Below, piece after piece: positions 1 through 64,000 of a DNA stretch of 64,000 nt (position 1 is its first letter; the number at the start of each line of letters is the position of its first letter). Position numbers and translations under genes: made by a program. The DNA comes from Thermoleophilaceae bacterium (GTDB lineage: Bacteria; Actinomycetota; Thermoleophilia; Solirubrobacterales; Thermoleophilaceae). The DNA lies in contig JAUJNT010000001.1 of NCBI GenBank assembly GCA_030448005.1, forward strand, positions 890,423 through 954,422, read 5' to 3'. Under the pieces are notes generated by a model. That model made no database searches, had not been told where the DNA came from, and saw nothing but the letters and a program-made list of their open reading frames with translations.

Positions 1-221
1 ACGCGGTCGCCCCCTACGCGCCGCGCGCGAGGCCTGAGGCGCCCGTGGCCGCTCCCCTGCACTGGGAGGAGCTGGCCGAGCGCACGCTCAAGCCCGACCG
101 CTGGACGGTGGCGAGCATCGCGCAGCGGATCGACGACGAGGGCGACCCATGGACGGGCATGGGACGCCGGGCGCGGTCCCTTCCGCAGCCGACCGCGGAC
201 GACCCCGCTCCGAAGGGGTAG
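1..221 (+). CDS. C-terminal end of LigD-type polymerase/primase domain protein (partial)
   Basis: The window opens inside this gene; the readable frame starts at base 3 and gives 72 residues before TAG. The fragment holds the end of the archaeo-eukaryotic-primase-like polymerase domain of DNA ligase D: an S/T-rich-family equivalent of 'APYAPRARPEAPVAAPLHW', then 'ELAE...LKPDRWTV' and 'IDDEGDPW', which match the family pattern where a conserved arginine-proline stretch is followed by PLxWEEL and GDPW. LigD polymerases add ribonucleotides at DNA ends during bacterial non-homologous end joining, with Ku. The gene stops shortly after GDPW, so it is either a stand-alone polymerase or a LigD with the polymerase at the C-terminus. 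No Ku or ligase domain is visible here. Family assignment is from motif memory on a short fragment. Confidence 0.7.
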   Translation, partial: AVAPYAPRARPEAPVAAPLHWEELAERTLKPDRWTVASIAQRIDDEGDPWTGMGRRARSLPQPTADDPAPKG

Positions 222-230
222 CGCTCGCCC

Positions 231-1082
231 GTGACGCTCGGCCACGACGCCCGCCGCGGCCTCTCCGCGCGCGCCCGGCCAGCGTGCGACCTCGCCGGAT
301 ACGCGTTGGGCGGCCTCCTCGGGGCGGCTTCCGGGCTGCGCCGTGGAAAGGCGGTCCACCCGATGGGCGCCGTGCACCAGGCAGAGCTCGTGACGTGGGG
401 AGACCCGGGGCCCGCTTCGGGGGCCGAGCTGCTCGCGCAGGTCGGCAGCCATTCGGCGCTGGTTCGCTTCTCGCGGTCGCTCGGGCTACCGCGACCGCTC
501 CCCGACCTCCTCGGGATGTCCCTGCGCGTCCTCGATCCATACGGACCTGGCCGGCACCAGGACCTCCTGATGGTCACCTCGGTCGACGCACCGGTGCTCC
601 ACCACCTCTTCCTGCCGGCCTCCGACGTGCAGCGCCGCCCCTACAGCTCCTCGCTTCCCTACAGGGCCGGAGCCGAGCGCTTCGTGGTCGGGGCCCTGCC
701 GCTGCCCGGCTCACCACGGCCGGATGGCTGCGACGAGCTCGAGCGCCTGGACAGGGCGGCAGGGACCGGGAGCCTGGCGTTTCACCTGGCGGCGGCGCCG
801 AGGTGGGGGCGCTTTCACCGGCTCGCGGAGCTGCGGGTGGGGCGACGGCTGCCGGACGAGGCGGACGCGCTCCGGTTCAACCCGTGGAACACGGGTGGAG
901 GCCTCGAGCCGGCGGGGATCCTCAACAGGCTGCGCGACTACGCCTATCCGATCTCGCAGCGCGCGTGGGCTGCCACCGGGCCGGATGGTGCGCAGCAGGC
1001 CGCCGAGCGCGAGGTGGCCAGGCTGACCGCCGAGCGCGAGCTCGCCAGGCCCGCCGCCGGGCGCGCCGGCCGGAAACCCTAG
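231..1082 (+). CDS. Catalase-superfamily-like protein
   Basis: A 283-residue protein starting with GTG nine bases after the preceding stop. It has 'HPMGAVHQAEL', 'RFSRSLGLPRPLPDLLGMSLRV' in two parts around residues 75-100, and 'LLMVTS', the pattern of the small catalase-fold family (y4iL-like) found in actinobacteria. A tyrosine-containing 'RLRDYAYPISQR' near residue 235 sits where catalases carry the proximal heme tyrosine, so heme binding is plausible, but catalase activity has not been shown for this family. No signal peptide or membrane segment is seen. The stop overlaps the stop of the minus-strand reductase at a CTAG, so the two genes converge. Function: a probable heme protein of unknown substrate; the family is solid, the role is not. 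Confidence 0.65.
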   Translation: MTLGHDARRGLSARARPACDLAGYALGGLLGAASGLRRGKAVHPMGAVHQAELVTWGDPGPASGAELLAQVGSHSALVRFSRSLGLPRPLPDLLGMSLRVLDPYGPGRHQDLLMVTSVDAPVLHHLFLPASDVQRRPYSSSLPYRAGAERFVVGALPLPGSPRPDGCDELERLDRAAGTGSLAFHLAAAPRWGRFHRLAELRVGRRLPDEADALRFNPWNTGGGLEPAGILNRLRDYAYPISQRAWAATGPDGAQQAAEREVARLTAERELARPAAGRAGRKP

Positions 1083-1732
1083 CCCGCGATCACCTTGATG
1101 TTGACCGCCCTGGTGCCCGCCGCCGCCCAGAAGCGCAGCCACAACGTCACGTAGGCCTCAGTGCCGCGCGAGGCGGCGATGCTTCCCAGGTCGAGGATAT
1201 CCTTCGCGGGCCAGCCGAGCTCCTGAAGCAGTGCGCGCACCTGCCCCTTCGCGCCGTCGTCCTCACCGGCGATGAACACCGTGTGCGAGCCGGGCACGAG
1301 TCCCGGCTCGACCATGACCTCGGCGGCGATGGTGTTGAGCGCCTTGACCACCTTGGCCTTGGGATGAGCACGCTGGATCTGCTCGCCGAGGCTGTCGGTG
1401 TTGCCGACCGTGAGGGACGGGGGCAGCCCGCCGGAGAAGTCAAGCGGATTGGCCACGTCGATCAGGACCTTGTCCTCCAGGTTCTCGGCGCCCGCCGCCG
1501 CCAGCGCGTCCAGCGAGGAGGCGCCCGCCGTGGCGTTCATGACCGTCTCTCCGAAGGCGGCCGCGTCGGCGAAGGAGCCCTCGGAGGCCGACCCGCCGGC
1601 GGCCTTGACCCAGCCCGCCGCCACCTCGTTGCCGGCCTGGCGCGCACCCATCGTCACCTCGTGGCCAAGGCTCACGAGCTTGCCGCCGAGCGTCTGGCCC
1701 ACCACCCCTGTTCCGAGCACACCGAACCTCAT
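1079..1732 (-). CDS. NADPH-dependent F420 reductase-like oxidoreductase
   Basis: A 217-residue protein with an N-terminal dinucleotide-binding fold, 'GVLGTGVVGQTL' at residues 4-15, then 'GHEVTMGAR' closing strand 2. The central 'DVANPLDF' and 'KALNTI' are typical of the F420_oxidored/NPD family, which moves hydride between NADP(H) and coenzyme F420 or acts as an NADP-binding reductase of unknown partner. The ATG overlaps the TGA of the upstream coiled-coil gene (ATGA), so the two are probably translationally coupled. F420-specific residues cannot be confirmed by eye. It could equally be a general NAD(P)-binding oxidoreductase; the fold is certain, F420 use is inferred. Confidence 0.75.
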   Translation of the reverse strand: MRFGVLGTGVVGQTLGGKLVSLGHEVTMGARQAGNEVAAGWVKAAGGSASEGSFADAAAFGETVMNATAGASSLDALAAAGAENLEDKVLIDVANPLDFSGGLPPSLTVGNTDSLGEQIQRAHPKAKVVKALNTIAAEVMVEPGLVPGSHTVFIAGEDDGAKGQVRALLQELGWPAKDILDLGSIAASRGTEAYVTLWLRFWAAAGTRAVNIKVIAG

Positions 1733-2316
1733 TGACCTCCACCGGTCAGGACGTCCTTTGCCTTCTCGACCAGCGTTCCGCGCTCGTCGGGGTTCGGCAA
1801 GCGGTCGGTCACGCTCTGGACGTCGTCCTGGAGGCCACGAATAGTGACGTGCATCGCCTCCAACTCGTGTCCAAGCTCGATCACGGCCTTGTTCAGATGG
1901 GACTCGTCGCCCTCGAGCGCCGAGAGCACATCGTGGAGTGAGTTGAGCCGATCTCCCATGCTCTTCTCGAGGCTCTCGAGCGCCGGCAACAGGTGCGCCA
2001 GCGGCTCCGCCTGGGTGCTGATTCGCTCGACCACCGGGAGGATCTGAGGCACCTGCTTGGTCTGCCTGCGCACGCGCTCTATCAGGTCGGGCAGCGTCTC
2101 GATCGCCTCCCGGACTCGGGTCAGCTCCATACGCATCGGCTCGAGGTGCTGAGCCGCGCCGGCCAGCGACTCGAGAGCCTTGAGGGCGCGCTCTGGCAGG
2201 CGGAGCGGGTCGAGCAGTCCGCCGAGGACGCTTCGGTGCCCAGTCTCTGGTGTCTCGGGGTCAGAGGACACGGCTCGTGCCGGTGCGAAGGCGCCGCCTA
2301 CGGGTGGCGCTCGCAT
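1729..2316 (-). CDS. Coiled-coil protein of unknown function
   Basis: About 195 residues from the ATG at 2316 (MRAPPVGG). A longer form from 2349 is possible, but it adds a Cys-rich stretch and presses on the divergent P450 start. The protein is almost entirely predicted helix with heptad-like spacing: 'LPERALKALESLAGAAQHL', 'IETLPDLIERVRRQTKQV', 'LPALESLEKSMGDRLNSL'. It has no signal peptide, membrane segment or catalytic motif. It lies head to tail with the F420-reductase-like gene (ATGA overlap) and diverges from the P450 gene, leaving about 67 bases for both promoters. I do not recognise a family; a scaffold or DUF-type helical bundle is all the sequence supports. Confidence 0.6.
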   Translation of the reverse strand: MRAPPVGGAFAPARAVSSDPETPETGHRSVLGGLLDPLRLPERALKALESLAGAAQHLEPMRMELTRVREAIETLPDLIERVRRQTKQVPQILPVVERISTQAEPLAHLLPALESLEKSMGDRLNSLHDVLSALEGDESHLNKAVIELGHELEAMHVTIRGLQDDVQSVTDRLPNPDERGTLVEKAKDVLTGGGQ

Positions 2317-2383
2317 CGCCAGCCTGCCACAAACCCTACACTCGGACATCCTCGGCGTGCTCACTTGGCGCTCCCACACAACC

Positions 2384-3802
2384 GTGTCCGCCCAACCTCC
2401 CGCGCCAGTGACCGCCAACCCGGTCGCGCGCGTGTACACCGACCTCGCCGACGCCCGCCGGGTGGGCCGTTACCCGCCGGGGCCCACGAGCTTCAGCCTG
2501 CCACGCACGCACCGGCTCTCCCACGACCCGCTCCCGCCCCTGCTGCGTTGGTACGCGGAGTACGGTCCGATCTTCACCGTGCGGGTGCTGCACGCGCCGC
2601 AGGTCTTCATGCTCGGCCCTGCCGCCAACCACTACGTGACCGTGTCGCACGCGGAGGGCTTCGGCTGGCGGGACGGGGCGTTCAAGGACCTGGTGCCCCT
2701 GCTCGGCGACGCGCTGCTCACCACCGACGGCGCCTACCACGACCGGGCCAGGCGGATCATGATGCCCGCGTTCCACCGGGAGCGGATCGAGGCCATGGTC
2801 GACACGATGACCGAGGAGGCCGAGGGCGCGCTCGCACGCTGGCGCGAGGGCACGGTGGTAGACGTCTACGGCTGGTCGCGCAGGCTGGCGATGCGGATCG
2901 CGATGCGCACGCTGCTGGGACTCGATCCGGATGAGACCGGCAAGGGCGCCGAGGCCGCCGAGCAGTTCGAGCGGGCGCTCTCCTTCTACGGGAGGGACTT
3001 CGCGCTGTGGCTCCTGCGCGGGCCCGGATCCCCGTGGCACAAGATGCACACGGCCCGCCGCCGACTCGATGAGATCGTGCTCGCGGAGATACGGCGCCGG
3101 CGGGCCGGCGGCGCAGGCTCCGGGCACGACGTGCTCAGCATGCTGGTGGACGCCGAGGACGAGGACGGCTCGCGGCTCTCCGACAGGGAGATACGCGACC
3201 AGCTCACCACCCTCCTGTTCGCCGGCCACGACACCTCTACCTCGACGATCACGTTCCTGACCTACGAGCTGGCGCGCAACCCCGAGGTGATCGCCGGGCT
3301 GCGGGAGGAAGCGAAGCGGGTGCTCGGCGGCCGGGCCCCCAGCACCGTCGAGCTGGCGGGCGGCCTTCCGCAGCTCGAGATGGCGGTGGACGAGACGCTG
3401 CGGCTCTACCCACCGGCCTGGATCGGTCCCCGGCGAGCGCTGCGGGACTTCGAGTTCCAGGGCCACGAGGTGAGGGCGGGCTCATACGTGGCCTACTGCT
3501 CGTGGGCAAGCCACCGGCTGCCCGACGTCTGGGAGGAGCCCGACGCCTTCATCCCCGAGCGCTTCTCGCGCGAGCGCAAGGCCCACCTGCCCAAGGGCGC
3601 CTACGTGCCGTTCGGAGGTGGTTCGCGGATCTGCATCGGCAAGCGGCTCGGGCAGAGCATGGTCAAGGTGGTGGCGGCGCTCCTGCTGCAGCGCGTGCAG
3701 CTGAGGCTGTCACCGGGATACGCGATGGACATCCGCCAGATGCCGACGCTGAGCCCGCGGGCAGGCCTGCCCATGATGGTCGAGAGCAAGGCGACGGATT
3801 GA
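2384..3802 (+). CDS. Cytochrome P450
   Basis: A 472-residue P450 from the GTG at 2384 (VSAQPPAPV), chosen because an upstream extension would run into the divergent gene and because 450-470 residues is usual. All signature elements are present: the I-helix oxygen-activation motif 'FAGHDTSTSTITF', the K-helix ExxR 'ETLRLYPP', the PERF region 'FIPERFSRER', and the heme loop 'PFGGGSRICIGKRLGQ' with the cysteine ligand. There is no N-terminal membrane anchor, so it is a soluble bacterial class enzyme needing separate ferredoxin and reductase, which are not in this window. Its closest look is the CYP102/CYP110-like branch (WIGPRRA, long-chain substrates), but substrate cannot be read from sequence. 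Confidence 0.93.
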   Translation: MSAQPPAPVTANPVARVYTDLADARRVGRYPPGPTSFSLPRTHRLSHDPLPPLLRWYAEYGPIFTVRVLHAPQVFMLGPAANHYVTVSHAEGFGWRDGAFKDLVPLLGDALLTTDGAYHDRARRIMMPAFHRERIEAMVDTMTEEAEGALARWREGTVVDVYGWSRRLAMRIAMRTLLGLDPDETGKGAEAAEQFERALSFYGRDFALWLLRGPGSPWHKMHTARRRLDEIVLAEIRRRRAGGAGSGHDVLSMLVDAEDEDGSRLSDREIRDQLTTLLFAGHDTSTSTITFLTYELARNPEVIAGLREEAKRVLGGRAPSTVELAGGLPQLEMAVDETLRLYPPAWIGPRRALRDFEFQGHEVRAGSYVAYCSWASHRLPDVWEEPDAFIPERFSRERKAHLPKGAYVPFGGGSRICIGKRLGQSMVKVVAALLLQRVQLRLSPGYAMDIRQMPTLSPRAGLPMMVESKATD

Positions 3803-3835
3803 CCGCGGTCGGAGCCGCTGGCTAGGCTCCCCAGC

Positions 3836-4054
3836 ATGGCGGAGGATCCCACCACCGAGGAGCTGCGCCTGTCGCAGCTCAAGCGCGAGACCAGGGAACG
3901 CCGCGAGGCACGCCAGGCCGAGGCGGCGGGCGCCGAGCCCGAGGCCGAGCAGCATGAGCGCAGGGCGGAGAAGGCCGACTACCTGCGCCGCAAGCTCGAG
4001 CAGAGGGCCGAGGCGGAGCGCAAGGCGGAGGCCGAGGAGAGCCCGGGCTCCTAG
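3836..4054 (+). CDS. Small highly charged helical protein
   Basis: A 72-residue protein starting MAEDPTTEELRLSQLKRE, 33 bases downstream of the P450 stop. It is nearly all Glu, Arg, Lys, Ala and Gln in a single helical run, with a short Ser/Gly tail, so it is likely a solvent-exposed helix or coiled coil. No family recognised. Codon use matches neighbours (G/C third positions). The stop overlaps the stop of the opposing gene by four bases (CTAG at 4051-4054), so the two transcripts converge tail to tail. It may be cotranscribed with the P450. Confidence 0.5.
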   Translation: MAEDPTTEELRLSQLKRETRERREARQAEAAGAEPEAEQHERRAEKADYLRRKLEQRAEAERKAEAEESPGS

Positions 4055-4407
4055 CGCAGCGGCAGTGCGCGGCGCGCGCGCACGAGCCCCCACAGCCGGG
4101 CCGTACGCGAGCGCGCCGGTGCCCCAGAGCGCCCCTCTCCCCGCAGCTGTGCCGCCCGCAGCTCGAGCATCTGCACCATCGCCGCCGTGCGCCTGAAGGG
4201 ATCGGCGACCGCGTCGCCCCCGCGGATGGGCAGGGCCGCGACGGCATGCCCGTCGACCTCGGCCAGGAGCGTGGGCGCCTCGGGCGCCTCCGCGCTGTCG
4301 AGCGCAGCCAGGCGCGCGAGGGCCCCGGCATCGGAGTCGTGCGCCAGTCGCACCGTGACGGGCGATCCCGCAGAGGAGGCGGTCTTCTTGTCGGGGGTCC
4401 TGCACAT
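4051..4407 (-). CDS. Small conserved-looking protein with GNAT-like opening
   Basis: 118 residues from the ATG at 4407. This start is preferred because a GGAGG at 4413-4417 lies five bases upstream; upstream ATGs at 4419 and 4461 have no such site. After a short polar lead it reads 'VTVRLAHDSDAGALARLAALD', 'PTLLAEVDGHAVAALPIRGG' and 'ADPFRRTAAMVQMLELRAAQL'. This resembles the first strands and helix of an acetyltransferase fold, but the acetyl-CoA-binding half is absent, so catalysis is not expected. I recall similar short proteins as common in Solirubrobacterales-type genomes, without known function. It diverges from the MocR regulator gene and is its best candidate target. Confidence 0.55.
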   Translation of the reverse strand: MCRTPDKKTASSAGSPVTVRLAHDSDAGALARLAALDSAEAPEAPTLLAEVDGHAVAALPIRGGDAVADPFRRTAAMVQMLELRAAQLRGEGRSGAPARSRTARLWGLVRARRALPLR

Positions 4408-4467
4408 TCCTGCCTCCATGTCATACGTTGCCGTCACTTGGGGGCAGTATAGACCCCTCAAAGGCGG

Positions 4468-4494
4468 CTACAATGTCCTACAAAATGGATTTGT
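4468..4494. promoter_or_regulatory. Repeats at the MocR gene start, possible autoregulatory operator
   Basis: Two near-identical octamers, ctacaatg at 4468-4475 and ctacaaaatg at 4478-4487, lie over the start codon. An exact inverted repeat ACAAA-N5-TTTGT spans 4480-4494 inside the first codons. A TATAGA at 4448-4453 could be a -10 element for the regulator. GntR/MocR proteins often bind direct or inverted repeats near their own promoter; use as an operator here is inference. Confidence 0.3.
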
Positions 4495-5972
4495 CCGATA
4501 TCGATCGCGACGGCGCAGTCTCGATCACCCGACAGCTGATCGACCGCTTCGTGACCGCCATCGAGGCCGGAGAGCTCGCGCCCGAAGAGAAGCTGCCGCC
4601 AACTCGTGCGCTGGCCGCCGCGGCCGGCGTCAATCACCTCACCGCCGCCCGGGTGTACCGCAAGCTGGCGGAGGAGGGCTACGTCACCGCCACGGTGGGG
4701 CGCGGCACGTTCGTGCGCGCGCTCGCGCCCGCGGCGGCTGACGAGCAGGGAGACGACTGGCAGTCCTACGTCCTGCCCGACCGCGAAGCCTCCTACCAGG
4801 AGGAGATCCTCTCGGACGCCTTCCGGCTTGCGCGCCAGAAGGGGATGATCTCGCTGGCGACCGGGTTCCCGTCCCCGCGCTTCCATCCCACGAAAGAGCT
4901 GGCCGAGCACGCGGCGCAGGCCTTCGCCGAGGAGGGGCGAGACGTGATCGCCTACACCAACCCCGAAGGTCTCCTCGCACTCCGCGAGCGGCTTGCGGAG
5001 AGCGGCGTGAGGCGCGGCTTCGCCGACGGCCCCGACGAGATTATCGTGACCTCAGGAGGCCAGCAGGCGATCGACGTGGCCGTCAGGGCCATCGTCGAGC
5101 CGGGCGACGTCGTGGTTGTGGAGTCCCCCACTTTCGTGGGAACGCTTGCCGCGCTGCGCTCGACGGGCGCGCGCGTGATCGGAGTGCCGGTCGATGAAGG
5201 CGGACTGGACGTGGCTGCCCTCGAGCAGGTGCTGGCGCGGCACGAGGTGAAGCTCTGCGCACTGCAGCCGGCCTGCCAGAACCCGACGGGCGCAGACCTG
5301 GCGCCCGAGCGCAGGGCGCGCCTGACGGCGCTGGCCTCCGAGCGCAACTTCTTCATCCTCGAGGACGGCGTGTACGCCGATCTTCGCTACGAGGGCGAGC
5401 GGCTGCCGGCCCTGCGCAGGGAGGCCCCCGGCCACGTCGTGCACGTGAACTCGCTGTCGAAGGTCCTGGGCGGCGGCCTGCGCCTCGGCTGGATCGCCGC
5501 TCGCGGGCCGGTGCTCGCGCGGATGACGACCGTGAAGCAGGGTGCCGACTTTCATACCTCGACGCTCATCCAGCACATCGCGGCGCGGTACCTGGCCACG
5601 GACGCCTACGCCTCGAACATCGAGGCCAGCCTGCCCTACTACCGCGAGCGCCGCGACGTCCTCCTGACCGCCCTCGAGAAGCACCTGGCCGGCGAGGTGC
5701 GGGCCACCGTCCCGCGTGGCGGGCATCACGTATGGGCAACGCTCACCCGGTCCGTCGAGGAGCGCCTCCTGTACTCCGAGGCTGTGCGCAACGGGGTCTC
5801 GTTCACTCCCGGCGGCGCCGTCACGGTGGAGCGCCCGCACCGAACGAGCTTCCGCCTCTCGTTCTCCCTCGTCGAGCCCGAGGAGCTCGAGGAGGGCGTC
5901 AGGCGCCTGGCCCGGGCGCTGCGGGAGGTTCGCCGCAGGAGCCCCACGGCGGTCGCGGCCCCCTTCTCCTAG
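4473..5972 (+). CDS. MocR-type GntR/aminotransferase transcription regulator
   Basis: A 499-residue two-domain regulator. Residues about 10-80 form a GntR winged helix ('LPPTRALAAAAGVNHLTAAR', 'VYRKLAEEGYV'), and the rest is a fold-type I PLP-dependent aminotransferase domain. This includes 'TSGGQQAIDVAVRAI', 'VVVESPTFVG', 'ACQNPTG', 'ILEDGVYADLRY' and the PLP lysine motif 'NSLSKVLGGGLRLGW'. Proteins of this type sense PLP or an amino compound and control adjacent genes. ATG at 4473 is chosen; a second ATG lies at 4485. It is divergent from the small gene at 4051-4407 and converges with the MarR gene four bases away. The ligand is unknown; the absence of pdx genes nearby argues against a classic PdxR role. 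Confidence 0.88.
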   Translation: MSYKMDLSDIDRDGAVSITRQLIDRFVTAIEAGELAPEEKLPPTRALAAAAGVNHLTAARVYRKLAEEGYVTATVGRGTFVRALAPAAADEQGDDWQSYVLPDREASYQEEILSDAFRLARQKGMISLATGFPSPRFHPTKELAEHAAQAFAEEGRDVIAYTNPEGLLALRERLAESGVRRGFADGPDEIIVTSGGQQAIDVAVRAIVEPGDVVVVESPTFVGTLAALRSTGARVIGVPVDEGGLDVAALEQVLARHEVKLCALQPACQNPTGADLAPERRARLTALASERNFFILEDGVYADLRYEGERLPALRREAPGHVVHVNSLSKVLGGGLRLGWIAARGPVLARMTTVKQGADFHTSTLIQHIAARYLATDAYASNIEASLPYYRERRDVLLTALEKHLAGEVRATVPRGGHHVWATLTRSVEERLLYSEAVRNGVSFTPGGAVTVERPHRTSFRLSFSLVEPEELEEGVRRLARALREVRRRSPTAVAAPFS

Positions 5973-5976
5973 CCGC

Positions 5977-6474
5977 TCAGCAGGTAGGGCCCTCGTCCGC
6001 CCCATACTCGAGGATTCGGTCGAAGTACCGGCCGAGCACTCGCTGCTCCTCCACCGAGAAGCGCTCCAGGAACAGCCTGCGCACCCCGGCAAGGTGCGTC
6101 TTGCGCGCCTCGAGAAGCGCGGCGCGGCCGTCGTCGGTGAGAACGGCGTTGAACCCGCGCAGGTCCGACGGACAGCTCTCCCGCCGCACGAGGCCGCCCT
6201 CCTCCAACCGGTCCACGAGGCGGGTGAGCCCGCTGCGGCTGAGGAGCACGGAGTCTGCGAGCTGGGCCATCCGCAACCTGCCCTCCGGAGCGTTGTCGAG
6301 GAAGAGGAGGACCTCATACGAGCTCAGGGGCAGGCCATGTGCGGCCAGAAGCTCAGCGTCGAGCTCGCGCGTGACGCGCGCGTGCACACGCAAAAAGCCC
6401 CTCCATGCGGCGAGCTCGTCGGCGTTGAGTTGCGCCTCGTTCGTGGGGCGCTTGGCCGGACTAGTTGCAGACAC
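5977..6474 (-). CDS. MarR-family transcriptional regulator (MhqR-like position)
   Basis: 165 residues, GTG start at 6474. The winged-helix core reads 'LPLSSYEVLLFL', 'RLRMAQLADSVLLSRSGLTR' (recognition helix) and 'LVDRLEEGGLVRRE', then 'DLRGFNAVLTDDGRA' for the wing. MarR dimers bind short palindromes and release on phenolic or oxidant ligands. The gene is divergent from a ring-cleaving dioxygenase and an esterase, the same set controlled by MhqR in Bacillus (quinone and hydroquinone response). That makes it the probable repressor of 6541-8141. The effector is inferred from neighbours only. Confidence 0.88.
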   Translation of the reverse strand: MSATSPAKRPTNEAQLNADELAAWRGFLRVHARVTRELDAELLAAHGLPLSSYEVLLFLDNAPEGRLRMAQLADSVLLSRSGLTRLVDRLEEGGLVRRESCPSDLRGFNAVLTDDGRAALLEARKTHLAGVRRLFLERFSVEEQRVLGRYFDRILEYGADEGPTC

Positions 6475-6478
6475 AAGT
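6463..6478. promoter_or_regulatory. Candidate MarR operator (TTG-N6-CAA)
   Basis: The 16 bases agttgcagacacaagt overlap the GTG start of the MarR gene and contain TTG-N6-CAA, a spacing common to MarR-type operators. The outer A/T pair also matches, but the central bases do not pair, so symmetry is imperfect. Position between divergent regulator and dioxygenase is right for autorepression. Inference only. Confidence 0.25.
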
Positions 6479-6540
6479 GCCCTCGGGTATCGTTTGCGCG
6501 GATCTTCATTTTATCTCCCCGTGCTGGGAAAGGAAAGGTC

Positions 6541-7476
6541 ATGAAGCTCGAAGGCATCCACCACATCACCGCCATCACGGGTGACGCCCAAGGCAACGTC
6601 GACTTCTACACGGGGGTGCTCGGCCTGCGCATGGTGAAGAAGACCGTCAACCAGGATGACCCGAGCGTCTACCACCTCTTCTACGCCGACGAGCACGGCA
6701 GTCCCGGGGCCGACCTCACCTTCTTCGAGTTCCCGGGCGCCGCGCCGGGCCGCGCCGGCGAAGGCATGGTGCACCGCGTGGTGTGGCGGGTGGTCTCCGA
6801 GGAGGCGATCGGCTTCTGGCAGGAGCGGCTCGGCGGCCACGATGTGGCATGCGAGTGGGTGGACCCGCCGGCGCCGGGCGCCGGCAGCGCGCTGCGCTTC
6901 CGGGACCCCGAGGGGCTCGAGCATGAGCTGAGAGTGGCGCGTACAAGCGACCCGCCGTTGATCGCCGATCACCCCGAGGTACCGGCGGAGGTGGCGCTGC
7001 AGGGCTTCCACGAGGCGCGCGCGTATGCGCGCGCCCCCGAGGCCAGCCAGCGCCTGCTCGAGACCCTCGGGTTCTCGCCCCGCGACGGTGCCTGGGAGGT
7101 GCGTGGGGAGCGACGCGGCGGCCTGTGGGTCTATGACGCGCCGCCCGATGATCGGGGGCGCCAGGGCGCAGGCACCGTCCACCACATTGCGTGGGCATCG
7201 GAGATGGACGACCACGAGGAGTGGAGGCGGCGGGCGATCGAGGGTGGTGCGCGCCCGACCGGGGTGATCGACCGCTTCTGGTTTCGCTCGATCTACTTTC
7301 GCGAGCCGAGTGGCGCGCTGTTCGAGATCGCCACGCTCGGTCCGGGCTTCGACGCCGACGAGCCGCTCGAGCACCTCGGGGAGAAGCTCGTGCTTCCGCC
7401 GCGGTTCGAGCCGGCGCGCGAGCAGATCGAAGCGCAGCTCACGCCGATCGAGAACCCGCGCACCGCGCTCCGGTGA
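6541..7476 (+). CDS. VOC-family ring-cleaving dioxygenase (MhqO/glyoxalase type)
   Basis: 311 residues, ATG at 6541 with a purine-rich GGAAAGGAAAGG immediately upstream. Two vicinal-oxygen-chelate modules are visible. The first starts 'MKLEGIHHITAITGDAQGNV' with the metal histidine and 'FYTGVLGLRMVKKTVNQDD', and the second contains 'GTVHHIAWASEMDDHEEW' and 'REPSGALFEIATLGPGF' with the closing glutamate ligand. This matches the hydroquinone-specific dioxygenase family (MhqO/MhqE-like), cytosolic Fe(II) enzymes that open quinol rings. It is followed with a four-base GTGA overlap by an esterase and is divergent from a MarR regulator, a standard arrangement for quinone stress. Confidence 0.85.
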   Translation: MKLEGIHHITAITGDAQGNVDFYTGVLGLRMVKKTVNQDDPSVYHLFYADEHGSPGADLTFFEFPGAAPGRAGEGMVHRVVWRVVSEEAIGFWQERLGGHDVACEWVDPPAPGAGSALRFRDPEGLEHELRVARTSDPPLIADHPEVPAEVALQGFHEARAYARAPEASQRLLETLGFSPRDGAWEVRGERRGGLWVYDAPPDDRGRQGAGTVHHIAWASEMDDHEEWRRRAIEGGARPTGVIDRFWFRSIYFREPSGALFEIATLGPGFDADEPLEHLGEKLVLPPRFEPAREQIEAQLTPIENPRTALR

Positions 7477-8141
7477 CCCGCTACGAGGGCCTCACGGATC
7501 GGGTGCGCCCGGCGGAGGGCGCCGCCGCCGGGGCGCTTGTCCTGCTGCACGGCAGGGGAGCCGACGAGCACGACCTCTTCCCCCTGCTCGACCTGCTCGA
7601 CCCGGAGCGCCGCCTGCTGGGAGCCACCGCCCGCGGCCCGCTGAGCCTTCCTCCGGGCGGCGCCCACTGGTACGCGGTCCGGGCCATCGGGTTTCCCGAC
7701 CGGGACACCTTTCACTCCACCTACCCTCGCCTGACCGGCTGGCTCGACACCCTGCTTGACGAGCACGACATCGGGCATGACCGCCTCGTAATCGGCGGAT
7801 TCTCGCAAGGGAGCGTGATGTCATACGCGGTCGGGCTGGGTGACGGGCGCCCGCCCCCCGCAGGCATCATCGGCCTGAGCGGATTCATGCCCACGGTCGA
7901 CCGCTTCTCGATGGACCTGGGCGACCGCGCCGGGGTGCGCGTGGCGATAGGACATGGAGCCGCCGACCCTGTGATCGGCGTGGAATGGGGACGGGACGCG
8001 CGCGACCGCCTGCGCGAGGCGGGCGCCGAGGTGACCTACGAGGAGCACCCGGCCGGCCACGGGATCGACCCGGGCTTCCTCCGGAAGCTGCCGGCGTGGG
8101 TGGCGGCTGCGGCCGGCGCCACCGCCGCCGACGGCCGGTAG
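7473..8141 (+). CDS. Carboxylesterase/phospholipase-type hydrolase (MhqD-like)
   Basis: 222 residues from a GTG that overlaps the dioxygenase stop (GTGA at 7473-7476). The alpha/beta-hydrolase landmarks are intact: oxyanion region 'LLHGRGADEHDLFPL', nucleophile elbow 'GFSQGSVMS', acid in 'GAADPVIG' and histidine in 'PAGHGID'. Size and motifs fit the small carboxylesterase family that includes MhqD and YpfH/EstB. In Bacillus, MhqD is coexpressed with the MhqO-type dioxygenase in the quinone response; the coupling seen here supports the same role. Natural substrate is not known. Confidence 0.85.
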   Translation: MTRYEGLTDRVRPAEGAAAGALVLLHGRGADEHDLFPLLDLLDPERRLLGATARGPLSLPPGGAHWYAVRAIGFPDRDTFHSTYPRLTGWLDTLLDEHDIGHDRLVIGGFSQGSVMSYAVGLGDGRPPPAGIIGLSGFMPTVDRFSMDLGDRAGVRVAIGHGAADPVIGVEWGRDARDRLREAGAEVTYEEHPAGHGIDPGFLRKLPAWVAAAAGATAADGR

Positions 8142-8152
8142 GCTGCCGCGCG

Positions 8153-9049
8153 ATGGTCCCGAGGACGCGCCATTTCACCCACGACGGGCACAGGTTCGTA
8201 TTCGACGAGTACGGCAGCGGAGACCGCCCCGTCGTGCTCCTGCCGGGCCTCCTGCTCTCGCGCAAGATGCACGGCCCGCTGGCCGAGACGCTCGCGGAGC
8301 GCGGCTACCGGGTCCTCTGCCTTGACCCTCTCGGCCATGGCGACTCCGACCGGCCGACCGAGATGTGGAACTACTCGATGACCATCTTCGGCGCCCAGGC
8401 CCTGGCGCTGATGGACCACCTGGAGCTGGACAGGGCGGTCGTGGGCGGCACGTCCCTGGGAGCAAACGCGGCCCTCGAGGCCGCCGCGCTCGACCAGGAC
8501 CGCCTCCAGGGAATGCTGATCGAGATGCCGGTGCTGGACAACGCCCTGCTCGCCTGCGCGGTCGTCTTCACGCCGCTCCTCGTGGGGCTGACATTCGGGG
8601 CCCCGCTCGCCCGCATGGCCGGCCGGGCGGCGAGCCTGGTCCCCCAGCGGGGCCCGCTGCTCGTCCAGCTGGCGCTCGACGCAATCAGGCAGGAGCCCAA
8701 GCCGTCGGCCTCGGTGCTTCAGGGGCTCTTCTTCGGCCGTGTGGCGCCGCCCCCGCTCGAGCGGGCCGCGCTCGAGCCGCCCGCGCTCATCATCGGTCAT
8801 GGCAGGGACCCGATCCACCCGTTCTCCGACTCCGACATGCTGATGAACGACCTGCCGAACGCGACGCTGCTCGAGGCCTCCTCGATCCTCGAGCTGCGGA
8901 TCGCGCCGGACCGCCTGACCGCGGAGATCACAAGCTTCATCGATGGGTGCTGGGAAAGGCCGAAGCAGCGCCTCGCACGCCGCAGGACGCCACGCCCGGC
9001 GCGACCGGACGGCTCCCATGCGCGCGGTGGGGGCCGGCGTCCCGCTTGA
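8153..9049 (+). CDS. Alpha/beta hydrolase fold protein
   Basis: 298 residues from ATG 8153, eleven bases after the esterase stop. It shows 'VLLPGLLLSRKMHGPLAETL' (oxyanion loop), 'CLDPLGHGDSDRP', nucleophile elbow 'VGGTSLGANAAL' with serine, and a late acidic loop 'IIGHGRDPIHPFSDSD'. The usual catalytic histidine near the C-terminus is not evident: the corresponding strand reads 'EASSILELRIAPDRL'. A histidine at GHGRDP or DPIHP is the only nearby candidate. It may be an atypical triad or a non-hydrolytic member. The last 30 residues are basic and disordered. Probably cotranscribed with the two genes before it. Confidence 0.8.
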   Translation: MVPRTRHFTHDGHRFVFDEYGSGDRPVVLLPGLLLSRKMHGPLAETLAERGYRVLCLDPLGHGDSDRPTEMWNYSMTIFGAQALALMDHLELDRAVVGGTSLGANAALEAAALDQDRLQGMLIEMPVLDNALLACAVVFTPLLVGLTFGAPLARMAGRAASLVPQRGPLLVQLALDAIRQEPKPSASVLQGLFFGRVAPPPLERAALEPPALIIGHGRDPIHPFSDSDMLMNDLPNATLLEASSILELRIAPDRLTAEITSFIDGCWERPKQRLARRRTPRPARPDGSHARGGGRRPA

Positions 9050-9133
9050 ACGGGCGGTCGCTCACCAGAAAGAGCATCCGGTCAGACGGTCGGCGTCCGG
9101 GATGTCCCTCCGGCGATGCGCCGCGAATACCGG

Positions 9134-10128
9134 CTAGCGCACCCCGCGCACGACCAGGCGCCGGCGCACCGCCACGGTGCCCGTCGCCGTCCGAAGGGTG
9201 ACGCGCACGGTCACGCGGCGCGGCAGCCGCCGCCCGGCCCGCAGCGGCACCCGCACGACCCTCCAGCGCCCCGCCCGCACCGCCGTCCACGCCGACCGGC
9301 GGCCAGCGAAGACAGCCCGCACCTTGCCGTCCTGGGCGGCACGCACCCGCACGCGCAGTTTACGACCGATCCGCCGCGCGGTGGCGGCGAGCGCCGGAGC
9401 GGGCGGCGCCGCGGCGAGCGGCGCAGGCGACATATTCAGCGGACTCGGAGGGGCCTTGAACCCGCACCCTCTGATTCGGAAGTCGGGGGCAAACCACGCG
9501 ATGCTGCACGGGTCGCCGTAGCGGTCCTTGCGCGGCGCGCGGATCGACAGGGCATAGTGCCGGCGACTCCCGTCGGCGGCGGTGGTGACGATCGCGAACG
9601 CCAGCCCATTCCCGGCCCGCGCGAGAGCCGGCGGGAGCGTGACCGCGTGGGTCATCTGTGCTGCGTCGGTGGGCTCGCCGAGCACCGGGCCGAACTCCGT
9701 CTCGTTGCGCACGAGCTGGCCGTCGTTTGGCCCCGGCGGCGGCGCAGGCCCACCCCCCGGCGGTGGCGGCGGCACTGGCGTCCTTAGCCCAGGGGGAAGT
9801 TGGTCGTCGCGGCCACCTCGACCGACTCGAGCGCCACGCCTGAATGTAGGAGCAGCCGGTCGCCGGCCGCGACCTCGAGCACGGGTCGCCAGTCGCCGCC
9901 CGGCCCCGGCCAGGCACCAAAGCCGCACGTCCCGCCCTCGCCGTTTGCCTCGGGAGCGTCATAGATGTCGGCGCACGACCCGCGCGCCGACACGACCAGC
10001 GGCGGCTGCGGAGCGCTCGAGATCATCGCGGGCTGCCCAGCGCTCTCGACGCGCAACTCGGCCGCCGCCGGATCGGCGAGGACAAGGAGGAGGGCCGCAA
10101 CCGAGCCGAGCCACGGCAGCGGGCGCAC
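9134..10128 (-). pseudogene. Secreted protein interrupted by a frameshift
   Basis: The first part (10128 to 9784) encodes a signal peptide, 'MRPLPWLGSVAALLLVLADP' with an AAA cleavage site, then about 90 residues ending in 'LLLHSGVALESVEVAATTNF' and a TAA. Shifting by one base at the five-C run near 9790 (minus strand reads ttccccctggg) opens a second frame that continues as 'PPGLRTPVPPPPPGG', 'NDGQLVRNETEFGPVLG', 'GLAFAIVTTAADGSRRHYAL' and a long Arg/Val-rich beta-type tail to 9134. The two halves read like one secreted beta-rich protein. Either a true frameshift mutation or a sequencing or assembly error in the C-run would explain it. No family recognised. Confidence 0.55.
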
Positions 10129-10215
10129 GGGTCAAACGTACCACCGCACGACCGAGCACAGGTGGACCAACCTTTGCTTTGCGCTTTCTTGAAGCGATCG
10201 AACACGATCGCCCCA

Positions 10216-10257
10216 CGGCTGAAAGAGCCCGAGCGCGAGAACGCGCGGCTAAAGAGA
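10216..10257 (+). pseudogene. Fragment resembling IS3-family OrfA coiled coil
   Basis: Within the otherwise non-coding stretch 10129-10366, 14 codons read RLKEPERENARLKR. This closely follows the leucine-zipper segment typical of IS3-family OrfA proteins, where RLKELE-ENARLKR is common. No orfB, DDE motif or terminal inverted repeats are visible, so at most this is a decayed stub. The match is short and could be chance, since charged helices are common here. The rest of the 240-base gap holds nothing else I can support. Confidence 0.35.
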
Positions 10258-10366
10258 GGAGAGATCCCACGCGGATCCGACCGGGCGAGTCCTGGTGGCG
10301 ACCGCCCAGAGATCGCTAAGGAGTGCGCTCCACCGCTCGAAGGGCGCTCGACTACCCTTCCGCGCG

Positions 10367-11089
10367 ATGGCGAGCCGCAAGGACCAGAAGGCAGAGCTGC
10401 GCAGGGAGCGGGAGGAGCGCGAGGCCGCGGCCAAGGCGGCCGCGCGCCGCCGGCGCCTGATCGGCTACGCCGCGGGCGCCGCGGTGGTGCTGGCGGCGCT
10501 GATCGTGGCGGGGGTCCTGCTCGCCTCGGGCAAGGACGAGGGAGGACAGGGGATGTCCGGCTCGGGGGCGGTACTCCCCGAGGACGGCGAGGTCCCCGAC
10601 CAGAAGGTGACCGACCTCGAGGAGGCGGCGAAGGACGCGGGGTGCGAGCTCGAGAGCGTCAGGGCAAAGAGCCGCGAGCACACCGGAGATCTGGCCGAAA
10701 GCGTGACCTACGACTCCAAGCCGCCGGCCTCCGGCAAGCACTACGAGGTCGCAGCCGAGGACGGCGAATACGAGGATCCCCGCGACGTCAAGGAGCTCGT
10801 GCACGCCCTCGAGCACGGCCGGGTGATCATCTGGTTCAGGAAGACGCTCCCCGCCGACGAGCGGGCGAACCTGAAGGCCCTCTTCGACGAGGATCCCTAC
10901 CAGATGATCATCACCCCCGACCCCACCAGAATGACCTACGCCGTGGCGGCAACAGCCTGGACCGCAGACCCTCAGCCCAACGGCACCGGGCAGCTGCTCG
11001 GCTGCCCCCGCTTCACGCCTGCGGTGTTCGACGCAATCCGCGCGTTCAAGGACGAGCACCGCAGCAACGGGCCGGAGGCGGTGCCCTAG
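10367..11089 (+). CDS. DUF3105 membrane-anchored protein
   Basis: 240 residues from ATG 10367 (MASRKDQKAELRRERE). A basic, charged cytosolic N-terminus leads into one transmembrane helix, 'LIGYAAGAAVVLAALIVAGV' around residues 35-55. The outside domain carries the DUF3105 hallmarks: 'YDSKPPASGKHYEVAAEDG', 'KELVHALEHGRVIIWF', 'RMTYAVAATAW' and a late cysteine in 'LLGCPRF'. The family is common in actinobacteria, often with a conserved GxHxPxxx-like pocket, and has no known activity. Earlier in-frame starts add a low-complexity leader and are less likely. Confidence 0.82.
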   Translation: MASRKDQKAELRREREEREAAAKAAARRRRLIGYAAGAAVVLAALIVAGVLLASGKDEGGQGMSGSGAVLPEDGEVPDQKVTDLEEAAKDAGCELESVRAKSREHTGDLAESVTYDSKPPASGKHYEVAAEDGEYEDPRDVKELVHALEHGRVIIWFRKTLPADERANLKALFDEDPYQMIITPDPTRMTYAVAATAWTADPQPNGTGQLLGCPRFTPAVFDAIRAFKDEHRSNGPEAVP

Positions 11090-11153
11090 CAGGCCCCCTG
11101 GGAGACCGCGCGAGCAGCTCGCGCGGAACCCGGCGGAAGGTGGCTCGCGCCGT

Positions 11154-11213
11154 CTACAGAAGGACGATGACGAGGATGATGATGAGAAGCAGTGCTCCGA
11201 TTCCGATGTACAT
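11154..11213 (-). CDS. 19-residue hydrophobic membrane micropeptide
   Basis: A complete minus-strand frame, ATG at 11213 to TAG at 11154, encodes MYIGIGALLLIIILVIVLL, one almost unbroken transmembrane helix. A strong ribosome binding site, AAGGAAAGGAG, ends about six bases before the ATG. That is better than most sites in this window and is the main reason to call it. Very short MYIG.../MSLG...-type hydrophobic proteins are known from actinobacteria and proteobacteria, with no defined function. It lies alone between the DUF3105 gene and the lipoprotein gene. The rest of 11090-11399 shows no other gene. Confidence 0.6.
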   Translation of the reverse strand: MYIGIGALLLIIILVIVLL

Positions 11214-11394
11214 GGGGGCTCCTTTCCTTTTGGTGGTCACCCCTCTCATCGACCGTGGCGACGTAAGCCTTTAACGCCGCCGTCCCCCCTCACTCGTCGG
11301 CCAGATCCGTCGGTCGGCCCCGAGCGCAACCGTCGAATATCCGTCGGGTGCGCGCTCCGGGGAAGTTACCAATCGCCGAGAGCGGGGCACTAGT

Positions 11395-11406
11395 GGCTCA
11401 TGAGCC
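11395..11406. promoter_or_regulatory. Perfect 12-base palindrome over a start codon
   Basis: GGCTCATGAGCC is its own reverse complement and is centred on the ATG (11400-11402) of the cupredoxin-like lipoprotein gene. It could hide or regulate the start codon or be a protein site, or be chance. No clear ribosome binding site precedes this ATG. Confidence 0.2.
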
Positions 11407-12005
11407 CCCTGAAAAGGATCTTCATCGTTCTGGTTGTCGCTTCGTTGGGAGGGCTCAGCGCCGTTGTGGTCACCGCGTGCGGCGAAGACGACATCGTCGG
11501 TGACGACGACGAGCGGGTCGAGATCTCGCTGACCGAGCGCGATCTTTCACCCGGGCGTGTCGAGGTCAGGCCCGGTGAGATCGAGTTCGTCGTTGAGAAC
11601 GACGGGAACCGCGTCCATGCGTTCGCCGTCGAGACCCCGGACGGCATCGAGCGCACCAAGGACCTCGAGCCCGGTGAGACGGAGACCGTCACCGTCAACC
11701 TGCCAGACGGCAAGTACAAGATGTACGACCCGCTCGGCGACTACCGCGCGCGTGGCGTGCGCGGCACCGTCGTCGTCACGTCCGACGACACGAGCACCGT
11801 CAGGGAGCGGACCGTCACAGAGCGCACCGTCGAGGAGGAGCCGCCGGAGGGCGATGAACCGCCCGTGACGGTGACGGAGAGGGAGCGGGAGGTCCAACCG
11901 CCCCCCCGGCCTCGACCCCAGCGCCCGCCCCCCCCGCCGCCGCCGGCGCCCGCCCCGGAGGAAGCCCCGGTAGAGCCGACGCCGACGCCGCCGACCAGCC
12001 CGTAG
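11400..12005 (+). CDS. Lipoprotein with cupredoxin-like domain and proline-rich tail
   Basis: 201 residues. The N-terminus 'MSPLKRIFIVLVVASLGGLS' with 'VVVTACGEDD' is a lipoprotein signal with cysteine at about residue 27. Residues 40-125 form a plastocyanin/cupredoxin_1-like beta sandwich ('VEVRPGEIEFVVENDGNRVH', 'GETETVTVNLPDGKYKMYDP'). The usual copper-ligand cysteine is missing: the C-x-x-x-H-x-x-x-M end is replaced by 'YDPLGDYRARG', so copper binding is doubtful. The last 70 residues are Glu/Arg- and then Pro-rich (runs of six prolines), probably spanning peptidoglycan. It is an extracytoplasmic, membrane-tethered protein of unknown function. Confidence 0.75.
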   Translation: MSPLKRIFIVLVVASLGGLSAVVVTACGEDDIVGDDDERVEISLTERDLSPGRVEVRPGEIEFVVENDGNRVHAFAVETPDGIERTKDLEPGETETVTVNLPDGKYKMYDPLGDYRARGVRGTVVVTSDDTSTVRERTVTERTVEEEPPEGDEPPVTVTEREREVQPPPRPRPQRPPPPPPPAPAPEEAPVEPTPTPPTSP

Positions 12006-12095
12006 CAGGGCCCGCCGCCCCTGTCGGCGAGAGGCGGATTGCAGCGCGGCGGTTTGCAAGGTTTCGTTCAAAAGCGCACCTGAGCGTCTGACACC

Positions 12096-13886
12096 GTGTT
12101 CCCCCCTGTGGTGAAGCGCTCTCTGGCCACCGCCGTGCTCGTCTGCGTCCTCCTGCTCGGGGCGGTGGCCGCCCCTGCGCTCTCGCTGGCGCCCTGGCGG
12201 GCCGAGCCGGTGGACTTCTCCGTGGTGGCGCCCGCCGGCGCGCTGCTCGGCGAGGCGACGACTCGCGGGGCCGGCGTGGTCTCGCGTCCGCTGCGGGCGC
12301 CCAAGCGCTTCAACCTCGTGGGCCTGACATGGGCGCAGGGCGAGGAGCAGCCGGGCATCGCCGTGCGCACCCGCACCGACGCGGGCGCGTGGTCTCGCTG
12401 GGCGACGCTGCACGCCCAGCCAGAGGACGGGCCGGACCCCGGCACCGAGCCCGGTGCTCGTGGAGCGTCCGCCCCGTCCTGGGTGGGAGAGGCCGACTGG
12501 GTCCAGTACAGGCTTACCGAGCGTCCGCGGGGCCTGAGGCTCAACTTCGTGAACGTCCGCGGCAGCGCGACTGCGGCAGACCGGGCCCGAAGCGCCGTGC
12601 GCCGTGTGGCAAACGCGGGCGTGTCGTCGATCGCCGGTCTCGCGCAGGCGGTCGGTGCACGGGCGGGCGAGCCCGCGCCCCGGATAGTCCCGCGGTCCGC
12701 CTGGGGAGCCGCGGACTGCCCGCCTCGAGTCGCGCCCGACCTCGGCGAGGTGCGCGCCGCATTCGTTCACCACACCGTGAACTTGAACGACTACTCCCGC
12801 GAGGAGGCAGCAGACGTGGTGCTCGGGATCTGCCGCTTTCATCGCAACACCAACGGCTGGAACGACATCGGCTACAACTTCTTGGTCGACCGCTTTGGCA
12901 CGATCTACGAGGGCCGGGCGGGCGGGATCGACCAGGCCGTGGTCGGTGCCCAGGCGCAGGGGTACAACGAGCAGTCGACCGGCATAGCCAACCTCGGCAC
13001 GTTCTCGAGCGTCAGGCAGTCCCCGCAGGCGCTTGCCGCGATGGCGCGCCTCATCCGCTGGAAGCTGCCCGTCCACGGGATGCCCACGTCCGGGACGGCC
13101 ACCCTCGTGAGCGCCGGTGGGTCGACCAACAGGTATCCGGCCGGACGATCGCTCCGGCTCCAGCGCGTGATCGGTCACCGCGACACGGGGGCGACGGCCT
13201 GCCCCGGGGAGGCCCTCTACTCCCAGCTCCCCGAGCTTCGGCGCCTCGTGGGAAACGTGGCCCCCAGCGGCGTGGCCACGCGGGTGCTCGGCCGGGTGGC
13301 CAGCCGAACCGTGCCGTTCGGGGGCACGGTGCCGGTCGCCGGCACCCTGACGGTGTCCGGCGGAGCGCCGCTAGCGCGCCAGCCCGTGCAGGTCCAGGCG
13401 CTGATCGGCCGCCGGTGGCGCGCGGTGGCCGAGGCCTCGACAGGCAACGCGGGTGAGATCGGGGCGATCATCAAGCCCATGCGCAACAGATCGCTGAGGC
13501 TGCGCTACGGGGGCCTCGGTGAGCTCCGTGCCGCCACCTCACCCACCTTCTCCGTGGGCGTACGGCCGCTGCTGGCGCTCTCGCCAACTGTCCGCGCCGT
13601 GGCACGCGGTACGCGCGTGGTGGTGCGCGGACGTGTCCGGCCGCGCAAGGCGCGCGTCATCCAGGTGCTCCAGCGAAAGCGCGGAGCGCGCTTTAGCACG
13701 GTCGCGACCTACGCGGTGAGGACCCGCCGCGACGGGCGCTTCCGCGGAACCTTCGTGCCGGCCCGCAGCGGCACCTACCGCTTCTTCATCGTGGCGAGAG
13801 GCGACCGCTCCACCGCCCGGGCGGCCACCCGCAAGCTGTCCCTGCGCGTCGGGCGCTCCCGCGGTGGCGGTGCCGCGGCCCCCTAG
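12096..13886 (+). CDS. Secreted PGRP/amidase-type peptidoglycan hydrolase
   Basis: Up to 596 residues; GTG codons at 12096, 12108 and 12111 all precede the same signal peptide 'KRSLATAVLVCVLLLGAVAA'. Residues about 190-390 hold a peptidoglycan-recognition/amidase_2 domain: 'PRIVPRSAWGAADCPPR', 'VRAAFVHHTVNLNDY' (zinc histidine), 'NGWNDIGYNFLVDRFGTIYE', 'GIANLGTF' and the late 'VIGHRDTGATACPGEALY' with the second zinc histidine and cysteine. This matches N-acetylmuramoyl-L-alanine amidases of the actinobacterial PGRP type. The C-terminal 190 residues are Arg-rich beta-sandwich repeats, probably for wall attachment. Stop overlaps the opposing sugar-transferase stop. Confidence 0.88.
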   Translation: MFPPVVKRSLATAVLVCVLLLGAVAAPALSLAPWRAEPVDFSVVAPAGALLGEATTRGAGVVSRPLRAPKRFNLVGLTWAQGEEQPGIAVRTRTDAGAWSRWATLHAQPEDGPDPGTEPGARGASAPSWVGEADWVQYRLTERPRGLRLNFVNVRGSATAADRARSAVRRVANAGVSSIAGLAQAVGARAGEPAPRIVPRSAWGAADCPPRVAPDLGEVRAAFVHHTVNLNDYSREEAADVVLGICRFHRNTNGWNDIGYNFLVDRFGTIYEGRAGGIDQAVVGAQAQGYNEQSTGIANLGTFSSVRQSPQALAAMARLIRWKLPVHGMPTSGTATLVSAGGSTNRYPAGRSLRLQRVIGHRDTGATACPGEALYSQLPELRRLVGNVAPSGVATRVLGRVASRTVPFGGTVPVAGTLTVSGGAPLARQPVQVQALIGRRWRAVAEASTGNAGEIGAIIKPMRNRSLRLRYGGLGELRAATSPTFSVGVRPLLALSPTVRAVARGTRVVVRGRVRPRKARVIQVLQRKRGARFSTVATYAVRTRRDGRFRGTFVPARSGTYRFFIVARGDRSTARAATRKLSLRVGRSRGGGAAAP

Positions 13887-14470
13887 CCGCCCCAGCCCTG
13901 CTCGAGCTCCGAGCTGTAGAGACCCTTCCCAGTGGCCAGCAGCTTCACGGTGCGGCCCAGGATCCGCAGGTCGAGCGCTAGCGAGCGGTGCTCCACGTAC
14001 CAGACGTCGAGCTCGATGCGCTCGGGCCACGAGAGCGAGGCCCGCCCGTTGACCTGCGCCCAGCCGGTGATGCCCGGGCGCACCTCGAGCCGGCGGCGCT
14101 GGTGTGGCGTGTAGCGGTCCACCTGCACGCTCACCGTCGGGCGGGGGCCGACCACCGCCAGGTCACCCTGAAGCACGTTGAAGAGGTTGGGCAGCTCGTC
14201 GAGGGAGAAGCGGCGCAGCAGCCAGCCGACGCGGGTTATCCGCGGATCGCGGTCCTCGATGTAGAGCCCGGCACCTTGGTGCTCGGCCCCGACCACCATC
14301 GTCCGCAGCTTCCAGAGCTCGAAGGGGACGCCGTGCCTGCCGACGCGCGCATGGCGGTAGAAGACCGGTCCGGGGGAGTCGAGCCGGATGGCGATCGCCG
14401 CCGCGAGGAGGACCGGCGAGCTCACCAGGAGCGCCGCGGCGGCCACGATCACGTCGAGCGCGCGGTTCAC
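13883..14470 (-). CDS. Undecaprenyl-phosphate sugar phosphotransferase (short form)
   Basis: 195 residues, the minimal bacterial sugar transferase (PglC/WcaJ C-terminal domain type). One N-terminal membrane helix ('LDVIVAAAALLVSSPVLLAA') is followed by 'PGPVFYRHARVGRHGVPFEL', 'LRRFSLDELPNLFNVLQGDL', 'VVGPRP' and 'RPGITGWAQVNGR'. These carry the conserved aspartate-glutamate pair and arginine-proline motifs. The enzyme transfers a sugar-1-phosphate to undecaprenyl phosphate and so starts a repeat unit. It is divergent from the glycosyltransferase cluster beginning 32 bases away, and is the likely initiator for that cluster. Confidence 0.93.
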   Translation of the reverse strand: MNRALDVIVAAAALLVSSPVLLAAAIAIRLDSPGPVFYRHARVGRHGVPFELWKLRTMVVGAEHQGAGLYIEDRDPRITRVGWLLRRFSLDELPNLFNVLQGDLAVVGPRPTVSVQVDRYTPHQRRRLEVRPGITGWAQVNGRASLSWPERIELDVWYVEHRSLALDLRILGRTVKLLATGKGLYSSELEQGWGG

Positions 14471-14502
14471 GCCGCAGGCGCTGGGTTACGGTGCCTTGTC
14501 AC

Positions 14503-15702
14503 GTGCGAATCCTCTACCTGCATCAGTTCTTCTTGACCCGGGAGGGCTCGGGGGGCACCCGCTCCTACGAGTTCGCGCGCCATCTGGTCCGCGCGGGCCA
14601 CGAGGTGGTGATGGTAACCGCGGGATCCGGGGGCACCCGGACCGTGGAGGGCATCACCGTGCACTCGGTGCGCGGCGGCTACGGCGACTACGTGAAGGCC
14701 ACCTCGATGGCCTACCCGCGCCGGATCGCGTCCTTTTTCCGCTTCGCGGCCGGGGCCGCCGCCGCCGTGCTCTCAGAGGAGGCGCCCGACGTGGTGCTCG
14801 CCACCTCGCCTCCGCTTACGATGGCCCTTCCGGCAATCGCCGCGGCGCGGCGACACCGCGCGCCGCTCGTCTTCGAGGTGCGCGACCTGTGGCCCGAGGC
14901 GCCGATCCAGATGGGCGCGCTCACGAGCCCCGCGGCCCAGCGCCTCGCGCGCGTGATCGAGCGGACGGTCTACAGCGAGTCGGCCCACGTGGTCGCTCTC
15001 TCGCCCGGCATCCGCGAGGGCGTGATAGGCGCGGGGGTCGCGCCGAAGGACGTGACGCTCATACCCAACGCATCCGACCTCGACCTCTTCTCGCCCACGC
15101 TCGACCCTGAGGGCCTGCGCGAGCGGCTCGGGCTCGAGGGCCGCTTCGTGTGCTCCTACTTCGGCACGATGGGCGAGGCCAACGACCTCTCCCAGGTAGT
15201 GGAGGCCGCGGCGCTGCTCGAGGCACGCGGCGAGGACTCGGTGGCCTTCGTGCTGCAGGGAGACGGCAAGCGCCGCACCGCCGTGGAGCAGGAGGTCCGC
15301 CGGCGCGGCCTGCGCAACGTGCTCTTGCTGCCTGCCGGGGACAAGCCCTCGGCCGCGCGGCTGGCGGCTGCGTCTGACGCATGCATGACGATCTTCAAGG
15401 ACGTGCCGATCCTCTCCACCAACTCGCCCAACAAGCTGTTCGACACCTTTGCCGCCGGCAGGCCGGCGGTGGTGAACACACCGGGGTGGCAGCGCGATCT
15501 GGTGGAGCGCCACGAGGCGGGCGTGTTTGCCCGTCCCGGAGACCCCGCCGACCTGGCCGCCCAGGTGCTCCGCCTACGCGACGACCCCGAGCTGGCAGCC
15601 GCCTATGGCCGCAACGCCCGCCGGCTGGCGGAGGGGGAGTTCGACCGTCGTCTGCTGGGCGAGCGGCTGCGCTCGGTGCTCGAGGACGCCGCCGCCGGGT
15701 GA
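14503..15702 (+). CDS. Family 4 glycosyltransferase (WbuB/WcaI-like)
   Basis: About 399 residues. GTG at 14503 (VRILYLHQFFLTREG) is preferred over the GTG at 14491 because family members start at RILYL. It has the GT-B layout: 'GGTRSYEFARHLVRAGHEV' in the N-domain acceptor loop, 'SYFGTMGEANDLSQVVEAA' starting the C-domain and 'APNKLFD'-like 'NSPNKLFDTFAAGRPAV' where the nucleotide-sugar EX7E-type region lies. This is the WbuB/WcaI group that adds GlcNAc-, FucNAc- or fucose-type sugars. The stop overlaps the next start (GTGA). Confidence 0.88.
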   Translation: MRILYLHQFFLTREGSGGTRSYEFARHLVRAGHEVVMVTAGSGGTRTVEGITVHSVRGGYGDYVKATSMAYPRRIASFFRFAAGAAAAVLSEEAPDVVLATSPPLTMALPAIAAARRHRAPLVFEVRDLWPEAPIQMGALTSPAAQRLARVIERTVYSESAHVVALSPGIREGVIGAGVAPKDVTLIPNASDLDLFSPTLDPEGLRERLGLEGRFVCSYFGTMGEANDLSQVVEAAALLEARGEDSVAFVLQGDGKRRTAVEQEVRRRGLRNVLLLPAGDKPSAARLAAASDACMTIFKDVPILSTNSPNKLFDTFAAGRPAVVNTPGWQRDLVERHEAGVFARPGDPADLAAQVLRLRDDPELAAAYGRNARRLAEGEFDRRLLGERLRSVLEDAAAG

Positions 15703-16679
15703 CCGCGACCGAACCCGCCGTGGACACCGCGACCGAACCCGCTGTGGACCTTTCCTACTGCGTCGTCAACACCAACGGGCGCGAGTACCTACTGGCCTGC
15801 CTGAGGGCGATCGAGCGCACCCAACCGCCCGGCGTGAAGCACGAGACGATCGTGCTCGACAACTGCTCGGACGACGGATCGCTCGCTGCCGTGGAGGCCG
15901 CCGGACACGACGTGAGGACGATCGCGCTCGGGAGGCGCACCGGCAAGGCGGAGAACGACTCGACGCTCCTGCGCGCCGCGCGCGGGCGCCTGTGCATGCT
16001 GCTCAACGAGGACGCGGAGCTGCAGGAGGGGGCCACCGCCACCTTGATCGCTGCGCTCGGAGAGGACGAGCGCGCGGCCGTGGCGGGGGCACAGCTGATC
16101 ACGAGCGCGGGCGCCACGAGCCCGTCGGCGTGGCGGCTGCCGGGTGTGGCGGTGGCGGTGGCGGGCGCGCTCTTCCTGCACCGGGCGTTCACCGTCCAGA
16201 GTGGCGGGAGCCGCACCCGGCGGGTGGGCTGGGTCCAGTCGAGCGCCATGCTCGTGCGCCGCGACGCGGCCGAGGAGGTCGGCTACCTCGACCCCGACTT
16301 CTTCGTGTACTCCGATGAGACCGACTTCTGCAAGCGGCTGCGCGACGCCGGGTGGAGGATCCTGCACGTGCCCGCGGCGCGCGCCGTGCACCACGATCAG
16401 CTGAGCAGCGACTCGGCAAGCGCGCGCCGCCGGCTCGTGGAGTTCCATCGCGGCCGTGACCGCTACCTGCGTAAGCACCTCTCGTCCGCTGAGCGCCTGG
16501 TGGTGCGGGCGCTTGGCTTCTGGTTCTACCTCGTGCGGGCGATCGCCGCCCTGGCCCTGCCGGGGCACGATCCCGGACGCTACCTGCTGCAGGCGCGGCA
16601 GGAGCTCCGCCCGGCGCGAGGCGAGGGCATCCGTGAGGCGGCCGAGGAATACAACCGGCGGGCGCGAATCGCCCCGTGA
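15699..16679 (+). CDS. Family 2 glycosyltransferase
   Basis: 326 residues, GTG at 15699 overlapping the previous stop by four bases. GT-A motifs are present: 'YCVVNTNGREYLLACLRAI', 'IVLDNCSDDGSLAAV', the DxD-like 'LLNEDAELQ' and 'DPDFFVYSDETDFCKRLRDA' (ED acceptor-site motif), then 'HDQ'. This is the rhamnosyl/Wbb-type group that extends O-antigen or galactan chains. Its first 16 residues hold a duplicated TATEPAVD (direct DNA repeat at about 15703-15746), probably a recent slippage duplication. A weak hydrophobic region near residue 270 may associate with the membrane. Confidence 0.9.
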   Translation: MTATEPAVDTATEPAVDLSYCVVNTNGREYLLACLRAIERTQPPGVKHETIVLDNCSDDGSLAAVEAAGHDVRTIALGRRTGKAENDSTLLRAARGRLCMLLNEDAELQEGATATLIAALGEDERAAVAGAQLITSAGATSPSAWRLPGVAVAVAGALFLHRAFTVQSGGSRTRRVGWVQSSAMLVRRDAAEEVGYLDPDFFVYSDETDFCKRLRDAGWRILHVPAARAVHHDQLSSDSASARRRLVEFHRGRDRYLRKHLSSAERLVVRALGFWFYLVRAIAALALPGHDPGRYLLQARQELRPARGEGIREAAEEYNRRARIAP

Positions 16680-16680
16680 G

Positions 16681-18225
16681 ATGAACGACGCCGACCTCGC
16701 CCAGGCAGCCGCGGCGCTCGCCGCCGCCGGCACCGTGCTCTTCCTCGCCGGCCGCGGCCGGGTGATGGTGTTGACCGGGCTGGTCCTGCTCGGGGCAGGG
16801 CAGGCAGGCCTCATCGCGTCGATCGCCGCACTCGACAGGCTGCTCTCCCCCGCGGGAGCCGTCGGAGCCGCCGTGGGCCTCGCGGTGGCGGCCGTGGTGG
16901 CCACGCTCTTCGTGCGGCGGCCGGCGTGGGTCCCGCTCGCGGTTCTGATCGCCGCGCCCTTCCGTCCTCCAATCTCACTCGACACCGCGGGCGGCCTCTC
17001 GCTGACCCTCGCAGATAACGGACAGCTCGGCCGGCTCCTGCCGCTCTACTTCGTGCTCGTGGTGGCATCGCTCGCCTTCCTGTGGCGGGCGATGCGGGCA
17101 GAGCACGCCCCGGCAGCGGTGCGCGCCCTTCCACCGGTGATCTCGCTTCCGGCTGCCGCCTTCGTGGGGTTTGCCTGCCTCTCGCTGCTGTGGGCGGACG
17201 AGCCGGGCCCGGCCGTCGAGCTGCTCACCTACTTCACCGTGCCCTTCACGCTGCTGATGGGGCTCGTGGCCCGCTCGCCCTTCCCGGACTGGGCCCCACG
17301 CGCGCTCGCGCGCATCGGCGTGGCACTGGCCGTGCTGTTCGCCGCAGTCGGCCTGTGGCAGGCCGCGACGAGGGAGCTCTTCTTCTTTGCCGCCAACCTG
17401 CAGGTGTCGAACGCCAACTCCGACTACTTCCGGGTCACCTCGCTGTTCGGCGACCCGAGCCTCTACGGGCGCCACCTGGTGCTCGGCATCGGAATCCTGC
17501 TGGTGGCCCTGGCGCTGCGGCGGATCCTCACGCTGCCGGGAGCCGCCCTGATCGTCTTCCTCTGGGCCGGGCTGTTCTTCTCCTACTCGCAGTCGAGCAT
17601 GACCGCGCTCGTGGCCGTCACGCTGGCGCTGGCCGCCGCCACCGGCGGCCCAGGGGTGCGGCGACTGGTGCTCGGAGGGCTCGCGCTGGTGGCGGTGCTG
17701 GGGGTGGCGTTCCTCGCCTCTATCGAGGTCCGCGGGGACTCGCTGCGGCGGGAGACGAGCGACCGCACCCAGCGGATCGAGGACACCGCCCGCGTGATCG
17801 GCGAGCGCCCGGTGATCGGGGTGGGCATCGCGGGGCAGCCACGCGCCAGCCGGCGGCTCTCGGGGCGCGACCGGCCGACCCCGAACTTCGTCTCACACAC
17901 CACTCCACTCACCGTGGCCGCGGAGCTCGGCGTGGTCGGGCTGCTGCTCTACGCCGGGCTGATCGGTGGCGGCACGCTCGTGATCGTGGCGGTCAGGCGG
18001 CTCGAGCCGGCGCTCGGCCTGGCGCTCGGGGCGGCGTTCCTGGCCCTCTTCGTGCACGCGCTCTCCTACAGCGGGTTCCTCGAGGACCCGCTCACGTGGC
18101 TGGTGCTCGCCGTGGGGGCCGGGTATCTCAGCTGGCCCCGGCGCGACGACGGCAGCGGGCGGGAGCGGGAGCGCCCGGACCCGGAGAAGTCAGGCCGCGG
18201 TCAGCCCGCCGAGACGGGCGCGTGA
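16681..18225 (+). CDS. O-antigen ligase/polymerase-like membrane protein
   Basis: 514 residues from ATG 16681, one base after the previous stop. Around 12 transmembrane segments can be counted by eye, with a large outside loop near residues 350-410. The Wzy/RfaL-type motif region reads 'SLFGDPSLYGRHLVLGIGIL' and then 'FSYSQSSMTALV', followed in the loop by 'GVGIAGQPR' and 'HTTPLTVAAELGVVGLLLY'. The latter is the conserved histidine-bearing stretch of the O-antigen_lig family. It would polymerise lipid-linked repeat units or ligate glycan outside the membrane. The ending TGATG overlaps the next start. Confidence 0.85.
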   Translation: MNDADLAQAAAALAAAGTVLFLAGRGRVMVLTGLVLLGAGQAGLIASIAALDRLLSPAGAVGAAVGLAVAAVVATLFVRRPAWVPLAVLIAAPFRPPISLDTAGGLSLTLADNGQLGRLLPLYFVLVVASLAFLWRAMRAEHAPAAVRALPPVISLPAAAFVGFACLSLLWADEPGPAVELLTYFTVPFTLLMGLVARSPFPDWAPRALARIGVALAVLFAAVGLWQAATRELFFFAANLQVSNANSDYFRVTSLFGDPSLYGRHLVLGIGILLVALALRRILTLPGAALIVFLWAGLFFSYSQSSMTALVAVTLALAAATGGPGVRRLVLGGLALVAVLGVAFLASIEVRGDSLRRETSDRTQRIEDTARVIGERPVIGVGIAGQPRASRRLSGRDRPTPNFVSHTTPLTVAAELGVVGLLLYAGLIGGGTLVIVAVRRLEPALGLALGAAFLALFVHALSYSGFLEDPLTWLVLAVGAGYLSWPRRDDGSGRERERPDPEKSGRGQPAETGA

Positions 18226-19610
18226 TGGGCACGCCCGGAGGGGACGGGCGGCTCACGCGCGTAGCGTTCTGGGCGCTCCTCGGCGTGCTGCTCGGGACGC
18301 TCGCCATCACGCTTCCCGAGCTTGGCTCCGACCCGTGGCCGTTCAGGCCCGGCCCGGTCGAGCCGCGCGGGGTGCTTGCGCCACTCGTGCGCGCTGCTGG
18401 GGAGGAGTGGGACGTGGGAATCGCGCGCTCGGCCAGCTTTGCCGCGGCGCTCGCCCTCGCCCTGCTCGGAGCCGCCGGCCTGCGCCGCCGCGAGTGGCCG
18501 CGGTGGGTGGGCGTCGCGCTCGTGATCGGGGTGGCGCTCGCGCTGCTCCTGCCCTCGACGCTGCTCACAGTAGGCCTTCGAGACGCCACCGATCCCTGGT
18601 TCTTCACCAACGACTCCACCTACCAGATCGAGCTCGCCGGGGACCTGGTCCTCGACGGTCAGAACCCCTACGGGCACGACTACCGCTTCTCGGGAATGGA
18701 GCGCTTCTACTCCTTCGACGGCAGCGCGTCGGAGCGCATTCGCGAGCGGGAGGTGTCGCTCGAGCACTACGCCTACTTTCCGGGCACGGCCATCGTCTCG
18801 GCGGCCTGGCGACTACTGCCGGCGCCACTGGATGACTTCCGCTTGTTCGTCCTCGTGATGACGCTCGCCGGGTTCGCGGCCGTCATGGCCTTCCAGGCCC
18901 CGCTGGGCTTGAGGCTCGCGATCGGGGCGGTGGTGGTGGCCAACCCGATCGCGGTGCGCTCGGCCTGGTTCGGCCAGAACGACGCACCCAGCATCACGCT
19001 GATGATCCTCTCCTTCGCCCTGCTCAGCCGGGGGCGGCACCGCTGGGCCGTGGCCGCGCTGGCCGGGGCCATCCTCCTGAAGCAGTTCGCCGTCGTGGCG
19101 CTCCCGTTCCTCGCGCTCATGCTGGTGGCCCGCGGCGTCGAGCGGCACGAGCTACGACGCTGCGCGGCCGTGTTCGCGGCCGTCGTGGGCGCCGGGGTGC
19201 TGCCGTTCCTGATAGCGGATCCGGTGGTTTTCTATGAGGACACGGTGAAGTTCGGCGCCGGCACCTACAAGATCGTCGGCTACGGCCTCTCGGGGATCCT
19301 CGTGCGCGCGGGCATCCTCGAGGACAGCGACGGGAGCTATCCGTTCGCGCTGATCGCGCTGCTCACGTGGCTGCCACTCACCGCGTGGCTGCTCGTGCAA
19401 CAGCACCGCGCCCGCGAGCTCTGGGTGGGCGCGGCGGCGTTCTCGATCTCGATCCTCGTGCTGCTGTTCATCGGGCGCACGTTCAACAACTACTACCTCC
19501 TGTGGCCGATGATGGGCCTGGCGATAGCGGCACTGCTCTATGTCGGGGAGCGGGCGGGAAGGGACGAGCCGCGCGCAGGAGCGGTGGCGCAGAGGTCGGG
19601 TGCCGGCTAG
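18225..19610 (+). CDS. Polytopic glycosyltransferase (GT39/GT87-like)
   Basis: 461 residues from the ATG at 18225, which overlaps the preceding stop as TGATG; a GTG at 18222 is also in frame. About 11 membrane helices flank an outside loop with acidic 'FTNDSTYQIELAGDLVLDGQ' and 'NPYGHDY', the latter being typical of lipid-linked-sugar-dependent mannosyl/arabinosyl transferases (GT-C). 'FGQNDAPSITLMIL' follows, with the acidic residue in a re-entrant region. It likely uses polyprenyl-phosphate sugars at the outer face. The exact sugar is unknown. Last gene of the 14503-19610 plus-strand operon. Confidence 0.82.
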   Translation: MGTPGGDGRLTRVAFWALLGVLLGTLAITLPELGSDPWPFRPGPVEPRGVLAPLVRAAGEEWDVGIARSASFAAALALALLGAAGLRRREWPRWVGVALVIGVALALLLPSTLLTVGLRDATDPWFFTNDSTYQIELAGDLVLDGQNPYGHDYRFSGMERFYSFDGSASERIREREVSLEHYAYFPGTAIVSAAWRLLPAPLDDFRLFVLVMTLAGFAAVMAFQAPLGLRLAIGAVVVANPIAVRSAWFGQNDAPSITLMILSFALLSRGRHRWAVAALAGAILLKQFAVVALPFLALMLVARGVERHELRRCAAVFAAVVGAGVLPFLIADPVVFYEDTVKFGAGTYKIVGYGLSGILVRAGILEDSDGSYPFALIALLTWLPLTAWLLVQQHRARELWVGAAAFSISILVLLFIGRTFNNYYLLWPMMGLAIAALLYVGERAGRDEPRAGAVAQRSGAG

Positions 19611-19617
19611 ACGGGCG

Positions 19618-21129
19618 CTACCACCACCGCGGCAGCGCCGTCGGCCCCGACGGTGGCTCACCCCGGCTCCGGTCCCTGCGCGCGGCGGCCCGCTTGCGCT
19701 TGCCAGCCGCCTTCCTGCGAGCCGCCTTCCTGCGCGCCGTCCGCCTGCGCGCCGCCCGCTTTCCGGCCGCCTGCTTCCGAGCCGCGCGACGGCCCTTCGC
19801 GCCCTTGCCGGTGCCGGGGCCCCCGCGGCCCCCCTTTCTCCCGGACTCGAGCGCGTACACCTGCGAGCGGCCGGTGAAGTAGACGCGGTCCTGGTCGGCG
19901 ATGACCGCGCTCGCGTACTTGCCTCCGTTGTTGCGCCAGCGGACGCGTCCGCTGCGGGCGTCGAAGCCCGTCGTGCTGTCCTTGCCCATCTTCACCGCCC
20001 GCGACGCCGCGGAGCCGCACGAGGAGCAGGTGGTGGCATAGACCACGCCGCCCATGACCACAGGTGGCGCATGCACCGCGCTCGGCATGGTGCGTCGCCA
20101 CTTCGTGTCGCCGGTGGCCGCGTCGAGGGCGAAGAACCTGCCGTCGTAGGTACCCACGTACACGCGCCGCTCGTAGACGGCGGCGGACGAGTAGATGTAG
20201 GTGCCGAGCGGCCTCGCCCACAGCAGCCTGCCGCTCTTCTGGCCGAAGGCGAACATGGTGCCGTCGGTGTTGCCGATGAAGACCCGGCCGTAGGCCACCG
20301 TCGGTGCCGCGTAGAAGAACTCACGCGACCCGAAGCGCGCGTTGGACCGCGAGCGCCACACCTGCCTGCCGGTCCTTGCGCTGAGCGCGTACAGGCTGCC
20401 GCCGTCGGTGGCGATGAAGATCCGGCCCTTCGAGTAGGCCGCCGAGGTGTTGACCTTGGCGTCGGCCTTGAAGCTCCAGATCTTCCTGCCCGTCCGTGCC
20501 GAGATGGCGTAGACGTTGTGGTCCCATGAGCCAACGTAGAGGACGCCCTTCCTCAGCAGCGGTGATGACTCGATCGGCTGGGCCTTGAAGCGCCATCTCT
20601 CCTTGCCGGTCTTGGCGTTGATGGCGGTGACGAATCCCGTCGGGTTGGACGCGCCCTGGGGGCAGGGCGCCCGGTGCATGTAGGACTGGTAGATCCAGCC
20701 GTCGGCGATCGTCGGCGAGGAGGCGGCGCAGCGCTTGAAGCGCTTCTTGGGGAACACCTTCCTGCCGGTCCTTCCCTTCAGCGCGATGAAGAGGCCCTTC
20801 TGCTGGGCGATGTAGACGTTGCCGTAGGCGGCCGAGGGCGGGAACTCGATCGTGTCGTGTGCATCGATGCGCCAGGTGCGCCTGAAGGGAGGGCGATGGT
20901 CATACGGCGCGGCCTTGGAGCGCTGGAGGTCATACCCGAAGGTGGGCCAGGGCTCGGGGTCCCTCCTGGTCGGCACCTTCGGCCCTTTCGGCTCCGCGGA
21001 GGCATCGAACTCGACCTTGGCCGACCCGCGCTTCTTGATCGGCTCGGTCTCGTTCCGGTAATAGACGAATGCGGCCACCCCGAGTACGGCGGCGAGCAGT
21101 GCGCCGCCGATGAGCTGTCTCCGTCCCAT
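19618..21129 (-). CDS. PQQ-like beta-propeller membrane protein with histone-H1-like tail
   Basis: 503 residues. One N-terminal membrane anchor ('LIGGALLAAVLGVAAFVYY') is followed by an eight-bladed-type PQQ/WD40-like propeller over residues 65-425, with repeated 'ARTGRKIWSF', 'ARTGRQVWRS', 'AATGDTKWRR', 'AKTGKERWRF' blades and 'YVGTYDGRFFAL'. These propellers act as binding scaffolds outside the cell; no dehydrogenase residues are evident. Residues about 431-490 are a Lys/Arg/Ala-rich tail of KAARRKAAGKR-type units resembling linker-histone tails (19665-19839). Such a tail on an exported protein is unusual and may bind wall polyanions. It converges with the operon before it by seven bases. 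Confidence 0.82.
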   Translation of the reverse strand: MGRRQLIGGALLAAVLGVAAFVYYRNETEPIKKRGSAKVEFDASAEPKGPKVPTRRDPEPWPTFGYDLQRSKAAPYDHRPPFRRTWRIDAHDTIEFPPSAAYGNVYIAQQKGLFIALKGRTGRKVFPKKRFKRCAASSPTIADGWIYQSYMHRAPCPQGASNPTGFVTAINAKTGKERWRFKAQPIESSPLLRKGVLYVGSWDHNVYAISARTGRKIWSFKADAKVNTSAAYSKGRIFIATDGGSLYALSARTGRQVWRSRSNARFGSREFFYAAPTVAYGRVFIGNTDGTMFAFGQKSGRLLWARPLGTYIYSSAAVYERRVYVGTYDGRFFALDAATGDTKWRRTMPSAVHAPPVVMGGVVYATTCSSCGSAASRAVKMGKDSTTGFDARSGRVRWRNNGGKYASAVIADQDRVYFTGRSQVYALESGRKGGRGGPGTGKGAKGRRAARKQAAGKRAARRRTARRKAARRKAAGKRKRAAARRDRSRGEPPSGPTALPRWW

Positions 21130-21178
21130 CGCCGGGGTGAGGATGGCAGACGCCCTCGGCGTCTCGCGCAGCGCGGGC

Positions 21179-22984
21179 TCAGCGCCGGGAGATGAACCTC
21201 CAGATCCGCTCGGTGATGTCCGGCACCTCCACGCTCAGGCGCCGTTCGGCGAGCTCTCGCGTCCACTGGGGCGTGCCTGGCCGGATCACGGTGCCCTTGC
21301 CAAGGCGGTAGGCCACGAACGCGGGCTCCCCTTCCTCCCGGCCGGCGGAGGTGAGCAGCTTGGCGGTGGCCGGCAGGCGCTCGGAGCGCTCGAAGACGGA
21401 GAACTCCCCGAAGAACGGGTCCACGCCCTTCAGGAGACCCAGGTCGTCGCGCTGGGCATGAAGCGGCGCCGGGGGGTCCGTGCGGAAGCTGCGGGTGCGC
21501 TCGCCGAACAGGTCGTCGGCCCGCTCGGAGCTCGGGTTTGCAAGACGCCCGCGCACGAGCGCCACCGTGCGCTTGAGCGACTCACCCCCGAAGGACACCA
21601 CCCGGAGGCCTCTCTCGACCTCCTCTCGCAGCCCGTCCCTGACACGGCGCGGCAGCCACTCCGTGGTGCCCGCGAACGCAACGCCCGGGGCGTTGGCGAG
21701 GCTCGGGCCCTCCCGCCGCGCGAGCGAGAGGTCGGTCGTGAGGTCGTATGCCAGCCGCTGGCGGTCGAGAAAGCGCAGGAGCGGTGAGATCTCCGAGTTG
21801 AACCGGACCGGTACCGAGCGGTTCTGGAACGGCCGCTCCGCGGGTATGGAGCGCGCGGTGGCGAGCGTGTCCGCAAACCCGTCGAGGTCCGAGTCGAAGG
21901 CGTTCAGCCCCTGCCAGGTGACCGCCGGCAAGACCACGACCGGCCGCGGTCGCCGCAGCGCCCGCCGCGACGGGGGGAGCCCCGCCACCGCCAGCGGCCA
22001 CACCGCTCGCCGTCCACGGGCACGCACGCGCACCAGGTAGACGCCGGTGCGCGCCCGGCGCGGGATCCGCACGCGCAGCGTGCCGGCGCGGCGGCGGTCG
22101 CGACGGATCGTGCGGCGCGAGCCCAGCCGCGAGAGGGCGAACTTCAGGCGGCGCTCGCCCGGGCCCACCCGCAGCCGGACGAGCGAGCCCGCCGCCACCA
22201 CGCCGAGCGGTCCCTTAAGCGTCAGCCGGCGCACCGCTACACCGGTGCGGGGCCGGGCCTTCCGCGCGCTCGGTGCCGGATCGGGAGCGAGGGTCTCGTT
22301 GCCGGCCAGGTCGCGAACGCGCACCTGGAACGCATAGTCCCCGTCCACGGCGAGGCGGCCGCTGATCACCCTGCCGTTCCAGAAGCCACCGAGCGAGCGG
22401 TCCCCGCGAAAGCGGCGGACCACCCGCGCCGGCCCGTCGTCGGTGCGGAACACGCGGAACTCCGGGTGACTGTTGCGTGGACCCTCGTAGCGCAGCCTCA
22501 CGCGCACCGGCTTCCCCGAGCTCGGATCGATCACGCCCGGGGTCGCCCGGGTGAGCCTCACCTTCGGTGCGACGGTGTCAACCCGGACCTTCTTGATCGA
22601 GTCGAGCACCCTGCCCTCCTTTCGCCGGATCACCCGCATCCGGTAGGCGCCGTCGGGCACGGTGTTCCCATCGTCGTCGCGACCGTCCCAGGCGAAGCGG
22701 TGCCTGGTGTCGCCGGCCAGGGGGCGATCGTCCACGAGCCTTCGCAACTCGTTGCCCTCGCCGTCGATGATCGAGAACGACACCTCGGCCGGCTCTGACA
22801 GGTCGAAGCCGATCCTCGTCCGGTCCCTCACGCGGTCACCGTTCGGAGAGATGTCCTGCGGTGAGGTGGCGAAGCGCAGCACCACCGGTACCTCCTGCTT
22901 GAGCGACTGGGTCATGACGAACGCCCCGACCGTGGCGAGCACGAGCAATGCGAAGACCGCGCGGACGGGAGAGCTCGACTGCAC
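21179..22984 (-). CDS. Secreted FlgD-Ig-like protein with C-terminal DMFase-like domain
   Basis: 601 residues. N-terminal signal or anchor 'VFALLVLATVGAFVMTQSL'. Residues 35-130 are an FlgD-type Ig repeat ('ATSPQDISPNGDRVRDRTRI', 'FAWDGRDDDGNTVPDGAYR'), with a second similar domain near 145-235 and an Arg-rich beta domain to 340. Residues 345-600 ('VVLPAVTWQGLNAFDSDLDG', 'GTTEWLPRRVRDGL', 'RVVSFGGESL') resemble the C-terminal Rossmann/GATase-like domain of N,N-dimethylformamidase large subunits. Catalytic residues cannot be assigned. Likely an exported surface protein involved in envelope organisation. It follows 49 bases upstream of the propeller gene on the same strand. Confidence 0.75.
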   Translation of the reverse strand: MQSSSPVRAVFALLVLATVGAFVMTQSLKQEVPVVLRFATSPQDISPNGDRVRDRTRIGFDLSEPAEVSFSIIDGEGNELRRLVDDRPLAGDTRHRFAWDGRDDDGNTVPDGAYRMRVIRRKEGRVLDSIKKVRVDTVAPKVRLTRATPGVIDPSSGKPVRVRLRYEGPRNSHPEFRVFRTDDGPARVVRRFRGDRSLGGFWNGRVISGRLAVDGDYAFQVRVRDLAGNETLAPDPAPSARKARPRTGVAVRRLTLKGPLGVVAAGSLVRLRVGPGERRLKFALSRLGSRRTIRRDRRRAGTLRVRIPRRARTGVYLVRVRARGRRAVWPLAVAGLPPSRRALRRPRPVVVLPAVTWQGLNAFDSDLDGFADTLATARSIPAERPFQNRSVPVRFNSEISPLLRFLDRQRLAYDLTTDLSLARREGPSLANAPGVAFAGTTEWLPRRVRDGLREEVERGLRVVSFGGESLKRTVALVRGRLANPSSERADDLFGERTRSFRTDPPAPLHAQRDDLGLLKGVDPFFGEFSVFERSERLPATAKLLTSAGREEGEPAFVAYRLGKGTVIRPGTPQWTRELAERRLSVEVPDITERIWRFISRR

Positions 22985-23048
22985 CGGCGGAACCGTACTC
23001 GGCGGGTCGATGGGCTACGCGAGTCCGGGTGCTGAACAATGCGCTCCC

Positions 23049-24155
23049 ATGCGCGTCCGGATCGTGGACCCACCGGCCTACAGCCCTCCCTACGACTTCG
23101 CGCTCGCCGGCGCGCTCGCGAGGGCGGGCGCCGAGGTCGAGCTGATCACGAGCAGGTACCTGTACGGTCCCGCGCCGGCTGCGGACGGGTTTCCGGTGCG
23201 CGAGGAGTTCTACCGGCGCACCACCGGCAGGGCTCGGTCGACGGCCGCCAGACGGGCGTACAGGCTGGCAGAGCACGTGCCGGACATGCTGCGCCTGCGC
23301 CAGGAGGCGGGAGCGGACGTGGTCCACTACCAGTGGCTCACCCTGGAGGCGCTCGATGCCTTCCTGCTCTCGGGAAGCGCCCCGACCGTGTTCACCTCCC
23401 ACAACGTGCTGCGACGCGGGGAGGGGCGGTTGCGCGAGCTGGCCGCGCGGCTCGTGGCCCGCCGCGCCGACGCGCTCATCGCCCACACACGCGCCGGAGC
23501 CCACCAGCTGAGCGAGCGATTCGGCGCCGATCCCGCCCGCGTGCGGGTGATCCCGCACGGCGCCTTCGACTACCTCACCCGCCAGGCCCACGAGGAGCCC
23601 CTCCCGGGCGAGCTGGCCTCGGTGGAGGGGCCGGTGATCCTCTGGTTCGGCGTGCTGCGTCCCTACAAGGGGGTGGACGTGCTGCTCGAGGCCTTCAAGG
23701 GCCTCGCCGGGGCGGAGCTGTGGATCGTCGGGCGCCCTTGGATGCCCTTCGAGCCGCTCGCACGCGCGGCCGTGGACGCGCAAGGCACGGTGCGCTTCGT
23801 GGACCGCTTCGTGACCGACCCGGAGATCCCCGCCTACTTTCGCCGCGCCGACGTGGTCGTGCTGCCCTACCGCCGCATCGATCAATCCGGCGTGCTCTAC
23901 ACGGCGCTTGCCTTCGGCAAGGCGATGGTGCTCTCAGACGTCGGCGGCTTCTCCGAGATCGGACGCGATCACGGAGCGGCGCGGCTGGTGGCGCCGGAGG
24001 ACCCCGTCGCCCTCCGCGAGGCACTCGCGGAGCTGGTGGCCGATCCGGCGGAGCGCGATCGGCTCGGCGCCCGTGCCGCGCAGGCCGCCGCCGGACACTT
24101 CTCCTGGGACAGGATCGCCCAGAGCACGCTGGCGCTCTACGAGGAGCTCGCGTGA
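23049..24155 (+). CDS. Family 4 glycosyltransferase
   Basis: 368 residues from ATG 23049. The GT-B fold is clear: 'PPAYSPPYDFALAGALARAG' at the start, 'DVVHYQWLTLEALDAFLLSG', 'FTSHNVLRRGEGRLREL', 'VIPHGAFDYL', and the C-domain 'ILWFGVLRPYKGVDVLLEAF' with 'YRRIDQSGVLYTALAFGKAM', which carries the EX7E-equivalent donor site with Q instead of the first E. That substitution is seen in a subset of GT4 enzymes. It overlaps the formyltransferase gene by GTGA, so the two probably act on one sugar branch. Acceptor and donor are unknown. Confidence 0.88.
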   Translation: MRVRIVDPPAYSPPYDFALAGALARAGAEVELITSRYLYGPAPAADGFPVREEFYRRTTGRARSTAARRAYRLAEHVPDMLRLRQEAGADVVHYQWLTLEALDAFLLSGSAPTVFTSHNVLRRGEGRLRELAARLVARRADALIAHTRAGAHQLSERFGADPARVRVIPHGAFDYLTRQAHEEPLPGELASVEGPVILWFGVLRPYKGVDVLLEAFKGLAGAELWIVGRPWMPFEPLARAAVDAQGTVRFVDRFVTDPEIPAYFRRADVVVLPYRRIDQSGVLYTALAFGKAMVLSDVGGFSEIGRDHGAARLVAPEDPVALREALAELVADPAERDRLGARAAQAAAGHFSWDRIAQSTLALYEELA

Positions 24156-24934
24156 GGGCGATCTTCATGGGAAAGAGCAAGCGCTCCGCGGTGCGCGCGC
24201 TCGAGCATCTGGTGGAGACCGGCTGGGAGGTGCCCGCCGTCGTGGCTCCCGAGCCCCCACCGTGGGCGGCACACGGGCAACGGCTCGACCTGGCCGCCAC
24301 CCGGCTCGGCCTGCCGCTGGCCACCGATGACGAGCTCTATGCGGAGGTCGACCGGCACACGGAGGTGGACCTGGTGGTCTCGTTTCTCTTCTGGAAGAGG
24401 ATCAGGGCCCCGCTCATCGATCTGCCGCGGCTCGGCTGCCTCAACTTCCACCCCGCCCCGCTGCCGGACATGCGGGGGATCGGCGGCTACAACGTCGCGA
24501 TCCTCGAGGGCCGGCGCGAGTGGGGCGTGTCCTGCCACCAGGTGGACGAGGACTTCGACACCGGAGACCTCGTGCGAGTGGATCGCTTCCCGATCGATCC
24601 CGACCAGGAGACGGCGCTCTCACTCGACCTGAAGAGCCAGGAGATCCTGCTGTCCAACTTCCGGTCCGTGGCAGACCACGTGCAGGAGGGGCACGAGCTG
24701 CCGAGCACGCCCCAGGGAGAGGGCCGCTACGTGACGCGCGAAGAGGTGGAGGAGCTCAGGCGGGTCCGCCCCGACGACGACCCGGAGCAGGTGGCGCGGC
24801 GCATAAGGGCCTTTTGGTATCCCCCCTACGACGGAGCCACGCTCGAGGTGGCGGGGCAGACGGTGACGCTCGTGGACCGCGGGCGCCTCGAGGAGACGGC
24901 GGCCGCCTTCCGTGCGGCCGGGATCCTTCCGTGA
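24152..24934 (+). CDS. Formyltransferase-family protein (probable sugar N-formyltransferase)
   Basis: 260 residues, GTG at 24152 within the previous stop (GTGA). The N-terminal Rossmann domain carries the formyl-transfer signature 'LNFHPAPLPDMRGIGGYN' (asparagine, histidine and the loop before the folate) and the catalytic aspartate in 'DEDFDTGDLVRVDRF'. It is shorter than methionyl-tRNA formyltransferase (about 310) and ends with a compact 'FWYPPYDGATLEVAGQ' beta domain. That domain is seen in enzymes that formylate amino sugars with N10-formyl-THF. The location inside a polysaccharide island and the aminotransferase 5 kb away favour a nucleotide-sugar substrate; tRNA formylation is the alternative. 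Confidence 0.83.
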   Translation: MRAIFMGKSKRSAVRALEHLVETGWEVPAVVAPEPPPWAAHGQRLDLAATRLGLPLATDDELYAEVDRHTEVDLVVSFLFWKRIRAPLIDLPRLGCLNFHPAPLPDMRGIGGYNVAILEGRREWGVSCHQVDEDFDTGDLVRVDRFPIDPDQETALSLDLKSQEILLSNFRSVADHVQEGHELPSTPQGEGRYVTREEVEELRRVRPDDDPEQVARRIRAFWYPPYDGATLEVAGQTVTLVDRGRLEETAAAFRAAGILP

Positions 24935-24968
24935 TCGAAGCCCCTCCGCGGGTATCGTTTCGAGTTCG

Positions 24969-25455
24969 ATGACGGGGATCGACTGCGTGTCCTGCGGCAC
25001 GGAGAATCCCGCCCAGGCGCGCTTTGCATGTCCTGCGGGAGCGCCCTCGCGCGGCGGTGGCGCAGTCGATTCTGGCCACGGCCGGCCTCGCTGTGGCCTA
25101 CGCGCTGGGCGAGCGCCCCGAGCGGGCCCGCGAGTCGGCCGCCGAGGCCGAGCGGCTGGCCGAGCAGCCTGCACTACCCCATCGCGCGGGCGGCGGCGCT
25201 CGAGGCGCGCGGAGCCACCTGCGAGGGACCCGGAGCAGGGCGCCTCGGTGCTGTCCTCGGCAGAGAGCGCGTGGGGGGCGCTCGAGCGCCCACTCGAGGC
25301 GGTGCGCTGCCGTCTGCTGGCCGGCTTCAGGCTGAGGGCACACGACGCCGAGCGCGCCCGGGAGCTGCTCGAGGGCGCCGCCGGCGAGTGCGAGCGCCTC
25401 GGCGTGGCCCACCTGGCCGCGCGCGCCCAGGCCCTGATCCGCCTGAGCGGGCGGC
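24969..25455 (+). pseudogene. Relic of a zinc-ribbon + TPR regulator (adenylate-cyclase-like), frameshifted and internally deleted
   Basis: The start MTGIDCVSCGTENPAQARF is a zinc ribbon; after a one-base loss near 25024 the second half 'CMSCGSALA' continues in another frame. What follows is the C-terminal part of a helical-repeat region, split over frames: 'SILATAGLAVAYALGERPER' (25054-25170), 'HYPIARAAALEARGATCE' (about 25172-25225) and then 'DPEQGASVLSS' to 'ERLGVAHLAARAQALIRLSG' (25227-25455). Such zinc-ribbon proteins with long TPR tails are commonly adenylate/guanylate cyclase or AAA-ATPase regulators of over 1000 residues. The central cyclase/ATPase part is missing here. At least three frameshifts and a large deletion make it non-functional. 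Confidence 0.75.
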
Positions 25456-25463
25456 CCCGAGCG

Positions 25464-26864
25464 CTACGGGTTCAGGTCCGCGCCGGTGATCACGACCACC
25501 GATGCGTCGCCCGCGCGGGTCTGGCTGTCCGGGTCGATGGGCTCGCGCTGATCGATCTTGAGACGCCGTCCGACTTCCTTTGCCTCCTCCTCCGCGCCGG
25601 GGGCGAAGAGCACGACCGACTCGGCGCGCTCCTGATCGGTGTTGTTGGTCACATTGCCCAGCTGGAAGCCCTGGCCCTCCAGCCTGTCCCCGAGCTGAGC
25701 GGCCAGTCCGCCCACCGTGGTCCCGTTGAGCACGGATACAGTGACCTTCCGCGGGTTGATGGCGGCCTTCCCGGCGGCGTTTCTCCGGCCGCCCGCCTCA
25801 GCCTGAGGGGCCGGGGCTGACTGCCCGTCCGGCTCGCCCCCGCCCTCTTCGCCTCCGGTCAGCTTGAGCACGCCAAAGGCGACCGCGGCCACTACGAGCA
25901 CCGTCGCGACCACGGCGAGTGCCGCCTTCGCGGGCGAGAAGGTGCGACTCTCCCAGGATCCGGCGCCGGGACGGCTGCGCTCGTAGGGTGGCAGGATCGG
26001 GCCCTGCGCCGAGGCGGAGCCCGGCCGGGGAGGGGCAGAACGGGGCGGCAGCGGCCGGCGGGTGCCCGAGGGCGGAGGCGGAGGCGGCGCGGGGGCCGTG
26101 ACCGCGGGCTCGTCAGCCCGGTCCTCGGCGGCGTGCTCGTGTTCCACCGACTCGTCGTCAGGATCGAGCACGGCGGCCTCCTCTCCCGGTTCGGCGTCCT
26201 CTCCCGGTTCGGCGTCCTCTCCCGGTTCGGCGTCCTCCTCGTGGGCGTCGAGCTCGTGGCTCTCGAACTCCTCGTCCTCCACCTCCTCCCCCTCGAACCG
26301 CTCGTCCTCGAGCAGCTCGTCGTCGTCTATCTCGCCGCCCGCGCTAGACTCGCGCTCGCGCCGCTGGGCCGCTTCCCTCTCCCGGGCGATCTGCGCCCCC
26401 CGCGCGAAGTGACCGCCGAGGCCGGGTGGCGACTGGCGCGGAGCCAGGGTCTGGGAGGGGGGCCGTGGCGGTCGGTGCGCCACGGTGTTCTGGGACACCC
26501 CAGGGCGCTGATCGCTGTCCGGTGCCGTCTCAGCGGCGCGTGCTGCGGCAGGTGTGGCGGCGTAGGGGGCCACAGCCGGGCCCGCGCCCGCCGCGGCGGG
26601 CCGGACCCCTCCGGGGTCCGCGCCCGGCGGCACGGGCACGCGTGGCGGCGATCCCGGCGGTCCCTGCTGCGCCTGCGGCTTGACGGGCTGGGTCACCACC
26701 CGGTTCTGTATGGGAGACACGGGCCTGCGTTCAGGAGCCCGCCCCGCCCACTCGCGCAGGCGCTTGACGTCACGCGCCTGCGAGAAGTAGAGGGCCGAGA
26801 GCACCGCGAGGCCCACGACGGCCGCAAGCCCGGCATAGGACCCGATCTGCTCGATGATCTCCAT
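25464..26864 (-). CDS. LytR_C-domain protein with long disordered linker
   Basis: 466 residues. N-terminal membrane helix 'YAGLAAVVGLAVLSALYFSQ', then a very long Pro/Ala/Glu-rich region, a second hydrophobic segment 'KAALAVVATVLVVAAVAFGV' near residue 320, and a C-terminal LytR_C domain ('KVTVSVLNGTTVGGLAAQL', 'TDQERAESVVLFAPGAEEEA', 'DASVVVITGADLNP'). LytR_C domains occur at the end of LCP wall-polymer ligases and as separate exported proteins. The acidic linker includes three 18-base repeats (26181-26234). The LCP catalytic domain is absent. The gene is next to the CapD-like gene on the same strand and is likely linked to wall-glycan attachment. Confidence 0.82.
   Translation of the reverse strand: MEIIEQIGSYAGLAAVVGLAVLSALYFSQARDVKRLREWAGRAPERRPVSPIQNRVVTQPVKPQAQQGPPGSPPRVPVPPGADPGGVRPAAAGAGPAVAPYAATPAAARAAETAPDSDQRPGVSQNTVAHRPPRPPSQTLAPRQSPPGLGGHFARGAQIAREREAAQRRERESSAGGEIDDDELLEDERFEGEEVEDEEFESHELDAHEEDAEPGEDAEPGEDAEPGEEAAVLDPDDESVEHEHAAEDRADEPAVTAPAPPPPPPSGTRRPLPPRSAPPRPGSASAQGPILPPYERSRPGAGSWESRTFSPAKAALAVVATVLVVAAVAFGVLKLTGGEEGGGEPDGQSAPAPQAEAGGRRNAAGKAAINPRKVTVSVLNGTTVGGLAAQLGDRLEGQGFQLGNVTNNTDQERAESVVLFAPGAEEEAKEVGRRLKIDQREPIDPDSQTRAGDASVVVITGADLNP
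26181..26234. repeat. Three exact 18-base tandem repeats
   Basis: The unit ctctcccggttcggcgtc occurs three times in a row (26181-26198, 26199-26216, 26217-26234). On the minus strand it encodes the acidic hexapeptide EDAEPG three times inside the linker of the LytR_C protein. The copies are identical, pointing to recent slippage expansion; repeat number may vary between strains. Confidence 0.9.
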
Positions 26865-26910
26865 GGGAAGCGGCTGTGAACCTTAATGAGCGCGGGGGCT
26901 GGAGCGAAGG

Positions 26911-28803
26911 CTAGAGCTTCGGGGCCGAGGTGGCCGGCTCGGAGGCCTGAAGGGCACGCTCCGCCGAGAGTTCCGTGACGGCACCTGCAAGCGCGGCGGC
27001 ATCTCCGTTGTACACGAGCTCCTGGACCCGAGCGAACGCCGTCTCGAGCCACTCCGGGTCGGGGCGTGGCCGGACGGCCACCTTGATCTTCTCGGCGGGG
27101 GTCGGCTGGGGCTGCTCGCCGGGCTCGAACAGCTCCTCGTGGATCTTCTCGCCGGGGCGGCGGCCGATGATCTCGACCGCTATGTCCACGTCGGGCTCCT
27201 TCCCGGAGAGCCGGATCATCTTGCGCGCCAGGTCCACGATCTTCACCGGCTCGCCCATGTCGAGCACGTATACCTCGCCGCCCGTGGTGAGGTCGCCCGA
27301 GCGGATGATGAGCTGCACGGCCTCGGGGATCGTCATGAAGTAGCGCGTCATGCGCTCGTCGGTCACGGTGACCGGACCCCCCGCGGCGATCTGGCGCCTG
27401 AAGATCGGCACCACCGAGCCGGAGGAGCCGAGGACGTTGCCGAAGCGCACCGCGGCGAAGCGGGTGTGCCGGAACCTGTTCTGCGCCTCCTCGATCGCCC
27501 ATTCGGCGAGCGCCTTGGAAGCGCCCATCACCGTCGTGGGGGTCACCGCCTTGTCGGTGGACACGAGCACGAACCGCTCCGTGCCCACCTTGCCCGCGGC
27601 GGCGGCCATGATGCGGGTGGCCAGCGTGTTGTTGCGCACGGCCTCGACGGGGTTCTCCTCCATCAGCGGCACGTGCTTGTAGGCGGCGGCGTGGAAGACG
27701 ACCGACGGCTTCTCCTCCTGAAATAGCTCGCGCATCCGGTCGGCGTCCTTGCAATCGGCGAGCACGGCGGTGAGGGAGCCGAAGTGGCGCTCCTCCTCGA
27801 GCTGGCGACGGATCTCGAACAGGTTGTGCTCACCGCGATCCACCAGCACGAGCCGGCGGGGCTTCACGCGGGCGATCTGGCGGCAGAGCTCCGACCCGAT
27901 CGACCCGCCCGCACCCGTCACGAGGACCACCCGGCCGCTGAGGTAGGCCCCCACCCGGTCGATCTCGGAGCGCACCGGCTCCCGCCCGAGCACGTCCTCC
28001 ACCTGCACCTCGCGCACCTGCCGCAGGAGGTTGGGGCCGCGCGAGAGCAGCTCGAAGGTGGTCGGGAGGGTGCGAACCGGGATGTCGCGCTCGCGGCACG
28101 CGGTCACAACCTTCTGGCGCAGGATGCCGGGGGCCGACGGAATGGCGATCACCACCTCGTCGGGCTTCGTGTCGTCGAGCACCCGCGCGAGGTCGTCGGT
28201 AGTGCCGTGCACGCGGTGGCCGGAGACCAACATGCCCTTCTTGCGTGGATCGTCGTCGATGAACCCGAGCACGGCGCTCGAGAGCTCCGGGTTGCGCCGC
28301 AGCTCGAGCGCCACCTGCTGGCCGCCGAGGCCGGCCCCCACGATCAGCACCTCGCGGTCCGCGCGCTGCACGAGCGCGCCGCGCAACGGGCGCTCCACCA
28401 CCGCGCGCACCAGGAAGCGCGCTCCGGCGACGAGTGCCAGCGTGAGCAGGAAGTCGAGCGCGATCACGCCTCGCGGCGGATCCGCCGCGGTGGGAGAGAG
28501 CAGGAAGAGGGCGCCGATCAGCATGAAGCTCGCCACGACGACCGCCTTCACGATCGACCCGAAGTCCGCCTGGTCGACGAAGCGCCAGAGCTTGGAGTAC
28601 AGGCCGAAGAGGGCGAACAGGCAGAGCTTCATCACCACCACGAAGCCGACCGTCTGGATCAGCAGGTCCTCGTAGCGGCCGGGGATCCCCGCGTCGAAGC
28701 GCAGCACGAACGCCAGGTAGTAGGCGAGCGCGATCAGGGCCGCGTCGACCCCCACCTGGACCAGGCGTCGCACCCATACCGACGATGTGATTCGGGTTCT
28801 CAT
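26911..28803 (-). CDS. CapD/WbpM/FlaA1-family membrane nucleotide-sugar dehydratase
   Basis: 630 residues. Four N-terminal membrane helices (about residues 15-130) are followed by a CoA-binding-like Rossmann domain ('VLIVGAGLGGQQVALELRRN') and an extended SDR domain with 'VLVTGAGGSIGSELCRQ'. The catalytic segment is 'VSTDKAVTPTTVMGASK', with Met in place of Tyr in the YxxxK motif, as is normal for this inverting 4,6-dehydratase family. These enzymes convert UDP-GlcNAc to 4-keto-6-deoxy sugars. It is the probable source of the sugar later aminated by the DegT protein. It overlaps the DUF354 gene by four bases (ATGA), so it is in one operon with 28800-30856. Confidence 0.93.
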   Translation of the reverse strand: MRTRITSSVWVRRLVQVGVDAALIALAYYLAFVLRFDAGIPGRYEDLLIQTVGFVVVMKLCLFALFGLYSKLWRFVDQADFGSIVKAVVVASFMLIGALFLLSPTAADPPRGVIALDFLLTLALVAGARFLVRAVVERPLRGALVQRADREVLIVGAGLGGQQVALELRRNPELSSAVLGFIDDDPRKKGMLVSGHRVHGTTDDLARVLDDTKPDEVVIAIPSAPGILRQKVVTACRERDIPVRTLPTTFELLSRGPNLLRQVREVQVEDVLGREPVRSEIDRVGAYLSGRVVLVTGAGGSIGSELCRQIARVKPRRLVLVDRGEHNLFEIRRQLEEERHFGSLTAVLADCKDADRMRELFQEEKPSVVFHAAAYKHVPLMEENPVEAVRNNTLATRIMAAAAGKVGTERFVLVSTDKAVTPTTVMGASKALAEWAIEEAQNRFRHTRFAAVRFGNVLGSSGSVVPIFRRQIAAGGPVTVTDERMTRYFMTIPEAVQLIIRSGDLTTGGEVYVLDMGEPVKIVDLARKMIRLSGKEPDVDIAVEIIGRRPGEKIHEELFEPGEQPQPTPAEKIKVAVRPRPDPEWLETAFARVQELVYNGDAAALAGAVTELSAERALQASEPATSAPKL

Positions 28804-29795
28804 GTCTCTCGCGCGGAGAGCAGCAGCTTCACCAGCTCGCGGGGGTCGCGCGCCGTCCGCTGCGCTGCACCACTCTTGCGCTTCTCGACCTGCACCTGCT
28901 CCGGGCGCTCGAGCCTTCTCAGGCGCCCTTCCCGCAGCAGCACCTCGTCGACTGCGCCGAGCCGACCCTCGAAGGTGGTGAACACGGGCGTGCCCAGGGC
29001 CACCGCCTCACGGTTCATGGTACCGCCGGCGGAGACGACGAGGTCGGCGAACGCGATCAGGCTCTGCGCATCCACGACGCGCTCGGGCACGATCAGGCCG
29101 CCACTCTCCGCCAATTCCTTCCGCTGCGCGGGCGTCCGCGGCAGCACCACCGCCTGCCTGCCGCGCAGCCGCTCGAGCACCTCGAGGAAGAGCGAGTTCT
29201 CGAAACGGTGGTAGAGCGAGACCTCCGGCGGCGTGCGCACGATCACGATCGGCAGAGAGTCGTCGAGCCCCAGCTCGTCGAGCACCGCCCGGTCCGGGCG
29301 GAAGTCAGCGAGGTAGTACTCCTCCTTCAGGCCTGCGTAGCGGCGCAGCTTGCCGCGCGCTCCGTAGCGGTCGAGCCGCGCGGGCGGTATCGCCTCGGGC
29401 ACCACCACAGCTCGCGCGAGCCGGCAGTTCACGTGATGCTGGATGGTTGCCCACTCGTAGTCGAACGCCGTGGCGCTCGGGATCCGCAGCAGCGCCGCGG
29501 CAACCATCACGTCGTTCGAGGCGTGGCCCATCGCAACGTGAAAGCCACGGCCCCGCGCCCACCGCGTGAGGGCGCCGCTGCGCGAGATGAGCCCGACCCC
29601 CTTGCTCGCCCGCCGGCCGCCGCGGTGACGCCCGATCCGGGTGTGCTCGACTCCGAGGCGCTTGCACAGCTCGACCGTCTGCGCGAAGTCGCGCGCTGTG
29701 ACCTCCACCTCGTGGCCGTCCTCTCGCATCGCCTCGATCAGCGGCCGCATCACGAGTACGTGCGGCGAGTTGGTCAGGTCAACCCAGACGCGCAT
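28800..29795 (-). CDS. DUF354 glycosyltransferase-fold protein
   Basis: 331 residues starting MRVWVDLTNSPHVLVMRPLI, the typical DUF354 opening, which fixes the ATG at 29795 and makes the 22-base overlap with the upstream aminotransferase real. DUF354 is a GT-B/UDP-GlcNAc 2-epimerase-like fold: 'VELCKRLGVEHTRIGRHRGG', 'HASNDVMVAAALLRIPSATA', 'VVSAGGTMNREAVALGTPVF'. The latter is the conserved nucleotide-binding region. The family sits in polysaccharide clusters; its reaction is unproven. Here it lies between CapD-like and DegT genes. Confidence 0.85.
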   Translation of the reverse strand: MRVWVDLTNSPHVLVMRPLIEAMREDGHEVEVTARDFAQTVELCKRLGVEHTRIGRHRGGRRASKGVGLISRSGALTRWARGRGFHVAMGHASNDVMVAAALLRIPSATAFDYEWATIQHHVNCRLARAVVVPEAIPPARLDRYGARGKLRRYAGLKEEYYLADFRPDRAVLDELGLDDSLPIVIVRTPPEVSLYHRFENSLFLEVLERLRGRQAVVLPRTPAQRKELAESGGLIVPERVVDAQSLIAFADLVVSAGGTMNREAVALGTPVFTTFEGRLGAVDEVLLREGRLRRLERPEQVQVEKRKSGAAQRTARDPRELVKLLLSARET

Positions 29796-30856
29796 GCCTG
29801 GACCACCTCTTCGACGGCCTCCCCCGACAGCCCTGTCCCCATGGGGAGCGCGAGGTGCGTCCGGGCGGCCTCGTCGGTGCCCGGGAGCTCCAGTCCCTGT
29901 GGCGCGAAGTGGGCGGTGGCCGGCTGGCGGTGAGCCGGGACGCGGTAGTAGCCGCGCGCGCCGATCCCACGCGCCTCGAGCGCCGCCCGCAGCTCCTCCG
30001 CCCGCTCGTGACGGACCACGTAGAGGTGGTGCACCGGCTCAATGCCGTCCACCGGCCGGGGCAGCGCCACGTGATCGCCCAGGCCGGCGCGGGCGTAGGC
30101 GGTGGCCGCCCGCCTGCGCGCCTGGTTCCAGCCGTCGAGCTCCGGCAGCAGCAGGCGCAGCGCCGCCGCCTGCAGCTCGTCGAGCCGACTGTTGTAGCCC
30201 ACCTCGACGAAGGTCTTCTTGTCGTCGGAGCCGTGGAAGCGCAGCCGTCTGGCTCGCTGGGCCACGTCGTCGTCGTCGGTGACGATCGCTCCGCCGTCGC
30301 CGAGGCAGGGGAGGTTCTTGGAGGGAAAGAAGGAGAAGGTGCCGGCCTGAGCGAGCGAGCCCGCGCGCCTCCCGTCGAGCCTGGCTCCCGCCGCCTGGGC
30401 GGCGTCCTCGAGCAGGGGGACCCCGAGCTCCATCAGCTCCGGGACCGGGGCCACGTCTCCGAAGAGGTGCACCGGCAGGATCGCCTTCGTGCGCGGCGTG
30501 AGCGCGGCGCGCACCGTGTCGGCGGTCACGCAGAAGGTCTCGGGATCGACGTCGCAGAAGACCGGGGTGGCTCCCGCGTTCACCGTGGCCTCGACCGTCG
30601 CGTAGAAGGTAAAGGACGGGCAGACCACCTCGTCCCCCGGGCGCACGCCCAGGGCGCGCAGGGCGATCGTGATCGCGTCCGTGCCGTTGCCCACCCCCAC
30701 GCAGTGGCGCACGCCGAGGTAGTTCGCGAACTCGCGCTCGAAAGCCTCGACCTCCGGCCCCAGGATGTAGCGCCCTCCGCGCACCACCTCGCCGAGCTTC
30801 TCGGTCAGCCGCGCCGCATGGGAATCCAGGCTGGTGGCGAACAGGGGGACGGCCAC
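29774..30856 (-). CDS. DegT/DnrJ/EryC1-type sugar aminotransferase
   Basis: 360 residues, GTG start at 30856. It is a fold-type I PLP enzyme of the nucleotide-sugar aminotransferase class: 'GVGNGTDAITIALRALGVRP', 'EDAAQAAGARLDG', and the PLP lysine in 'FSFFPSKNLPCLGDGGAIV'. 'GYNSRLDELQAAAL' is the signature helix after the lysine. It would aminate a keto sugar such as the product of the CapD-like dehydratase in the same operon. First gene of a three-gene minus-strand operon, divergent from DedA by 26 bases. Confidence 0.92.
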   Translation of the reverse strand: MAVPLFATSLDSHAARLTEKLGEVVRGGRYILGPEVEAFEREFANYLGVRHCVGVGNGTDAITIALRALGVRPGDEVVCPSFTFYATVEATVNAGATPVFCDVDPETFCVTADTVRAALTPRTKAILPVHLFGDVAPVPELMELGVPLLEDAAQAAGARLDGRRAGSLAQAGTFSFFPSKNLPCLGDGGAIVTDDDDVAQRARRLRFHGSDDKKTFVEVGYNSRLDELQAAALRLLLPELDGWNQARRRAATAYARAGLGDHVALPRPVDGIEPVHHLYVVRHERAEELRAALEARGIGARGYYRVPAHRQPATAHFAPQGLELPGTDEAARTHLALPMGTGLSGEAVEEVVQACASGLT

Positions 30857-30882
30857 GAAGGCCGCTACCCTACTGCGCTGGC

Positions 30883-31533
30883 ATGCCCTTCCTCGCCTCG
30901 ATCACCGACCCGATCGTCGAGGTGGCCACCGACGTCGTCGCGGAGCTCGGACTGCTCGGCGTCTTCGTGCTGATGGTGCTCGAGTCCGCCTGCATCCCCG
31001 TGCCGAGCGAGGCCACCATGCTCTTCGCCGGCTTCAACGTGTCCGACGGCGAGTACTCGCTGTTCGCGGCGGTGGCGGTTGGCTCGGTGGCCAACCTCGT
31101 CGGCTCGTGGATCGCCTATGCGGTGGGCTGGTACGGCCGTACCGACGTCCTGGAGAAGCACGGCAGGAAGCTGCACATCAAGAAGAGCCACCTGGAATGG
31201 GCCGACCGCTGGTTCGAGCGCCACGGCGACGCCACCGTCTTCTTCACGCGGATGCTGCCGATCATCCGCACCTTCATCTCGCTGCCCGCCGGGGTTGCGC
31301 GGATGCCGTTCTGGCGCTTCAGCCTGCTCACGCTCGCGGGCTGCGTGCCCTGGGTCCTGATGCTCACCTTCATCGGCAAGCAGGCGGGTGACAACTGGGA
31401 GAGGTGGAAGGACTCCCTGCACTACGTGGACTACGCGGTCGCCGCGATCATCGTGGTGGGAATCGGCTACCTCATATACCGCCGCCGGGGCAAGGACGGC
31501 CCGCCCACCGAGACCGCGCCGGAGACCGCCTGA
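30883..31533 (+). CDS. DedA-family membrane protein
   Basis: 216 residues, ATG at 30883. Signature DedA elements: 'LGVFVLMVLESACIPVPSEA', 'GSVANLVGSWIAYAVG', 'FERHGDATVFFTRMLPIIRT' and 'LPAGVARMPFWRF' with the conserved arginines and Gly-x-x-x-Met-x-x-x-x-Phe. About five membrane segments with two re-entrant loops. DedA proteins act in lipid carrier flipping (undecaprenyl phosphate, PE) and proton-dependent envelope homeostasis, fitting the neighbouring glycan genes. Tail is charged and disordered. Confidence 0.9.
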   Translation: MPFLASITDPIVEVATDVVAELGLLGVFVLMVLESACIPVPSEATMLFAGFNVSDGEYSLFAAVAVGSVANLVGSWIAYAVGWYGRTDVLEKHGRKLHIKKSHLEWADRWFERHGDATVFFTRMLPIIRTFISLPAGVARMPFWRFSLLTLAGCVPWVLMLTFIGKQAGDNWERWKDSLHYVDYAVAAIIVVGIGYLIYRRRGKDGPPTETAPETA

Positions 31534-31583
31534 CCTGAGGCGCCCTGGCGGGCGGGGTCCCTGCCGGAGCCCGTGCTGTTTGA

Positions 31584-32657
31584 ATGGTGGCGATGGGCGA
31601 CTCCGCCTACGCACGCGCCGGTGTGGACACGGGTCTTGCCGAGCGCGGCGTGGCGGCGCTCGTGGACGTGCTGCGCACGATCGACCCGGGGCGAGAGCAG
31701 CGCACGCTGCTCGGAGCCGGGCACTACGCCGCCGTCATGCGCCTTGCCGGCAACACGGGCCTCGCGCTGTCGGCCGACGGGGTCGGCACGAAGCTGATCG
31801 TGGCCGAGGAGCTCGGCCGGTTCGACACCGTCGGGATCGACTGCGTCGCCATGAACGTCAACGACATCGTCTGCGTGGGCGCGGACCCGATCGCGGTGCT
31901 CGACTACATAGCCGTCGAGGAGGCTCGCGAGGAGGTGCTCGCAGCCATCGGCGTCGGCCTGAAGTCAGGTGCGGAGGCCGCGGGCGTCGAGATCCCGGGC
32001 GGCGAGCTCGCGGTGGTGCCCGAGCTGATCCGCGGGCACCCGTCGCCGAGCGGCCTCGACCTCGTGGGGATGAGCGTGGGCCTGCTCGACCTGGATCGCA
32101 TCGTGACCGGCGCGGCGATCGGGCCGGGCGACGCCGTGATCGGCCTGCCCTCGAGCGGTGCCCACTCGAACGGCTTCACCCTCGCGCGGCGTGCGTTGCC
32201 CGACCTGCGGGAGACGCCCGCCGAGCTCGGCGGGGCATCGGTGGGCGAGACCCTGCTCGAGCCCACCGCGATATACGTGCGGGCGGTGCGGGAGCTGCTG
32301 GCATCGGACGTCGAGGTCCGTGGACTCGCCCACATCACAGGCGACGGCCTTCTCAACCTGCTTCGGCTGCACCCCGAGGTTGGCTACCGGATCGACTCGC
32401 CGCTGCCGGTGCCGCCGATCTTCGACCTGATCGCCGCCAGGGCAGAGGCCGGCGCGGCGGAGATGCACGAGGTGTTCAACATGGGCTGCGGGTTCTGCTG
32501 CGTGGTGCCGGCCCGGCAGGCCGACGCGGGAGTGGAGATCCTCTCCCGGCACCACCTCGGCGCGGCGGTGATCGGCCATGTCATCGAGCGCCCCGGGGTG
32601 GTCGAGCTACCGCGCGCGGGGCTCATGGGCGGCGAGGGAGGGTTCGCCACGGCCTGA
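31584..32657 (+). CDS. purM: Phosphoribosylformylglycinamidine cyclo-ligase
   Basis: 357 residues from ATG 31584; ATG 31593 (MGDSAYARAGVD) is equally likely, with GGTGG just before it. Motifs are those of AIR synthetase: 'YARAGVDTG', 'GADGVGTKLIVAEEL'-like 'SADGVGTKLIVAEELGRF', 'IDCVAMNVNDIVCVGADPI', 'IPSSGAHSNGF'-like 'LPSSGAHSNGFTLARRA', 'HITGDGLLNLLRL' and 'MGCGFCCVVP'. It makes aminoimidazole ribonucleotide from FGAM with ATP in purine synthesis. 'MGCGF' differs slightly from the usual 'MGIGM' near the C-terminus. It stands alone here without other pur genes. Confidence 0.93.
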   Translation: MVAMGDSAYARAGVDTGLAERGVAALVDVLRTIDPGREQRTLLGAGHYAAVMRLAGNTGLALSADGVGTKLIVAEELGRFDTVGIDCVAMNVNDIVCVGADPIAVLDYIAVEEAREEVLAAIGVGLKSGAEAAGVEIPGGELAVVPELIRGHPSPSGLDLVGMSVGLLDLDRIVTGAAIGPGDAVIGLPSSGAHSNGFTLARRALPDLRETPAELGGASVGETLLEPTAIYVRAVRELLASDVEVRGLAHITGDGLLNLLRLHPEVGYRIDSPLPVPPIFDLIAARAEAGAAEMHEVFNMGCGFCCVVPARQADAGVEILSRHHLGAAVIGHVIERPGVVELPRAGLMGGEGGFATA

Positions 32658-32679
32658 GCGGTGCCGCACGGGCGCCGGC

Positions 32680-33510
32680 CTACGCAGGCTCCCACAGCCT
32701 GCCGCACCCCACGGGCACGGGACGCACGCGCCAGTCAAGCGCGAGCCGGGCAAGCTCTGCCTCTGCCCGCAGAGCGGGCAGGTCGCAGACCGCGGCCACC
32801 TCGGGCACGGCCATCCGGCCGAATCCGTCGAGGGCGTCCATAACGTCGGGCCTGGGCCGGTCCGAAGCCTGGGCGCCCGCGGCGAGCGCCGCCTCACGCA
32901 GGGCGGAGTGGGGGCGAAAGCCACAGGTCCAGTGCACGCCCTCCCCCTCGAAGCGAAAGGTGGGAAACGGCACCCGCTCCTCGCCCACCGAGGCCGAGCA
33001 GCGCACCTTGTCGGCCTCCCGCACCACCTCGGGAACGTCTCGGGACTCCTCCAGGTCGGCCCCGAAGCCCTCGACGATGGCGTGCGAGCCGAGGTCGATG
33101 CGAAACCGCTCGACGTCCAGTCCCGCGCCACGGGCCTCCTCCACGAGCGCCTCGCTCGTGTCGAGCTTGCGGCGCAGGGCCACGATCCCCTCGCGCAGGG
33201 CGCGGAGATAGCGCGCCGCGAGATCCGGGCCCTGCTCCTGCGCGGCCTTGACGGCCATGCAGGCGGGATAGCTCGACCGGATCGGTCCCTCGTACCAGGC
33301 GAGCGGGTCGGTGGGCATGCCGCTCTCAGCCGCCGCGTCGAGCCAGTGGCGCACGAGCCCCTCGGGCCCGAACTCGCGGGCCAGCCCGCCCATCACGAAG
33401 GTCCATTGCAGCTCGTCGCCGAACTCCACCATCAGCGCGCGCACCGCGGGCTCGAGCGCCCACGACCAGACGCAGGCCGGGTCCGTGATGCAGCGTACGC
33501 GTACAGCCAT
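32680..33510 (-). CDS. DsbA/FrnE-fold thioredoxin-like protein lacking CxxC
   Basis: 276 residues from ATG 33510 (MAVRVRC). It has the DsbA-like layout with 'ITDPACVWSWALEP', where the family usually reads DPxCPWCW. Here the second cysteine is serine and the proline valine (C-V-W-S), so disulfide exchange should be lost or monothiol. An inserted helical domain includes 'AWYEGPIRSSYPACMAVKAA', and 'VPFPTFRFEG' gives the cis-proline loop. It likely acts in the cytosol (no signal peptide), possibly as a thiol or polyketide isomerase-like enzyme. Divergent from the kinase gene by only 24 bases, so the promoters overlap. Confidence 0.78.
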   Translation of the reverse strand: MAVRVRCITDPACVWSWALEPAVRALMVEFGDELQWTFVMGGLAREFGPEGLVRHWLDAAAESGMPTDPLAWYEGPIRSSYPACMAVKAAQEQGPDLAARYLRALREGIVALRRKLDTSEALVEEARGAGLDVERFRIDLGSHAIVEGFGADLEESRDVPEVVREADKVRCSASVGEERVPFPTFRFEGEGVHWTCGFRPHSALREAALAAGAQASDRPRPDVMDALDGFGRMAVPEVAAVCDLPALRAEAELARLALDWRVRPVPVGCGRLWEPA

Positions 33511-33534
33511 GGAACAGCGCACAATACGCAGCCA

Positions 33535-35013
33535 GTGATCGGCACCCTCCTCAACGACCGCTACCGCCTCGAGGAGCAGATCGGCTCAGGAGGGATGTCC
33601 ACCGTGTACCGGGCGTTCGACCCCACGCTCGAGCGCTGGGTGGCGATCAAGCTGATGCACCGCGACATCTCCTCGGACCCCGATCAGCTCGAGCGCTTTC
33701 GCCGGGAGGCAAAGGCGGTGGCGCGGCTCTCACATCCACACGTGGTCACCGTCATCGACTTCGGCGAGGATGACGGCACCCCCTACATAGTGCTCGAGTT
33801 CGTCGAGGGCGAGACCCTCAAGGAGCGCATCCGACGCATGGAGCGGCTGCCGGTGGCCGAGTCGGTGGCCTATGCGATAGAGGTCGGGCGCGGACTCTCC
33901 GCCGCACACGCGGAGCGGCTGGTACACCGGGACGTGAAGCCCCAGAACGTGCTGATCGACCAGGAGGGGCGCGCCAAGGTCACCGACTTCGGCATCGCGC
34001 GCTCGCTGGAGGTGAGCGGGTTGACCGCCCCGGGGCGCGTGCTCGGGACCACCGACTACGTCTCCCCCGAGCAGGCGTCCGGCCACGAGGTGACCGAGCA
34101 GTCCGACGTCTACTCGCTCGGCGTCGTGCTCTTCGAGATGCTGACCGGCGACGTGCCGTTCAAGGCCGACAGTCAGGTGGGGGTGGCGATGAAGCACGTG
34201 CGCGATCCCATGCCGGACGTGCAGCGGCTGCGGCCGGAGGTGTCGTCGGCGCTGGCTGCCGTGGTCGATCGGGCCACGGCCAAGGAGACCGCCAACCGCT
34301 ATCCGACGGCGGCCGACATGACAGCCGACCTCGAGGAGGTGCTGGCGATCGAGGTCGCGCGCTCGGGAGAGGCGAGCGGCGAGGCGACCAGCGTGCTGCG
34401 CGGCCTTCCCGGCGACACCGCCGACTTCGTGCCCGTGCGGCTGCGCAACCCGCGCCGATGGCTGCTCACGCTCCTGCTCCTCGGGCTGCTGGGAGCCGGG
34501 GGGCTCACCTTCCTCGCCGGCCGCACGGAGAAGGGGCCCGGCGCGGCCGTGACCCCGCGCGCCGGCAACCTGACCCGCGTCCAACTGGCCGCCGGAGCCG
34601 CGGACGACTACGACCCTCAGAGCGAGGACCACGAGGAGTCGCCGGAGGCAACCCAGAACGCGATCGACGGGAACCTGACCACGGTCTGGGACACCGAGCG
34701 CTACCGGGTCGACTTCCAGAGCCTCGGCAAGGAAGGCGTGGGCCTCTACGTGGACGCCGGCAGGCCGCTGGCGGCACGGCGCCTGGACCTCGTGACGCCG
34801 ACGCCCGATTTCATGGCCTCGATCTACGCCGCCAACGAGGTGCCCGAGGAGATCACCGGCTGGAGCAAGGTGAGCGACGACACCGAGATAACCCAGGACG
34901 CCCGCATCCGGCTGAGCACCCTCGGCAGGCGGTTCCGCTACTACCTCGTCTGGATCACGAGCCTGCCGGAGGACCAGCAGGCGGCGATCGCCGAGCTGAC
35001 GCTAAGGAAGTGA
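33535..35013 (+). CDS. Ser/Thr protein kinase with discoidin-like ectodomain
   Basis: 492 residues from GTG 33535. A complete Hanks-type kinase lies in residues 10-270: 'IGSGGMSTVYRAFDP', 'WVAIKLMH', 'HRDVKPQNVLIDQEG', 'VTDFGIAR', 'GTTDYVSPEQA', 'SDVYSLGVVLFEMLTG'. A membrane helix 'RWLLTLLLLGLLGAGGLTFL' follows near 305-325. Outside it, residues 345-492 look like a coagulation-factor-5/8 (discoidin) fold ('NAIDGNLTTVWDTERY', 'GVGLYVDAGRPLAARRLDL', 'YYLVWITSLPEDQQAAIAEL'), a carbohydrate or lipid binding module. It may sense envelope glycans. A GC-rich hairpin follows the stop. Confidence 0.9.
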   Translation: MIGTLLNDRYRLEEQIGSGGMSTVYRAFDPTLERWVAIKLMHRDISSDPDQLERFRREAKAVARLSHPHVVTVIDFGEDDGTPYIVLEFVEGETLKERIRRMERLPVAESVAYAIEVGRGLSAAHAERLVHRDVKPQNVLIDQEGRAKVTDFGIARSLEVSGLTAPGRVLGTTDYVSPEQASGHEVTEQSDVYSLGVVLFEMLTGDVPFKADSQVGVAMKHVRDPMPDVQRLRPEVSSALAAVVDRATAKETANRYPTAADMTADLEEVLAIEVARSGEASGEATSVLRGLPGDTADFVPVRLRNPRRWLLTLLLLGLLGAGGLTFLAGRTEKGPGAAVTPRAGNLTRVQLAAGAADDYDPQSEDHEESPEATQNAIDGNLTTVWDTERYRVDFQSLGKEGVGLYVDAGRPLAARRLDLVTPTPDFMASIYAANEVPEEITGWSKVSDDTEITQDARIRLSTLGRRFRYYLVWITSLPEDQQAAIAELTLRK

Positions 35014-35019
35014 TGTAAC

Positions 35020-35037
35020 CGGGGGCTCGCGCCCCCG
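35020..35037 (+). terminator. GC-rich hairpin after the kinase gene
   Basis: C-GGGGGC-TCGC-GCCCCC-G: seven paired bases with a four-base loop, beginning four bases after the TGATGTAA end of the kinase gene. No T-run follows, so it is either a weak intrinsic terminator or a 3' end stabiliser, as is common in high-GC actinobacteria. Confidence 0.5.
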
Positions 35038-35273
35038 AACCCCCCGCCGCTCTCACCCTACGGCTCCGGTGGCGGGTCCCGCTGGGTCAGGGCTCCGGCG
35101 GCCAGGGTCGCCCGGGGCGTCCCCGCCGTGCCACTAGCGTGCGAGACACCGATGTTAGTTCGCTTGGTCGCCGGAAGGTGGACGAAAGGGCCAGACATTC
35201 GGCGCCCTCCTGCCGAAGGGTCGCAGTCAGGCTGCAAACGACTGACGGCAAGAGCTAACCACAACATCGAGAC
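35038..35273. other. Non-coding stretch between convergent genes, with several inverted repeats
   Basis: No convincing gene. It is visibly less GC-rich from about 35145 on. Inverted repeats: TTCGGC-N8-GCCGAA (35198-35217) and CAGTC...GACTG (about 35223-35243), plus 'ggaaggtggacgaaagggcc' just before. A minus-strand frame of 69 codons exists, but its codon use is unlike neighbours. A small structured RNA is possible; I recognise no known family. Confidence 0.3.
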
Positions 35274-36230
35274 CTACCACCGCTCTCGCTCGTGGCGCTC
35301 CAACGCGAGCGTAACGAGGCGGTCGAGCAGCTGCGGGTAGGGAAGCCCGCTCGCCTCGAAGAGCTTGGCGTAGACACTGGTCTCGGTGAACCCCGGGATC
35401 GTGTTGAGCTCGTTGAGGAGCACCTCGCCGCCGTCCTCCACGAAGAAGTCGCAGCGCGCCATGCCCGCGCAGCGCAACCGCTTGAAGACGTCGATCGCCA
35501 TCTCCCGCACGCGTTCTTTCACCTGCTCGGGAAGGCGAGCGGGCACCACGAGCTCCATTCCCCCCGGCTCGTACTTGGCGCTCTGGTCATACCAGTCGGC
35601 GTGCAGCACGATCTCGCCGGGCAGCGAGGCCTCCGGTGCCTCGTTGCCGAGCAGCGAGCACTCCACCTCCATCCCGTGCGACATGGCCTCCACGATCGCC
35701 ACCGGATCGTGCTCCCAGGCGGCCGCCAGCGCGCCCGGGAGCTGCTCGTGGGCGCTCACCTTGGAGATTCCCACCGAGGACCCGAGCCGGGCGGGCTTGA
35801 CGAAGACCGGCAGGCCGAGGCGCTCGAGCGCGGTCAGGTCCTCCCCCTCCCGCGCCGACGCGTAGTCCACCTGCGCCACCCCGGCGCTTCGCATCAGATC
35901 CTTTGAGAGCACCTTGTCCATGCACACCGCGGAGGCCAGGACACCCGCGCCCACGTATGGCACGTCGAGCGCCTCCAGCAGCCCCTGGACGGTGCCGTCC
36001 TCGCCGTAGGGACCATGCAGGGCGGGGAACACCGCCTCGCAGGCCAGCAGGCCGGCGCCGGGCGCGAGCGCGACCGGGGCGCCGGCGTGGCTCCACCGGC
36101 CCTCCCGCGAGATCTCGACCCTGACCGGCTCGTGTCCGGCCTCGGCCAGGCCCGCCCGCACGGCGGCGGCCGAGGCCAGCGAAACGTGGTGCTCGCTCGA
36201 GCGTCCTCCCTCGAGAACCGCGACCCTCAC
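35274..36230 (-). CDS. ddl: D-alanine--D-alanine ligase
   Basis: 318 residues from the GTG at 36230, four bases inside the kinase gene end (GTGA). ATP-grasp ligase motifs: 'LEGGRSSEHHVSLASAAAV' (phosphate/substrate loop), 'FPALHGPYGEDGTVQGLLE', 'VFVKPARLGSSVGISKV', 'LLNELNTIPGFTETSVYAKL' (metal ligands and serine-containing loop) and 'YAKLFEASGLPYPQLLDRLV'. It joins two D-alanines for the peptidoglycan stem in the cytosol. It overlaps the preceding PASTA kinase, so it is expressed as the last gene of the growth-control operon, an order I do not know from mycobacteria. Confidence 0.93.
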   Translation of the reverse strand: MRVAVLEGGRSSEHHVSLASAAAVRAGLAEAGHEPVRVEISREGRWSHAGAPVALAPGAGLLACEAVFPALHGPYGEDGTVQGLLEALDVPYVGAGVLASAVCMDKVLSKDLMRSAGVAQVDYASAREGEDLTALERLGLPVFVKPARLGSSVGISKVSAHEQLPGALAAAWEHDPVAIVEAMSHGMEVECSLLGNEAPEASLPGEIVLHADWYDQSAKYEPGGMELVVPARLPEQVKERVREMAIDVFKRLRCAGMARCDFFVEDGGEVLLNELNTIPGFTETSVYAKLFEASGLPYPQLLDRLVTLALERHERERW

Positions 36231-38161
36231 TGCGCGGCCGGGGGCGGTGGGGCCGCCGGCGGCTCTGGGTCGGGCTCGGGCTCCTCGAAGACCCCGACGG
36301 TCAGCACGACCGCTCCTCCCGGCTCCACCTCCGTCCCCGCTGCCGGGCGCTGGGAGATCACTTTGCCATCCTCGTCCTCGTCCTCGGTGGCGCGCTCGCG
36401 GACGGTGGCCGATAGCCCCTGGGCGCGCAGCCTGCGGAGGGCGTCCGCCTTGGAGAGCCCTTCGACGTCCGGCACGGTCACCTTCGGCAACTCCTGCTGC
36501 TCCTCCGTTCCCTGCGACACGGTGATCGTCACGCGGTCTCCGGCGTCGAGCTTGGTGCCCTGCCCGGGCGACTGTGCGATCACCTCGCCCTCGGGCTTGT
36601 CGGATTGCCGGGTCTCGACCTCGACGGTGAGGCCTTCGCGGTCGAGGCGCGACTCCGCCGATTCCCGCGAGAGGCCCACCACGTTCGGCACGCCGATCTT
36701 CTGCGGGCCGGAGCTCACGAAGAGGCGTACCCGAGATCCGCGGTCGACCTCCGTGCCCGCCTCGGGCGAGGTGTCGATGGCGAGGCCCCTCTTGACCCGG
36801 CTGGAGGGCTGAGGGTCTGCCGTGACCTTGAGATCGGCCTTCTCGAGCTCCTTGAGCGCTCGCGGTTCCGGCAGGTTGCGCACCGATGGCACCCGCACCT
36901 TGCCGGGGCCGCGGGAAACGGCGAGGGTGACCGTCTCGCTCTTGGCCGCCTCCTCCGCTGCGTCTGGCTCCTGGCGCAGCACGGTGTCCACCTCCGCCCG
37001 GCTGCGCTCGCGTTCCACCTCCACGTTCTCGAACCCCGCCTTGTCGAGGCGCTCGCGGGCGTCGGTCAGGTTCATCCCGGTCACCTCCGGCACGTCCACC
37101 TTCTCGGGCCGCGAGAAGGCAAATGCCATCAGCGCGATGAGCGCGAGCACCAGCAGCGCGAGGGCCGCGGCCGGCCAGCGGCGGCGGCGCTCTTCCTCGC
37201 GCGGGGGCGCCGGCTCGGCCGCTACCGGGGCAAGGACGGGACCGGCGGCCAAAGTCGGATCCCCCATCGGGACCGGCAGCGCCTCGAAGACCGCCGTGCT
37301 CTGGGTCATCGGCGCGCCGTCGCCCATGGCCTCGACGTAGGGACGGCACGCCTGAAGCGCCGCGGCGAAGTCCTCGCCGCTCTGCCAGCGCGCGAGCGGG
37401 TCCTTGGCGAGCGCGCCCATCACCACCGACTCGAGGTTCGGCTCGATCGCCACGCCGTCCCCCGACATGGGCGGCGGCGGCTCGGAGAGGTGCTTGAGCG
37501 CGATGGCCACGGCGCTATCGCCCCCGAAAGGCAGCCGCCCGGTGAGCATCTCGTAGAGCATCACGCCGATCGAGTAGAGATCCGACGCCGCCGTGACCGC
37601 GTGGCCCTGGGCCTGCTCGGGCGAGAGGTACTGCGCGGTGCCCATGATCGAGCCCGTCTCGGTCATCTCGGAGGCGCCGGCGCGGGCGATACCGAAGTCC
37701 GTGACCTTGGCGACCCCGTCGTCGTCGACGATCACGTTGTGGGGCTTGAAGTCGCGGTGGATGACGCCGTGGCGATGGGCGAATGCGGCGGCCTCCAGCA
37801 CCTGGATGCCGAGGTCGATCACGAGCGACTGGTCGAGCGGCGCCGACTCGTTCACGATGTCCTTGAGCGTCCTTCCGTGCAGGCACTCCATCGCGATGTA
37901 GTAGGTGCCCTCGTACTCGCCGCGGTCGAAGACCCCGACCACATTGGGATGCTGCAGGCCAGCGGCCGACCTGGCCTCGCGTCGGAAGCGCTCCACGAAC
38001 TCGGCATCCTGGGCAAAGCGGCGGTGGAGCACCTTGAGCGCCACCTCGCGGCCCAGGTGCGTGTCCTCGGCGCGGTAGACGTCCGCCATTCCCCCGGAGC
38101 CGATCCGCCCGAGGACCCGGTAGCGGCCGTCGATGATGGTGTCGTCCGCCACCTCGGTCAT
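36227..38161 (-). CDS. pknB: PASTA-domain Ser/Thr protein kinase
   Basis: 644 residues. Kinase domain at residues 10-275 ('GRIGSGGMADVYRAEDTHLG', 'VALKVLHRRF', 'HRDFKPHNVIVDDDG', 'VTDFGIARAGASEMTETGSI', 'GTAQYLSPEQAQGHAVTAAS'), membrane helix 'WPAAALALLVLALIALMAFA' near 330-350, and four PASTA repeats outside (starting 'VDVPEVTGMNLTDARERL', 'VRVPSVRNLPEPRAL', 'IGVPNVVGLSRESAESRL', 'VTVPDVEGLSKADALRRL'), then a Pro tail. The catalytic loop has HRDF instead of HRDV. PknB-type kinases bind muropeptides and control wall growth. Stop and start overlap ddl and pbpA. Confidence 0.96.
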   Translation of the reverse strand: MTEVADDTIIDGRYRVLGRIGSGGMADVYRAEDTHLGREVALKVLHRRFAQDAEFVERFRREARSAAGLQHPNVVGVFDRGEYEGTYYIAMECLHGRTLKDIVNESAPLDQSLVIDLGIQVLEAAAFAHRHGVIHRDFKPHNVIVDDDGVAKVTDFGIARAGASEMTETGSIMGTAQYLSPEQAQGHAVTAASDLYSIGVMLYEMLTGRLPFGGDSAVAIALKHLSEPPPPMSGDGVAIEPNLESVVMGALAKDPLARWQSGEDFAAALQACRPYVEAMGDGAPMTQSTAVFEALPVPMGDPTLAAGPVLAPVAAEPAPPREEERRRRWPAAALALLVLALIALMAFAFSRPEKVDVPEVTGMNLTDARERLDKAGFENVEVERERSRAEVDTVLRQEPDAAEEAAKSETVTLAVSRGPGKVRVPSVRNLPEPRALKELEKADLKVTADPQPSSRVKRGLAIDTSPEAGTEVDRGSRVRLFVSSGPQKIGVPNVVGLSRESAESRLDREGLTVEVETRQSDKPEGEVIAQSPGQGTKLDAGDRVTITVSQGTEEQQELPKVTVPDVEGLSKADALRRLRAQGLSATVRERATEDEDEDGKVISQRPAAGTEVEPGGAVVLTVGVFEEPEPDPEPPAAPPPPAAQ

Positions 38162-39609
38162 CAGGCGCCATTTCCGATCAGCGCCTCGAGCACCCGCTTG
38201 GCCAGCGGCGCCGCCTCGGTGCCGCCCTGCCCCTGAGTGCGCTCGAGGGTGACCGCGACCGCCATCCGCGGGCGATCGATGGGAGCGAATCCGATGAACC
38301 AGGCCTGGTTGGCGGTCGCGTTGTCGACCTCCGCCGTGCCTGTCTTGCCGGCCACGTCGATGCCCGACAGTGCCGCAGCGGTGCCGGTGCCCTCCTTCAC
38401 CACGTTGCCCATCATCTGGGCGAGCATTCCGGCTGCCTTCTCGGACATCACGATCGACTGCTCCTCGGGCTCCACGCGCTCGGTGACCCGGCCGTCCTTT
38501 GCAACCACCTTCTCGGTGAGCGTGGGACGCATCAGCCTGCCACGGTTGCCGACCGCTCCCGCCACCATCGCCATCTGCAGCGGGCTCACCTGGATGCCGC
38601 CCTCCGAGCCGCCCTGGCCGATCGCCACCCTGCCCACGTCGAACCCGCCGTTCCCGTCTAGCAGACGACCGCGCGCGTTGCGAACGCCGCTGGCGCTCAT
38701 CTGGGAGTCGGGATAGTCGAGCTCGGGGTCCTTGTTGAAGCCGAAGCGCTCCATGTACTCGATCAGGGTGCCGGGGCCAAGCCGCTCGCCCACCTGCGCC
38801 CAGACGGTGTTCACCGAGTTGGTGAGCGCGTCGGTGAGCGGGATCGGGCCGAAGTCCTGGCCGCCCGCGTTTGCGAGCGGCACGCCGCTGACCGGCCGCG
38901 GCGAGGACCCGTCCACGATCGACTGGGGATTGAACCCGCCACTGTCGAGCGCCGCGGCCGCGGTCACCACCTTGAAGGTCGACCCCGGCGGATAGCGCGA
39001 TTGGGTTGCGCGGTTCAAGAGCGGCGCTCCCGCGCCGCTGTTCAGCTCCTTGAAGCGCTCCGGAACGTCGTTGGGGTCGTACTCCGGCAGGCTCACCATC
39101 ACCCGCACGCGACCGGTCTGGGGCTCGATCGCCACGATCGAGCCGCGCCGCCCGCCGAGCGCCGCCAGTGCCTCGCGCTGCCCCCTTGGGTCGAGCGTGG
39201 TGGTCACGTCCTCGCCCTCGCGCGCCTTGCTCTGGAGCTGGCTGAAGATCGAGCCGAACTCATTCTCCTCGCCGGTCAGCTCGTCGTTCTTGGAGCGCTC
39301 GAGGCCCGCCCGGCCCTTTGAGATGAAGTTGTAGCCCACGGCATGGGAGAAGAGCCCGCCGGTCGGATAGGTGCGGGTGTAGGTGCGCTGAGCGCCGCTG
39401 CCCCGCGCCACGCTGCGCGCCAGCACCGTGCCGTCGCGCGCCATCACGAGCCCGCGCGGGATCCGCTGCTCCTCGATCAGCGGCCTGCGGTTGGAGGGCT
39501 CGTTCTCGAGGCTCTCGGCCTCGAAGACCGCCCAGCGCGAGGTGAACGCGATCAGGGTCGCGAATAGCAGCATCGAGAGCCCGAAGAGCTGCACGATCTG
39601 GCGGTTCAC
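38161..39609 (-). CDS. pbpA: Penicillin-binding protein 2 (class B transpeptidase)
   Basis: 482 residues with one N-terminal membrane anchor ('LFGLSMLLFATLIAFTSRWA'). It has a dimerisation region ('RGLVMARDGTVLARSV') and a transpeptidase domain: SxxK 'PPGSTFKVVTAAAALDSGGF' (active serine near residue 210), SxN 'SVNTVWAQVGERLGPG', KTG 'GKTGTAEVDN'. It matches mycobacterial PbpA in size and position after RodA/FtsW. It crosslinks peptidoglycan outside the membrane, working with the SEDS glycosyltransferase encoded 14 bases upstream. Its end shares one base with the PASTA kinase start. Confidence 0.95.
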   Translation of the reverse strand: MNRQIVQLFGLSMLLFATLIAFTSRWAVFEAESLENEPSNRRPLIEEQRIPRGLVMARDGTVLARSVARGSGAQRTYTRTYPTGGLFSHAVGYNFISKGRAGLERSKNDELTGEENEFGSIFSQLQSKAREGEDVTTTLDPRGQREALAALGGRRGSIVAIEPQTGRVRVMVSLPEYDPNDVPERFKELNSGAGAPLLNRATQSRYPPGSTFKVVTAAAALDSGGFNPQSIVDGSSPRPVSGVPLANAGGQDFGPIPLTDALTNSVNTVWAQVGERLGPGTLIEYMERFGFNKDPELDYPDSQMSASGVRNARGRLLDGNGGFDVGRVAIGQGGSEGGIQVSPLQMAMVAGAVGNRGRLMRPTLTEKVVAKDGRVTERVEPEEQSIVMSEKAAGMLAQMMGNVVKEGTGTAAALSGIDVAGKTGTAEVDNATANQAWFIGFAPIDRPRMAVAVTLERTQGQGGTEAAPLAKRVLEALIGNGA

Positions 39610-39622
39610 GGGCGCCCCTCCA

Positions 39623-41074
39623 TCACACGAGGCCGCCCTGGAGGCGCCCTCGGTCCCGGCGGGCGTGGTCGGACACGATCAGCAGCAGTGCGAGGATCAC
39701 CATGTTCGCCAGGATCGAGCTGCCTCCGTACGAGACGAACGGAAGCGTCACCCCGGTGAGCGGGATGACGCGCGTGACGCCGCCCACGATCACGAAGACC
39801 TGCAACGCGAGCACCGCGGTCAGGCCGGCGGCCAGGAGCTTCGAGAACCCGTCCCCCGCAAGCAGCGCCGCCTTGAACCCGCGCGCCACGAACAACAGGT
39901 AGACGAGGATCAGGCCCGCCGCCCCGAAGAGCCCCACCTCGTTGGTGATCACCGCATAGATCAGGTCGGTGTGCGCGGCTGGAAGGATCTCGCCGCCGTT
40001 CGGAAGCTCGAGCAGCGACTGGCCGAAGCCCTGGCCGAAGAGGCCGCCGTCGGCCTGCGCGAAGAGGGACTGCGCGATCTGGTAGCTGCCGCCCCTGAGC
40101 TCCAGGAGCTCGGGGTCGAAGGGGTGAAGCCATGTGTCCACGCGGCTCTGCACATGAGTCTCCGTCTTGGCGAAGAAGGTGGCGCCGCCCAGAAACAGCG
40201 TCGCCCCCACGCCCACGACCGAGAGCCGGTCGGTGGCCACGTAGAGCAGGGCGAGGAAGCTGCCGAAGAACATGAGCGAGCTGCCGAGGTCACGGATCAC
40301 CAGCAGCATCAGCATCGCCATGCCCCAGATGAGCAGGAGCGGCCCGAAGTGCTTAACCGAGGGTCGCTCACGCAGTATCGAGCCGAGCGACACCGCGAAT
40401 ATCGCGAGCAGGACCGTCTCCGCCACGCCCAGGCCAAGCCCGCGGACGAGTAGCACCACCCCCAGCGCGGCGCCACCGAAGAGGAGGAGCTGGCGCCCGA
40501 ACGACAGCGGCTTGAGCCGCGCCCTCACGAGCATGTCCCCGGTGTCCCGGAGGTAGCTGGCGAGGAAGATGATGATGGCGATCTTCGCGAACTCGGCGGG
40601 CTGGAACTGGATCGGCCCGATCTTCACGGCCAGGAAGGCGCCGTTTTGCTGCTCCCCGATTACGGGGAGCCGCGGCATCACGAGCAGCGCGATGCCCGCC
40701 GCGGCGATCGTGTACCGGTACCGCTCGAGAACATGGTGGTCGCGCAGGAAGACGATGGTGGCGCAGAAGAAGATGAGGCCGATCACGAACCACTGCGCCT
40801 GCTCGCGCGCGAGCTCGGCGTCGATCCGGTAGATCATCACCAGCCCGAAGGCGGCAAGCAGGGCCCCGAGCGGAAACAGGTAGGGGTCGGCGTCCGGCAG
40901 CCGCGCGCGGATGAACAGGTGGGCGAACACACAGCAGGCGAGGAAGAAGAGCCCGTAGGTGGCGGTGGCATCGCTCACGTCCTCCGTGCGGGCGAGCAGC
41001 ACGGCGGCAAAGCCCGCCGTGACCACCAGCGATACGGGGATGAGCCCGAAGAGCTCCCGCGTGCGCGCGCTCAC
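39623..41074 (-). CDS. rodA: SEDS-family peptidoglycan glycosyltransferase
   Basis: 483 residues from GTG 41074, overlapping the phosphatase stop by four bases. About 12 membrane helices. SEDS signatures: 'FQPAEFAKIAIIIFLASYL', 'RDLGSSLMFFGSFLALLYVA', 'GQGFGQSLLELPNGGEILPA' and 'AHTDLIYAVITNEVGLFGA' with the catalytic-aspartate region, and 'GVTLPFVSYGGSSILANM'. It polymerises lipid II with the neighbouring PbpA. Longer than E. coli RodA (370) because of two extra N-terminal helices, as in actinobacterial homologues. RodA versus FtsW cannot be settled by sequence alone; the operon position favours RodA. Confidence 0.94.
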   Translation of the reverse strand: MSARTRELFGLIPVSLVVTAGFAAVLLARTEDVSDATATYGLFFLACCVFAHLFIRARLPDADPYLFPLGALLAAFGLVMIYRIDAELAREQAQWFVIGLIFFCATIVFLRDHHVLERYRYTIAAAGIALLVMPRLPVIGEQQNGAFLAVKIGPIQFQPAEFAKIAIIIFLASYLRDTGDMLVRARLKPLSFGRQLLLFGGAALGVVLLVRGLGLGVAETVLLAIFAVSLGSILRERPSVKHFGPLLLIWGMAMLMLLVIRDLGSSLMFFGSFLALLYVATDRLSVVGVGATLFLGGATFFAKTETHVQSRVDTWLHPFDPELLELRGGSYQIAQSLFAQADGGLFGQGFGQSLLELPNGGEILPAAHTDLIYAVITNEVGLFGAAGLILVYLLFVARGFKAALLAGDGFSKLLAAGLTAVLALQVFVIVGGVTRVIPLTGVTLPFVSYGGSSILANMVILALLLIVSDHARRDRGRLQGGLV

Positions 41075-42309
41075 TCGCGGGCCCTGCCCCGATCGAGCGC
41101 CCCCCGCTCGAGTTGCCTGACGAGGTCCCGGGCGTCGCCGCGGCTGCGCCACTCGTGGTCGAGGACGCGCTCGCGCCGAGCCCTCGGTACCTGACGCGCC
41201 GGCACGCTGCTCGTGTACTCCGACGCGTACAGCTCGATCCCCATCGGCAGCTCGTAGGGCAGCCCCCGGTAGAGGGTCACGAGGCCCGCGTCGTCGGTGC
41301 CAAGGAAGTAGATTTGGCGCGCTCCGGCGTATAGGCCGGCGCAGACCGCCACCGCCACGACCAGCGCGACCAGCGGTCCCGCGACACGGCGCAGCCGCGA
41401 CCGGCGCTCCTCCGTCGCGCGAACGGGGCCGGAGCGCCGCGCGGCGGTCACCCGCGGGGGGGCGGGCGCCGGCGCGGCCAGCGCGGTGCGCTCCTGCTCC
41501 TGCACGGCGGTGCGGACGTCGTCGCTGGTGAGCCCCTGGTGAATCGTCTCCTGCGCGGCCGGGCTCGCCCCGGGTGCGGAGTCGTCCTCGCCGGGGCCCT
41601 CCGCCACGCGGAAGAGCACCACCGTGATGTTGTCCTTGCCCCCGCTCTGGTTGGCCGCCCGCACGAGGGTCGTGGCCGCCTCCTCGAGCGAGCTCGCGGC
41701 TCGCAGGATGCCCGCGATCTCCGCCCCCGAGATCATGCTCGTGAGCCCATCGGAGCACAGCAGGTAGACGTCCCCGTCGCGCGCGACGTGGCTGTGGGCG
41801 TCCACCTCCACGTCCGCCTCCGGCCCGAGCGCGCGCGTGATCACCGAGCGCTGCGGATGGTTCTCGGCGGCCTCCTCGCTGAGCTGGCCGCTGCGCACCA
41901 GCTCGGCCACCAGCGAGTGATCGTGGGTGAGCTGCTCGAGCCTTCCATCGCGCAGGCGGTAGGCGCGGCTGTCGCCCACGTGCCCGAGGCTCACATCGCG
42001 CCCCTCGACGATCGCGGCCGTCGCGGTGGTGCCCATCCCCCGCCGTGACTCGTCCCGTTCGGCCAACTCGTGGATCTTCCTGTTGGCCCGGCGGATCACC
42101 CGGGTGAGCCGCTCCTCCGGCGTGCCGCCGTTGGGGTCGCCCGCAACCAGCACGTCGACCGCCATTTGCGAAGCCACCTCCCCCGCCTGGGCGCCGCCCA
42201 TCCCGTCGACCACCGCAAACAGCGGACCGCAGACGAAGTTGTCCTCGTTGGCCTCCCGCTGGCGGCCGACGTCGGTGAGCCCCGCCTGTTCGATGACCCG
42301 TAGAGCCAT
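41071..42309 (-). CDS. pstP: PP2C-type protein phosphatase
   Basis: 412 residues. PPM phosphatase motifs: 'LTDVGRQREANEDNF', 'FAVVDGMGGAQAGEVASQMA', 'GTTATAAIVEGRDVSLGHVG', 'DSRAYRLRDGRLEQLTHDHS', 'LLCSDGLTSMI' and 'GGKDNITVVLFRV'; the aspartates that bind two metals are all present. A long Pro/Ala linker and a membrane helix near residue 315 ('LVALVVAVAVCAGLYAG') lead to a short outside domain of about 80 residues. It reverses phosphorylation by the kinases in this operon. It begins two bases after the fhaB stop and overlaps rodA. Confidence 0.95.
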   Translation of the reverse strand: MALRVIEQAGLTDVGRQREANEDNFVCGPLFAVVDGMGGAQAGEVASQMAVDVLVAGDPNGGTPEERLTRVIRRANRKIHELAERDESRRGMGTTATAAIVEGRDVSLGHVGDSRAYRLRDGRLEQLTHDHSLVAELVRSGQLSEEAAENHPQRSVITRALGPEADVEVDAHSHVARDGDVYLLCSDGLTSMISGAEIAGILRAASSLEEAATTLVRAANQSGGKDNITVVLFRVAEGPGEDDSAPGASPAAQETIHQGLTSDDVRTAVQEQERTALAAPAPAPPRVTAARRSGPVRATEERRSRLRRVAGPLVALVVAVAVCAGLYAGARQIYFLGTDDAGLVTLYRGLPYELPMGIELYASEYTSSVPARQVPRARRERVLDHEWRSRGDARDLVRQLERGALDRGRARE

Positions 42310-42311
42310 CC

Positions 42312-42803
42312 CTACTCCTGGTAGCGGTACTCGCTGTCGCCGATACGGATCACGTCCGCCACCTTGAGCCGCTCGGGGCCCCGCAGCTGGCGGCCGTTGA
42401 GATAGGTCCCGTTGGTCGAGCCCATGTCCTCCACGTGCATGAAGTCGCCGCGCGGGTAAACCCGCGCGTGCGCCGAGGAGGCGAATGGGTCGTTGACGGG
42501 AATCTCCGCGCTGTCGGCGCGGCCGAGCGTGGCCCCGTTCGAGATGTCGAAAACTGTTCCGGGCTCGTAGCCGAGCGCGACGATCACCTCCAACCGCGGC
42601 CGCATATGGCCCATCATGCCCTTGCCGCCCTGGCGCTCCTCGTGGCGCTGGGAGGCGCTTGGCGATCCGACCGGCTCGGCGGCCACCGCGCTCTCCCGGC
42701 TGCGGGCGAGGTCCCGCAGCGCGCTACGGGAGACCCACAGCAGGAACAGGTAGAGGACCGCGAGGAAGCCGAACTTGAGCGCCACGGCTAGTGGGTCGTC
42801 CAC
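42312..42803 (-). CDS. fhaB: FHA-domain protein with N-terminal membrane helix
   Basis: 163 residues: one membrane helix ('VALKFGFLAVLYLFLLWVSR'), a short linker and one FHA domain: 'GATLGRADSAEIPVNDPFAS', 'SAHARVYPRGDFMHVEDMGS', 'TNGTYLNGRQL'. The phosphothreonine-binding arginine, serine-x-x-histidine and asparagine are all present. Equivalent to FhaB/FipA in mycobacteria, which connects kinases with the division and wall-synthesis machinery. Six bases after fhaA. Confidence 0.93.
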   Translation of the reverse strand: MDDPLAVALKFGFLAVLYLFLLWVSRSALRDLARSRESAVAAEPVGSPSASQRHEERQGGKGMMGHMRPRLEVIVALGYEPGTVFDISNGATLGRADSAEIPVNDPFASSAHARVYPRGDFMHVEDMGSTNGTYLNGRQLRGPERLKVADVIRIGDSEYRYQE

Positions 42804-42809
42804 GCGCCC

Positions 42810-43577
42810 CTACTCGAGTTCGAAGTCGAGGTCGGTCAGGCCCATCGTGATGCGGTCTCCGTGCTTGAGCACCGCCTGCTCGACACGCCGGCGGTTCACC
42901 TTTATCCCGTTGGTGGAGCCAAGGTCCACCACTCGCCAGCCCGTGCCGTCGTGGCGCAGCTCGGCGTGCCGGCGGGAGACGTTGGCATCGTCCACCACCA
43001 CGTCACAGTCGCGGGAGCGTCCCAGCACGATGCGATCGCCCGAGAGCACCGTGCGGCGCCCGGCTCCGGCAAGCACCGCCCGCGACGGCGCCACGGGCTC
43101 GGGGTCGAGCCTGCGCGCCGAACGATCCGGCGAGTAGACCATGGTGTGCCCGAAATCGCCCGCCGAGGGCGCGACGTCGGGACCGGGGTCCTCCTCGAGC
43201 TCGTCCGGGGTCGTCAGGAGTTGCGCCTGGATGCCGAACTCGCCCAGGGAAAGTCGCTCGTCGGTCATGAACTCCACCGCCGGGCGGCTCGTGAGCGCCA
43301 GCCGCTCGCTGCGGGCGTGCTCGAGCAGGTAGTCCGACAGCTCCTTGCGCAACGCGGGCTCGTAGCTCGAGAACTGCTCGCGGTCCTGGGGCGAGAGGAA
43401 CACCCGGTAGTGATTGGGCACGTACACCCGCGAGACCGAGACGGCCTTGGACTCCTCCATCTCCTTCGCGAGCTTGCGCGCGAGCTCCACGGGCTCCACG
43501 CTTGACTTGAAGGCACGGCTGAACGCGCCCTCGACGAACCCGCCCAGCTTGGCCTCGAGATTTCTGAGAACGCTCAC
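42810..43577 (-). CDS. fhaA: FhaA-like protein (DUF3662 plus FHA)
   Basis: 255 residues. N-terminal DUF3662: 'MSVLRNLEAKLGGFVEGAFS', 'SVEPVELARKLAKEMEES', 'PNHYRVFLSPQDREQF'. A linker with acidic residues and 'DFGHTMVY' contains threonine that may be a kinase target. C-terminal FHA domain with 'VLGRSRDCDVVVDDANVSRR', 'HAELRHDGTGWRVVDLGSTN', 'GIKVNRRRVEQ'. In mycobacteria FhaA binds the phosphorylated pseudokinase domain of MviN/MurJ and regulates lipid II export. The mycobacterial homologue is longer by its linker; the ends are the same. Confidence 0.93.
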   Translation of the reverse strand: MSVLRNLEAKLGGFVEGAFSRAFKSSVEPVELARKLAKEMEESKAVSVSRVYVPNHYRVFLSPQDREQFSSYEPALRKELSDYLLEHARSERLALTSRPAVEFMTDERLSLGEFGIQAQLLTTPDELEEDPGPDVAPSAGDFGHTMVYSPDRSARRLDPEPVAPSRAVLAGAGRRTVLSGDRIVLGRSRDCDVVVDDANVSRRHAELRHDGTGWRVVDLGSTNGIKVNRRRVEQAVLKHGDRITMGLTDLDFELE

Positions 43578-43605
43578 GCGGCTATCGAATCATCATCTGG
43601 TCCGG

Positions 43606-45486
43606 TCAGGGTAGTGCCGGGTCGCCCGCACCGCCGCGCGCAGGTGGGATGACCAACCTCACGAGAAGAGCCACCACGGCCCCGAGGCAGGCCCCCGCCG
43701 CCGCGCCGCGCGCCCGATCGAGCTCCGTCGTGCCCGCCAACAGATCTCCCACGACGCTGTGCGCGGCCACGAGCCCGGCAGCCCAGAGAGCCGCCGCAAC
43801 CAGGTCGAGGGTCCCGTAGCGTCCCCTGACGAGCAGCGGCAGCGCCAGCGCGAAGGCCACCCACACGAGGAGCGGCAGCAGCGCCGGCGATGAGATCAGC
43901 GGCAGGATCGCGTCCCCGGCCGCATCGATCACCGAGCCCTGCCACTCCCCGCGCGCCGGCGTGCCGTCGGGCGCGCCGAAGAGAAGCTCACTGCCCGTCA
44001 GGATCTCCGCCGCCGCCAGCCACAGGAAGCCCGCTGCCGCGAGGCCCGCGCGGCGCCACGCAGTCGCCCCGAGCGCCGCAACGCCCACGAACAGGGGTGC
44101 AAGCGCAACGCTCCCGAGCAGGGGCGCGAGCGCCGGCACCGACCACAGCAGGCCGGCGCGCGGCAACAGCACCGGGGTGGGGGCAAGGGCGGCCGCCAGC
44201 ACCAGCACCGTCCCCTCGCGGCCCGCCTCCGGCGAGGCGAGCCAGCCACAGAGCGCGAGCGCGCTCACTATCCAGCCCACGCGGGGAAGCAACGCCACCA
44301 GCAGGGCGGCCACCCCTGCGGCGGTCACCGACGAGATGGGCGGAGCTGGGCCGAGCAGCTCGAGCCCCACGATCACCAACAGCCCCGCGGCAAGTCCGGC
44401 CGCCACCCTGGCCGCGGCCGCGAGGCCCCTGCGGGCCCCGGCGGCGGGAGGCGCGCCCGCCCCCGGTGGCCCCGGTGAGCTCAGCCGGCTCTTCCCGGGG
44501 TGAAGAAGGGTGCGCAGCCGCGTGCCGGTGCGCCGTGGGCGCAGGGCGGCCGTCAGCCCGAACCGCTCGCGGGTCTCCGGCTCGACTAGCCCTCCCTCGT
44601 CTGCCAGCACCCGCTCGACCTCACGCAGGACGCCGCGCAGCTCCGCGGGCGAGGGCCTGAGGCCGGGGTCCGGATCGAGCGCATCGGCGAGCACATCGGC
44701 GAGGGCCGGCGGCAGGTCGGGGCGGCGCTCGGAGAGCGAGGGCAGCGGACGGCCCAGGCGCCGGGCCGTGGCGGCCGGGCTGTCCGCACGGACTGGATTC
44801 GCACCGGTCCAGGCCTCATAGAGCGTCAAGGCGAGGGAGTAGACGTCACATGCGGGGCTCACGCGCCGGCCCTCGGCCTGCTCGGGAGCCATGTAGGCGA
44901 GCGTGCCCACCACGTCGCCGGTGGCGGTCAGCGGGTCCCCCGTGCCGAGGTGGGCGATGCCGAAGTCCGTCAGCTTGGCAAAGCCGGCGCCTGCCGCGGG
45001 CTCGGCCAGCACCATGACGTTCGCCGGCTTCACGTCGCGATGGATGACGCCCCGGGCGTGGGCGTGCTCGAGGGCCTCGCACAGCGCCACCCCGATGCGG
45101 GCCACGTCGCGGTCAGAGAGCGCACCCTCCCGATCGAGCTCCCCGAGAGTCGCGCCGTGCACGAGCTCGGAAACGAGGTAGACGGCCCCGTCGTCGGATC
45201 CCATCTCGAAGAGCGCCACGATCCCGGGGTGGTTGAGCCGCGCGGCGGCAAGGGCCTCGCGCTCCACGCGGGATCTCTCCATGTCCCCATCCGTGCGCGG
45301 GATGGCCTTGACCGCCACATCGCGTTCGAGCTTCTCGTCGTAAGCGCTCCAGACCACTCCGAACCCACCCACCCCGAGCCGGCGCTCCAGCCTGTAGCGT
45401 CCGAGCACGAGCCGGTGAGAAGCGTCGCTCCCGGGCTGCGGAGGCGGCTGCTCGGGCGCGGAGCGGGTGGTGTCGGGCGTTCTCAT
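43606..45486 (-). CDS. Ser/Thr protein kinase with a polytopic membrane C-terminus
   Basis: 626 residues. Kinase domain at 25-285: 'LGVGGFGVVWSAYDEKLERD', 'VAVKAIPR', 'HRDVKPANVMVLAEP', 'LTDFGIAHLGTGDPLTATGD', 'GTLAYMAPEQAEGRRVSPAC'. Unlike most bacterial kinases with one anchor, residues 360-620 contain about eight to ten hydrophobic helices ('RVAAGLAAGLLVIVGLELLG', 'AAGAC LGAVVALLVRLVIPP'), so it has a membrane-embedded sensor part of unknown role. It is the most upstream gene of the fha-pstP-rodA-pbpA-pknB-ddl run, 28 bases before fhaA, so it may be cotranscribed. It diverges from the gene at 45598. Confidence 0.88.
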   Translation of the reverse strand: MRTPDTTRSAPEQPPPQPGSDASHRLVLGRYRLERRLGVGGFGVVWSAYDEKLERDVAVKAIPRTDGDMERSRVEREALAAARLNHPGIVALFEMGSDDGAVYLVSELVHGATLGELDREGALSDRDVARIGVALCEALEHAHARGVIHRDVKPANVMVLAEPAAGAGFAKLTDFGIAHLGTGDPLTATGDVVGTLAYMAPEQAEGRRVSPACDVYSLALTLYEAWTGANPVRADSPAATARRLGRPLPSLSERRPDLPPALADVLADALDPDPGLRPSPAELRGVLREVERVLADEGGLVEPETRERFGLTAALRPRRTGTRLRTLLHPGKSRLSSPGPPGAGAPPAAGARRGLAAAARVAAGLAAGLLVIVGLELLGPAPPISSVTAAGVAALLVALLPRVGWIVSALALCGWLASPEAGREGTVLVLAAALAPTPVLLPRAGLLWSVPALAPLLGSVALAPLFVGVAALGATAWRRAGLAAAGFLWLAAAEILTGSELLFGAPDGTPARGEWQGSVIDAAGDAILPLISSPALLPLLVWVAFALALPLLVRGRYGTLDLVAAALWAAGLVAAHSVVGDLLAGTTELDRARGAAAGACLGAVVALLVRLVIPPARGGAGDPALP

Positions 45487-45530
45487 CTTGCTTGGGTTTC
45501 GATCCTCCGGGGGTCCTCCCTGCCACTTGC

Positions 45531-45560
45531 CCGACCGCTACGGTCGGTAGACAACCGACC
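45531..45560. promoter_or_regulatory. Nested inverted repeats between divergent genes
   Basis: CCGACCG-CTA-CGGTCGG (45531-45547) is an exact 7-base inverted repeat, and GGTCGGT-N5-ACCGACC (45542-45560) is a second one sharing the middle arm. The three arms can pair in two mutually exclusive ways, as in an attenuator, or be a three-half-site operator. It lies 45 bases upstream of the kinase start and 38 bases upstream of the CTG-start gene, the only regulatory space between them. Confidence 0.5.
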
Positions 45561-45586
45561 AAAGGTTCATACTCCCGACCTCGAGC

Positions 45587-45592
45587 GAGGAG
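45587..45592 (+). promoter_or_regulatory. Ribosome binding site pointing to a CTG start
   Basis: GAGGAG ends five bases before CTG at 45598-45600. No ATG, GTG or TTG lies at a suitable distance in this frame; the next ATG (45664) has no comparable site. ATT at 45595 is the other non-standard choice but is only two bases away. Confidence 0.5.
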
Positions 45593-45597
45593 CGATT

Positions 45598-46689
45598 CTG
45601 TCCTTCTTCGACGAACCGGATCCGCCTGCTGACCGCGCTCAACCGGGGCGCCGCAGGCAACCCATGGGCGCCCACACCGATCGACAGACCCTCATGGTAC
45701 GGCGGTCCGTCGCCGCGGGCGCGGGCGTGCTGGTGCTGATCCTGCTCGTCCTCCTGATGCGGGGCTGCCTGAACGCGCGCAAGGAGCAGGCGTTCAAGGA
45801 CTACGTCCGAGATGTCGGCGCGCTCGTGCAGGAGTCAGACCAGGAGAGCAAGCTGCTCTTCGACCTGCTCTCGGGCGGACAGGGAAGCGACGTCGACGTG
45901 GAGAACCAGCTCAACGCCTTTGCGGGCGAGTCGGCAAAGCTCGTGGATCGCGCCCGCGAGACCGACCACCCGGACGAGCTCGCCGCCGCGCAGCGCTTCC
46001 TCGTCGAGTCGCTCGCGTTCCGCCGCGACGGGATCCGCGGCATAGCAAGCGCGCTACCGGATGCCATCGCCCGGCAGCAAGAGCGCCGCCAGGGCACCGA
46101 GCGGATCGCCGAGCAGATGCAGAAGTTCCTCACGAGCGACCGGATCTACTTCGACCGGGTGATCCCCAGCCTGCAGGCGTCCCTGAAGGAGCAGGGCCTG
46201 AGTGAGCAGCCACCGCAGAGCCGCTTCCTTCCAAACGTCGACTGGCTGCAGCCCGAGACGGTGGCCGACCGCGTCGGAAAGCTCGGCGGAGGCGGCGGGG
46301 ATGCCGGAGACAAGGCGGCGGCGCCCGGCCTGCACGGCAACGGGATCGCCGGCGTGACGCTCGGTGGGCAGGCGCTCACCCCGGAAGCCGCCCCGAGCAT
46401 CCGGGCCACGGACGATCTGAAGCTGGTGGTCCAGATCGCCAACCAGGGTGAGAACACCGAGACCGACGTCAAGGTCAACGCCACGATCGGGAAGGGAGGC
46501 GAGGCGATCAAGCTCACCAAGGTGCTCGACTCGATCGCCGCGGGAGAGACCAAGCCGGTCGAGTTGCCGGTGGCCGCCCGTCCGCCGACAGGTCAGAACG
46601 TGCCGGTCACCGTCGAGGTGGACGCCGTCCCCGGGGAGAAGAAGGTCGAGAACAACAAGGGCACCTTCTCGGCCATCTTCACCGGGTAG
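45598..46689 (+). CDS. Membrane-anchored protein with CARDB-like C-terminus, probable CTG start
   Basis: 363 residues if translation begins at CTG 45598 (reading M-SFFDEPDPP). The 22 codons between CTG and the first ATG (45664) have good coding character, and related proteins that I recall begin SFFD with an acidic opening. After a short cytosolic part comes one helix 'VAAGAGVLVLILLVLLMRGC'. A long helical region 'RKEQAFKDYVRDVGALVQES' follows, then a beta domain 'LKLVVQIANQGENTETDVKV' and 'VPVTVEVDAVPGEKKVENN', similar to CARDB/NPCBM-type adhesion modules. It is probably an exported, anchored envelope protein. If ATG 45664 is used it is 341 residues. Function unknown. Confidence 0.7.
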   Translation: MSFFDEPDPPADRAQPGRRRQPMGAHTDRQTLMVRRSVAAGAGVLVLILLVLLMRGCLNARKEQAFKDYVRDVGALVQESDQESKLLFDLLSGGQGSDVDVENQLNAFAGESAKLVDRARETDHPDELAAAQRFLVESLAFRRDGIRGIASALPDAIARQQERRQGTERIAEQMQKFLTSDRIYFDRVIPSLQASLKEQGLSEQPPQSRFLPNVDWLQPETVADRVGKLGGGGGDAGDKAAAPGLHGNGIAGVTLGGQALTPEAAPSIRATDDLKLVVQIANQGENTETDVKVNATIGKGGEAIKLTKVLDSIAAGETKPVELPVAARPPTGQNVPVTVEVDAVPGEKKVENNKGTFSAIFTG

Positions 46690-46731
46690 GACCACCGTCG
46701 GGACCGCCACCCCCGGCTGTAGGCTGAGGAT

Positions 46732-47250
46732 GTGGAAAGCCTGACCTCCACGGAGGGCATCGCAGCGCTGGCCGCGGGCGGGGTCGCGCTGGTCGCGCTG
46801 ATCGTGGCGATCGTGCTGGCCGTGAAGCTGCGTCGGATGCGAAGCGCCCAGCGTGCCGTGCTCGGAGGCGAGGGCCGGGACCTCGTGGAGCACGCCGCCC
46901 GCCTCGAGCGGGGGTTCATCGAGCTGCGGGACTGGGTCGAGGACGCCGCCGCGGGCATCGACGCCCGCATGGCGGGTGCCGAGAGTCGGATCGCCGCCTG
47001 CGTCACCCACCGCTCGCTCATCCGCTACGACGCCTACGGGGAGATGTCGGGCCGGCAGTCGAGCTCGCTCGCCCTGCTGGACGACACCCGCTCGGGCGTC
47101 GTGCTGACATCGATCCTCCATCGCGACACCGCACGGGTGTACGTGAAGCAGATCGTGGCCGGCGAGTCCGAGCTCGAGCTCTCGCCCGAGGAGCTCGAGG
47201 CCATCGAGAGCGCACTGGCGGGACGGCCCGGCGCGATCGCGGACGCCTGA
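46732..47250 (+). CDS. DUF4446-family membrane protein
   Basis: 172 residues, GTG start. One N-terminal helix ('IAALAAGGVALVALIVAIVL'), a charged coiled segment, and the conserved DUF4446 block 'RSLIRYDAYGEMSGRQSSSL' with 'ALLDDTRSGVVLTSILHRDT', then 'ARVYVKQIVAGESELELSPE'. The family is found in Firmicutes and actinobacteria near spo0J/dnaB or cell-wall genes; function unknown. It is located head to tail with pheA, six bases between them. Confidence 0.88.
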   Translation: MESLTSTEGIAALAAGGVALVALIVAIVLAVKLRRMRSAQRAVLGGEGRDLVEHAARLERGFIELRDWVEDAAAGIDARMAGAESRIAACVTHRSLIRYDAYGEMSGRQSSSLALLDDTRSGVVLTSILHRDTARVYVKQIVAGESELELSPEELEAIESALAGRPGAIADA

Positions 47251-47256
47251 AGCCGG

Positions 47257-48102
47257 GTGCCGATCACCGTCGCCTACCTCGGCCCCGCGGGCACCTACAC
47301 CCACGAGGCGATGTGCGCCTCAGCCGTCGAGGAGATCTCCCCGCAGCCGCGCTCCACCGTCTACGAGACGGTGATGGCCGTGCAGGAGGGCGCGACCGAT
47401 CGCGCCGTGGTCCCAATCGAGAACTCGCTCGAAGGAGGCGTGGCCGCCACCCTCGATGCCCTCGCCGGGGAGGCAGACCGGGTGCGGATAGCGGCAGAGG
47501 TGGTGCACCCGATCCACCACTGCCTCGTTGCGGCAGAAGACCTGCCACTCGGGCGGATCACCCGCGTGCTGTCGCACCCGCAGGCGGTCGCGCAGTGCGC
47601 GCGCTACCTGCGCGCCCGCCTTCCGGACGCCGAGCGCGTGGCCACCACGTCCACGGCTGAGGCCGTGCGCACGGTGCGCGCGCACGGTGGATCGTGCGCA
47701 GCGCTCGCCTCCCGCCTGTCTGCCGAGCTCTACGGGTGCAGGGTGCTCGCCGAGGGTGTGGAGGACAAGCCCGACAACGTCACGCGCTTCGTGTGGCTTG
47801 CCCCGGAGGGCGTTCAGGCAGCGGGGGTGAAGGGCCCCGCCAAGACCTCCATCGTCTTCTGGGGCTTCAACGACGCGTCGCCGGGCGCACTCGTCTCGGT
47901 GCTCGGGGAGCTCTCTGACCGGTCGATAAACCTCACGAAGATCGAGTCGCGACCGCGCCGCGGCGGGCTCGGGCACTACATGTTCTTCGCCGACCTCGAG
48001 GGACACGAGCACGAGCACAACATCACCGCGGCCCTGACCGCGCTCGCAGAGCGCGTCGAGACCCTGCGTGTGCTTGGCTCCTACCCCGTCGCCGACGGGT
48101 GA
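47257..48102 (+). CDS. pheA: Prephenate dehydratase
   Basis: 281 residues, GTG start. The catalytic domain spans residues 1-180: 'ITVAYLGPAGTYTHEAMCAS', 'ATDRAVVPIENSLEGGVAAT' (the ENS/T substrate loop), and the later 'VEDKPDNVTRFVWLAP' bearing the conserved N-x-T-R-F motif. A C-terminal ACT domain follows with 'KTSIVFWGFNDASPGALVSV' and 'LTKIESRPRRGGLGHYMFFA' (the ESRP motif for phenylalanine binding). It turns prephenate into phenylpyruvate and is feedback-inhibited by phenylalanine. Stand-alone (not fused to chorismate mutase), as usual in actinobacteria. Confidence 0.95.
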   Translation: MPITVAYLGPAGTYTHEAMCASAVEEISPQPRSTVYETVMAVQEGATDRAVVPIENSLEGGVAATLDALAGEADRVRIAAEVVHPIHHCLVAAEDLPLGRITRVLSHPQAVAQCARYLRARLPDAERVATTSTAEAVRTVRAHGGSCAALASRLSAELYGCRVLAEGVEDKPDNVTRFVWLAPEGVQAAGVKGPAKTSIVFWGFNDASPGALVSVLGELSDRSINLTKIESRPRRGGLGHYMFFADLEGHEHEHNITAALTALAERVETLRVLGSYPVADG

Positions 48103-48125
48103 CCGCTCGCTAGACTGCTCGAACC

Positions 48126-48737
48126 GTGGCAGCGGTGCCTCAAGCGGTCGACTCGGGAGGCCAGGCTGGTGACTCAGATCCAGTCCCTCTCCGCGCGCTG
48201 GCGCCCCCGGTGGCGCCGCCCGCCGCCGCGGCCTCCGGCCGGGTGCTCGTACTGAACGCCTCCTACGAGCCGATCAACGTGTGCACCGTCCGGCGGGCGG
48301 CGGTGCTCGTGCTGAAGGACCGCGCCGAGATTCTCGAGCGCGGGGAGTGGGCCCTGCACGCCGAGTCCATGACGCTGCCGCGCCCCGCGGTCATCCGGCT
48401 CAAGACCTACGTGCGCATCCCGCGCGATGCCCACCGCCGCAAGATCACCCGCCGCGCCGTGTTCGCGCGGGACGCCTGGACCTGCCAGTACTGCGGCCAC
48501 GAGCGGGGCAACCTCACCGTCGACCACGTCATCCCCCGCTCCAAGGGGGGCAGCTCGGGGTGGGACAACATCGTGACCTGCTGTGCCCCCTGCAACCGTC
48601 GCAAGGGAGACCGCCTGCCGCGCCAGGCGAACATGGTGCCGCGCCGCGCCCCGCGCGCCCCCAGCGCCACGATCTTCATTCACGTGGCGGCGCCGGTGAT
48701 CCCGCAGGCGTGGCGGCAGTACCTGGCCGCGGCCTGA
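48126..48737 (+). CDS. HNH endonuclease-domain protein
   Basis: 203 residues from GTG 48126. After a Pro/Ala-rich lead comes 'VLVLNASYEPINVCTVRRAA' and 'RIPRDAHRRKITRRAVFARD', then the HNH zinc-finger core 'CQYCGHERGNLTVDHVIPRS', 'KGGSSGWDNIVTCCAPCN', 'RRKGDR', with two CxxC pairs and the catalytic histidines. This architecture is the conserved chromosomal HNH protein of actinobacteria and cyanobacteria, not a mobile restriction enzyme. A housekeeping role in DNA repair is suspected but unproven. It is three bases from the coiled-coil gene after it. Confidence 0.88.
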   Translation: MAAVPQAVDSGGQAGDSDPVPLRALAPPVAPPAAAASGRVLVLNASYEPINVCTVRRAAVLVLKDRAEILERGEWALHAESMTLPRPAVIRLKTYVRIPRDAHRRKITRRAVFARDAWTCQYCGHERGNLTVDHVIPRSKGGSSGWDNIVTCCAPCNRRKGDRLPRQANMVPRRAPRAPSATIFIHVAAPVIPQAWRQYLAAA

Positions 48738-48739
48738 CC

Positions 48740-49183
48740 GTGGCGAGCATTCCGCCGCGCCGTGAACCACCCCACCGGGCCGTCCGCGGGCCCGATGATC
48801 TGACCCGGGACGACCTCCGGAGGCTGCGGCGCTGGGTGCTGGTCGCCGGGGTCTGGGCGGTGGCGGCCACCGCCACCGCCCTGATCGCACTGCTCGACAG
48901 CTCCGACGGTGAAGCCCGCAGGGAGGCCGAGGAGGCCGAGCGCCGGCTGGCGGCCGCCGCGCGAAGGCTGGAGACGCGGATCGACGACCTCGAGGCGAGG
49001 CTCGACGACCTGCCGCGCTCCGATGACTTCTCCAAGCTCCAGGAGCGCCTCTCACGCACCGAGAACGCCGCCTCGGAGGCCTCCGCCGACGTTAAGGGCG
49101 CGGAGAAGAAGCTCAGCGAGCTCGAGGGGCGCGTGGAGAAGGTCGAGGACGGCGCGGCGGCGAACGAGGGTAGCGAGCCCTAG
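48740..49183 (+). CDS. Membrane-anchored coiled-coil protein
   Basis: 147 residues from GTG 48740. Basic cytosolic start with 'DDLTRDDLRRLRRWVLVAGV', one helix 'WAVAATATALIALLDSS' near residues 35-55, then a continuous coiled coil to the end ('RLAAAARRLETRIDDLEARL', 'LQERLSRTENAASEASADVK'). No family recognised. It is the last gene of a run from 45598, and is followed by a hairpin. Confidence 0.65.
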   Translation: MASIPPRREPPHRAVRGPDDLTRDDLRRLRRWVLVAGVWAVAATATALIALLDSSDGEARREAEEAERRLAAAARRLETRIDDLEARLDDLPRSDDFSKLQERLSRTENAASEASADVKGAEKKLSELEGRVEKVEDGAAANEGSEP

Positions 49184-49190
49184 AACGCGC

Positions 49191-49216
49191 GAGGGGCGCC
49201 GCTGTGGGCGCCCCTC
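49191..49216 (+). terminator. Intrinsic-type hairpin ending the 45.6-49.2 kb run
   Basis: GAGGGGCGCC-GCTGTG-GGCGCCCCTC: ten perfectly paired bases with a six-base loop, starting seven bases after the TAG at 49183. No T-run follows, as is usual in this GC-rich genome. Confidence 0.75.
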
Positions 49217-49348
49217 GGCTCTACGTGCCTGGACCAATCGGCTGCGGCACTACCGGAGCCCTCGCTCCCCGGCCAGAGGGACCACTCCTGACCTCCGCGT
49301 TGCCGACGGTGCCTCGGTTGGACTCCGCTTGACGGGGCCCAGCTCGGT

Positions 49349-49714
49349 CTAGCGGCCGGACACCTCCAGGGTCCCAGCATGTCTGTCAATCAACGTTCGG
49401 ACCACCTCCTTTCCCTGGTAGACCCAATATAAGCAGATCAGGCAGTCGCGCTGACGAGGTAACCGTTGCGCGAGGCAAAGCGCAACGCCGAGCAGAACCG
49501 TCGGGTGAGGGCGAGGCGGCCGGCGAGACGGCCGGAGCCAGTCGACGACTAGGAAGCGAAGGGGAGCGGCGCAGGGAGCGCGAGCAGGCAGAGGAGGCCG
49601 CCGCCACGCGCTCGGTCCAATGCGCCCGTCGATGGATCGCAACTTCTCCGCCGTGCGCTTCGCCGCTGCCCAGTCGTTGGCGCCCTGCAGGCAGAGAAGG
49701 AGCGCGAGAAGCAC
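49349..49714 (-). CDS. Possible small exported protein downstream of the gyrA relic, with an internal strong ribosome binding site
   Basis: A frame of 121 codons from GTG 49714, preceded by GGGGAG five bases upstream, begins MLLALLLCLQGANDWAAAKR, a short signal-peptide-like lead. The remainder is Arg/Pro-rich and unconvincing, so this may be a decaying gene. Near its end a perfect anti-16S complement, GAAAGGAGGTG (minus strand, 49413-49403), sits nine bases before TTG 49393. That TTG would start a 14-residue peptide ending at 49349 (L-I-D-R-H-A-G-T-L-E-V-S-G-R). The reader should treat the two as alternatives. No homolog recalled. Weak evidence. Confidence 0.3.
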   Translation of the reverse strand: MLLALLLCLQGANDWAAAKRTAEKLRSIDGRIGPSAWRRPPLPARAPCAAPLRFLVVDWLRPSRRPPRPHPTVLLGVALCLAQRLPRQRDCLICLYWVYQGKEVVRTLIDRHAGTLEVSGR

Positions 49715-49736
49715 GAGAGCTCCCCGCCGGGTGGTC

Positions 49737-49867
49737 CTACTCGACCGCTTCTGGGTCGTCGGCGGGGCTCGAGCCGAGCTCGTCCGCGCCCCTCACCCGC
49801 GTCGGGGATGGGCAGCTCCTCGATCGGCTCGAGGCCACCCGTCTCCTGCTGGACCACCGCAGAGGTA
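49737..49867 (-). pseudogene. Relic of a second gyrA 3' end
   Basis: On the minus strand this reads TSAVVQQETGGLEPIEELPI, closely matching [20 protein letters not shown] near the end of the true GyrA (51500-51558). After a one-base shift the acidic end continues as SSPADDPEAVE and a TAG, against [10 protein letters not shown] and TAG in GyrA. At DNA level tcgatcggctcgaggcc is identical in both. Upstream homology stops abruptly at 49867, where GyrA would have its last propeller blade. This is an orphan gyrA tail about 1.7 kb beyond the working gyrA stop, frameshifted and not translated as GyrA. Confidence 0.8.
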
Positions 49868-51418
49868 CAAAGCCCTGCTGGGGCTAATTTCGCCGACGCG
49901 ACCGGATGGATTGCGGGATCGAAGTTAAGGAAACGGTATTGCCGCTAAGCCCGTCCCAACCGTCCCGACCCCTGAGCGGACACCCTCAGACCCTACCTCT
50001 CGGACCTCCGCAGGCGCGCGCACGTGAGCCGGAGAGCACGCGGGCTCGGGCGATTGCACGTCGTAGAGGACTGGCTAGCGGGCACACCGTCAACGGTGTT
50101 GAAATCTTCCTGGTATCGATCTCCGCTTCGACGCCGAAGTCAAAGAACTCGGTCGTACTCCATGCCGGTGCCTCTGAGGAGAGGGCACGCGCCGGGCCGG
50201 AGCTGGCGCACCAGGCCATCCGGTGAATCAACCCGTCCTCTTCGCCGATCCATACGTGAGCTGCCAGCCTCCGAGACCGGAGACCCCAGGTCCTTGGGTG
50301 GGCTCCCCGGCCGAGGCTCGGCGGGGTTCTTCTGGCTTGCCGTAGATCGAGAGCCATCTCATAGTGATGGAGCTCGATGCCATCAGAGGTTTCGCTCGAC
50401 AGGGAGACCGTCTGCGCCACCGTCCTCACCAAGACCTCGAACAACCATGTCGGATCCATCACGACTCGAGATTCGCCCTTCGCCGTGCTGAGCCTGACCC
50501 ACCTCCCTCGGTCGTCACGGAAGTACTGTGAACCTGGCTCGAAGACAGCTACGCCGACTATGTCGCCGCGCCCAGCGGGCCCCCGGCGGCCGTGAAGTGC
50601 GGCTTCGATCCCAACCAGATCCTCGGGTAGATAGCAGTTGAGCAGGACTCGGCGTCGGCGGAAATCCGCGACCCCCTCTTGGAGGGCGAGCAGGTTGGGA
50701 TGGCCCCGGGCGGGGCCCGTATCCCTTGAATAGCGGAGGCGAGCGCTTCCGAGCGCTTCCGTTCGTTGTACGGCCGCTGGTACGGCGAGCGGTTGGCCTC
50801 TATTCGGCGCCACGCCGTTCTTACACCGCAATCGTGTGGAGAGCTTCACCGCCGGCTACTTGAGACAGTAGAACATGCAGCGGGCGGCGGGCAAGCCGCA
50901 TGGGCGCAGGCAAGACAGCTCGCGACGCTGTAGCACCTCGGCAAGCAGGCCGCCAACTTGCCGGGACCACAGTGCCTGCTGCACTTCCCACGCACTTCAG
51001 CTTCTTCCTTATCGACGGGTCGGCTACGACGAGGGGTTCAGCGTCACGCCCCGGAGCGCCGCTGATTGTGACGGGCTTATCACCTCAGGCATGACCCGCT
51101 TCAGCGAGTGCACCGCATCTGTAGACGTCAGGGCGTCGCTGGAATCGCTCGACGAGGAGGCGGGGCGATCACGATACAGGCTCCAAAGAGAAGGGCAGAG
51201 GGGAGGAAGGCACAGAGCCAACGCCGTGCGCGACCTTCGCGGATGCCCGCTCCGCCCGCCAACCAGGAGGCCGGGGGCCTTCGCGTCATGGTTCGCCAGC
51301 TGACCACCAAGTGGATCAAGCGCAGTGCCACCGCTCGGTCCGTGGGCTCGTCGCCTCGATCCGCACCTGGATCACCAACTGCGAGGAGGGCCCGAGGCCC
51401 TACATCTGGTACAAGAAC
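49868..51418. other. Decayed, gene-poor insert between two gyrA 3' ends
   Basis: Base use is visibly less GC-rich than the surroundings (for example 50090-50170) and no intact gene is obvious. Traces on the minus strand: a lipoprotein-like frame (49986-50849, listed separately) and, near 51170-51250, a signal-like 'RRWLCAFLPSALLFGAC' followed after a frameshift by 'SSDSSDALTSTDAVHSLKRV'. No integrase, transposase, tRNA or terminal inverted repeat is seen. It is bounded by the gyrA tail on one side and the relic tail on the other. Confidence 0.6.
49986..50849 (-). CDS. LppX/LolA-like lipoprotein remnant, N-terminus missing
   Basis: A 287-codon frame whose middle looks like the beta-strand region of the LppX/LprAFG or LolA lipoprotein fold. 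It reads 'RTEALGSARLRYSRDT', 'EGVADFRRRRVLLNCYLP', 'FEPGSQYFRDDRGRWVRLST', 'VMDPTWLFEVLVRTVAQTV', 'HYEMALDLRQA', 'AHVWIGEEDGLIHRMAWC' and 'TTEFFDFGVEAEIDTRKIST'. Such proteins shuttle lipids across the envelope after an N-terminal lipobox. Here the frame opens without any signal peptide, and the last 35 codons look out of frame, so the gene is probably truncated. The signal-like fragment at about 51170-51250 could be its lost start. Confidence 0.45.
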   Translation of the reverse strand: MKLSTRLRCKNGVAPNRGQPLAVPAAVQRTEALGSARLRYSRDTGPARGHPNLLALQEGVADFRRRRVLLNCYLPEDLVGIEAALHGRRGPAGRGDIVGVAVFEPGSQYFRDDRGRWVRLSTAKGESRVVMDPTWLFEVLVRTVAQTVSLSSETSDGIELHHYEMALDLRQARRTPPSLGRGAHPRTWGLRSRRLAAHVWIGEEDGLIHRMAWCASSGPARALSSEAPAWSTTEFFDFGVEAEIDTRKISTPLTVCPLASPLRRAIARARVLSGSRARACGGPRGRV

Positions 51419-54025
51419 CTATTCGCCCGCCTCGGGGCCTGAGGCGGGCTCGCCGCCATCGGCTCCATCGCGCCCGCCGTCGGCGCCCGTCTCCGGCACC
51501 ACCTCGTCGATCGGCTCGAGGCCCCCCGGCACCGCCTCCTGAACGACCGCGGAGGTATCCGCCTCGTCCTCCATGACCAGTGCGACGGCGCTCACCCTGT
51601 CGTCTTCGCGAAGGTTCATCACCCGCACCCCCTGTGCGGGGCGGCCCTGGCGCGAAATGCCCTTCACCCCGGTGCGCTGCACCATGCCCGACTGCGAGAT
51701 GAAGACGAGGTCCTGGTGCTCGCGGACGATCAGCGCGCCGGCCAGGCCGCCCTTCCTCTCGGTCAGCTGGATCGTCTTCACGCCCATCGCGCCGCGGCCC
51801 TTGACCGGGTACTCGGCGATCGGCGTGCGCTTGCCGTACCCGTTCTCGGTCACGACGAGCAGCTCGGTGTCGTCGCGCGCGATGTCCATCGCGAGCACGC
51901 AGTTGTCGTCGCGCGCGACGTTCATCCCGCGCACGCCCGCGGTGTCGCGTCCCATGGGCCGCGCCTCCGCCTCGCTGAAGCGCGCGGCCTGCCCCGAGCG
52001 CGAGACCATGATGATGTCGTCCTCGCCGCTCGTGCGGCGCACGGCCACGAGCTCGTCGTCTTCGCGGATGCTGATCGCGATGATCCCGTCGGCCTTCATA
52101 GGCGTGTTGTATGAGAGAAAGTCGGTCTTCTTGATCTGGCCCTTCTTCGTCGCGAGGACGAGGTACTTGCCCTCGGTGAAGTCGCGCGTCGAGAGCACCG
52201 CGCGCACGAACTCGCCCTCGCGCAGCGGCAGCACGTTCACGAGCGCCCGTCCCTTCGCCGTCCGCGAGGCCTCCGGGAGCTCGTAGACCTTCTGGCGGTA
52301 GACCTTGCCGCGATTGGTGAAGAACAGCAGGTAGTCGTGCGTCGAGCAGACGAAGAGGTGCTCGATGTAGTCCTCGTCCTTCATGTCCATGCCCATCACG
52401 CCGACCCCGCCGCGCTTCTGCTGGCGGTAGGTGGCGAGCGGCAGCGACTTGATGTAGCCCGACCGCGTGATCGAGATCACCATCTGCTGGTCGGCGATCA
52501 GGTCCTCGATGTCGATGTCGTCCTCGGAGTGGGTGATCTCCGTGCGGCGCGGGTTCGCGTACGCGTGGCGCGTCTCGGCGAGCTCCTCCTTGAGGATGTC
52601 GCGCACGCGCTGCTCGTCGCCGAGGATCGCGCGGAGCTCCTTGATCCGCTCGACCACGTCGGCGTGCTCCTGGCGGAGCTTGTCCGCCTCGAGGGCGGTG
52701 AGCCGCTGCAGGCGGAGGTCGAGGATCGCCTGCGCCTGCACGCGCGTGAGCTCGAACTGAGTGATCAGGCCGTCGCGCGCGTTGTCGGGGTCCGCCGATC
52801 CGCGTATCAATGCGATCACGGCGTCGATGTCGGCGATCGCTATCAGCAGGCCCTCGAGGATGTGCAGGCGCGCCTCGCGCTGGCGCAGCTCGTGCTTGGT
52901 GCGCCGCACGATCACGTCGCGTTGGTGCTGCACGTACTCGCGGATCAGCTCGCGCAGGGAGAGCGTCTTCGGAACGCCGTCCACGAGGGCCACCGCGTTC
53001 ACGCCGAAGGTGCTCTGGAGCGGCGTGAACTTGAAGAGGTTGTTGAGCACGACCTTCGGGATCGCGTCGCGCTTCAGCTCGATCACGATCCGCACGCCGC
53101 TCTTGTCGGACTCGTCGCGCAGGTCGGAGATCTGCGGGATCCGCCCGTTCTGGACGACCTCGGCGATCTTCTTGATCAACCCCGAGCCATCGTTGCGCCC
53201 GTCGCCCTTCGACACCTGGTAGGGCAGCTCGGTGACGATGATCGCCTCCTTGCCCTGGCGCAGCGGCTCGATGTGCGCCCTGCCACGAACGACGACCCTG
53301 CCGCGCCCGTTCTCGTAGGCGTCCTTGATGCCCTGCCAGCCGGTGATCACGCCGCCGGTCGGGAAATCCGGCCCCTTGATGTGCTTCATGAGCCCTGCCA
53401 CGTCGATGTCCGGATTGTCGATGTAGGCGATCGTCGCGTCGATCGCCTCGGCGAGGTTGTGCGGTGGGATGTTCGTGGCCATGCCCACCGCGATCCCGGC
53501 CGACCCGTTCACGAGCAGGTTCGGGAAGCGCGCGGGCAGGACGACGGGCTCGAGCGTCGAGTCGTCGTAGTTGGGCGTGAAGTCGACGGTGTCCGCGTCG
53601 ATGTCGCGGAGCATCTCCGTGGCGAGCCTCGCGAGGCGCGCTTCGGTGTAGCGCATCGCCGCCGGCGGGTCGTTGTCGATCGAGCCGAAGTTGCCCTGGC
53701 CGTCGACGAGCGGCTCGCGCATCGCGAAGTCCTGCACGAGTCGCACGAGGGTGTCGTAGATCGCCGAGTCCCCGTGCGGGTGGTAGTTGCCCATCACCGC
53801 GCCGACCACGTTGGCCGACTTGCGGTAGGGGCGGTTCGGCTGGAGCCCGGACTCGTGCATCGAGTACAGAACCCGGCGGTGCACCGGCTTGAGGCCATCC
53901 CGCACGTCGGGCAGCGCCCGCCCGACGATCACGCTCATCGCGTAATCGAGGTAGCTCGACCGCATCTCCTCCTCGAGCCCGCGCGGCTCGACGTTGCCCC
54001 CGGAGAGGATCTCAGCGCCGGCCAT
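51419..54025 (-). CDS. gyrA: DNA gyrase subunit A
   Basis: 868 residues. The breakage-reunion domain has '[20 protein letters not shown]', '[20 protein letters not shown]', the quinolone region '[20 protein letters not shown]' and the active tyrosine in '[20 protein letters not shown]'. The gyrase-specific C-terminal beta-pinwheel contains the GyrA box '[10 protein letters not shown]'. The tail after the last blade ('[20 protein letters not shown]' and acidic residues) is non-conserved and duplicated as a relic at 49737-49867. It cleaves and rejoins DNA for negative supercoiling with GyrB, whose gene lies 39 bases upstream. Confidence 0.98.
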
Positions 54026-54064
54026 CAGCGAATCACCTCAACGCCGAGGCGGGAGGTCGTCGAG

Positions 54065-56685
<2,621 letters not shown>

Positions 56686-57030
56686 TTACGCAAACGGCGC
56701 CCGGGGCCGCCCGGGACGCCGCCCGCGAGGGTGTGCGGTCTGCGCGCGTAGCTCCTTGAGGGGACCTGACCCCGACGGCTCGAGAACGTCGTTGAGGCGC
56801 TTCACGATGTCGGGACCGGCCAGTGAGAGCTCATGGGCCCACGCCGCCGACCCGCAGGTAACGGTGAGCGTCCCCGCACGCTCGCTGATCGGCGTGGCCT
56901 CCGCGGCCACGACCTCCCCCGCCACCGCAGGCCATGCGGCCTGCACGCGGGCAAGGACCGTGAGCGGAGCGGCGGCTTCGGTCAAGCGCTCGAGTGCCAG
57001 GCCCAGAGGGCGGGGGGCGCGGCGCCTCAT
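56686..57030 (-). CDS. DUF721/DciA-like protein
   Basis: 114 residues with the DUF721 domain: 'PLGLALERLTEAAAPLTVLA', 'VQAAWPAVAGEVVAAEATPI', 'GTLTVTCGSAAWAHELSLAG', 'IVKRLNDVL'. The tryptophan in 'VQAAW' and 'AWAHEL' are the family landmarks. DUF721 proteins between recF and gyrB in actinobacteria are related to DciA, the ancestral loader of the replicative helicase. The start overlaps the recF stop by four bases, so it belongs to the dnaN-recF transcript. Helicase loading is inferred from position and family. Confidence 0.9.
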   Translation of the reverse strand: MRRRAPRPLGLALERLTEAAAPLTVLARVQAAWPAVAGEVVAAEATPISERAGTLTVTCGSAAWAHELSLAGPDIVKRLNDVLEPSGSGPLKELRAQTAHPRGRRPGRPRAPFA

Positions 57031-58142
57031 GCGGCCACCTCAGGCGCCTCGATGACGCGCAGCTCCCCGGCCGCGACCTCGACCACCGTCACCCCGACCC
57101 CGGCAGCGCCCGGCACCTGGTCGAGATCGGTGGTCGTGATCAGGCTCTGTCCGGACGAGCGCAGCAAGTCTGAGAGCAGCTCCCGGCGGGAGTCGTCCAG
57201 CTCGGACATCACGTCGTCGAGGAGCATGAGAGGCGGGCGGTCGCGCTCGCTTGCCAGCAGGTCGCGCTCGGCGAAGAGGAGGGCGAGGAGCGCCACGCGT
57301 TGCTGGCCCTGAGAGCCGTAGGTGCGCAAGGGGAGGTCCCCGTGGAGCAGCGAGATCTCGTCACGATGCGGGCCGTGTGCGGTAAAGCCTCGATCGAGGT
57401 CCGCCGCGTGGCGCTCGTGCAGCTCCGCGACGAGCTCCTCGGGCTCGCTCGCCCGGGACCGCGGGATGTAGCGCAGAAAGCTTTCCCCGGGGAGACCGAG
57501 CTCCCTCGCTCGCTCGCTGAAGAGGGGAGCGAGCCGCGTGAGGACCTCGGCGCGATCGGCCATCAGCCGCCAGCCATGACGCGCCAGCTCGGCGTCCCAG
57601 GAAGTCAGGGAGTCAACCGAGCCCGCCCCCGTGCGCACACGTCCCAGAAGGGCGTTGCGTTGGGCCAGCGCTCGCGAGTAGGCGCTGCGCGTAGCTACCC
57701 TAGACGGCCACAGGGCTGCCACCAGCTGATCGAGGTGCGCCCGTCTCGCGCCCGGTGGCCCCTTCACGAGCTGGAGGCGTTCCGGGAGGAAGACGCTCAG
57801 AAGTGGCCGCGCGGTCGTGGTGGCCAGGGTGTCCACGGCGGCGCCGTTCACCTTCAGCGACTTCGGCTCCCCCGGCGCGAACCCAGCCTCGAGGAGGTTT
57901 CCCTCGCCCTCCTCCCCCACAGTCGACACCGTGACCCGGGCCACGCTCGCACCCTGGCGGACCAGCTCGCGCTCATTAGAGGTCCGTGGCGAGCGGGCGG
58001 TACAGCCGAAGTAGAGCGCTTCGAGGAGATTGCTCTTGCCCGCCCCGTTCGGGCCGACGACGACGGTCAGGCGATCGCCGGGCTCCACCTCGGCGCACCC
58101 GTAGTTGCGAAAGTCGCTAAGTGTGACGGCGGTGACCCGCAC
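57027..58142 (-). CDS. recF: DNA replication and repair protein RecF
   Basis: 371 residues. SMC-like ATPase with Walker A 'VVGPNGAGKSNLLEALYFGC', the signature 'TYGSQGQQRVALLALLFAER' and Walker B 'LMLLDDVMSELDDSRRELLS'. Q-loop region 'LLSVFLPERLQLVKGPPGAR', 'HGPHRDEISLL'. RecF binds gapped DNA and, with RecO/RecR, places RecA. 14 bases downstream of dnaN and overlapping the DUF721 gene, the standard order near the origin. Confidence 0.97.
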   Translation of the reverse strand: MRVTAVTLSDFRNYGCAEVEPGDRLTVVVGPNGAGKSNLLEALYFGCTARSPRTSNERELVRQGASVARVTVSTVGEEGEGNLLEAGFAPGEPKSLKVNGAAVDTLATTTARPLLSVFLPERLQLVKGPPGARRAHLDQLVAALWPSRVATRSAYSRALAQRNALLGRVRTGAGSVDSLTSWDAELARHGWRLMADRAEVLTRLAPLFSERARELGLPGESFLRYIPRSRASEPEELVAELHERHAADLDRGFTAHGPHRDEISLLHGDLPLRTYGSQGQQRVALLALLFAERDLLASERDRPPLMLLDDVMSELDDSRRELLSDLLRSSGQSLITTTDLDQVPGAAGVGVTVVEVAAGELRVIEAPEVAA

Positions 58143-58156
58143 GCCCAGCCTCGGGT

Positions 58157-59266
58157 TCAGACGTTCAGCCGGATCGGCATCACGAGATAGGTGAAACCGC
58201 CGTCGTCCCCCGACTGGATCAGTCCGGGACGCAGCGGGCTGATCAGCTTGATCACCAGCTCGTCGGTCTCGGCGCTCTCGAGCCCGTCGCGAAAGAACTC
58301 GGGGTTGAAGCCGATCTCGAATGGTTCGCCCTTGAACGGCACCGGCAGCGCCTCGCTCGCCTCGCCGACATCCGGCGTCTGGGCAGAGATTTCGAGTGTC
58401 CCCTCGTCGAAGGAGAGCCGCAACGGCGCGTTCTTCTGCGCCAGCAGGCTGATTCGCCTGACAACCTCCAGCAGCTCGCCTCGCTCGATTCGCAGCTCGT
58501 GCTCATAGGACTCCGGCAGGAGCTGCTGATAGTTCGGGAATCGACCTTCGACGAGCCGCGAGGAGAGCACCACATCGCCGGCGGCGAAGACCACCTGATT
58601 CTCAAGGGCGGTCACCGCGATCTGCTCGGCCTCGTTTGCGGCGGCGATGCGGCTCAACTCCTGGAGCGTACGCGCGGGGACGTTTGCCTCGAGCGAGCCG
58701 GCGAGCGGCGAGGAGAGCTTCGTCTCCTTCACCGACAGGCGGTAGGAGTCGGTGGCGACCATCCGCAGATCGGCCCCCTCCGCAGTCACAAGCACCCCCG
58801 TCAGGTGAGGGCGGGTCTCATCCCTCGAGGCCGAGCGCGCGACACGCCCGACGGTCTCGATGAACGCGCCGGCCGGCACATCGAGCGCCTGGGCCGGATC
58901 GGCGGCCGGGAGCTTCGGGAAATCCTCGAGAGGAAGGGTGCGAAGGTGAAAGCGGGCAGAGCCGGAGATGACCTCGATGTCCTGATGAGACGGCCGGTAC
59001 TCAAGGGAGAGCGAATCCGTGGGAAGAACCCGTGAGACGTCGAGCAGCAGCCGGCCCGGCACGACCACCGATCCCTCGCTCTCGATCTCGGCGTCGAAGC
59101 TCGCCCGGATTCCCAGATCGGTATCCGTAGCCCGCAGTTCCCCCACTCCGCCTTCAAAGCTGATCAGCACGCCCGCGAGCGTCTGGATGGCGCTGCGCGT
59201 CGAAACGCCGCGTGCCACAACACCGAGCTGCGTCAAGAACGTTTCACGGGAAACGGAGAGCTTCAA
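58157..59266 (-). CDS. dnaN: DNA polymerase III beta sliding clamp
   Basis: 369 residues, ATG 59266: MKLSVSRETFLTQLGVVARG. Three clamp domains are clear: 'LAGVLISFEGGVGELRATDT', 'PHLTGVLVTAEGADLRMVAT', 'DSYRLSVKETKL', and the C-terminal 'GGFTYLVMPIRL'. It tethers the replicative polymerase and binds many repair proteins. The codons for V-S-R-E-T at residues 4-8 contain a parS-like site (59241-59254). It is 140 bases downstream of dnaA. Confidence 0.98.
   Translation of the reverse strand: MKLSVSRETFLTQLGVVARGVSTRSAIQTLAGVLISFEGGVGELRATDTDLGIRASFDAEIESEGSVVVPGRLLLDVSRVLPTDSLSLEYRPSHQDIEVISGSARFHLRTLPLEDFPKLPAADPAQALDVPAGAFIETVGRVARSASRDETRPHLTGVLVTAEGADLRMVATDSYRLSVKETKLSSPLAGSLEANVPARTLQELSRIAAANEAEQIAVTALENQVVFAAGDVVLSSRLVEGRFPNYQQLLPESYEHELRIERGELLEVVRRISLLAQKNAPLRLSFDEGTLEISAQTPDVGEASEALPVPFKGEPFEIGFNPEFFRDGLESAETDELVIKLISPLRPGLIQSGDDGGFTYLVMPIRLNV
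59241..59254. promoter_or_regulatory. parS-like site inside dnaN
   Basis: GTTTCACGGGAAAC differs by one base from the core of the bacterial parS consensus (GTTTCACGTGAAAC); the flanks c...g are also symmetrical. It encodes the V-S-R-E-T residues of DnaN. The identical 14-mer occurs at the rsmG start (63398-63411). ParB binding is inferred. Confidence 0.65.
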
Positions 59267-59375
59267 GAAGATCTATCCCTTCAGGGAGTGGAAACAGGTG
59301 TTGTTGATAGGCGGAAGAGGTATCGGCAACGGCAGTGGGTGCCTGGTCTTGAAGTCTCTACAGAGGCTGGGGACG

Positions 59376-59395
59376 GGCTGTTGATTCTGACAGCC
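59376..59395. terminator. Hairpin between dnaA and dnaN
   Basis: GGCTGT-TGATTCTG-ACAGCC: six paired bases, eight-base loop, 11 bases after the dnaA stop on the minus strand, with no T-run. It may attenuate read-through or be part of the origin. The rest of the 59267-59405 gap has no matching DnaA boxes. Confidence 0.35.
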
Positions 59396-59405
59396 TTGGC
59401 GGCCG

Positions 59406-60710
59406 TCACCGGGGATCTGCGAGGTCCCGCCGGAGGTTGTCCACAATCGCGGCGAGCTGGGCGTCCGCGGCGAGATCGCGCTCGAGGCTCCGAAGTGCCG
59501 ACAGGACGGTGCTGTGGTCACGGCTGGCAAATGCGCGACCGATCTGCGGGAGGCTCTGCCCGGTCAGCTCCCGCGCGAGCTTCATTGCGACCTTCCGGGC
59601 AAGGGCGACTCGGGGTCGACGGTCGCGAGCCAAGACTTGCTGCGGTGCCACATCGAGCTTTGCGGCGGTGACTCTGACGATCTCCTCCACGCTCACGGGC
59701 TGTCCCCGCCGCTCTGGGTTCAGCCGACCGAGCAGGCGCCCCGCAAGCTCGGCCGTCAACGGCTCACCCCGCAGTGAGGCATACGCGACCACCTGGATGA
59801 GAGCCGCTTCGAGAGCGCGAACGCTCTTTGTGACGCGCTCGGCGATCTCTGCGAGCACATCGGCAGTGACGTGGAGGTCGTCGATCCGCACGCGGCTGTG
59901 GAGGATCGCAAGGCGCACGTCGATAGCCGGTGTGCCGATTCCGACCACGAGCCCGGAGGCGAAGCGTTCGCTGAGACGCTGCTCGAGCCCATCCAGCTCG
60001 GCCGGGGTGCGGTCACTGGTCATGACGAGCTGCCGGCCGGACTCCCGCAGCACGTTGAAGGTGTGGAACAGCTCTTCTTCGGTGGCGAGCTTCTCGGCCA
60101 GGAACTGCACATCGTCGAGAAGCAGGACGTCGACGCCTCGGAAGCGCTCCTTGAAGGTCTGCATGCCTCCGTGGCCGCGGATAGCGCCCACGAACTCGCT
60201 GGTGAACTCCTCGCCCGTTGCGTAGCGCACTGTCAGTCCAGTGCTGTGGCGCTGCACGAAGTTGCCGATGGCGTGGAGCAAGTGGGTCTTCCCGAGGCCC
60301 GGCTTGCCGTGGATGAAGAGTGGGTTGTAGGTGTGACCAGGCGTCTCGGCGACCGCCAGGGCCGCGCCGTGCGCAAAGCGGTTCTCCTCCCCTATGACGA
60401 ACTGATCGAAGGTGTACTTGGGATTGAGGGCGGCGCTCTCCAGCTCGGCTTTTGCGGCGGCGCGCTCAGGCAGCCACCCCGGGTCGACGATCTCGACGAT
60501 GGCGCTTGACCCCACCGCCCGCCTTGCGGCCTCGCGGAGGAGAGGGCCATAACGGTCGCGCACGAGGGTGCGCACGTGGTCGGGTGCCCGTACGAAGAGC
60601 GTCTGACCCTGCACCGCGGCGAGCTCGAGCGGGCTCAGCCAGATATGGAAGGTGAAGTCGGGCACGTCTTTGCGTACCTCCTCGCGTACGCGCTCCCACA
60701 CCGCCTCCAT
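59406..60710 (-). CDS. dnaA: Chromosomal replication initiator DnaA
   Basis: 434 residues from ATG 60710 (MEAVWERVREEV); a GTG/TTG further up is unlikely. Domain I 'FTFHIWLSPLELAAVQGQTL'; AAA+ domain 'YTFDQFVIGEENRFAHGAAL', Walker A 'HGKPGLGKTHLLHAIGNFVQ', Walker B 'VLLLDDVQFLA', sensor region 'LVMTSDRTPAEL'; DNA-binding domain IV 'VARKVAMKLAREL'-like 'ALARKVAMKLARELTGQSLP', with the signature 'FASRDHSTVLSALRSLERDL'. It binds DnaA boxes and opens the origin. Slightly shorter linker domain II than average. Confidence 0.98.
   Translation of the reverse strand: MEAVWERVREEVRKDVPDFTFHIWLSPLELAAVQGQTLFVRAPDHVRTLVRDRYGPLLREAARRAVGSSAIVEIVDPGWLPERAAAKAELESAALNPKYTFDQFVIGEENRFAHGAALAVAETPGHTYNPLFIHGKPGLGKTHLLHAIGNFVQRHSTGLTVRYATGEEFTSEFVGAIRGHGGMQTFKERFRGVDVLLLDDVQFLAEKLATEEELFHTFNVLRESGRQLVMTSDRTPAELDGLEQRLSERFASGLVVGIGTPAIDVRLAILHSRVRIDDLHVTADVLAEIAERVTKSVRALEAALIQVVAYASLRGEPLTAELAGRLLGRLNPERRGQPVSVEEIVRVTAAKLDVAPQQVLARDRRPRVALARKVAMKLARELTGQSLPQIGRAFASRDHSTVLSALRSLERDLAADAQLAAIVDNLRRDLADPR
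59437..59445 (+). promoter_or_regulatory. Single consensus DnaA box inside the 3' end of dnaA
   Basis: TTGTCCACA is the actinobacterial-type DnaA box. It encodes part of the common C-terminal V-D-N-L of DnaA, so it may be coincidental. I see no second exact box within 59.2-61.0 kb on either strand. Confidence 0.35.
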
Positions 60711-60995
60711 TTGTTCGCGAGCAGGCAAACGTGCCCTCCAGGGCCTCAAGTGGCAAACGAATGGTTAGGAGAGGGCTCGATGCGGTGCGCCTGAGTCCTC
60801 GGAGCGGCGAGTGTACAGGCGCGCGGCGCCGGTTTTCGGCGCCCCGGAGCACCCGTCAGGACGAACTCGCAAAACGCGCAAAACTCGGGCGGGACGCGAC
60901 CGGGGCTCGTGGCCAGGCGGAAGCCCGTCGGCCTCTCGAGCGCTGAAGGGAGCGCATGCTCGGGGGGCGCCTATACTCGTGAGCTCCCCATTCCC
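60711..60995. other. dnaA-rpmH intergenic region, candidate oriC
   Basis: Divergent genes bracket this 285-base gap, the usual origin position, and gene orientation flips here. It contains short A-rich patches (cgcaaaacgcgcaaaactcg around 60868-60888, a direct repeat of cgcaaaac) and no clear DnaA boxes. Both promoters must lie here. Confidence 0.4.
60972..60977 (+). promoter_or_regulatory. -10 element of rpmH
   Basis: TATACT fits the sigma-70 -10 consensus (TATAAT) in five of six positions and lies 18 bases before the rpmH ATG. No good -35 is visible upstream at 17 bases. The short leader fits the strongly expressed rpmH. Confidence 0.5.
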
Positions 60996-61130
60996 ATGAA
61001 ACGCACCTATCAGCCCAAGAAGCGCAAGCGCGCCCGTACCCACGGATTTCGTGCCCGTATGCACACACGTGCCGGGCGCCATGTCTTGAAGCGCCGCCGC
61101 GCCAAGGGCCGTAGCCGGCTCACTCCCTAG
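60996..61130 (+). CDS. rpmH: 50S ribosomal protein L34
   Basis: 44 residues: [20 protein letters not shown], then [20 protein letters not shown] and RLTP. All positions typical of L34 are present (YQP, KRKR, HGFRxRM, R-AGR-VL-RRR-KGR). It is a small basic protein of the large ribosomal subunit and opens the rpmH-rnpA-yidD-yidC-jag-rsmG run on the far side of the origin. Two bases separate its stop from rnpA. Confidence 0.98.
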
Positions 61131-61132
61131 CC

Positions 61133-61528
61133 ATGGCCTGGGGCGACGGTGGCTCGGGCGCCCCCCGGAAGCGCCGCCGACTGTCGCGGAGCGGTGAGTT
61201 CGATCGGGTCTACAGGGAGGGTCGCTCGCACGCGAACCGGTACCTGGTCGTCTACTCCTTTCCTCGCGTTGGCGATCACTCTCAGCCGCGGCTCGGGATC
61301 TCCGTCGGGAGGAAGGTGGGCGGGGCCGTCGACCGCAACCGGGTGAAACGGTTGCTCAGGGAGGCCTTCTGGAAGGTGGCCGGCACGCTGCCCGACGGCC
61401 ACGACTTCGTCATCGTGGCTCGCCCGGATGCAGGGCTGCTGGCAGCAGAGCAGGACGAGGAGGGCATCTCACGGGCGCTGCGGGAGGTGCTTCATCAAGC
61501 GGGTCTAGCGCGTGGTGGCGCCGGGTGA
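61133..61528 (+). CDS. rnpA: Ribonuclease P protein component
   Basis: 131 residues from ATG 61133. The RnpA core is 'RRRLSRSGEFDRVYREGRSH', 'RLGISVGRKVGGAVDRNRVK' and 'RLLREAFW', with the conserved RNR-motif 'RNRVKR' that binds the RNA subunit. An extra 11-residue basic lead precedes the fold. It assists the RNase P RNA in trimming tRNA 5' ends. It overlaps yidD by four bases (GTGA). Confidence 0.96.
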   Translation: MAWGDGGSGAPRKRRRLSRSGEFDRVYREGRSHANRYLVVYSFPRVGDHSQPRLGISVGRKVGGAVDRNRVKRLLREAFWKVAGTLPDGHDFVIVARPDAGLLAAEQDEEGISRALREVLHQAGLARGGAG

Positions 61529-61770
61529 GTCGCTTCCGGGCGATCGCCGTGGCCCCGGTGCGCTTTTATCAGCGCGCGATCTCGCCGGCTCTGCCGCGCC
61601 GCTGCAGGTACCACCCCACATGCTCGGAGTACGCCGTCACGGCGATCCGGCGGTACGGCATACTGAGAGGACTGACCCTGGCCGGCTGGCGTCTCCTACG
61701 CTGTAACCCCTGGAGCCACGGCGGAGTCGACTTCGTCGAGGACCAGAAGCTCTTCCGGCCGCACGGCTGA
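61525..61770 (+). CDS. yidD: Membrane protein insertion efficiency factor YidD
   Basis: 81 residues from GTG 61525, overlapping rnpA. Signature: 'VAPVRFYQRAISPALPRRCR', 'YHPTCSEYAVTAIRRYG', 'WRLLRCNPWSHGGVD'. The three cysteines (R-C-R-Y, P-T-C, R-C-N-P) of the family are present. It supports YidC/Sec-dependent membrane insertion at the inner face. Always found between rnpA and yidC. Confidence 0.96.
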   Translation: MSRFRAIAVAPVRFYQRAISPALPRRCRYHPTCSEYAVTAIRRYGILRGLTLAGWRLLRCNPWSHGGVDFVEDQKLFRPHG

Positions 61771-61775
61771 CACCC

Positions 61776-62639
61776 ATGTTCGAACTCGCAATCGTCCCCC
61801 AGTCAATCCTCGATGGCTTCGAGAGCATCCTGCAGTTCTGGCACGGGGTGGTCGGGAGCTGGGGCGGGGCGATCATCCTGCTCACCTTCACGATCCGGCT
61901 GGCGATCCTGCCATTGACGTTCAGCTCCGTGAAGTCCATGCAGAAGCTGCAGGTGCTCCAGCCGGAGATCAAGAAGCTGCAGGAGCGCTACAAGGACGAC
62001 AAGCAGCGCATGAATCAGGAGATGATGAAGTTCTACCAGGAGCGGCAGGTCAACCCGCTCGCCTCCTGCCTCCCGCTCCTGCTGCAGATCCCGTTCTTCA
62101 TCGCTCTCTTCGAGCTCCTGCGGAGCAAGTCGTTCAAGGCGGACATCGAGGGCGAGGAGAGCTTCCTGTTCATCCCCGACCTGGCCGCCCCGCTCACCGG
62201 CGAGCCGGGGATCCTGGCGATCATGATCGTGCTCTACGTCGCGACACAGCTGATCGCGAGCCTCATCACCTCGATCGGCGGCGACAAGACCCAGCAGCGG
62301 ATCATGTTCGCGCTGCCGTTCGTCTTCGTGATCTTCATCGTCAACTTCGAGGCCGGCCTCATCGTCTACTGGATCACCACCAACGTGTGGACGATCGGAC
62401 AGCAGCTCGTCGTCAGAAAGCTGTATCCCAGGCCGGACATGTCGGGTGCCTCGGACGCCGAGGACAAGCCCGCACCCGCGCGGGGCAAGCCGAAGACCGC
62501 CGTTGCCGCGGTGGCCCAAGGCGCCGCGGGCACCAAGGGCGCGGGCGGCAAGGGCGCGGGCAGCGCCAACGGCGGTGCGCCCAAGGCGCCACCGAGCTCG
62601 CCTCGCAAGAAGAAGAAGCGCTCCGGCCGGCGGCGGTAG
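61776..62639 (+). CDS. yidC: Membrane protein insertase YidC
   Basis: 287 residues. Five membrane segments: 'WGGAIILLTFTIRLAILPLT' with the conserved arginine in TM1, 'CLPLLLQIPFFIALFELLRS', 'ILAIMIVLYVATQLIASLIT', 'IMFALPFVFVIFIVNFEAGL' and 'YWITTNVWTIGQQLVV', the last two joined. A Lys-rich C-terminus (KKKKR) is present, common in Gram-positive YidC. There is no signal peptide cysteine, so it is the short actinobacterial form. It inserts membrane proteins with or without SecYEG. The end is Ala/Gly/Lys-rich low complexity. Confidence 0.96.
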   Translation: MFELAIVPQSILDGFESILQFWHGVVGSWGGAIILLTFTIRLAILPLTFSSVKSMQKLQVLQPEIKKLQERYKDDKQRMNQEMMKFYQERQVNPLASCLPLLLQIPFFIALFELLRSKSFKADIEGEESFLFIPDLAAPLTGEPGILAIMIVLYVATQLIASLITSIGGDKTQQRIMFALPFVFVIFIVNFEAGLIVYWITTNVWTIGQQLVVRKLYPRPDMSGASDAEDKPAPARGKPKTAVAAVAQGAAGTKGAGGKGAGSANGGAPKAPPSSPRKKKKRSGRRR

Positions 62640-62649
62640 CCTCCGCTAG

Positions 62650-63348
62650 ATGGACGCCTCGGACAGCCAATCGGATGCGTGGTTGGAGGACCTGACGATC
62701 GAAGCCGAGGGCGAGACCCTTGGTGAGGCCAAGTGGAACGCCATGAAGGCACTCGAGCAGCGCTACCCGGGGATCACCGCGGAGTGCGTGCGCTTTGAGG
62801 TGGTCGAGGAGGGAGGCGGGACTCCCGCGCGAGTGCGGGGCGAGGTCGACGAGGACGCCTGGAGAGACTCGGCGGAGGGCGAGCTTCCGGACGAGCCCGC
62901 AGAGCGGCTGAGAGCGGTGATCACGCGTGTGGTACAGGCACTCGGACTGCGCGCGACGGTGCACGTGGAGGAGACCGCGGACGAGATCCGCGCCACCGTG
63001 AACGGGGAGAATCTCGGGTTGCTGATCGGGAAGCATGGATCGACCATCGACGCGCTCCAGCACCTGGGCATGCGGGCCGCACTGCGCGGCGGCGAGGAGC
63101 GCAAGCAGGTCGTGGTCGATGCAGCCGGCTACCGCGAGCGGCGGGAGGCGGCACTCCAGCGGGCCGCCGACCGGGCTGTCTCCGACGCGCTCAGCTTTGG
63201 GAGGGCTGTCGAGCTCGAGCCGATGAGGGCGCTGGAGCGCAAGGTCGTGCACATGTACCTGCGCGATCGCACGGACATCGAGACACACAGCGAAGGTGAC
63301 GAGCCCGAGCGCCGCCTCGTGGTGACGCCCGTGCAATCTGACGGCTGA
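62650..63348 (+). CDS. jag: Jag/KhpB RNA-binding protein
   Basis: 232 residues. N-terminal Jag_N domain 'LEDLTIEAEGETLGEAKWNA', KH domain 'VNGENLGLLIGKHGSTIDAL' (GxxG loop as IGKHG), and R3H domain 'RMALEPMNAYERK'-like 'AVELEPMRALERKVVHMYLR', where the usual R-x-x-x-H pattern is kept in 'RKVVHMYLRDRTDIETHSEG'. These proteins bind RNA with KhpA and affect division and wall growth. Follows yidC by ten bases. Confidence 0.94.
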   Translation: MDASDSQSDAWLEDLTIEAEGETLGEAKWNAMKALEQRYPGITAECVRFEVVEEGGGTPARVRGEVDEDAWRDSAEGELPDEPAERLRAVITRVVQALGLRATVHVEETADEIRATVNGENLGLLIGKHGSTIDALQHLGMRAALRGGEERKQVVVDAAGYRERREAALQRAADRAVSDALSFGRAVELEPMRALERKVVHMYLRDRTDIETHSEGDEPERRLVVTPVQSDG

Positions 63349-63391
63349 CCGATCCTGCGGGAACGCGGCAGGCGGCTCCGAGGCCGGTCCG

Positions 63392-64000
63392 ATGACCGTT
63401 TCACGGGAAACACTCGTAGCCCTCGCCGCCCGCCACCGGCTGCCCGCCGCGAGCGTCGAGGCGCTGGGGGGGCTTCTCCGCGCGCTCGAAGATGAGCCCG
63501 ACCCTCCGACGACCCTCCGAACGGCCGCGGAGGCTTTGGAGGGACACCTTGCCGACGGCCTCAGCGGGCTCGATCTGCCTGAGCTCGCGGGCGCGATCAC
63601 CATCGCCGATATCGGCGCGGGTGTGGGCTTTCCGGGCCTGGCGCTGGCCGTGGCAATGCCGGGAGCCCGGGTCGACCTGGTCGAGTCGAACGCAAGGAAG
63701 TGCGGGGTGATCAGTCGGCTCGCGAGTGCCGCTGGCCTGACGAACGCGCGGACCCTTCCGCTCCGGGCGGAGGAGTGGGCGGCGGGAGAGGGCGCCGGCG
63801 CCTACGACGCCGTGACGGCGCGCGCCCTCGCGTCCCTGCCGGTCTTGGCGGAGTACGCGGCACCGCTGCTGCACCCCGGAGGCGCCCTCGTCGCCTGGAA
63901 GGGCGCGAGGGACTCCCTGGAGGAGGCCGCCGGGGCCTCCGCCGCGGAGCAGCTCGGAATGCGGGCGGAGAGGATCGTGCGGGCGGAGCCGTTTCCGGGC
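63392..64000 (+). CDS. rsmG: 16S rRNA (guanine-N7) methyltransferase RsmG (partial)
   Basis: Reads from ATG 63392 (MTVSRETLVALAARHRL) to the window edge, 203 codons, so the last part is missing. SAM-binding fold: 'ADIGAGVGFPGLALAVAMPG', 'VDLVESNARKCGVISRLASA', then 'YDAVTARALASLPVLAEYAA' and 'PLLHPGGALVAWKG'. It methylates G527 of 16S rRNA. The first codons carry a parS-like site. parA/parB usually follow and would lie just beyond the window. Confidence 0.96.
   Translation, partial: MTVSRETLVALAARHRLPAASVEALGGLLRALEDEPDPPTTLRTAAEALEGHLADGLSGLDLPELAGAITIADIGAGVGFPGLALAVAMPGARVDLVESNARKCGVISRLASAAGLTNARTLPLRAEEWAAGEGAGAYDAVTARALASLPVLAEYAAPLLHPGGALVAWKGARDSLEEAAGASAAEQLGMRAERIVRAEPFPG
63398..63411. 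promoter_or_regulatory. parS-like site inside rsmG
   Basis: GTTTCACGGGAAAC, identical to the dnaN site, encodes V-S-R-E-T at RsmG residues 3-7. Position beside the expected parAB locus favours a real ParB site. Binding is inferred. Confidence 0.65.

What the first reader, a model, noticed from the sequence alone, without database searches (positions are those of the whole stretch)
11154..11213. A 19-residue membrane peptide with a strong ribosome binding site
The frame is too short for normal gene callers, but its site AAGGAAAGGAG is among the best here and the product is a clean helix. Such micropeptides often act on transporters or kinases.
Basis: seen in the sequence. Interest (0 to 1): 0.5.

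Follow-up and report, generated by a model that had tools for sequence, protein, structure and literature searches.

The report
Nineteen-residue membrane micropeptide family (MYIGxG)
A gene of only 19 codons, too short for ordinary gene finders, proves to be a real membrane peptide shared by a patchy set of actinobacteria, usually behind a general-stress switch in the window's own order, and close look-alikes are carried by uncultured phages.

Summary
On the minus strand, 11213..11154, lies MYIGIGALLLIIILVIVLL-stop with an AAGGAAAGGAG ribosome site. It is a real gene: 100 dinucleotide shuffles of the window gave no such ORF, and the frame recurs with conservative changes in 33 of 232 genomes of the order. 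It also occurs elsewhere in Actinomycetota and in 44 IMG/VR viral stretches. The common core is MYIGxG[T/A] plus 11-15 hydrophobic residues; the members scanned match no Pfam or NCBIfam model above its cut-off.

(1) In the order, 24 of 31 distinct members have GNNT-N15-17-GGGTA upstream, the SigB/SigF general-stress promoter form (0.54% of random windows). Where this box sits 15-16 nt before the start codon the ribosome site is mostly missing (2 of 11 have one; probably leaderless); where it is further away 14 of 15 have one. The window's own copy has only a degenerate box. (2) In one other family the peptide forms a two-gene cassette with a small glycine-rich membrane protein.

Best reading: a bare transmembrane helix, made under stress in most relatives, that acts in the membrane, most likely by docking on another membrane protein. 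The partner is unproven. Viral copies are longer and mostly carry arginines at the end; some lie beside lysis genes.

The parts
11154..11213 (-). 19-codon gene: MYIGIGALLLIIILVIVLL, stop TAG
   Evidence: reading; relatives; substitution pattern; chance
11219..11229 (-). ribosome binding site AAGGAAAGGAG, 5 nt before ATG
11237..11262 (-). degenerate stress-promoter-like element: GTCG (11262-11259), N16, GGGTGA (11242-11237). Most order relatives have GNNT-N15-17-GGGTA; this copy does not match that consensus
   Evidence: weak
11106..11126 (-). 9-bp perfect G+C-rich hairpin 27 nt after the stop, possible terminator without a T run
   Evidence: 18 of 30 order members have a stem of at least 7 bp within 75 nt, 1.6 expected from base-composition shuffles; no terminator with a T run found

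Best explanation
The frame is a real gene for a single-span membrane micropeptide of an unnamed family (MYIGxG[T/A] + 11-15 I/L/V residues). SHOWN by sequence: selection on the peptide; in the order a SigB/SigF-type promoter motif before most copies and a hairpin after 18 of 30. INFERRED: in most of these relatives it is its own transcription unit and is made when a general-stress sigma factor is active; how the window's own copy is regulated is open, because its box is degenerate. INFERRED: the peptide inserts as a bare helix; the recurrent small, aromatic and glycine residues at its N-terminal membrane edge (Tyr2, Gly4, Gly6, Thr/Ala7) form a recognition face, and the interchangeable I/L/V stretch is a membrane anchor. 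SPECULATIVE: it works by docking on the helix of another membrane protein and so adjusting that protein under stress. The one candidate partner is the glycine-rich protein encoded immediately downstream in family f18. My split: real gene 0.97; stress-type promoter as an order-level trait 0.85; docking on a partner rather than a direct effect on the lipid membrane about 0.45.
For: Gene: 31 of 232 genomes of the order match (no reversed-pattern control match) and all read as micropeptides, plus G002 and G003 of the same genus with MNIGIGIGT.../MGIGIGIGT.... In the least biased set (11 members found only by GGAG..MYIG), pairwise single changes in codons 5-18 are 137 synonymous, 126 non-synonymous and 0 to a residue outside I/L/V/M/F/A/W/C/T/G or a stop, against 12.8% of that kind expected; codon position 2 is 98% conserved, positions 1 and 3 67%, flanks 46.5-48.5%. 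G6 (11 of 11) and T7 (8 of 11) were not in that pattern. Promoter: GGGTA within 90 nt in 26 of 31 distinct order members and GNNT-N15-17-GGGTA in 24 of 31, against 3.1% and 0.54% of 11,500 random windows and 14 and 3 of 191 upstream regions of called genes; spacing peaks at 16. G002 and G003 also have GNNT-N16-GGGTA. The motif matches published SigB/SigF types (passages of PMC8346170; PMC4694148). SigBFG-family sigma factors (TIGR02980) pass the cut-off in 175 of 232 genomes, the window's included. Start mode: GGGTA at -15/-16, ribosome site in 2 of 11; further away, 14 of 15; none, 5 of 5. Hairpin. Partner: in family f18 the peptide pattern is in 14 of 35 genomes and the downstream protein in 13 of 35, together and adjacent in 12, Fisher p = 1.3e-6.
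Against: The window's copy lacks GGGTA, as do 4 of the other 30 distinct members. Outside the order the full promoter is found in 4 of 18 members, and in viral members in 2 of 33. By these searches 199 of 232 genomes of the order lack the gene, although 175 of 232 have the sigma factor over its cut-off, so it looks dispensable. A second frame over the gene (+2) is also open in 30 of 31 members, so openness alone is no proof; the case rests on the substitutions. The f18 partner has no convincing relative in the order (4 of 232 hits, E 0.001-0.01, in frames of 261-721 aa, none in the window's genome), so in the window any partner must be another protein. No expression, localisation or interaction data exist. 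Members are related and the pairwise counts overlap, so 26 of 31 overstates independent events; by genus, 11 of 13 carrier genera have at least one GGGTA copy (counted by eye).
Confidence: 0.5

Rival explanations
1. Membrane-state effector: the stress-made peptide lowers membrane fluidity or potential directly and puts the cell into a protected, quiet state, with no specific protein partner (like E. coli YohP; TisB as a toxic peptide of similar kind).
For: Stress-type promoter; purely hydrophobic body with freely exchanged I/L/V; YohP, 27 aa and stress-induced, lowers membrane potential and silences metabolism (PMC12719787: abstract and passages).
Against: The recurrent N-terminal signature and the two-gene cassette in f18 suggest a specific contact. 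No polar or charged face for a pore in order members (0 of 31 with D/E, 2 of 31 with K/R).
Confidence: 0.33
2. Phage-born lysis or late-stage peptide (pinholin-like or holin modulator) of which the bacterial copies are captured, stress-wired descendants.
For: 44 viral stretches, all stand-alone 19-26 aa ORFs. Amidase, GH25 endolysin or holin genes lie within 1.5 kb in L282, L294, L300, L310, L323. Pfam lysis matches: 6 of 121 near genes against 0 of 84 genes beyond 3 kb.
Against: That enrichment is weak (P of all six falling in the near set 0.04). For most of the 33 distinct viral members no lysis gene was recognised nearby; two lie next to what reads as terminase (L184, L307). Viral and order subtypes differ: K/R in 26 of 33 against 2 of 31. 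Direction of transfer untested.
Confidence: 0.12
3. Hydrophobic toxin of a type I toxin-antitoxin pair (Ibs/Ldr-like), silenced by an antisense RNA.
For: Size, hydrophobicity and a one-gene unit with hairpin resemble such toxins (recalled).
Against: No Rfam family above its gathering score in 10900-11500 (one match to an enterobacterial sRNA at 21.5 bits against a gathering score of 60). No sigma-70-like promoter on either strand of 11000-11500, which does not exclude other promoters. The probable leaderless copies leave no 5' UTR for the usual control (recalled). Single match in the window's genome.
Confidence: 0.05
4. Not a protein gene: a small RNA, attenuator or leader with an accidental frame.
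For: Short transcript-sized unit with hairpin; the +2 frame is open too in 30 of 31 members.
Against: Protein-type substitutions, conserved stop position, poorly conserved flanks, no gene cluster shared by more than 7 of the 41 loci compared.
Confidence: 0.02

Closest known systems
YohP of E. coli (27-aa stress-induced membrane protein)
   Same: Single-span peptide under 30 aa, made under stress, no catalytic activity known (PMC12719787, abstract and passages).
   Different: No sequence comparison made; different host and length; no phage relatives of it mentioned in what I saw.
AcrZ / KdpF / MgtS-type partner-binding micropeptides
   Same: Stand-alone small membrane proteins; AcrZ interacts with the transmembrane part of AcrB (PMC7267776, start of abstract in the listing; KdpF and MgtS recalled).
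   Different: Partner here unknown; order-level members have hardly any residues outside the membrane stretch.
TatA/TatE N-terminal membrane helix
   Same: Weak hits cover the same stretch (Pfam PF02416 E 1.2 at best, NCBIfam TIGR01411 E 1.8 at best).
   Different: Far below the curated cut-offs; no second helix. The polar residue expected in the TatA membrane helix (recalled) is absent.
C-terminal sorting helices GG_III-CTERM (NF041738) and VPDSG-CTERM (PF18205)
   Same: The strongest sub-threshold hits: GG_III-CTERM 17.4 bits, E 0.003 (window peptide with one arginine added by me) and 13.5 bits, E 0.052 (another member); VPDSG-CTERM 15.1 bits, E 0.02 (a 24-aa member ending in arginines).
   Different: Below cut-offs of 22 and 25 bits; those models describe tails of larger proteins (recalled), this is a whole gene.
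SigB/SigF general-stress regulons of Streptomyces and Mycobacterium
   Same: Promoter shape GNNT or GTTT, spacer, GGGTA (PMC8346170, PMC4694148, passages).
   Different: Sigma dependence not tested in this order; the peptide family was not seen in the passages I read.

Membership tests
MYIGxG micropeptide family (defined here) | MYIGxG start, then an uninterrupted hydrophobic stretch to a stop at 19-26 codons | tested here: met
   Window peptide. MYIG was part of most search patterns, so its constancy is partly imposed; G6 (11 of 11) and T7 (8 of 11) were free. G002, G003 and the two g8 copies deviate at the start
SigB/SigF-type stress regulon | GNNT-N14-19-GGGTA upstream | tested here: not met
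   Window copy: only GTCG-N16-GGGTGA. Met in 24 of 31 order members with N15-17, so the regulon claim is for the family in the order, not for this copy
SigB/SigF-type stress regulon | Transcription depends on that sigma factor | not testable with these tools
   needs RNA data
TatA/E | Match to TIGR01411 / PF02416 above cut-off | tested here: not met
   8.2 bits against 53.9; 8.8 bits against 21
GG_III-CTERM / VPDSG-CTERM | Match above cut-off | tested here: not met
   17.4 bits against 22; 15.1 bits against 25
Type I toxin-antitoxin | Antisense or paired RNA | tested here: inconclusive
   No Rfam family above gathering score, no sigma-70-like promoter; absence not proven
Phage holin / pinholin | Lies with endolysin in the phage lysis cassette | tested here: inconclusive
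   Lysis gene within 1.5 kb by domain match in at least 5 of 33 distinct viral members
Partner-binding membrane micropeptide (AcrZ-like) | Physical complex with a membrane protein | not testable with these tools
   Indirect: two-gene cassette in family f18

The most novel reading that the evidence does not exclude
One tiny helix, MYIGxG plus a hydrophobic tail, is shared by hosts and phages: actinobacteria make it under a general-stress sigma factor, from leaderless or Shine-Dalgarno-led mRNAs as the promoter moves, while phages carry an arginine-tailed version, in some cases among late and lysis genes. Both versions would act on the same conserved membrane target, so that phages use the host's own stress switch in the membrane.
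Probability: 0.25. Interest if true: 0.85.

Novelty: new member of a known kind. Interest (0 to 1): 0.6.

Why it matters
Small membrane proteins are said not to show strong sequence conservation (PMC12719787, passage); here a 19-residue peptide has a signature that one pattern finds in bacteria and viral contigs, so its role can be tested wherever a carrier can be grown. The switch between copies with and without a ribosome site, in step with promoter position, offers a natural comparison of two ways of starting translation. The f18 cassette hands over a ready candidate partner.

Tried and rejected
Longer start (31 aa from ATG 11249): rejected, upstream not conserved. Known families: the 31-aa extension has no Pfam match; five members of 20 aa or more in Pfam and two peptides in NCBIfam gave sub-threshold hits only. 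Recalled likeness to the start of DUF3309 proteins: not confirmed (no such match); a paper search for DUF3309 with stress gave none. Conserved neighbours: the widest gene cluster is in 7 of 41 loci. Between the window and stretches of G001 (4.5 kb), G002 (12 kb) and G003 (4 kb) of its genus, blastn aligned only the peptide region in G001 and G002 and nothing in G003; tblastx gave scattered short pieces. Print: no paper of the open library holds MYIGIGT, MYIGLGT or MYIGGG in its text; Solirubrobacter with small proteins gave two unrelated listings. Supplements could not be searched. Cultured phages: tblastn of one viral peptide gave no match (the low-complexity filter may hide it). Neighbours of viral copies led to no close cultured phage, and three actinophage stretches held no RTGTAYATHGGN. 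Another order: of 200 genomes of the order of G614 (record title Burkholderiales), 4 match; G614 (two copies) and G779 read as micropeptides, G745 is inside a 145-aa frame, G759 a 21-aa frame of doubtful kinship. Rows dropped: L003 and L007 (not short hydrophobic frames), L166 and L171 (failed the filter; L171 is a 15-aa frame with arginine at position 6). Lysis-cassette placement as a general rule: rejected, too few.

Full report
WHAT IS THERE. On the minus strand of the window, 11213..11154, a frame of 19 codons reads MYIGIGALLLIIILVIVLL and stops at TAG. AAGGAAAGGAG ends 5 nt before ATG. The gene lies alone between a divergent cupredoxin-domain protein (11400-12005 plus; PF13473) and a convergent DUF3105 protein (ends 11089 plus; PF11303). 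A 9-bp G+C-rich hairpin follows 27 nt after the stop. Among uncharged ORFs of 14-30 codons in the window it is the only one with at least 10 consecutive I/L/V/M/F, and 100 dinucleotide shuffles give none.

RELATIVES. A pattern asking for MYIGxG and eight T second bases, one mismatch allowed, finds 31 of 232 genomes of the order, with no match of the reversed control; all of them read as micropeptides. A profile search of 111 genomes adds G002 and G003 of the window's own genus, with MNIGIGIGTLILIIILVILLT and MGIGIGIGTLILIIVLVILLT, so 33 of 232. A core pattern over all 232 shows 36 genomes with a match, but also matches in other frames, and I added nothing from it. The two copies of genus g8 begin 2-3 residues earlier (read by eye). 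Distribution is patchy: 7 of 7 genomes of genus g43, 13 of 54 genera in all. In the phylum sample 23 of 396 genomes match; outside the order 18 members in 17 genomes read as micropeptides. G014 of the window's family carries the same peptide on a contig of the same length as L022, Thermoleophilaceae bacterium MGR_bin120, which places the window near that family; that the order is Solirubrobacterales is recalled taxonomy.

IT IS A PROTEIN GENE. Because the patterns fix parts of the sequence, the fair test uses the 11 members (of 13 places) found with only GGAG...ATGTAYATHGG. Over codons 5-18, pairwise, there are 137 synonymous and 126 non-synonymous single changes, none to a polar or charged residue or a stop, where 12.8% would be expected; second codon positions are 98% conserved, first and third 67%, flanks 46.5-48.5%. 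G6 recurs in 11 of 11 and T7 in 8 of 11 although that search left them free. The larger set of 31 gives the same picture, but there the pattern itself held the second bases of codons 8-15. Against a naive reading: the +1 frame has a stop in 28 of 31 members, but the +2 frame is open in 30 of 31, so openness is no argument. The pairs share ancestry, so the counts are not independent.

THE STRESS PROMOTER. Of 31 distinct order members, 26 have GGGTA and 24 GNNT-N15-17-GGGTA within 90 nt, against 3.1% and 0.54% of 11,500 random windows and 14 and 3 of 191 upstream regions of called genes in the same loci. Spacing peaks at 16 (19 members). This is the form reported for SigB homologues of Streptomyces coelicolor (-35 GNNT or GTTT, -10 GGGTA; in the table passages seen, 3-11 and mostly 6-11 nt follow the -10 box up to what I read as the start point; PMC8346170) and for SigF of Mycobacterium smegmatis (GTTT-N14-19-GGGTA; passages of PMC4694148). 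SigBFG-family sigma factors pass their cut-off in 175 of 232 genomes including the window's, and all 232 have a match at E 0.001, so the sigma factor is common and does not explain the patchy peptide. In 11 members GGGTA starts at -15 or -16, which would place the mRNA start within a few nt of ATG; only 2 of these 11 have a Shine-Dalgarno motif, while 14 of 15 with a distant box and 5 of 5 with no box have one. Leaderless translation is an inference from this. The window's own copy belongs to the last group: it has GTCG-N16-GGGTGA, and G001 of its genus has GGTT-N16-GGGAA, but G002 and G003 have the full box. By genus it is 11 of 13 (counted by eye).

TRANSCRIPTION UNIT. A perfect hairpin of at least 7 bp lies within 75 nt after the stop in 18 of 30 order members, against 1.6 in base-composition shuffles. 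Neighbouring genes are shared mainly between close genera; the widest cluster is in 7 of 41 loci.

THE CASSETTE. In family f18 of the same phylum the copies checked lack the GGGTA box, and where the start was read the peptide is followed, 34-60 nt after its stop, by a protein of mostly about 75-120 aa with one glycine-rich membrane stretch and a GRDCI[E/Q]...YC motif. Of 35 genomes, 14 match the peptide pattern, 13 the protein, and 12 both, adjacent in each (coordinates; Fisher p 1.3e-6). The exceptions are G828 (protein at a contig edge), G420 (a 15-aa frame with arginine at position 6) and G824 (peptide alone). In G822 the protein's start was not found in my reading. Pfam has no match for the one member scanned. 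The order has no convincing relative of it (4 of 232 at E 0.001-0.01).

VIRAL COPIES. The same pattern without mismatches finds 44 stretches in viral contigs, and all 44 are stand-alone frames of 19-26 codons, 33 distinct peptides. Two control patterns with the signature changed, M-I-Y-G-x-G and M-Y-I-A-x-A, give 2 and 4 stretches. Viral peptides are longer (median 23 against 19) and carry K/R in 26 of 33 against 2 of 31 in the order, which by the positive-inside rule suggests N-out, C-in (inference). The full stress box is found in 2 of 33, GGGTA alone in 7 of 33. Some copies lie beside lysis genes (GH25 endolysin directly upstream in L300, amidase directly upstream in L294, amidase within two genes downstream in L310 and L323, a Dp-1-type holin two genes downstream in L282). 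Two lie beside what reads as terminase genes (L184; L307); PHROGs large-terminase families match among the near genes, without saying which gene. Pfam lysis matches are 6 of 121 near genes against 0 of 84 genes beyond 3 kb, P 0.04, suggestive only; the PHROGs lists were capped at 25 families each. My gene calls in these contigs are simple longest-frame calls, and only genes on the peptide's strand were scanned.

HOW IT MAY WORK. The freely exchanged I/L/V body is an anchor; Tyr2, Gly4, Gly6 and Thr/Ala7 lie at one membrane edge and look like a contact face. With a stress promoter in most order relatives and a fixed membrane neighbour in f18, docking on a membrane protein is my first choice, a direct effect on the membrane as described for YohP (PMC12719787, abstract and passages) the second. 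Neither is shown.

NOVELTY. Small stress-made membrane peptides are a known kind. The members scanned reach no Pfam or NCBIfam cut-off, and three signature strings occur in no paper of the open library. That viral contigs share it, and that promoter placement goes with the presence or absence of a ribosome site, I have not seen reported; apart no search was aimed at this.

Noticed in passing
L206-L210, L216, L333-L353 (family f18): Unnamed small membrane protein (mostly about 75-120 aa, motif GLSN-TQ...GRDCI[E/Q]...YC) that in 35 genomes of its family was found directly downstream of the micropeptide in 12 of the 13 genomes that have it; the thirteenth lies at a contig edge.
   Followed up: yes
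L183:372-2521: A 128-kb viral contig carries, upstream of the peptide, what reads as a PnuC-like transporter, a kinase-like protein (phrog_505) and a NadR-like nicotinamide-nucleotide adenylyltransferase (phrog_3462 was matched by one of the 121 near genes).
   Followed up: partly
window 12096-13886: About 0.9 kb from the peptide lies a large protein that reads by eye like an N-acetylmuramoyl-L-alanine amidase/PGRP protein; not tested, probably unrelated to the peptide.
   Followed up: no
G420:C238 (L171): A 15-residue copy with arginine in place of Gly6 and no partner gene found in its genome, apparently a decaying member.
   Followed up: partly
L274, L277 (G614, record title Burkholderiales): Two copies in one betaproteobacterial genome, far from the actinobacterial core; 4 of 200 genomes of its order match at all, 2 of them with clear micropeptides.
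   Followed up: partly
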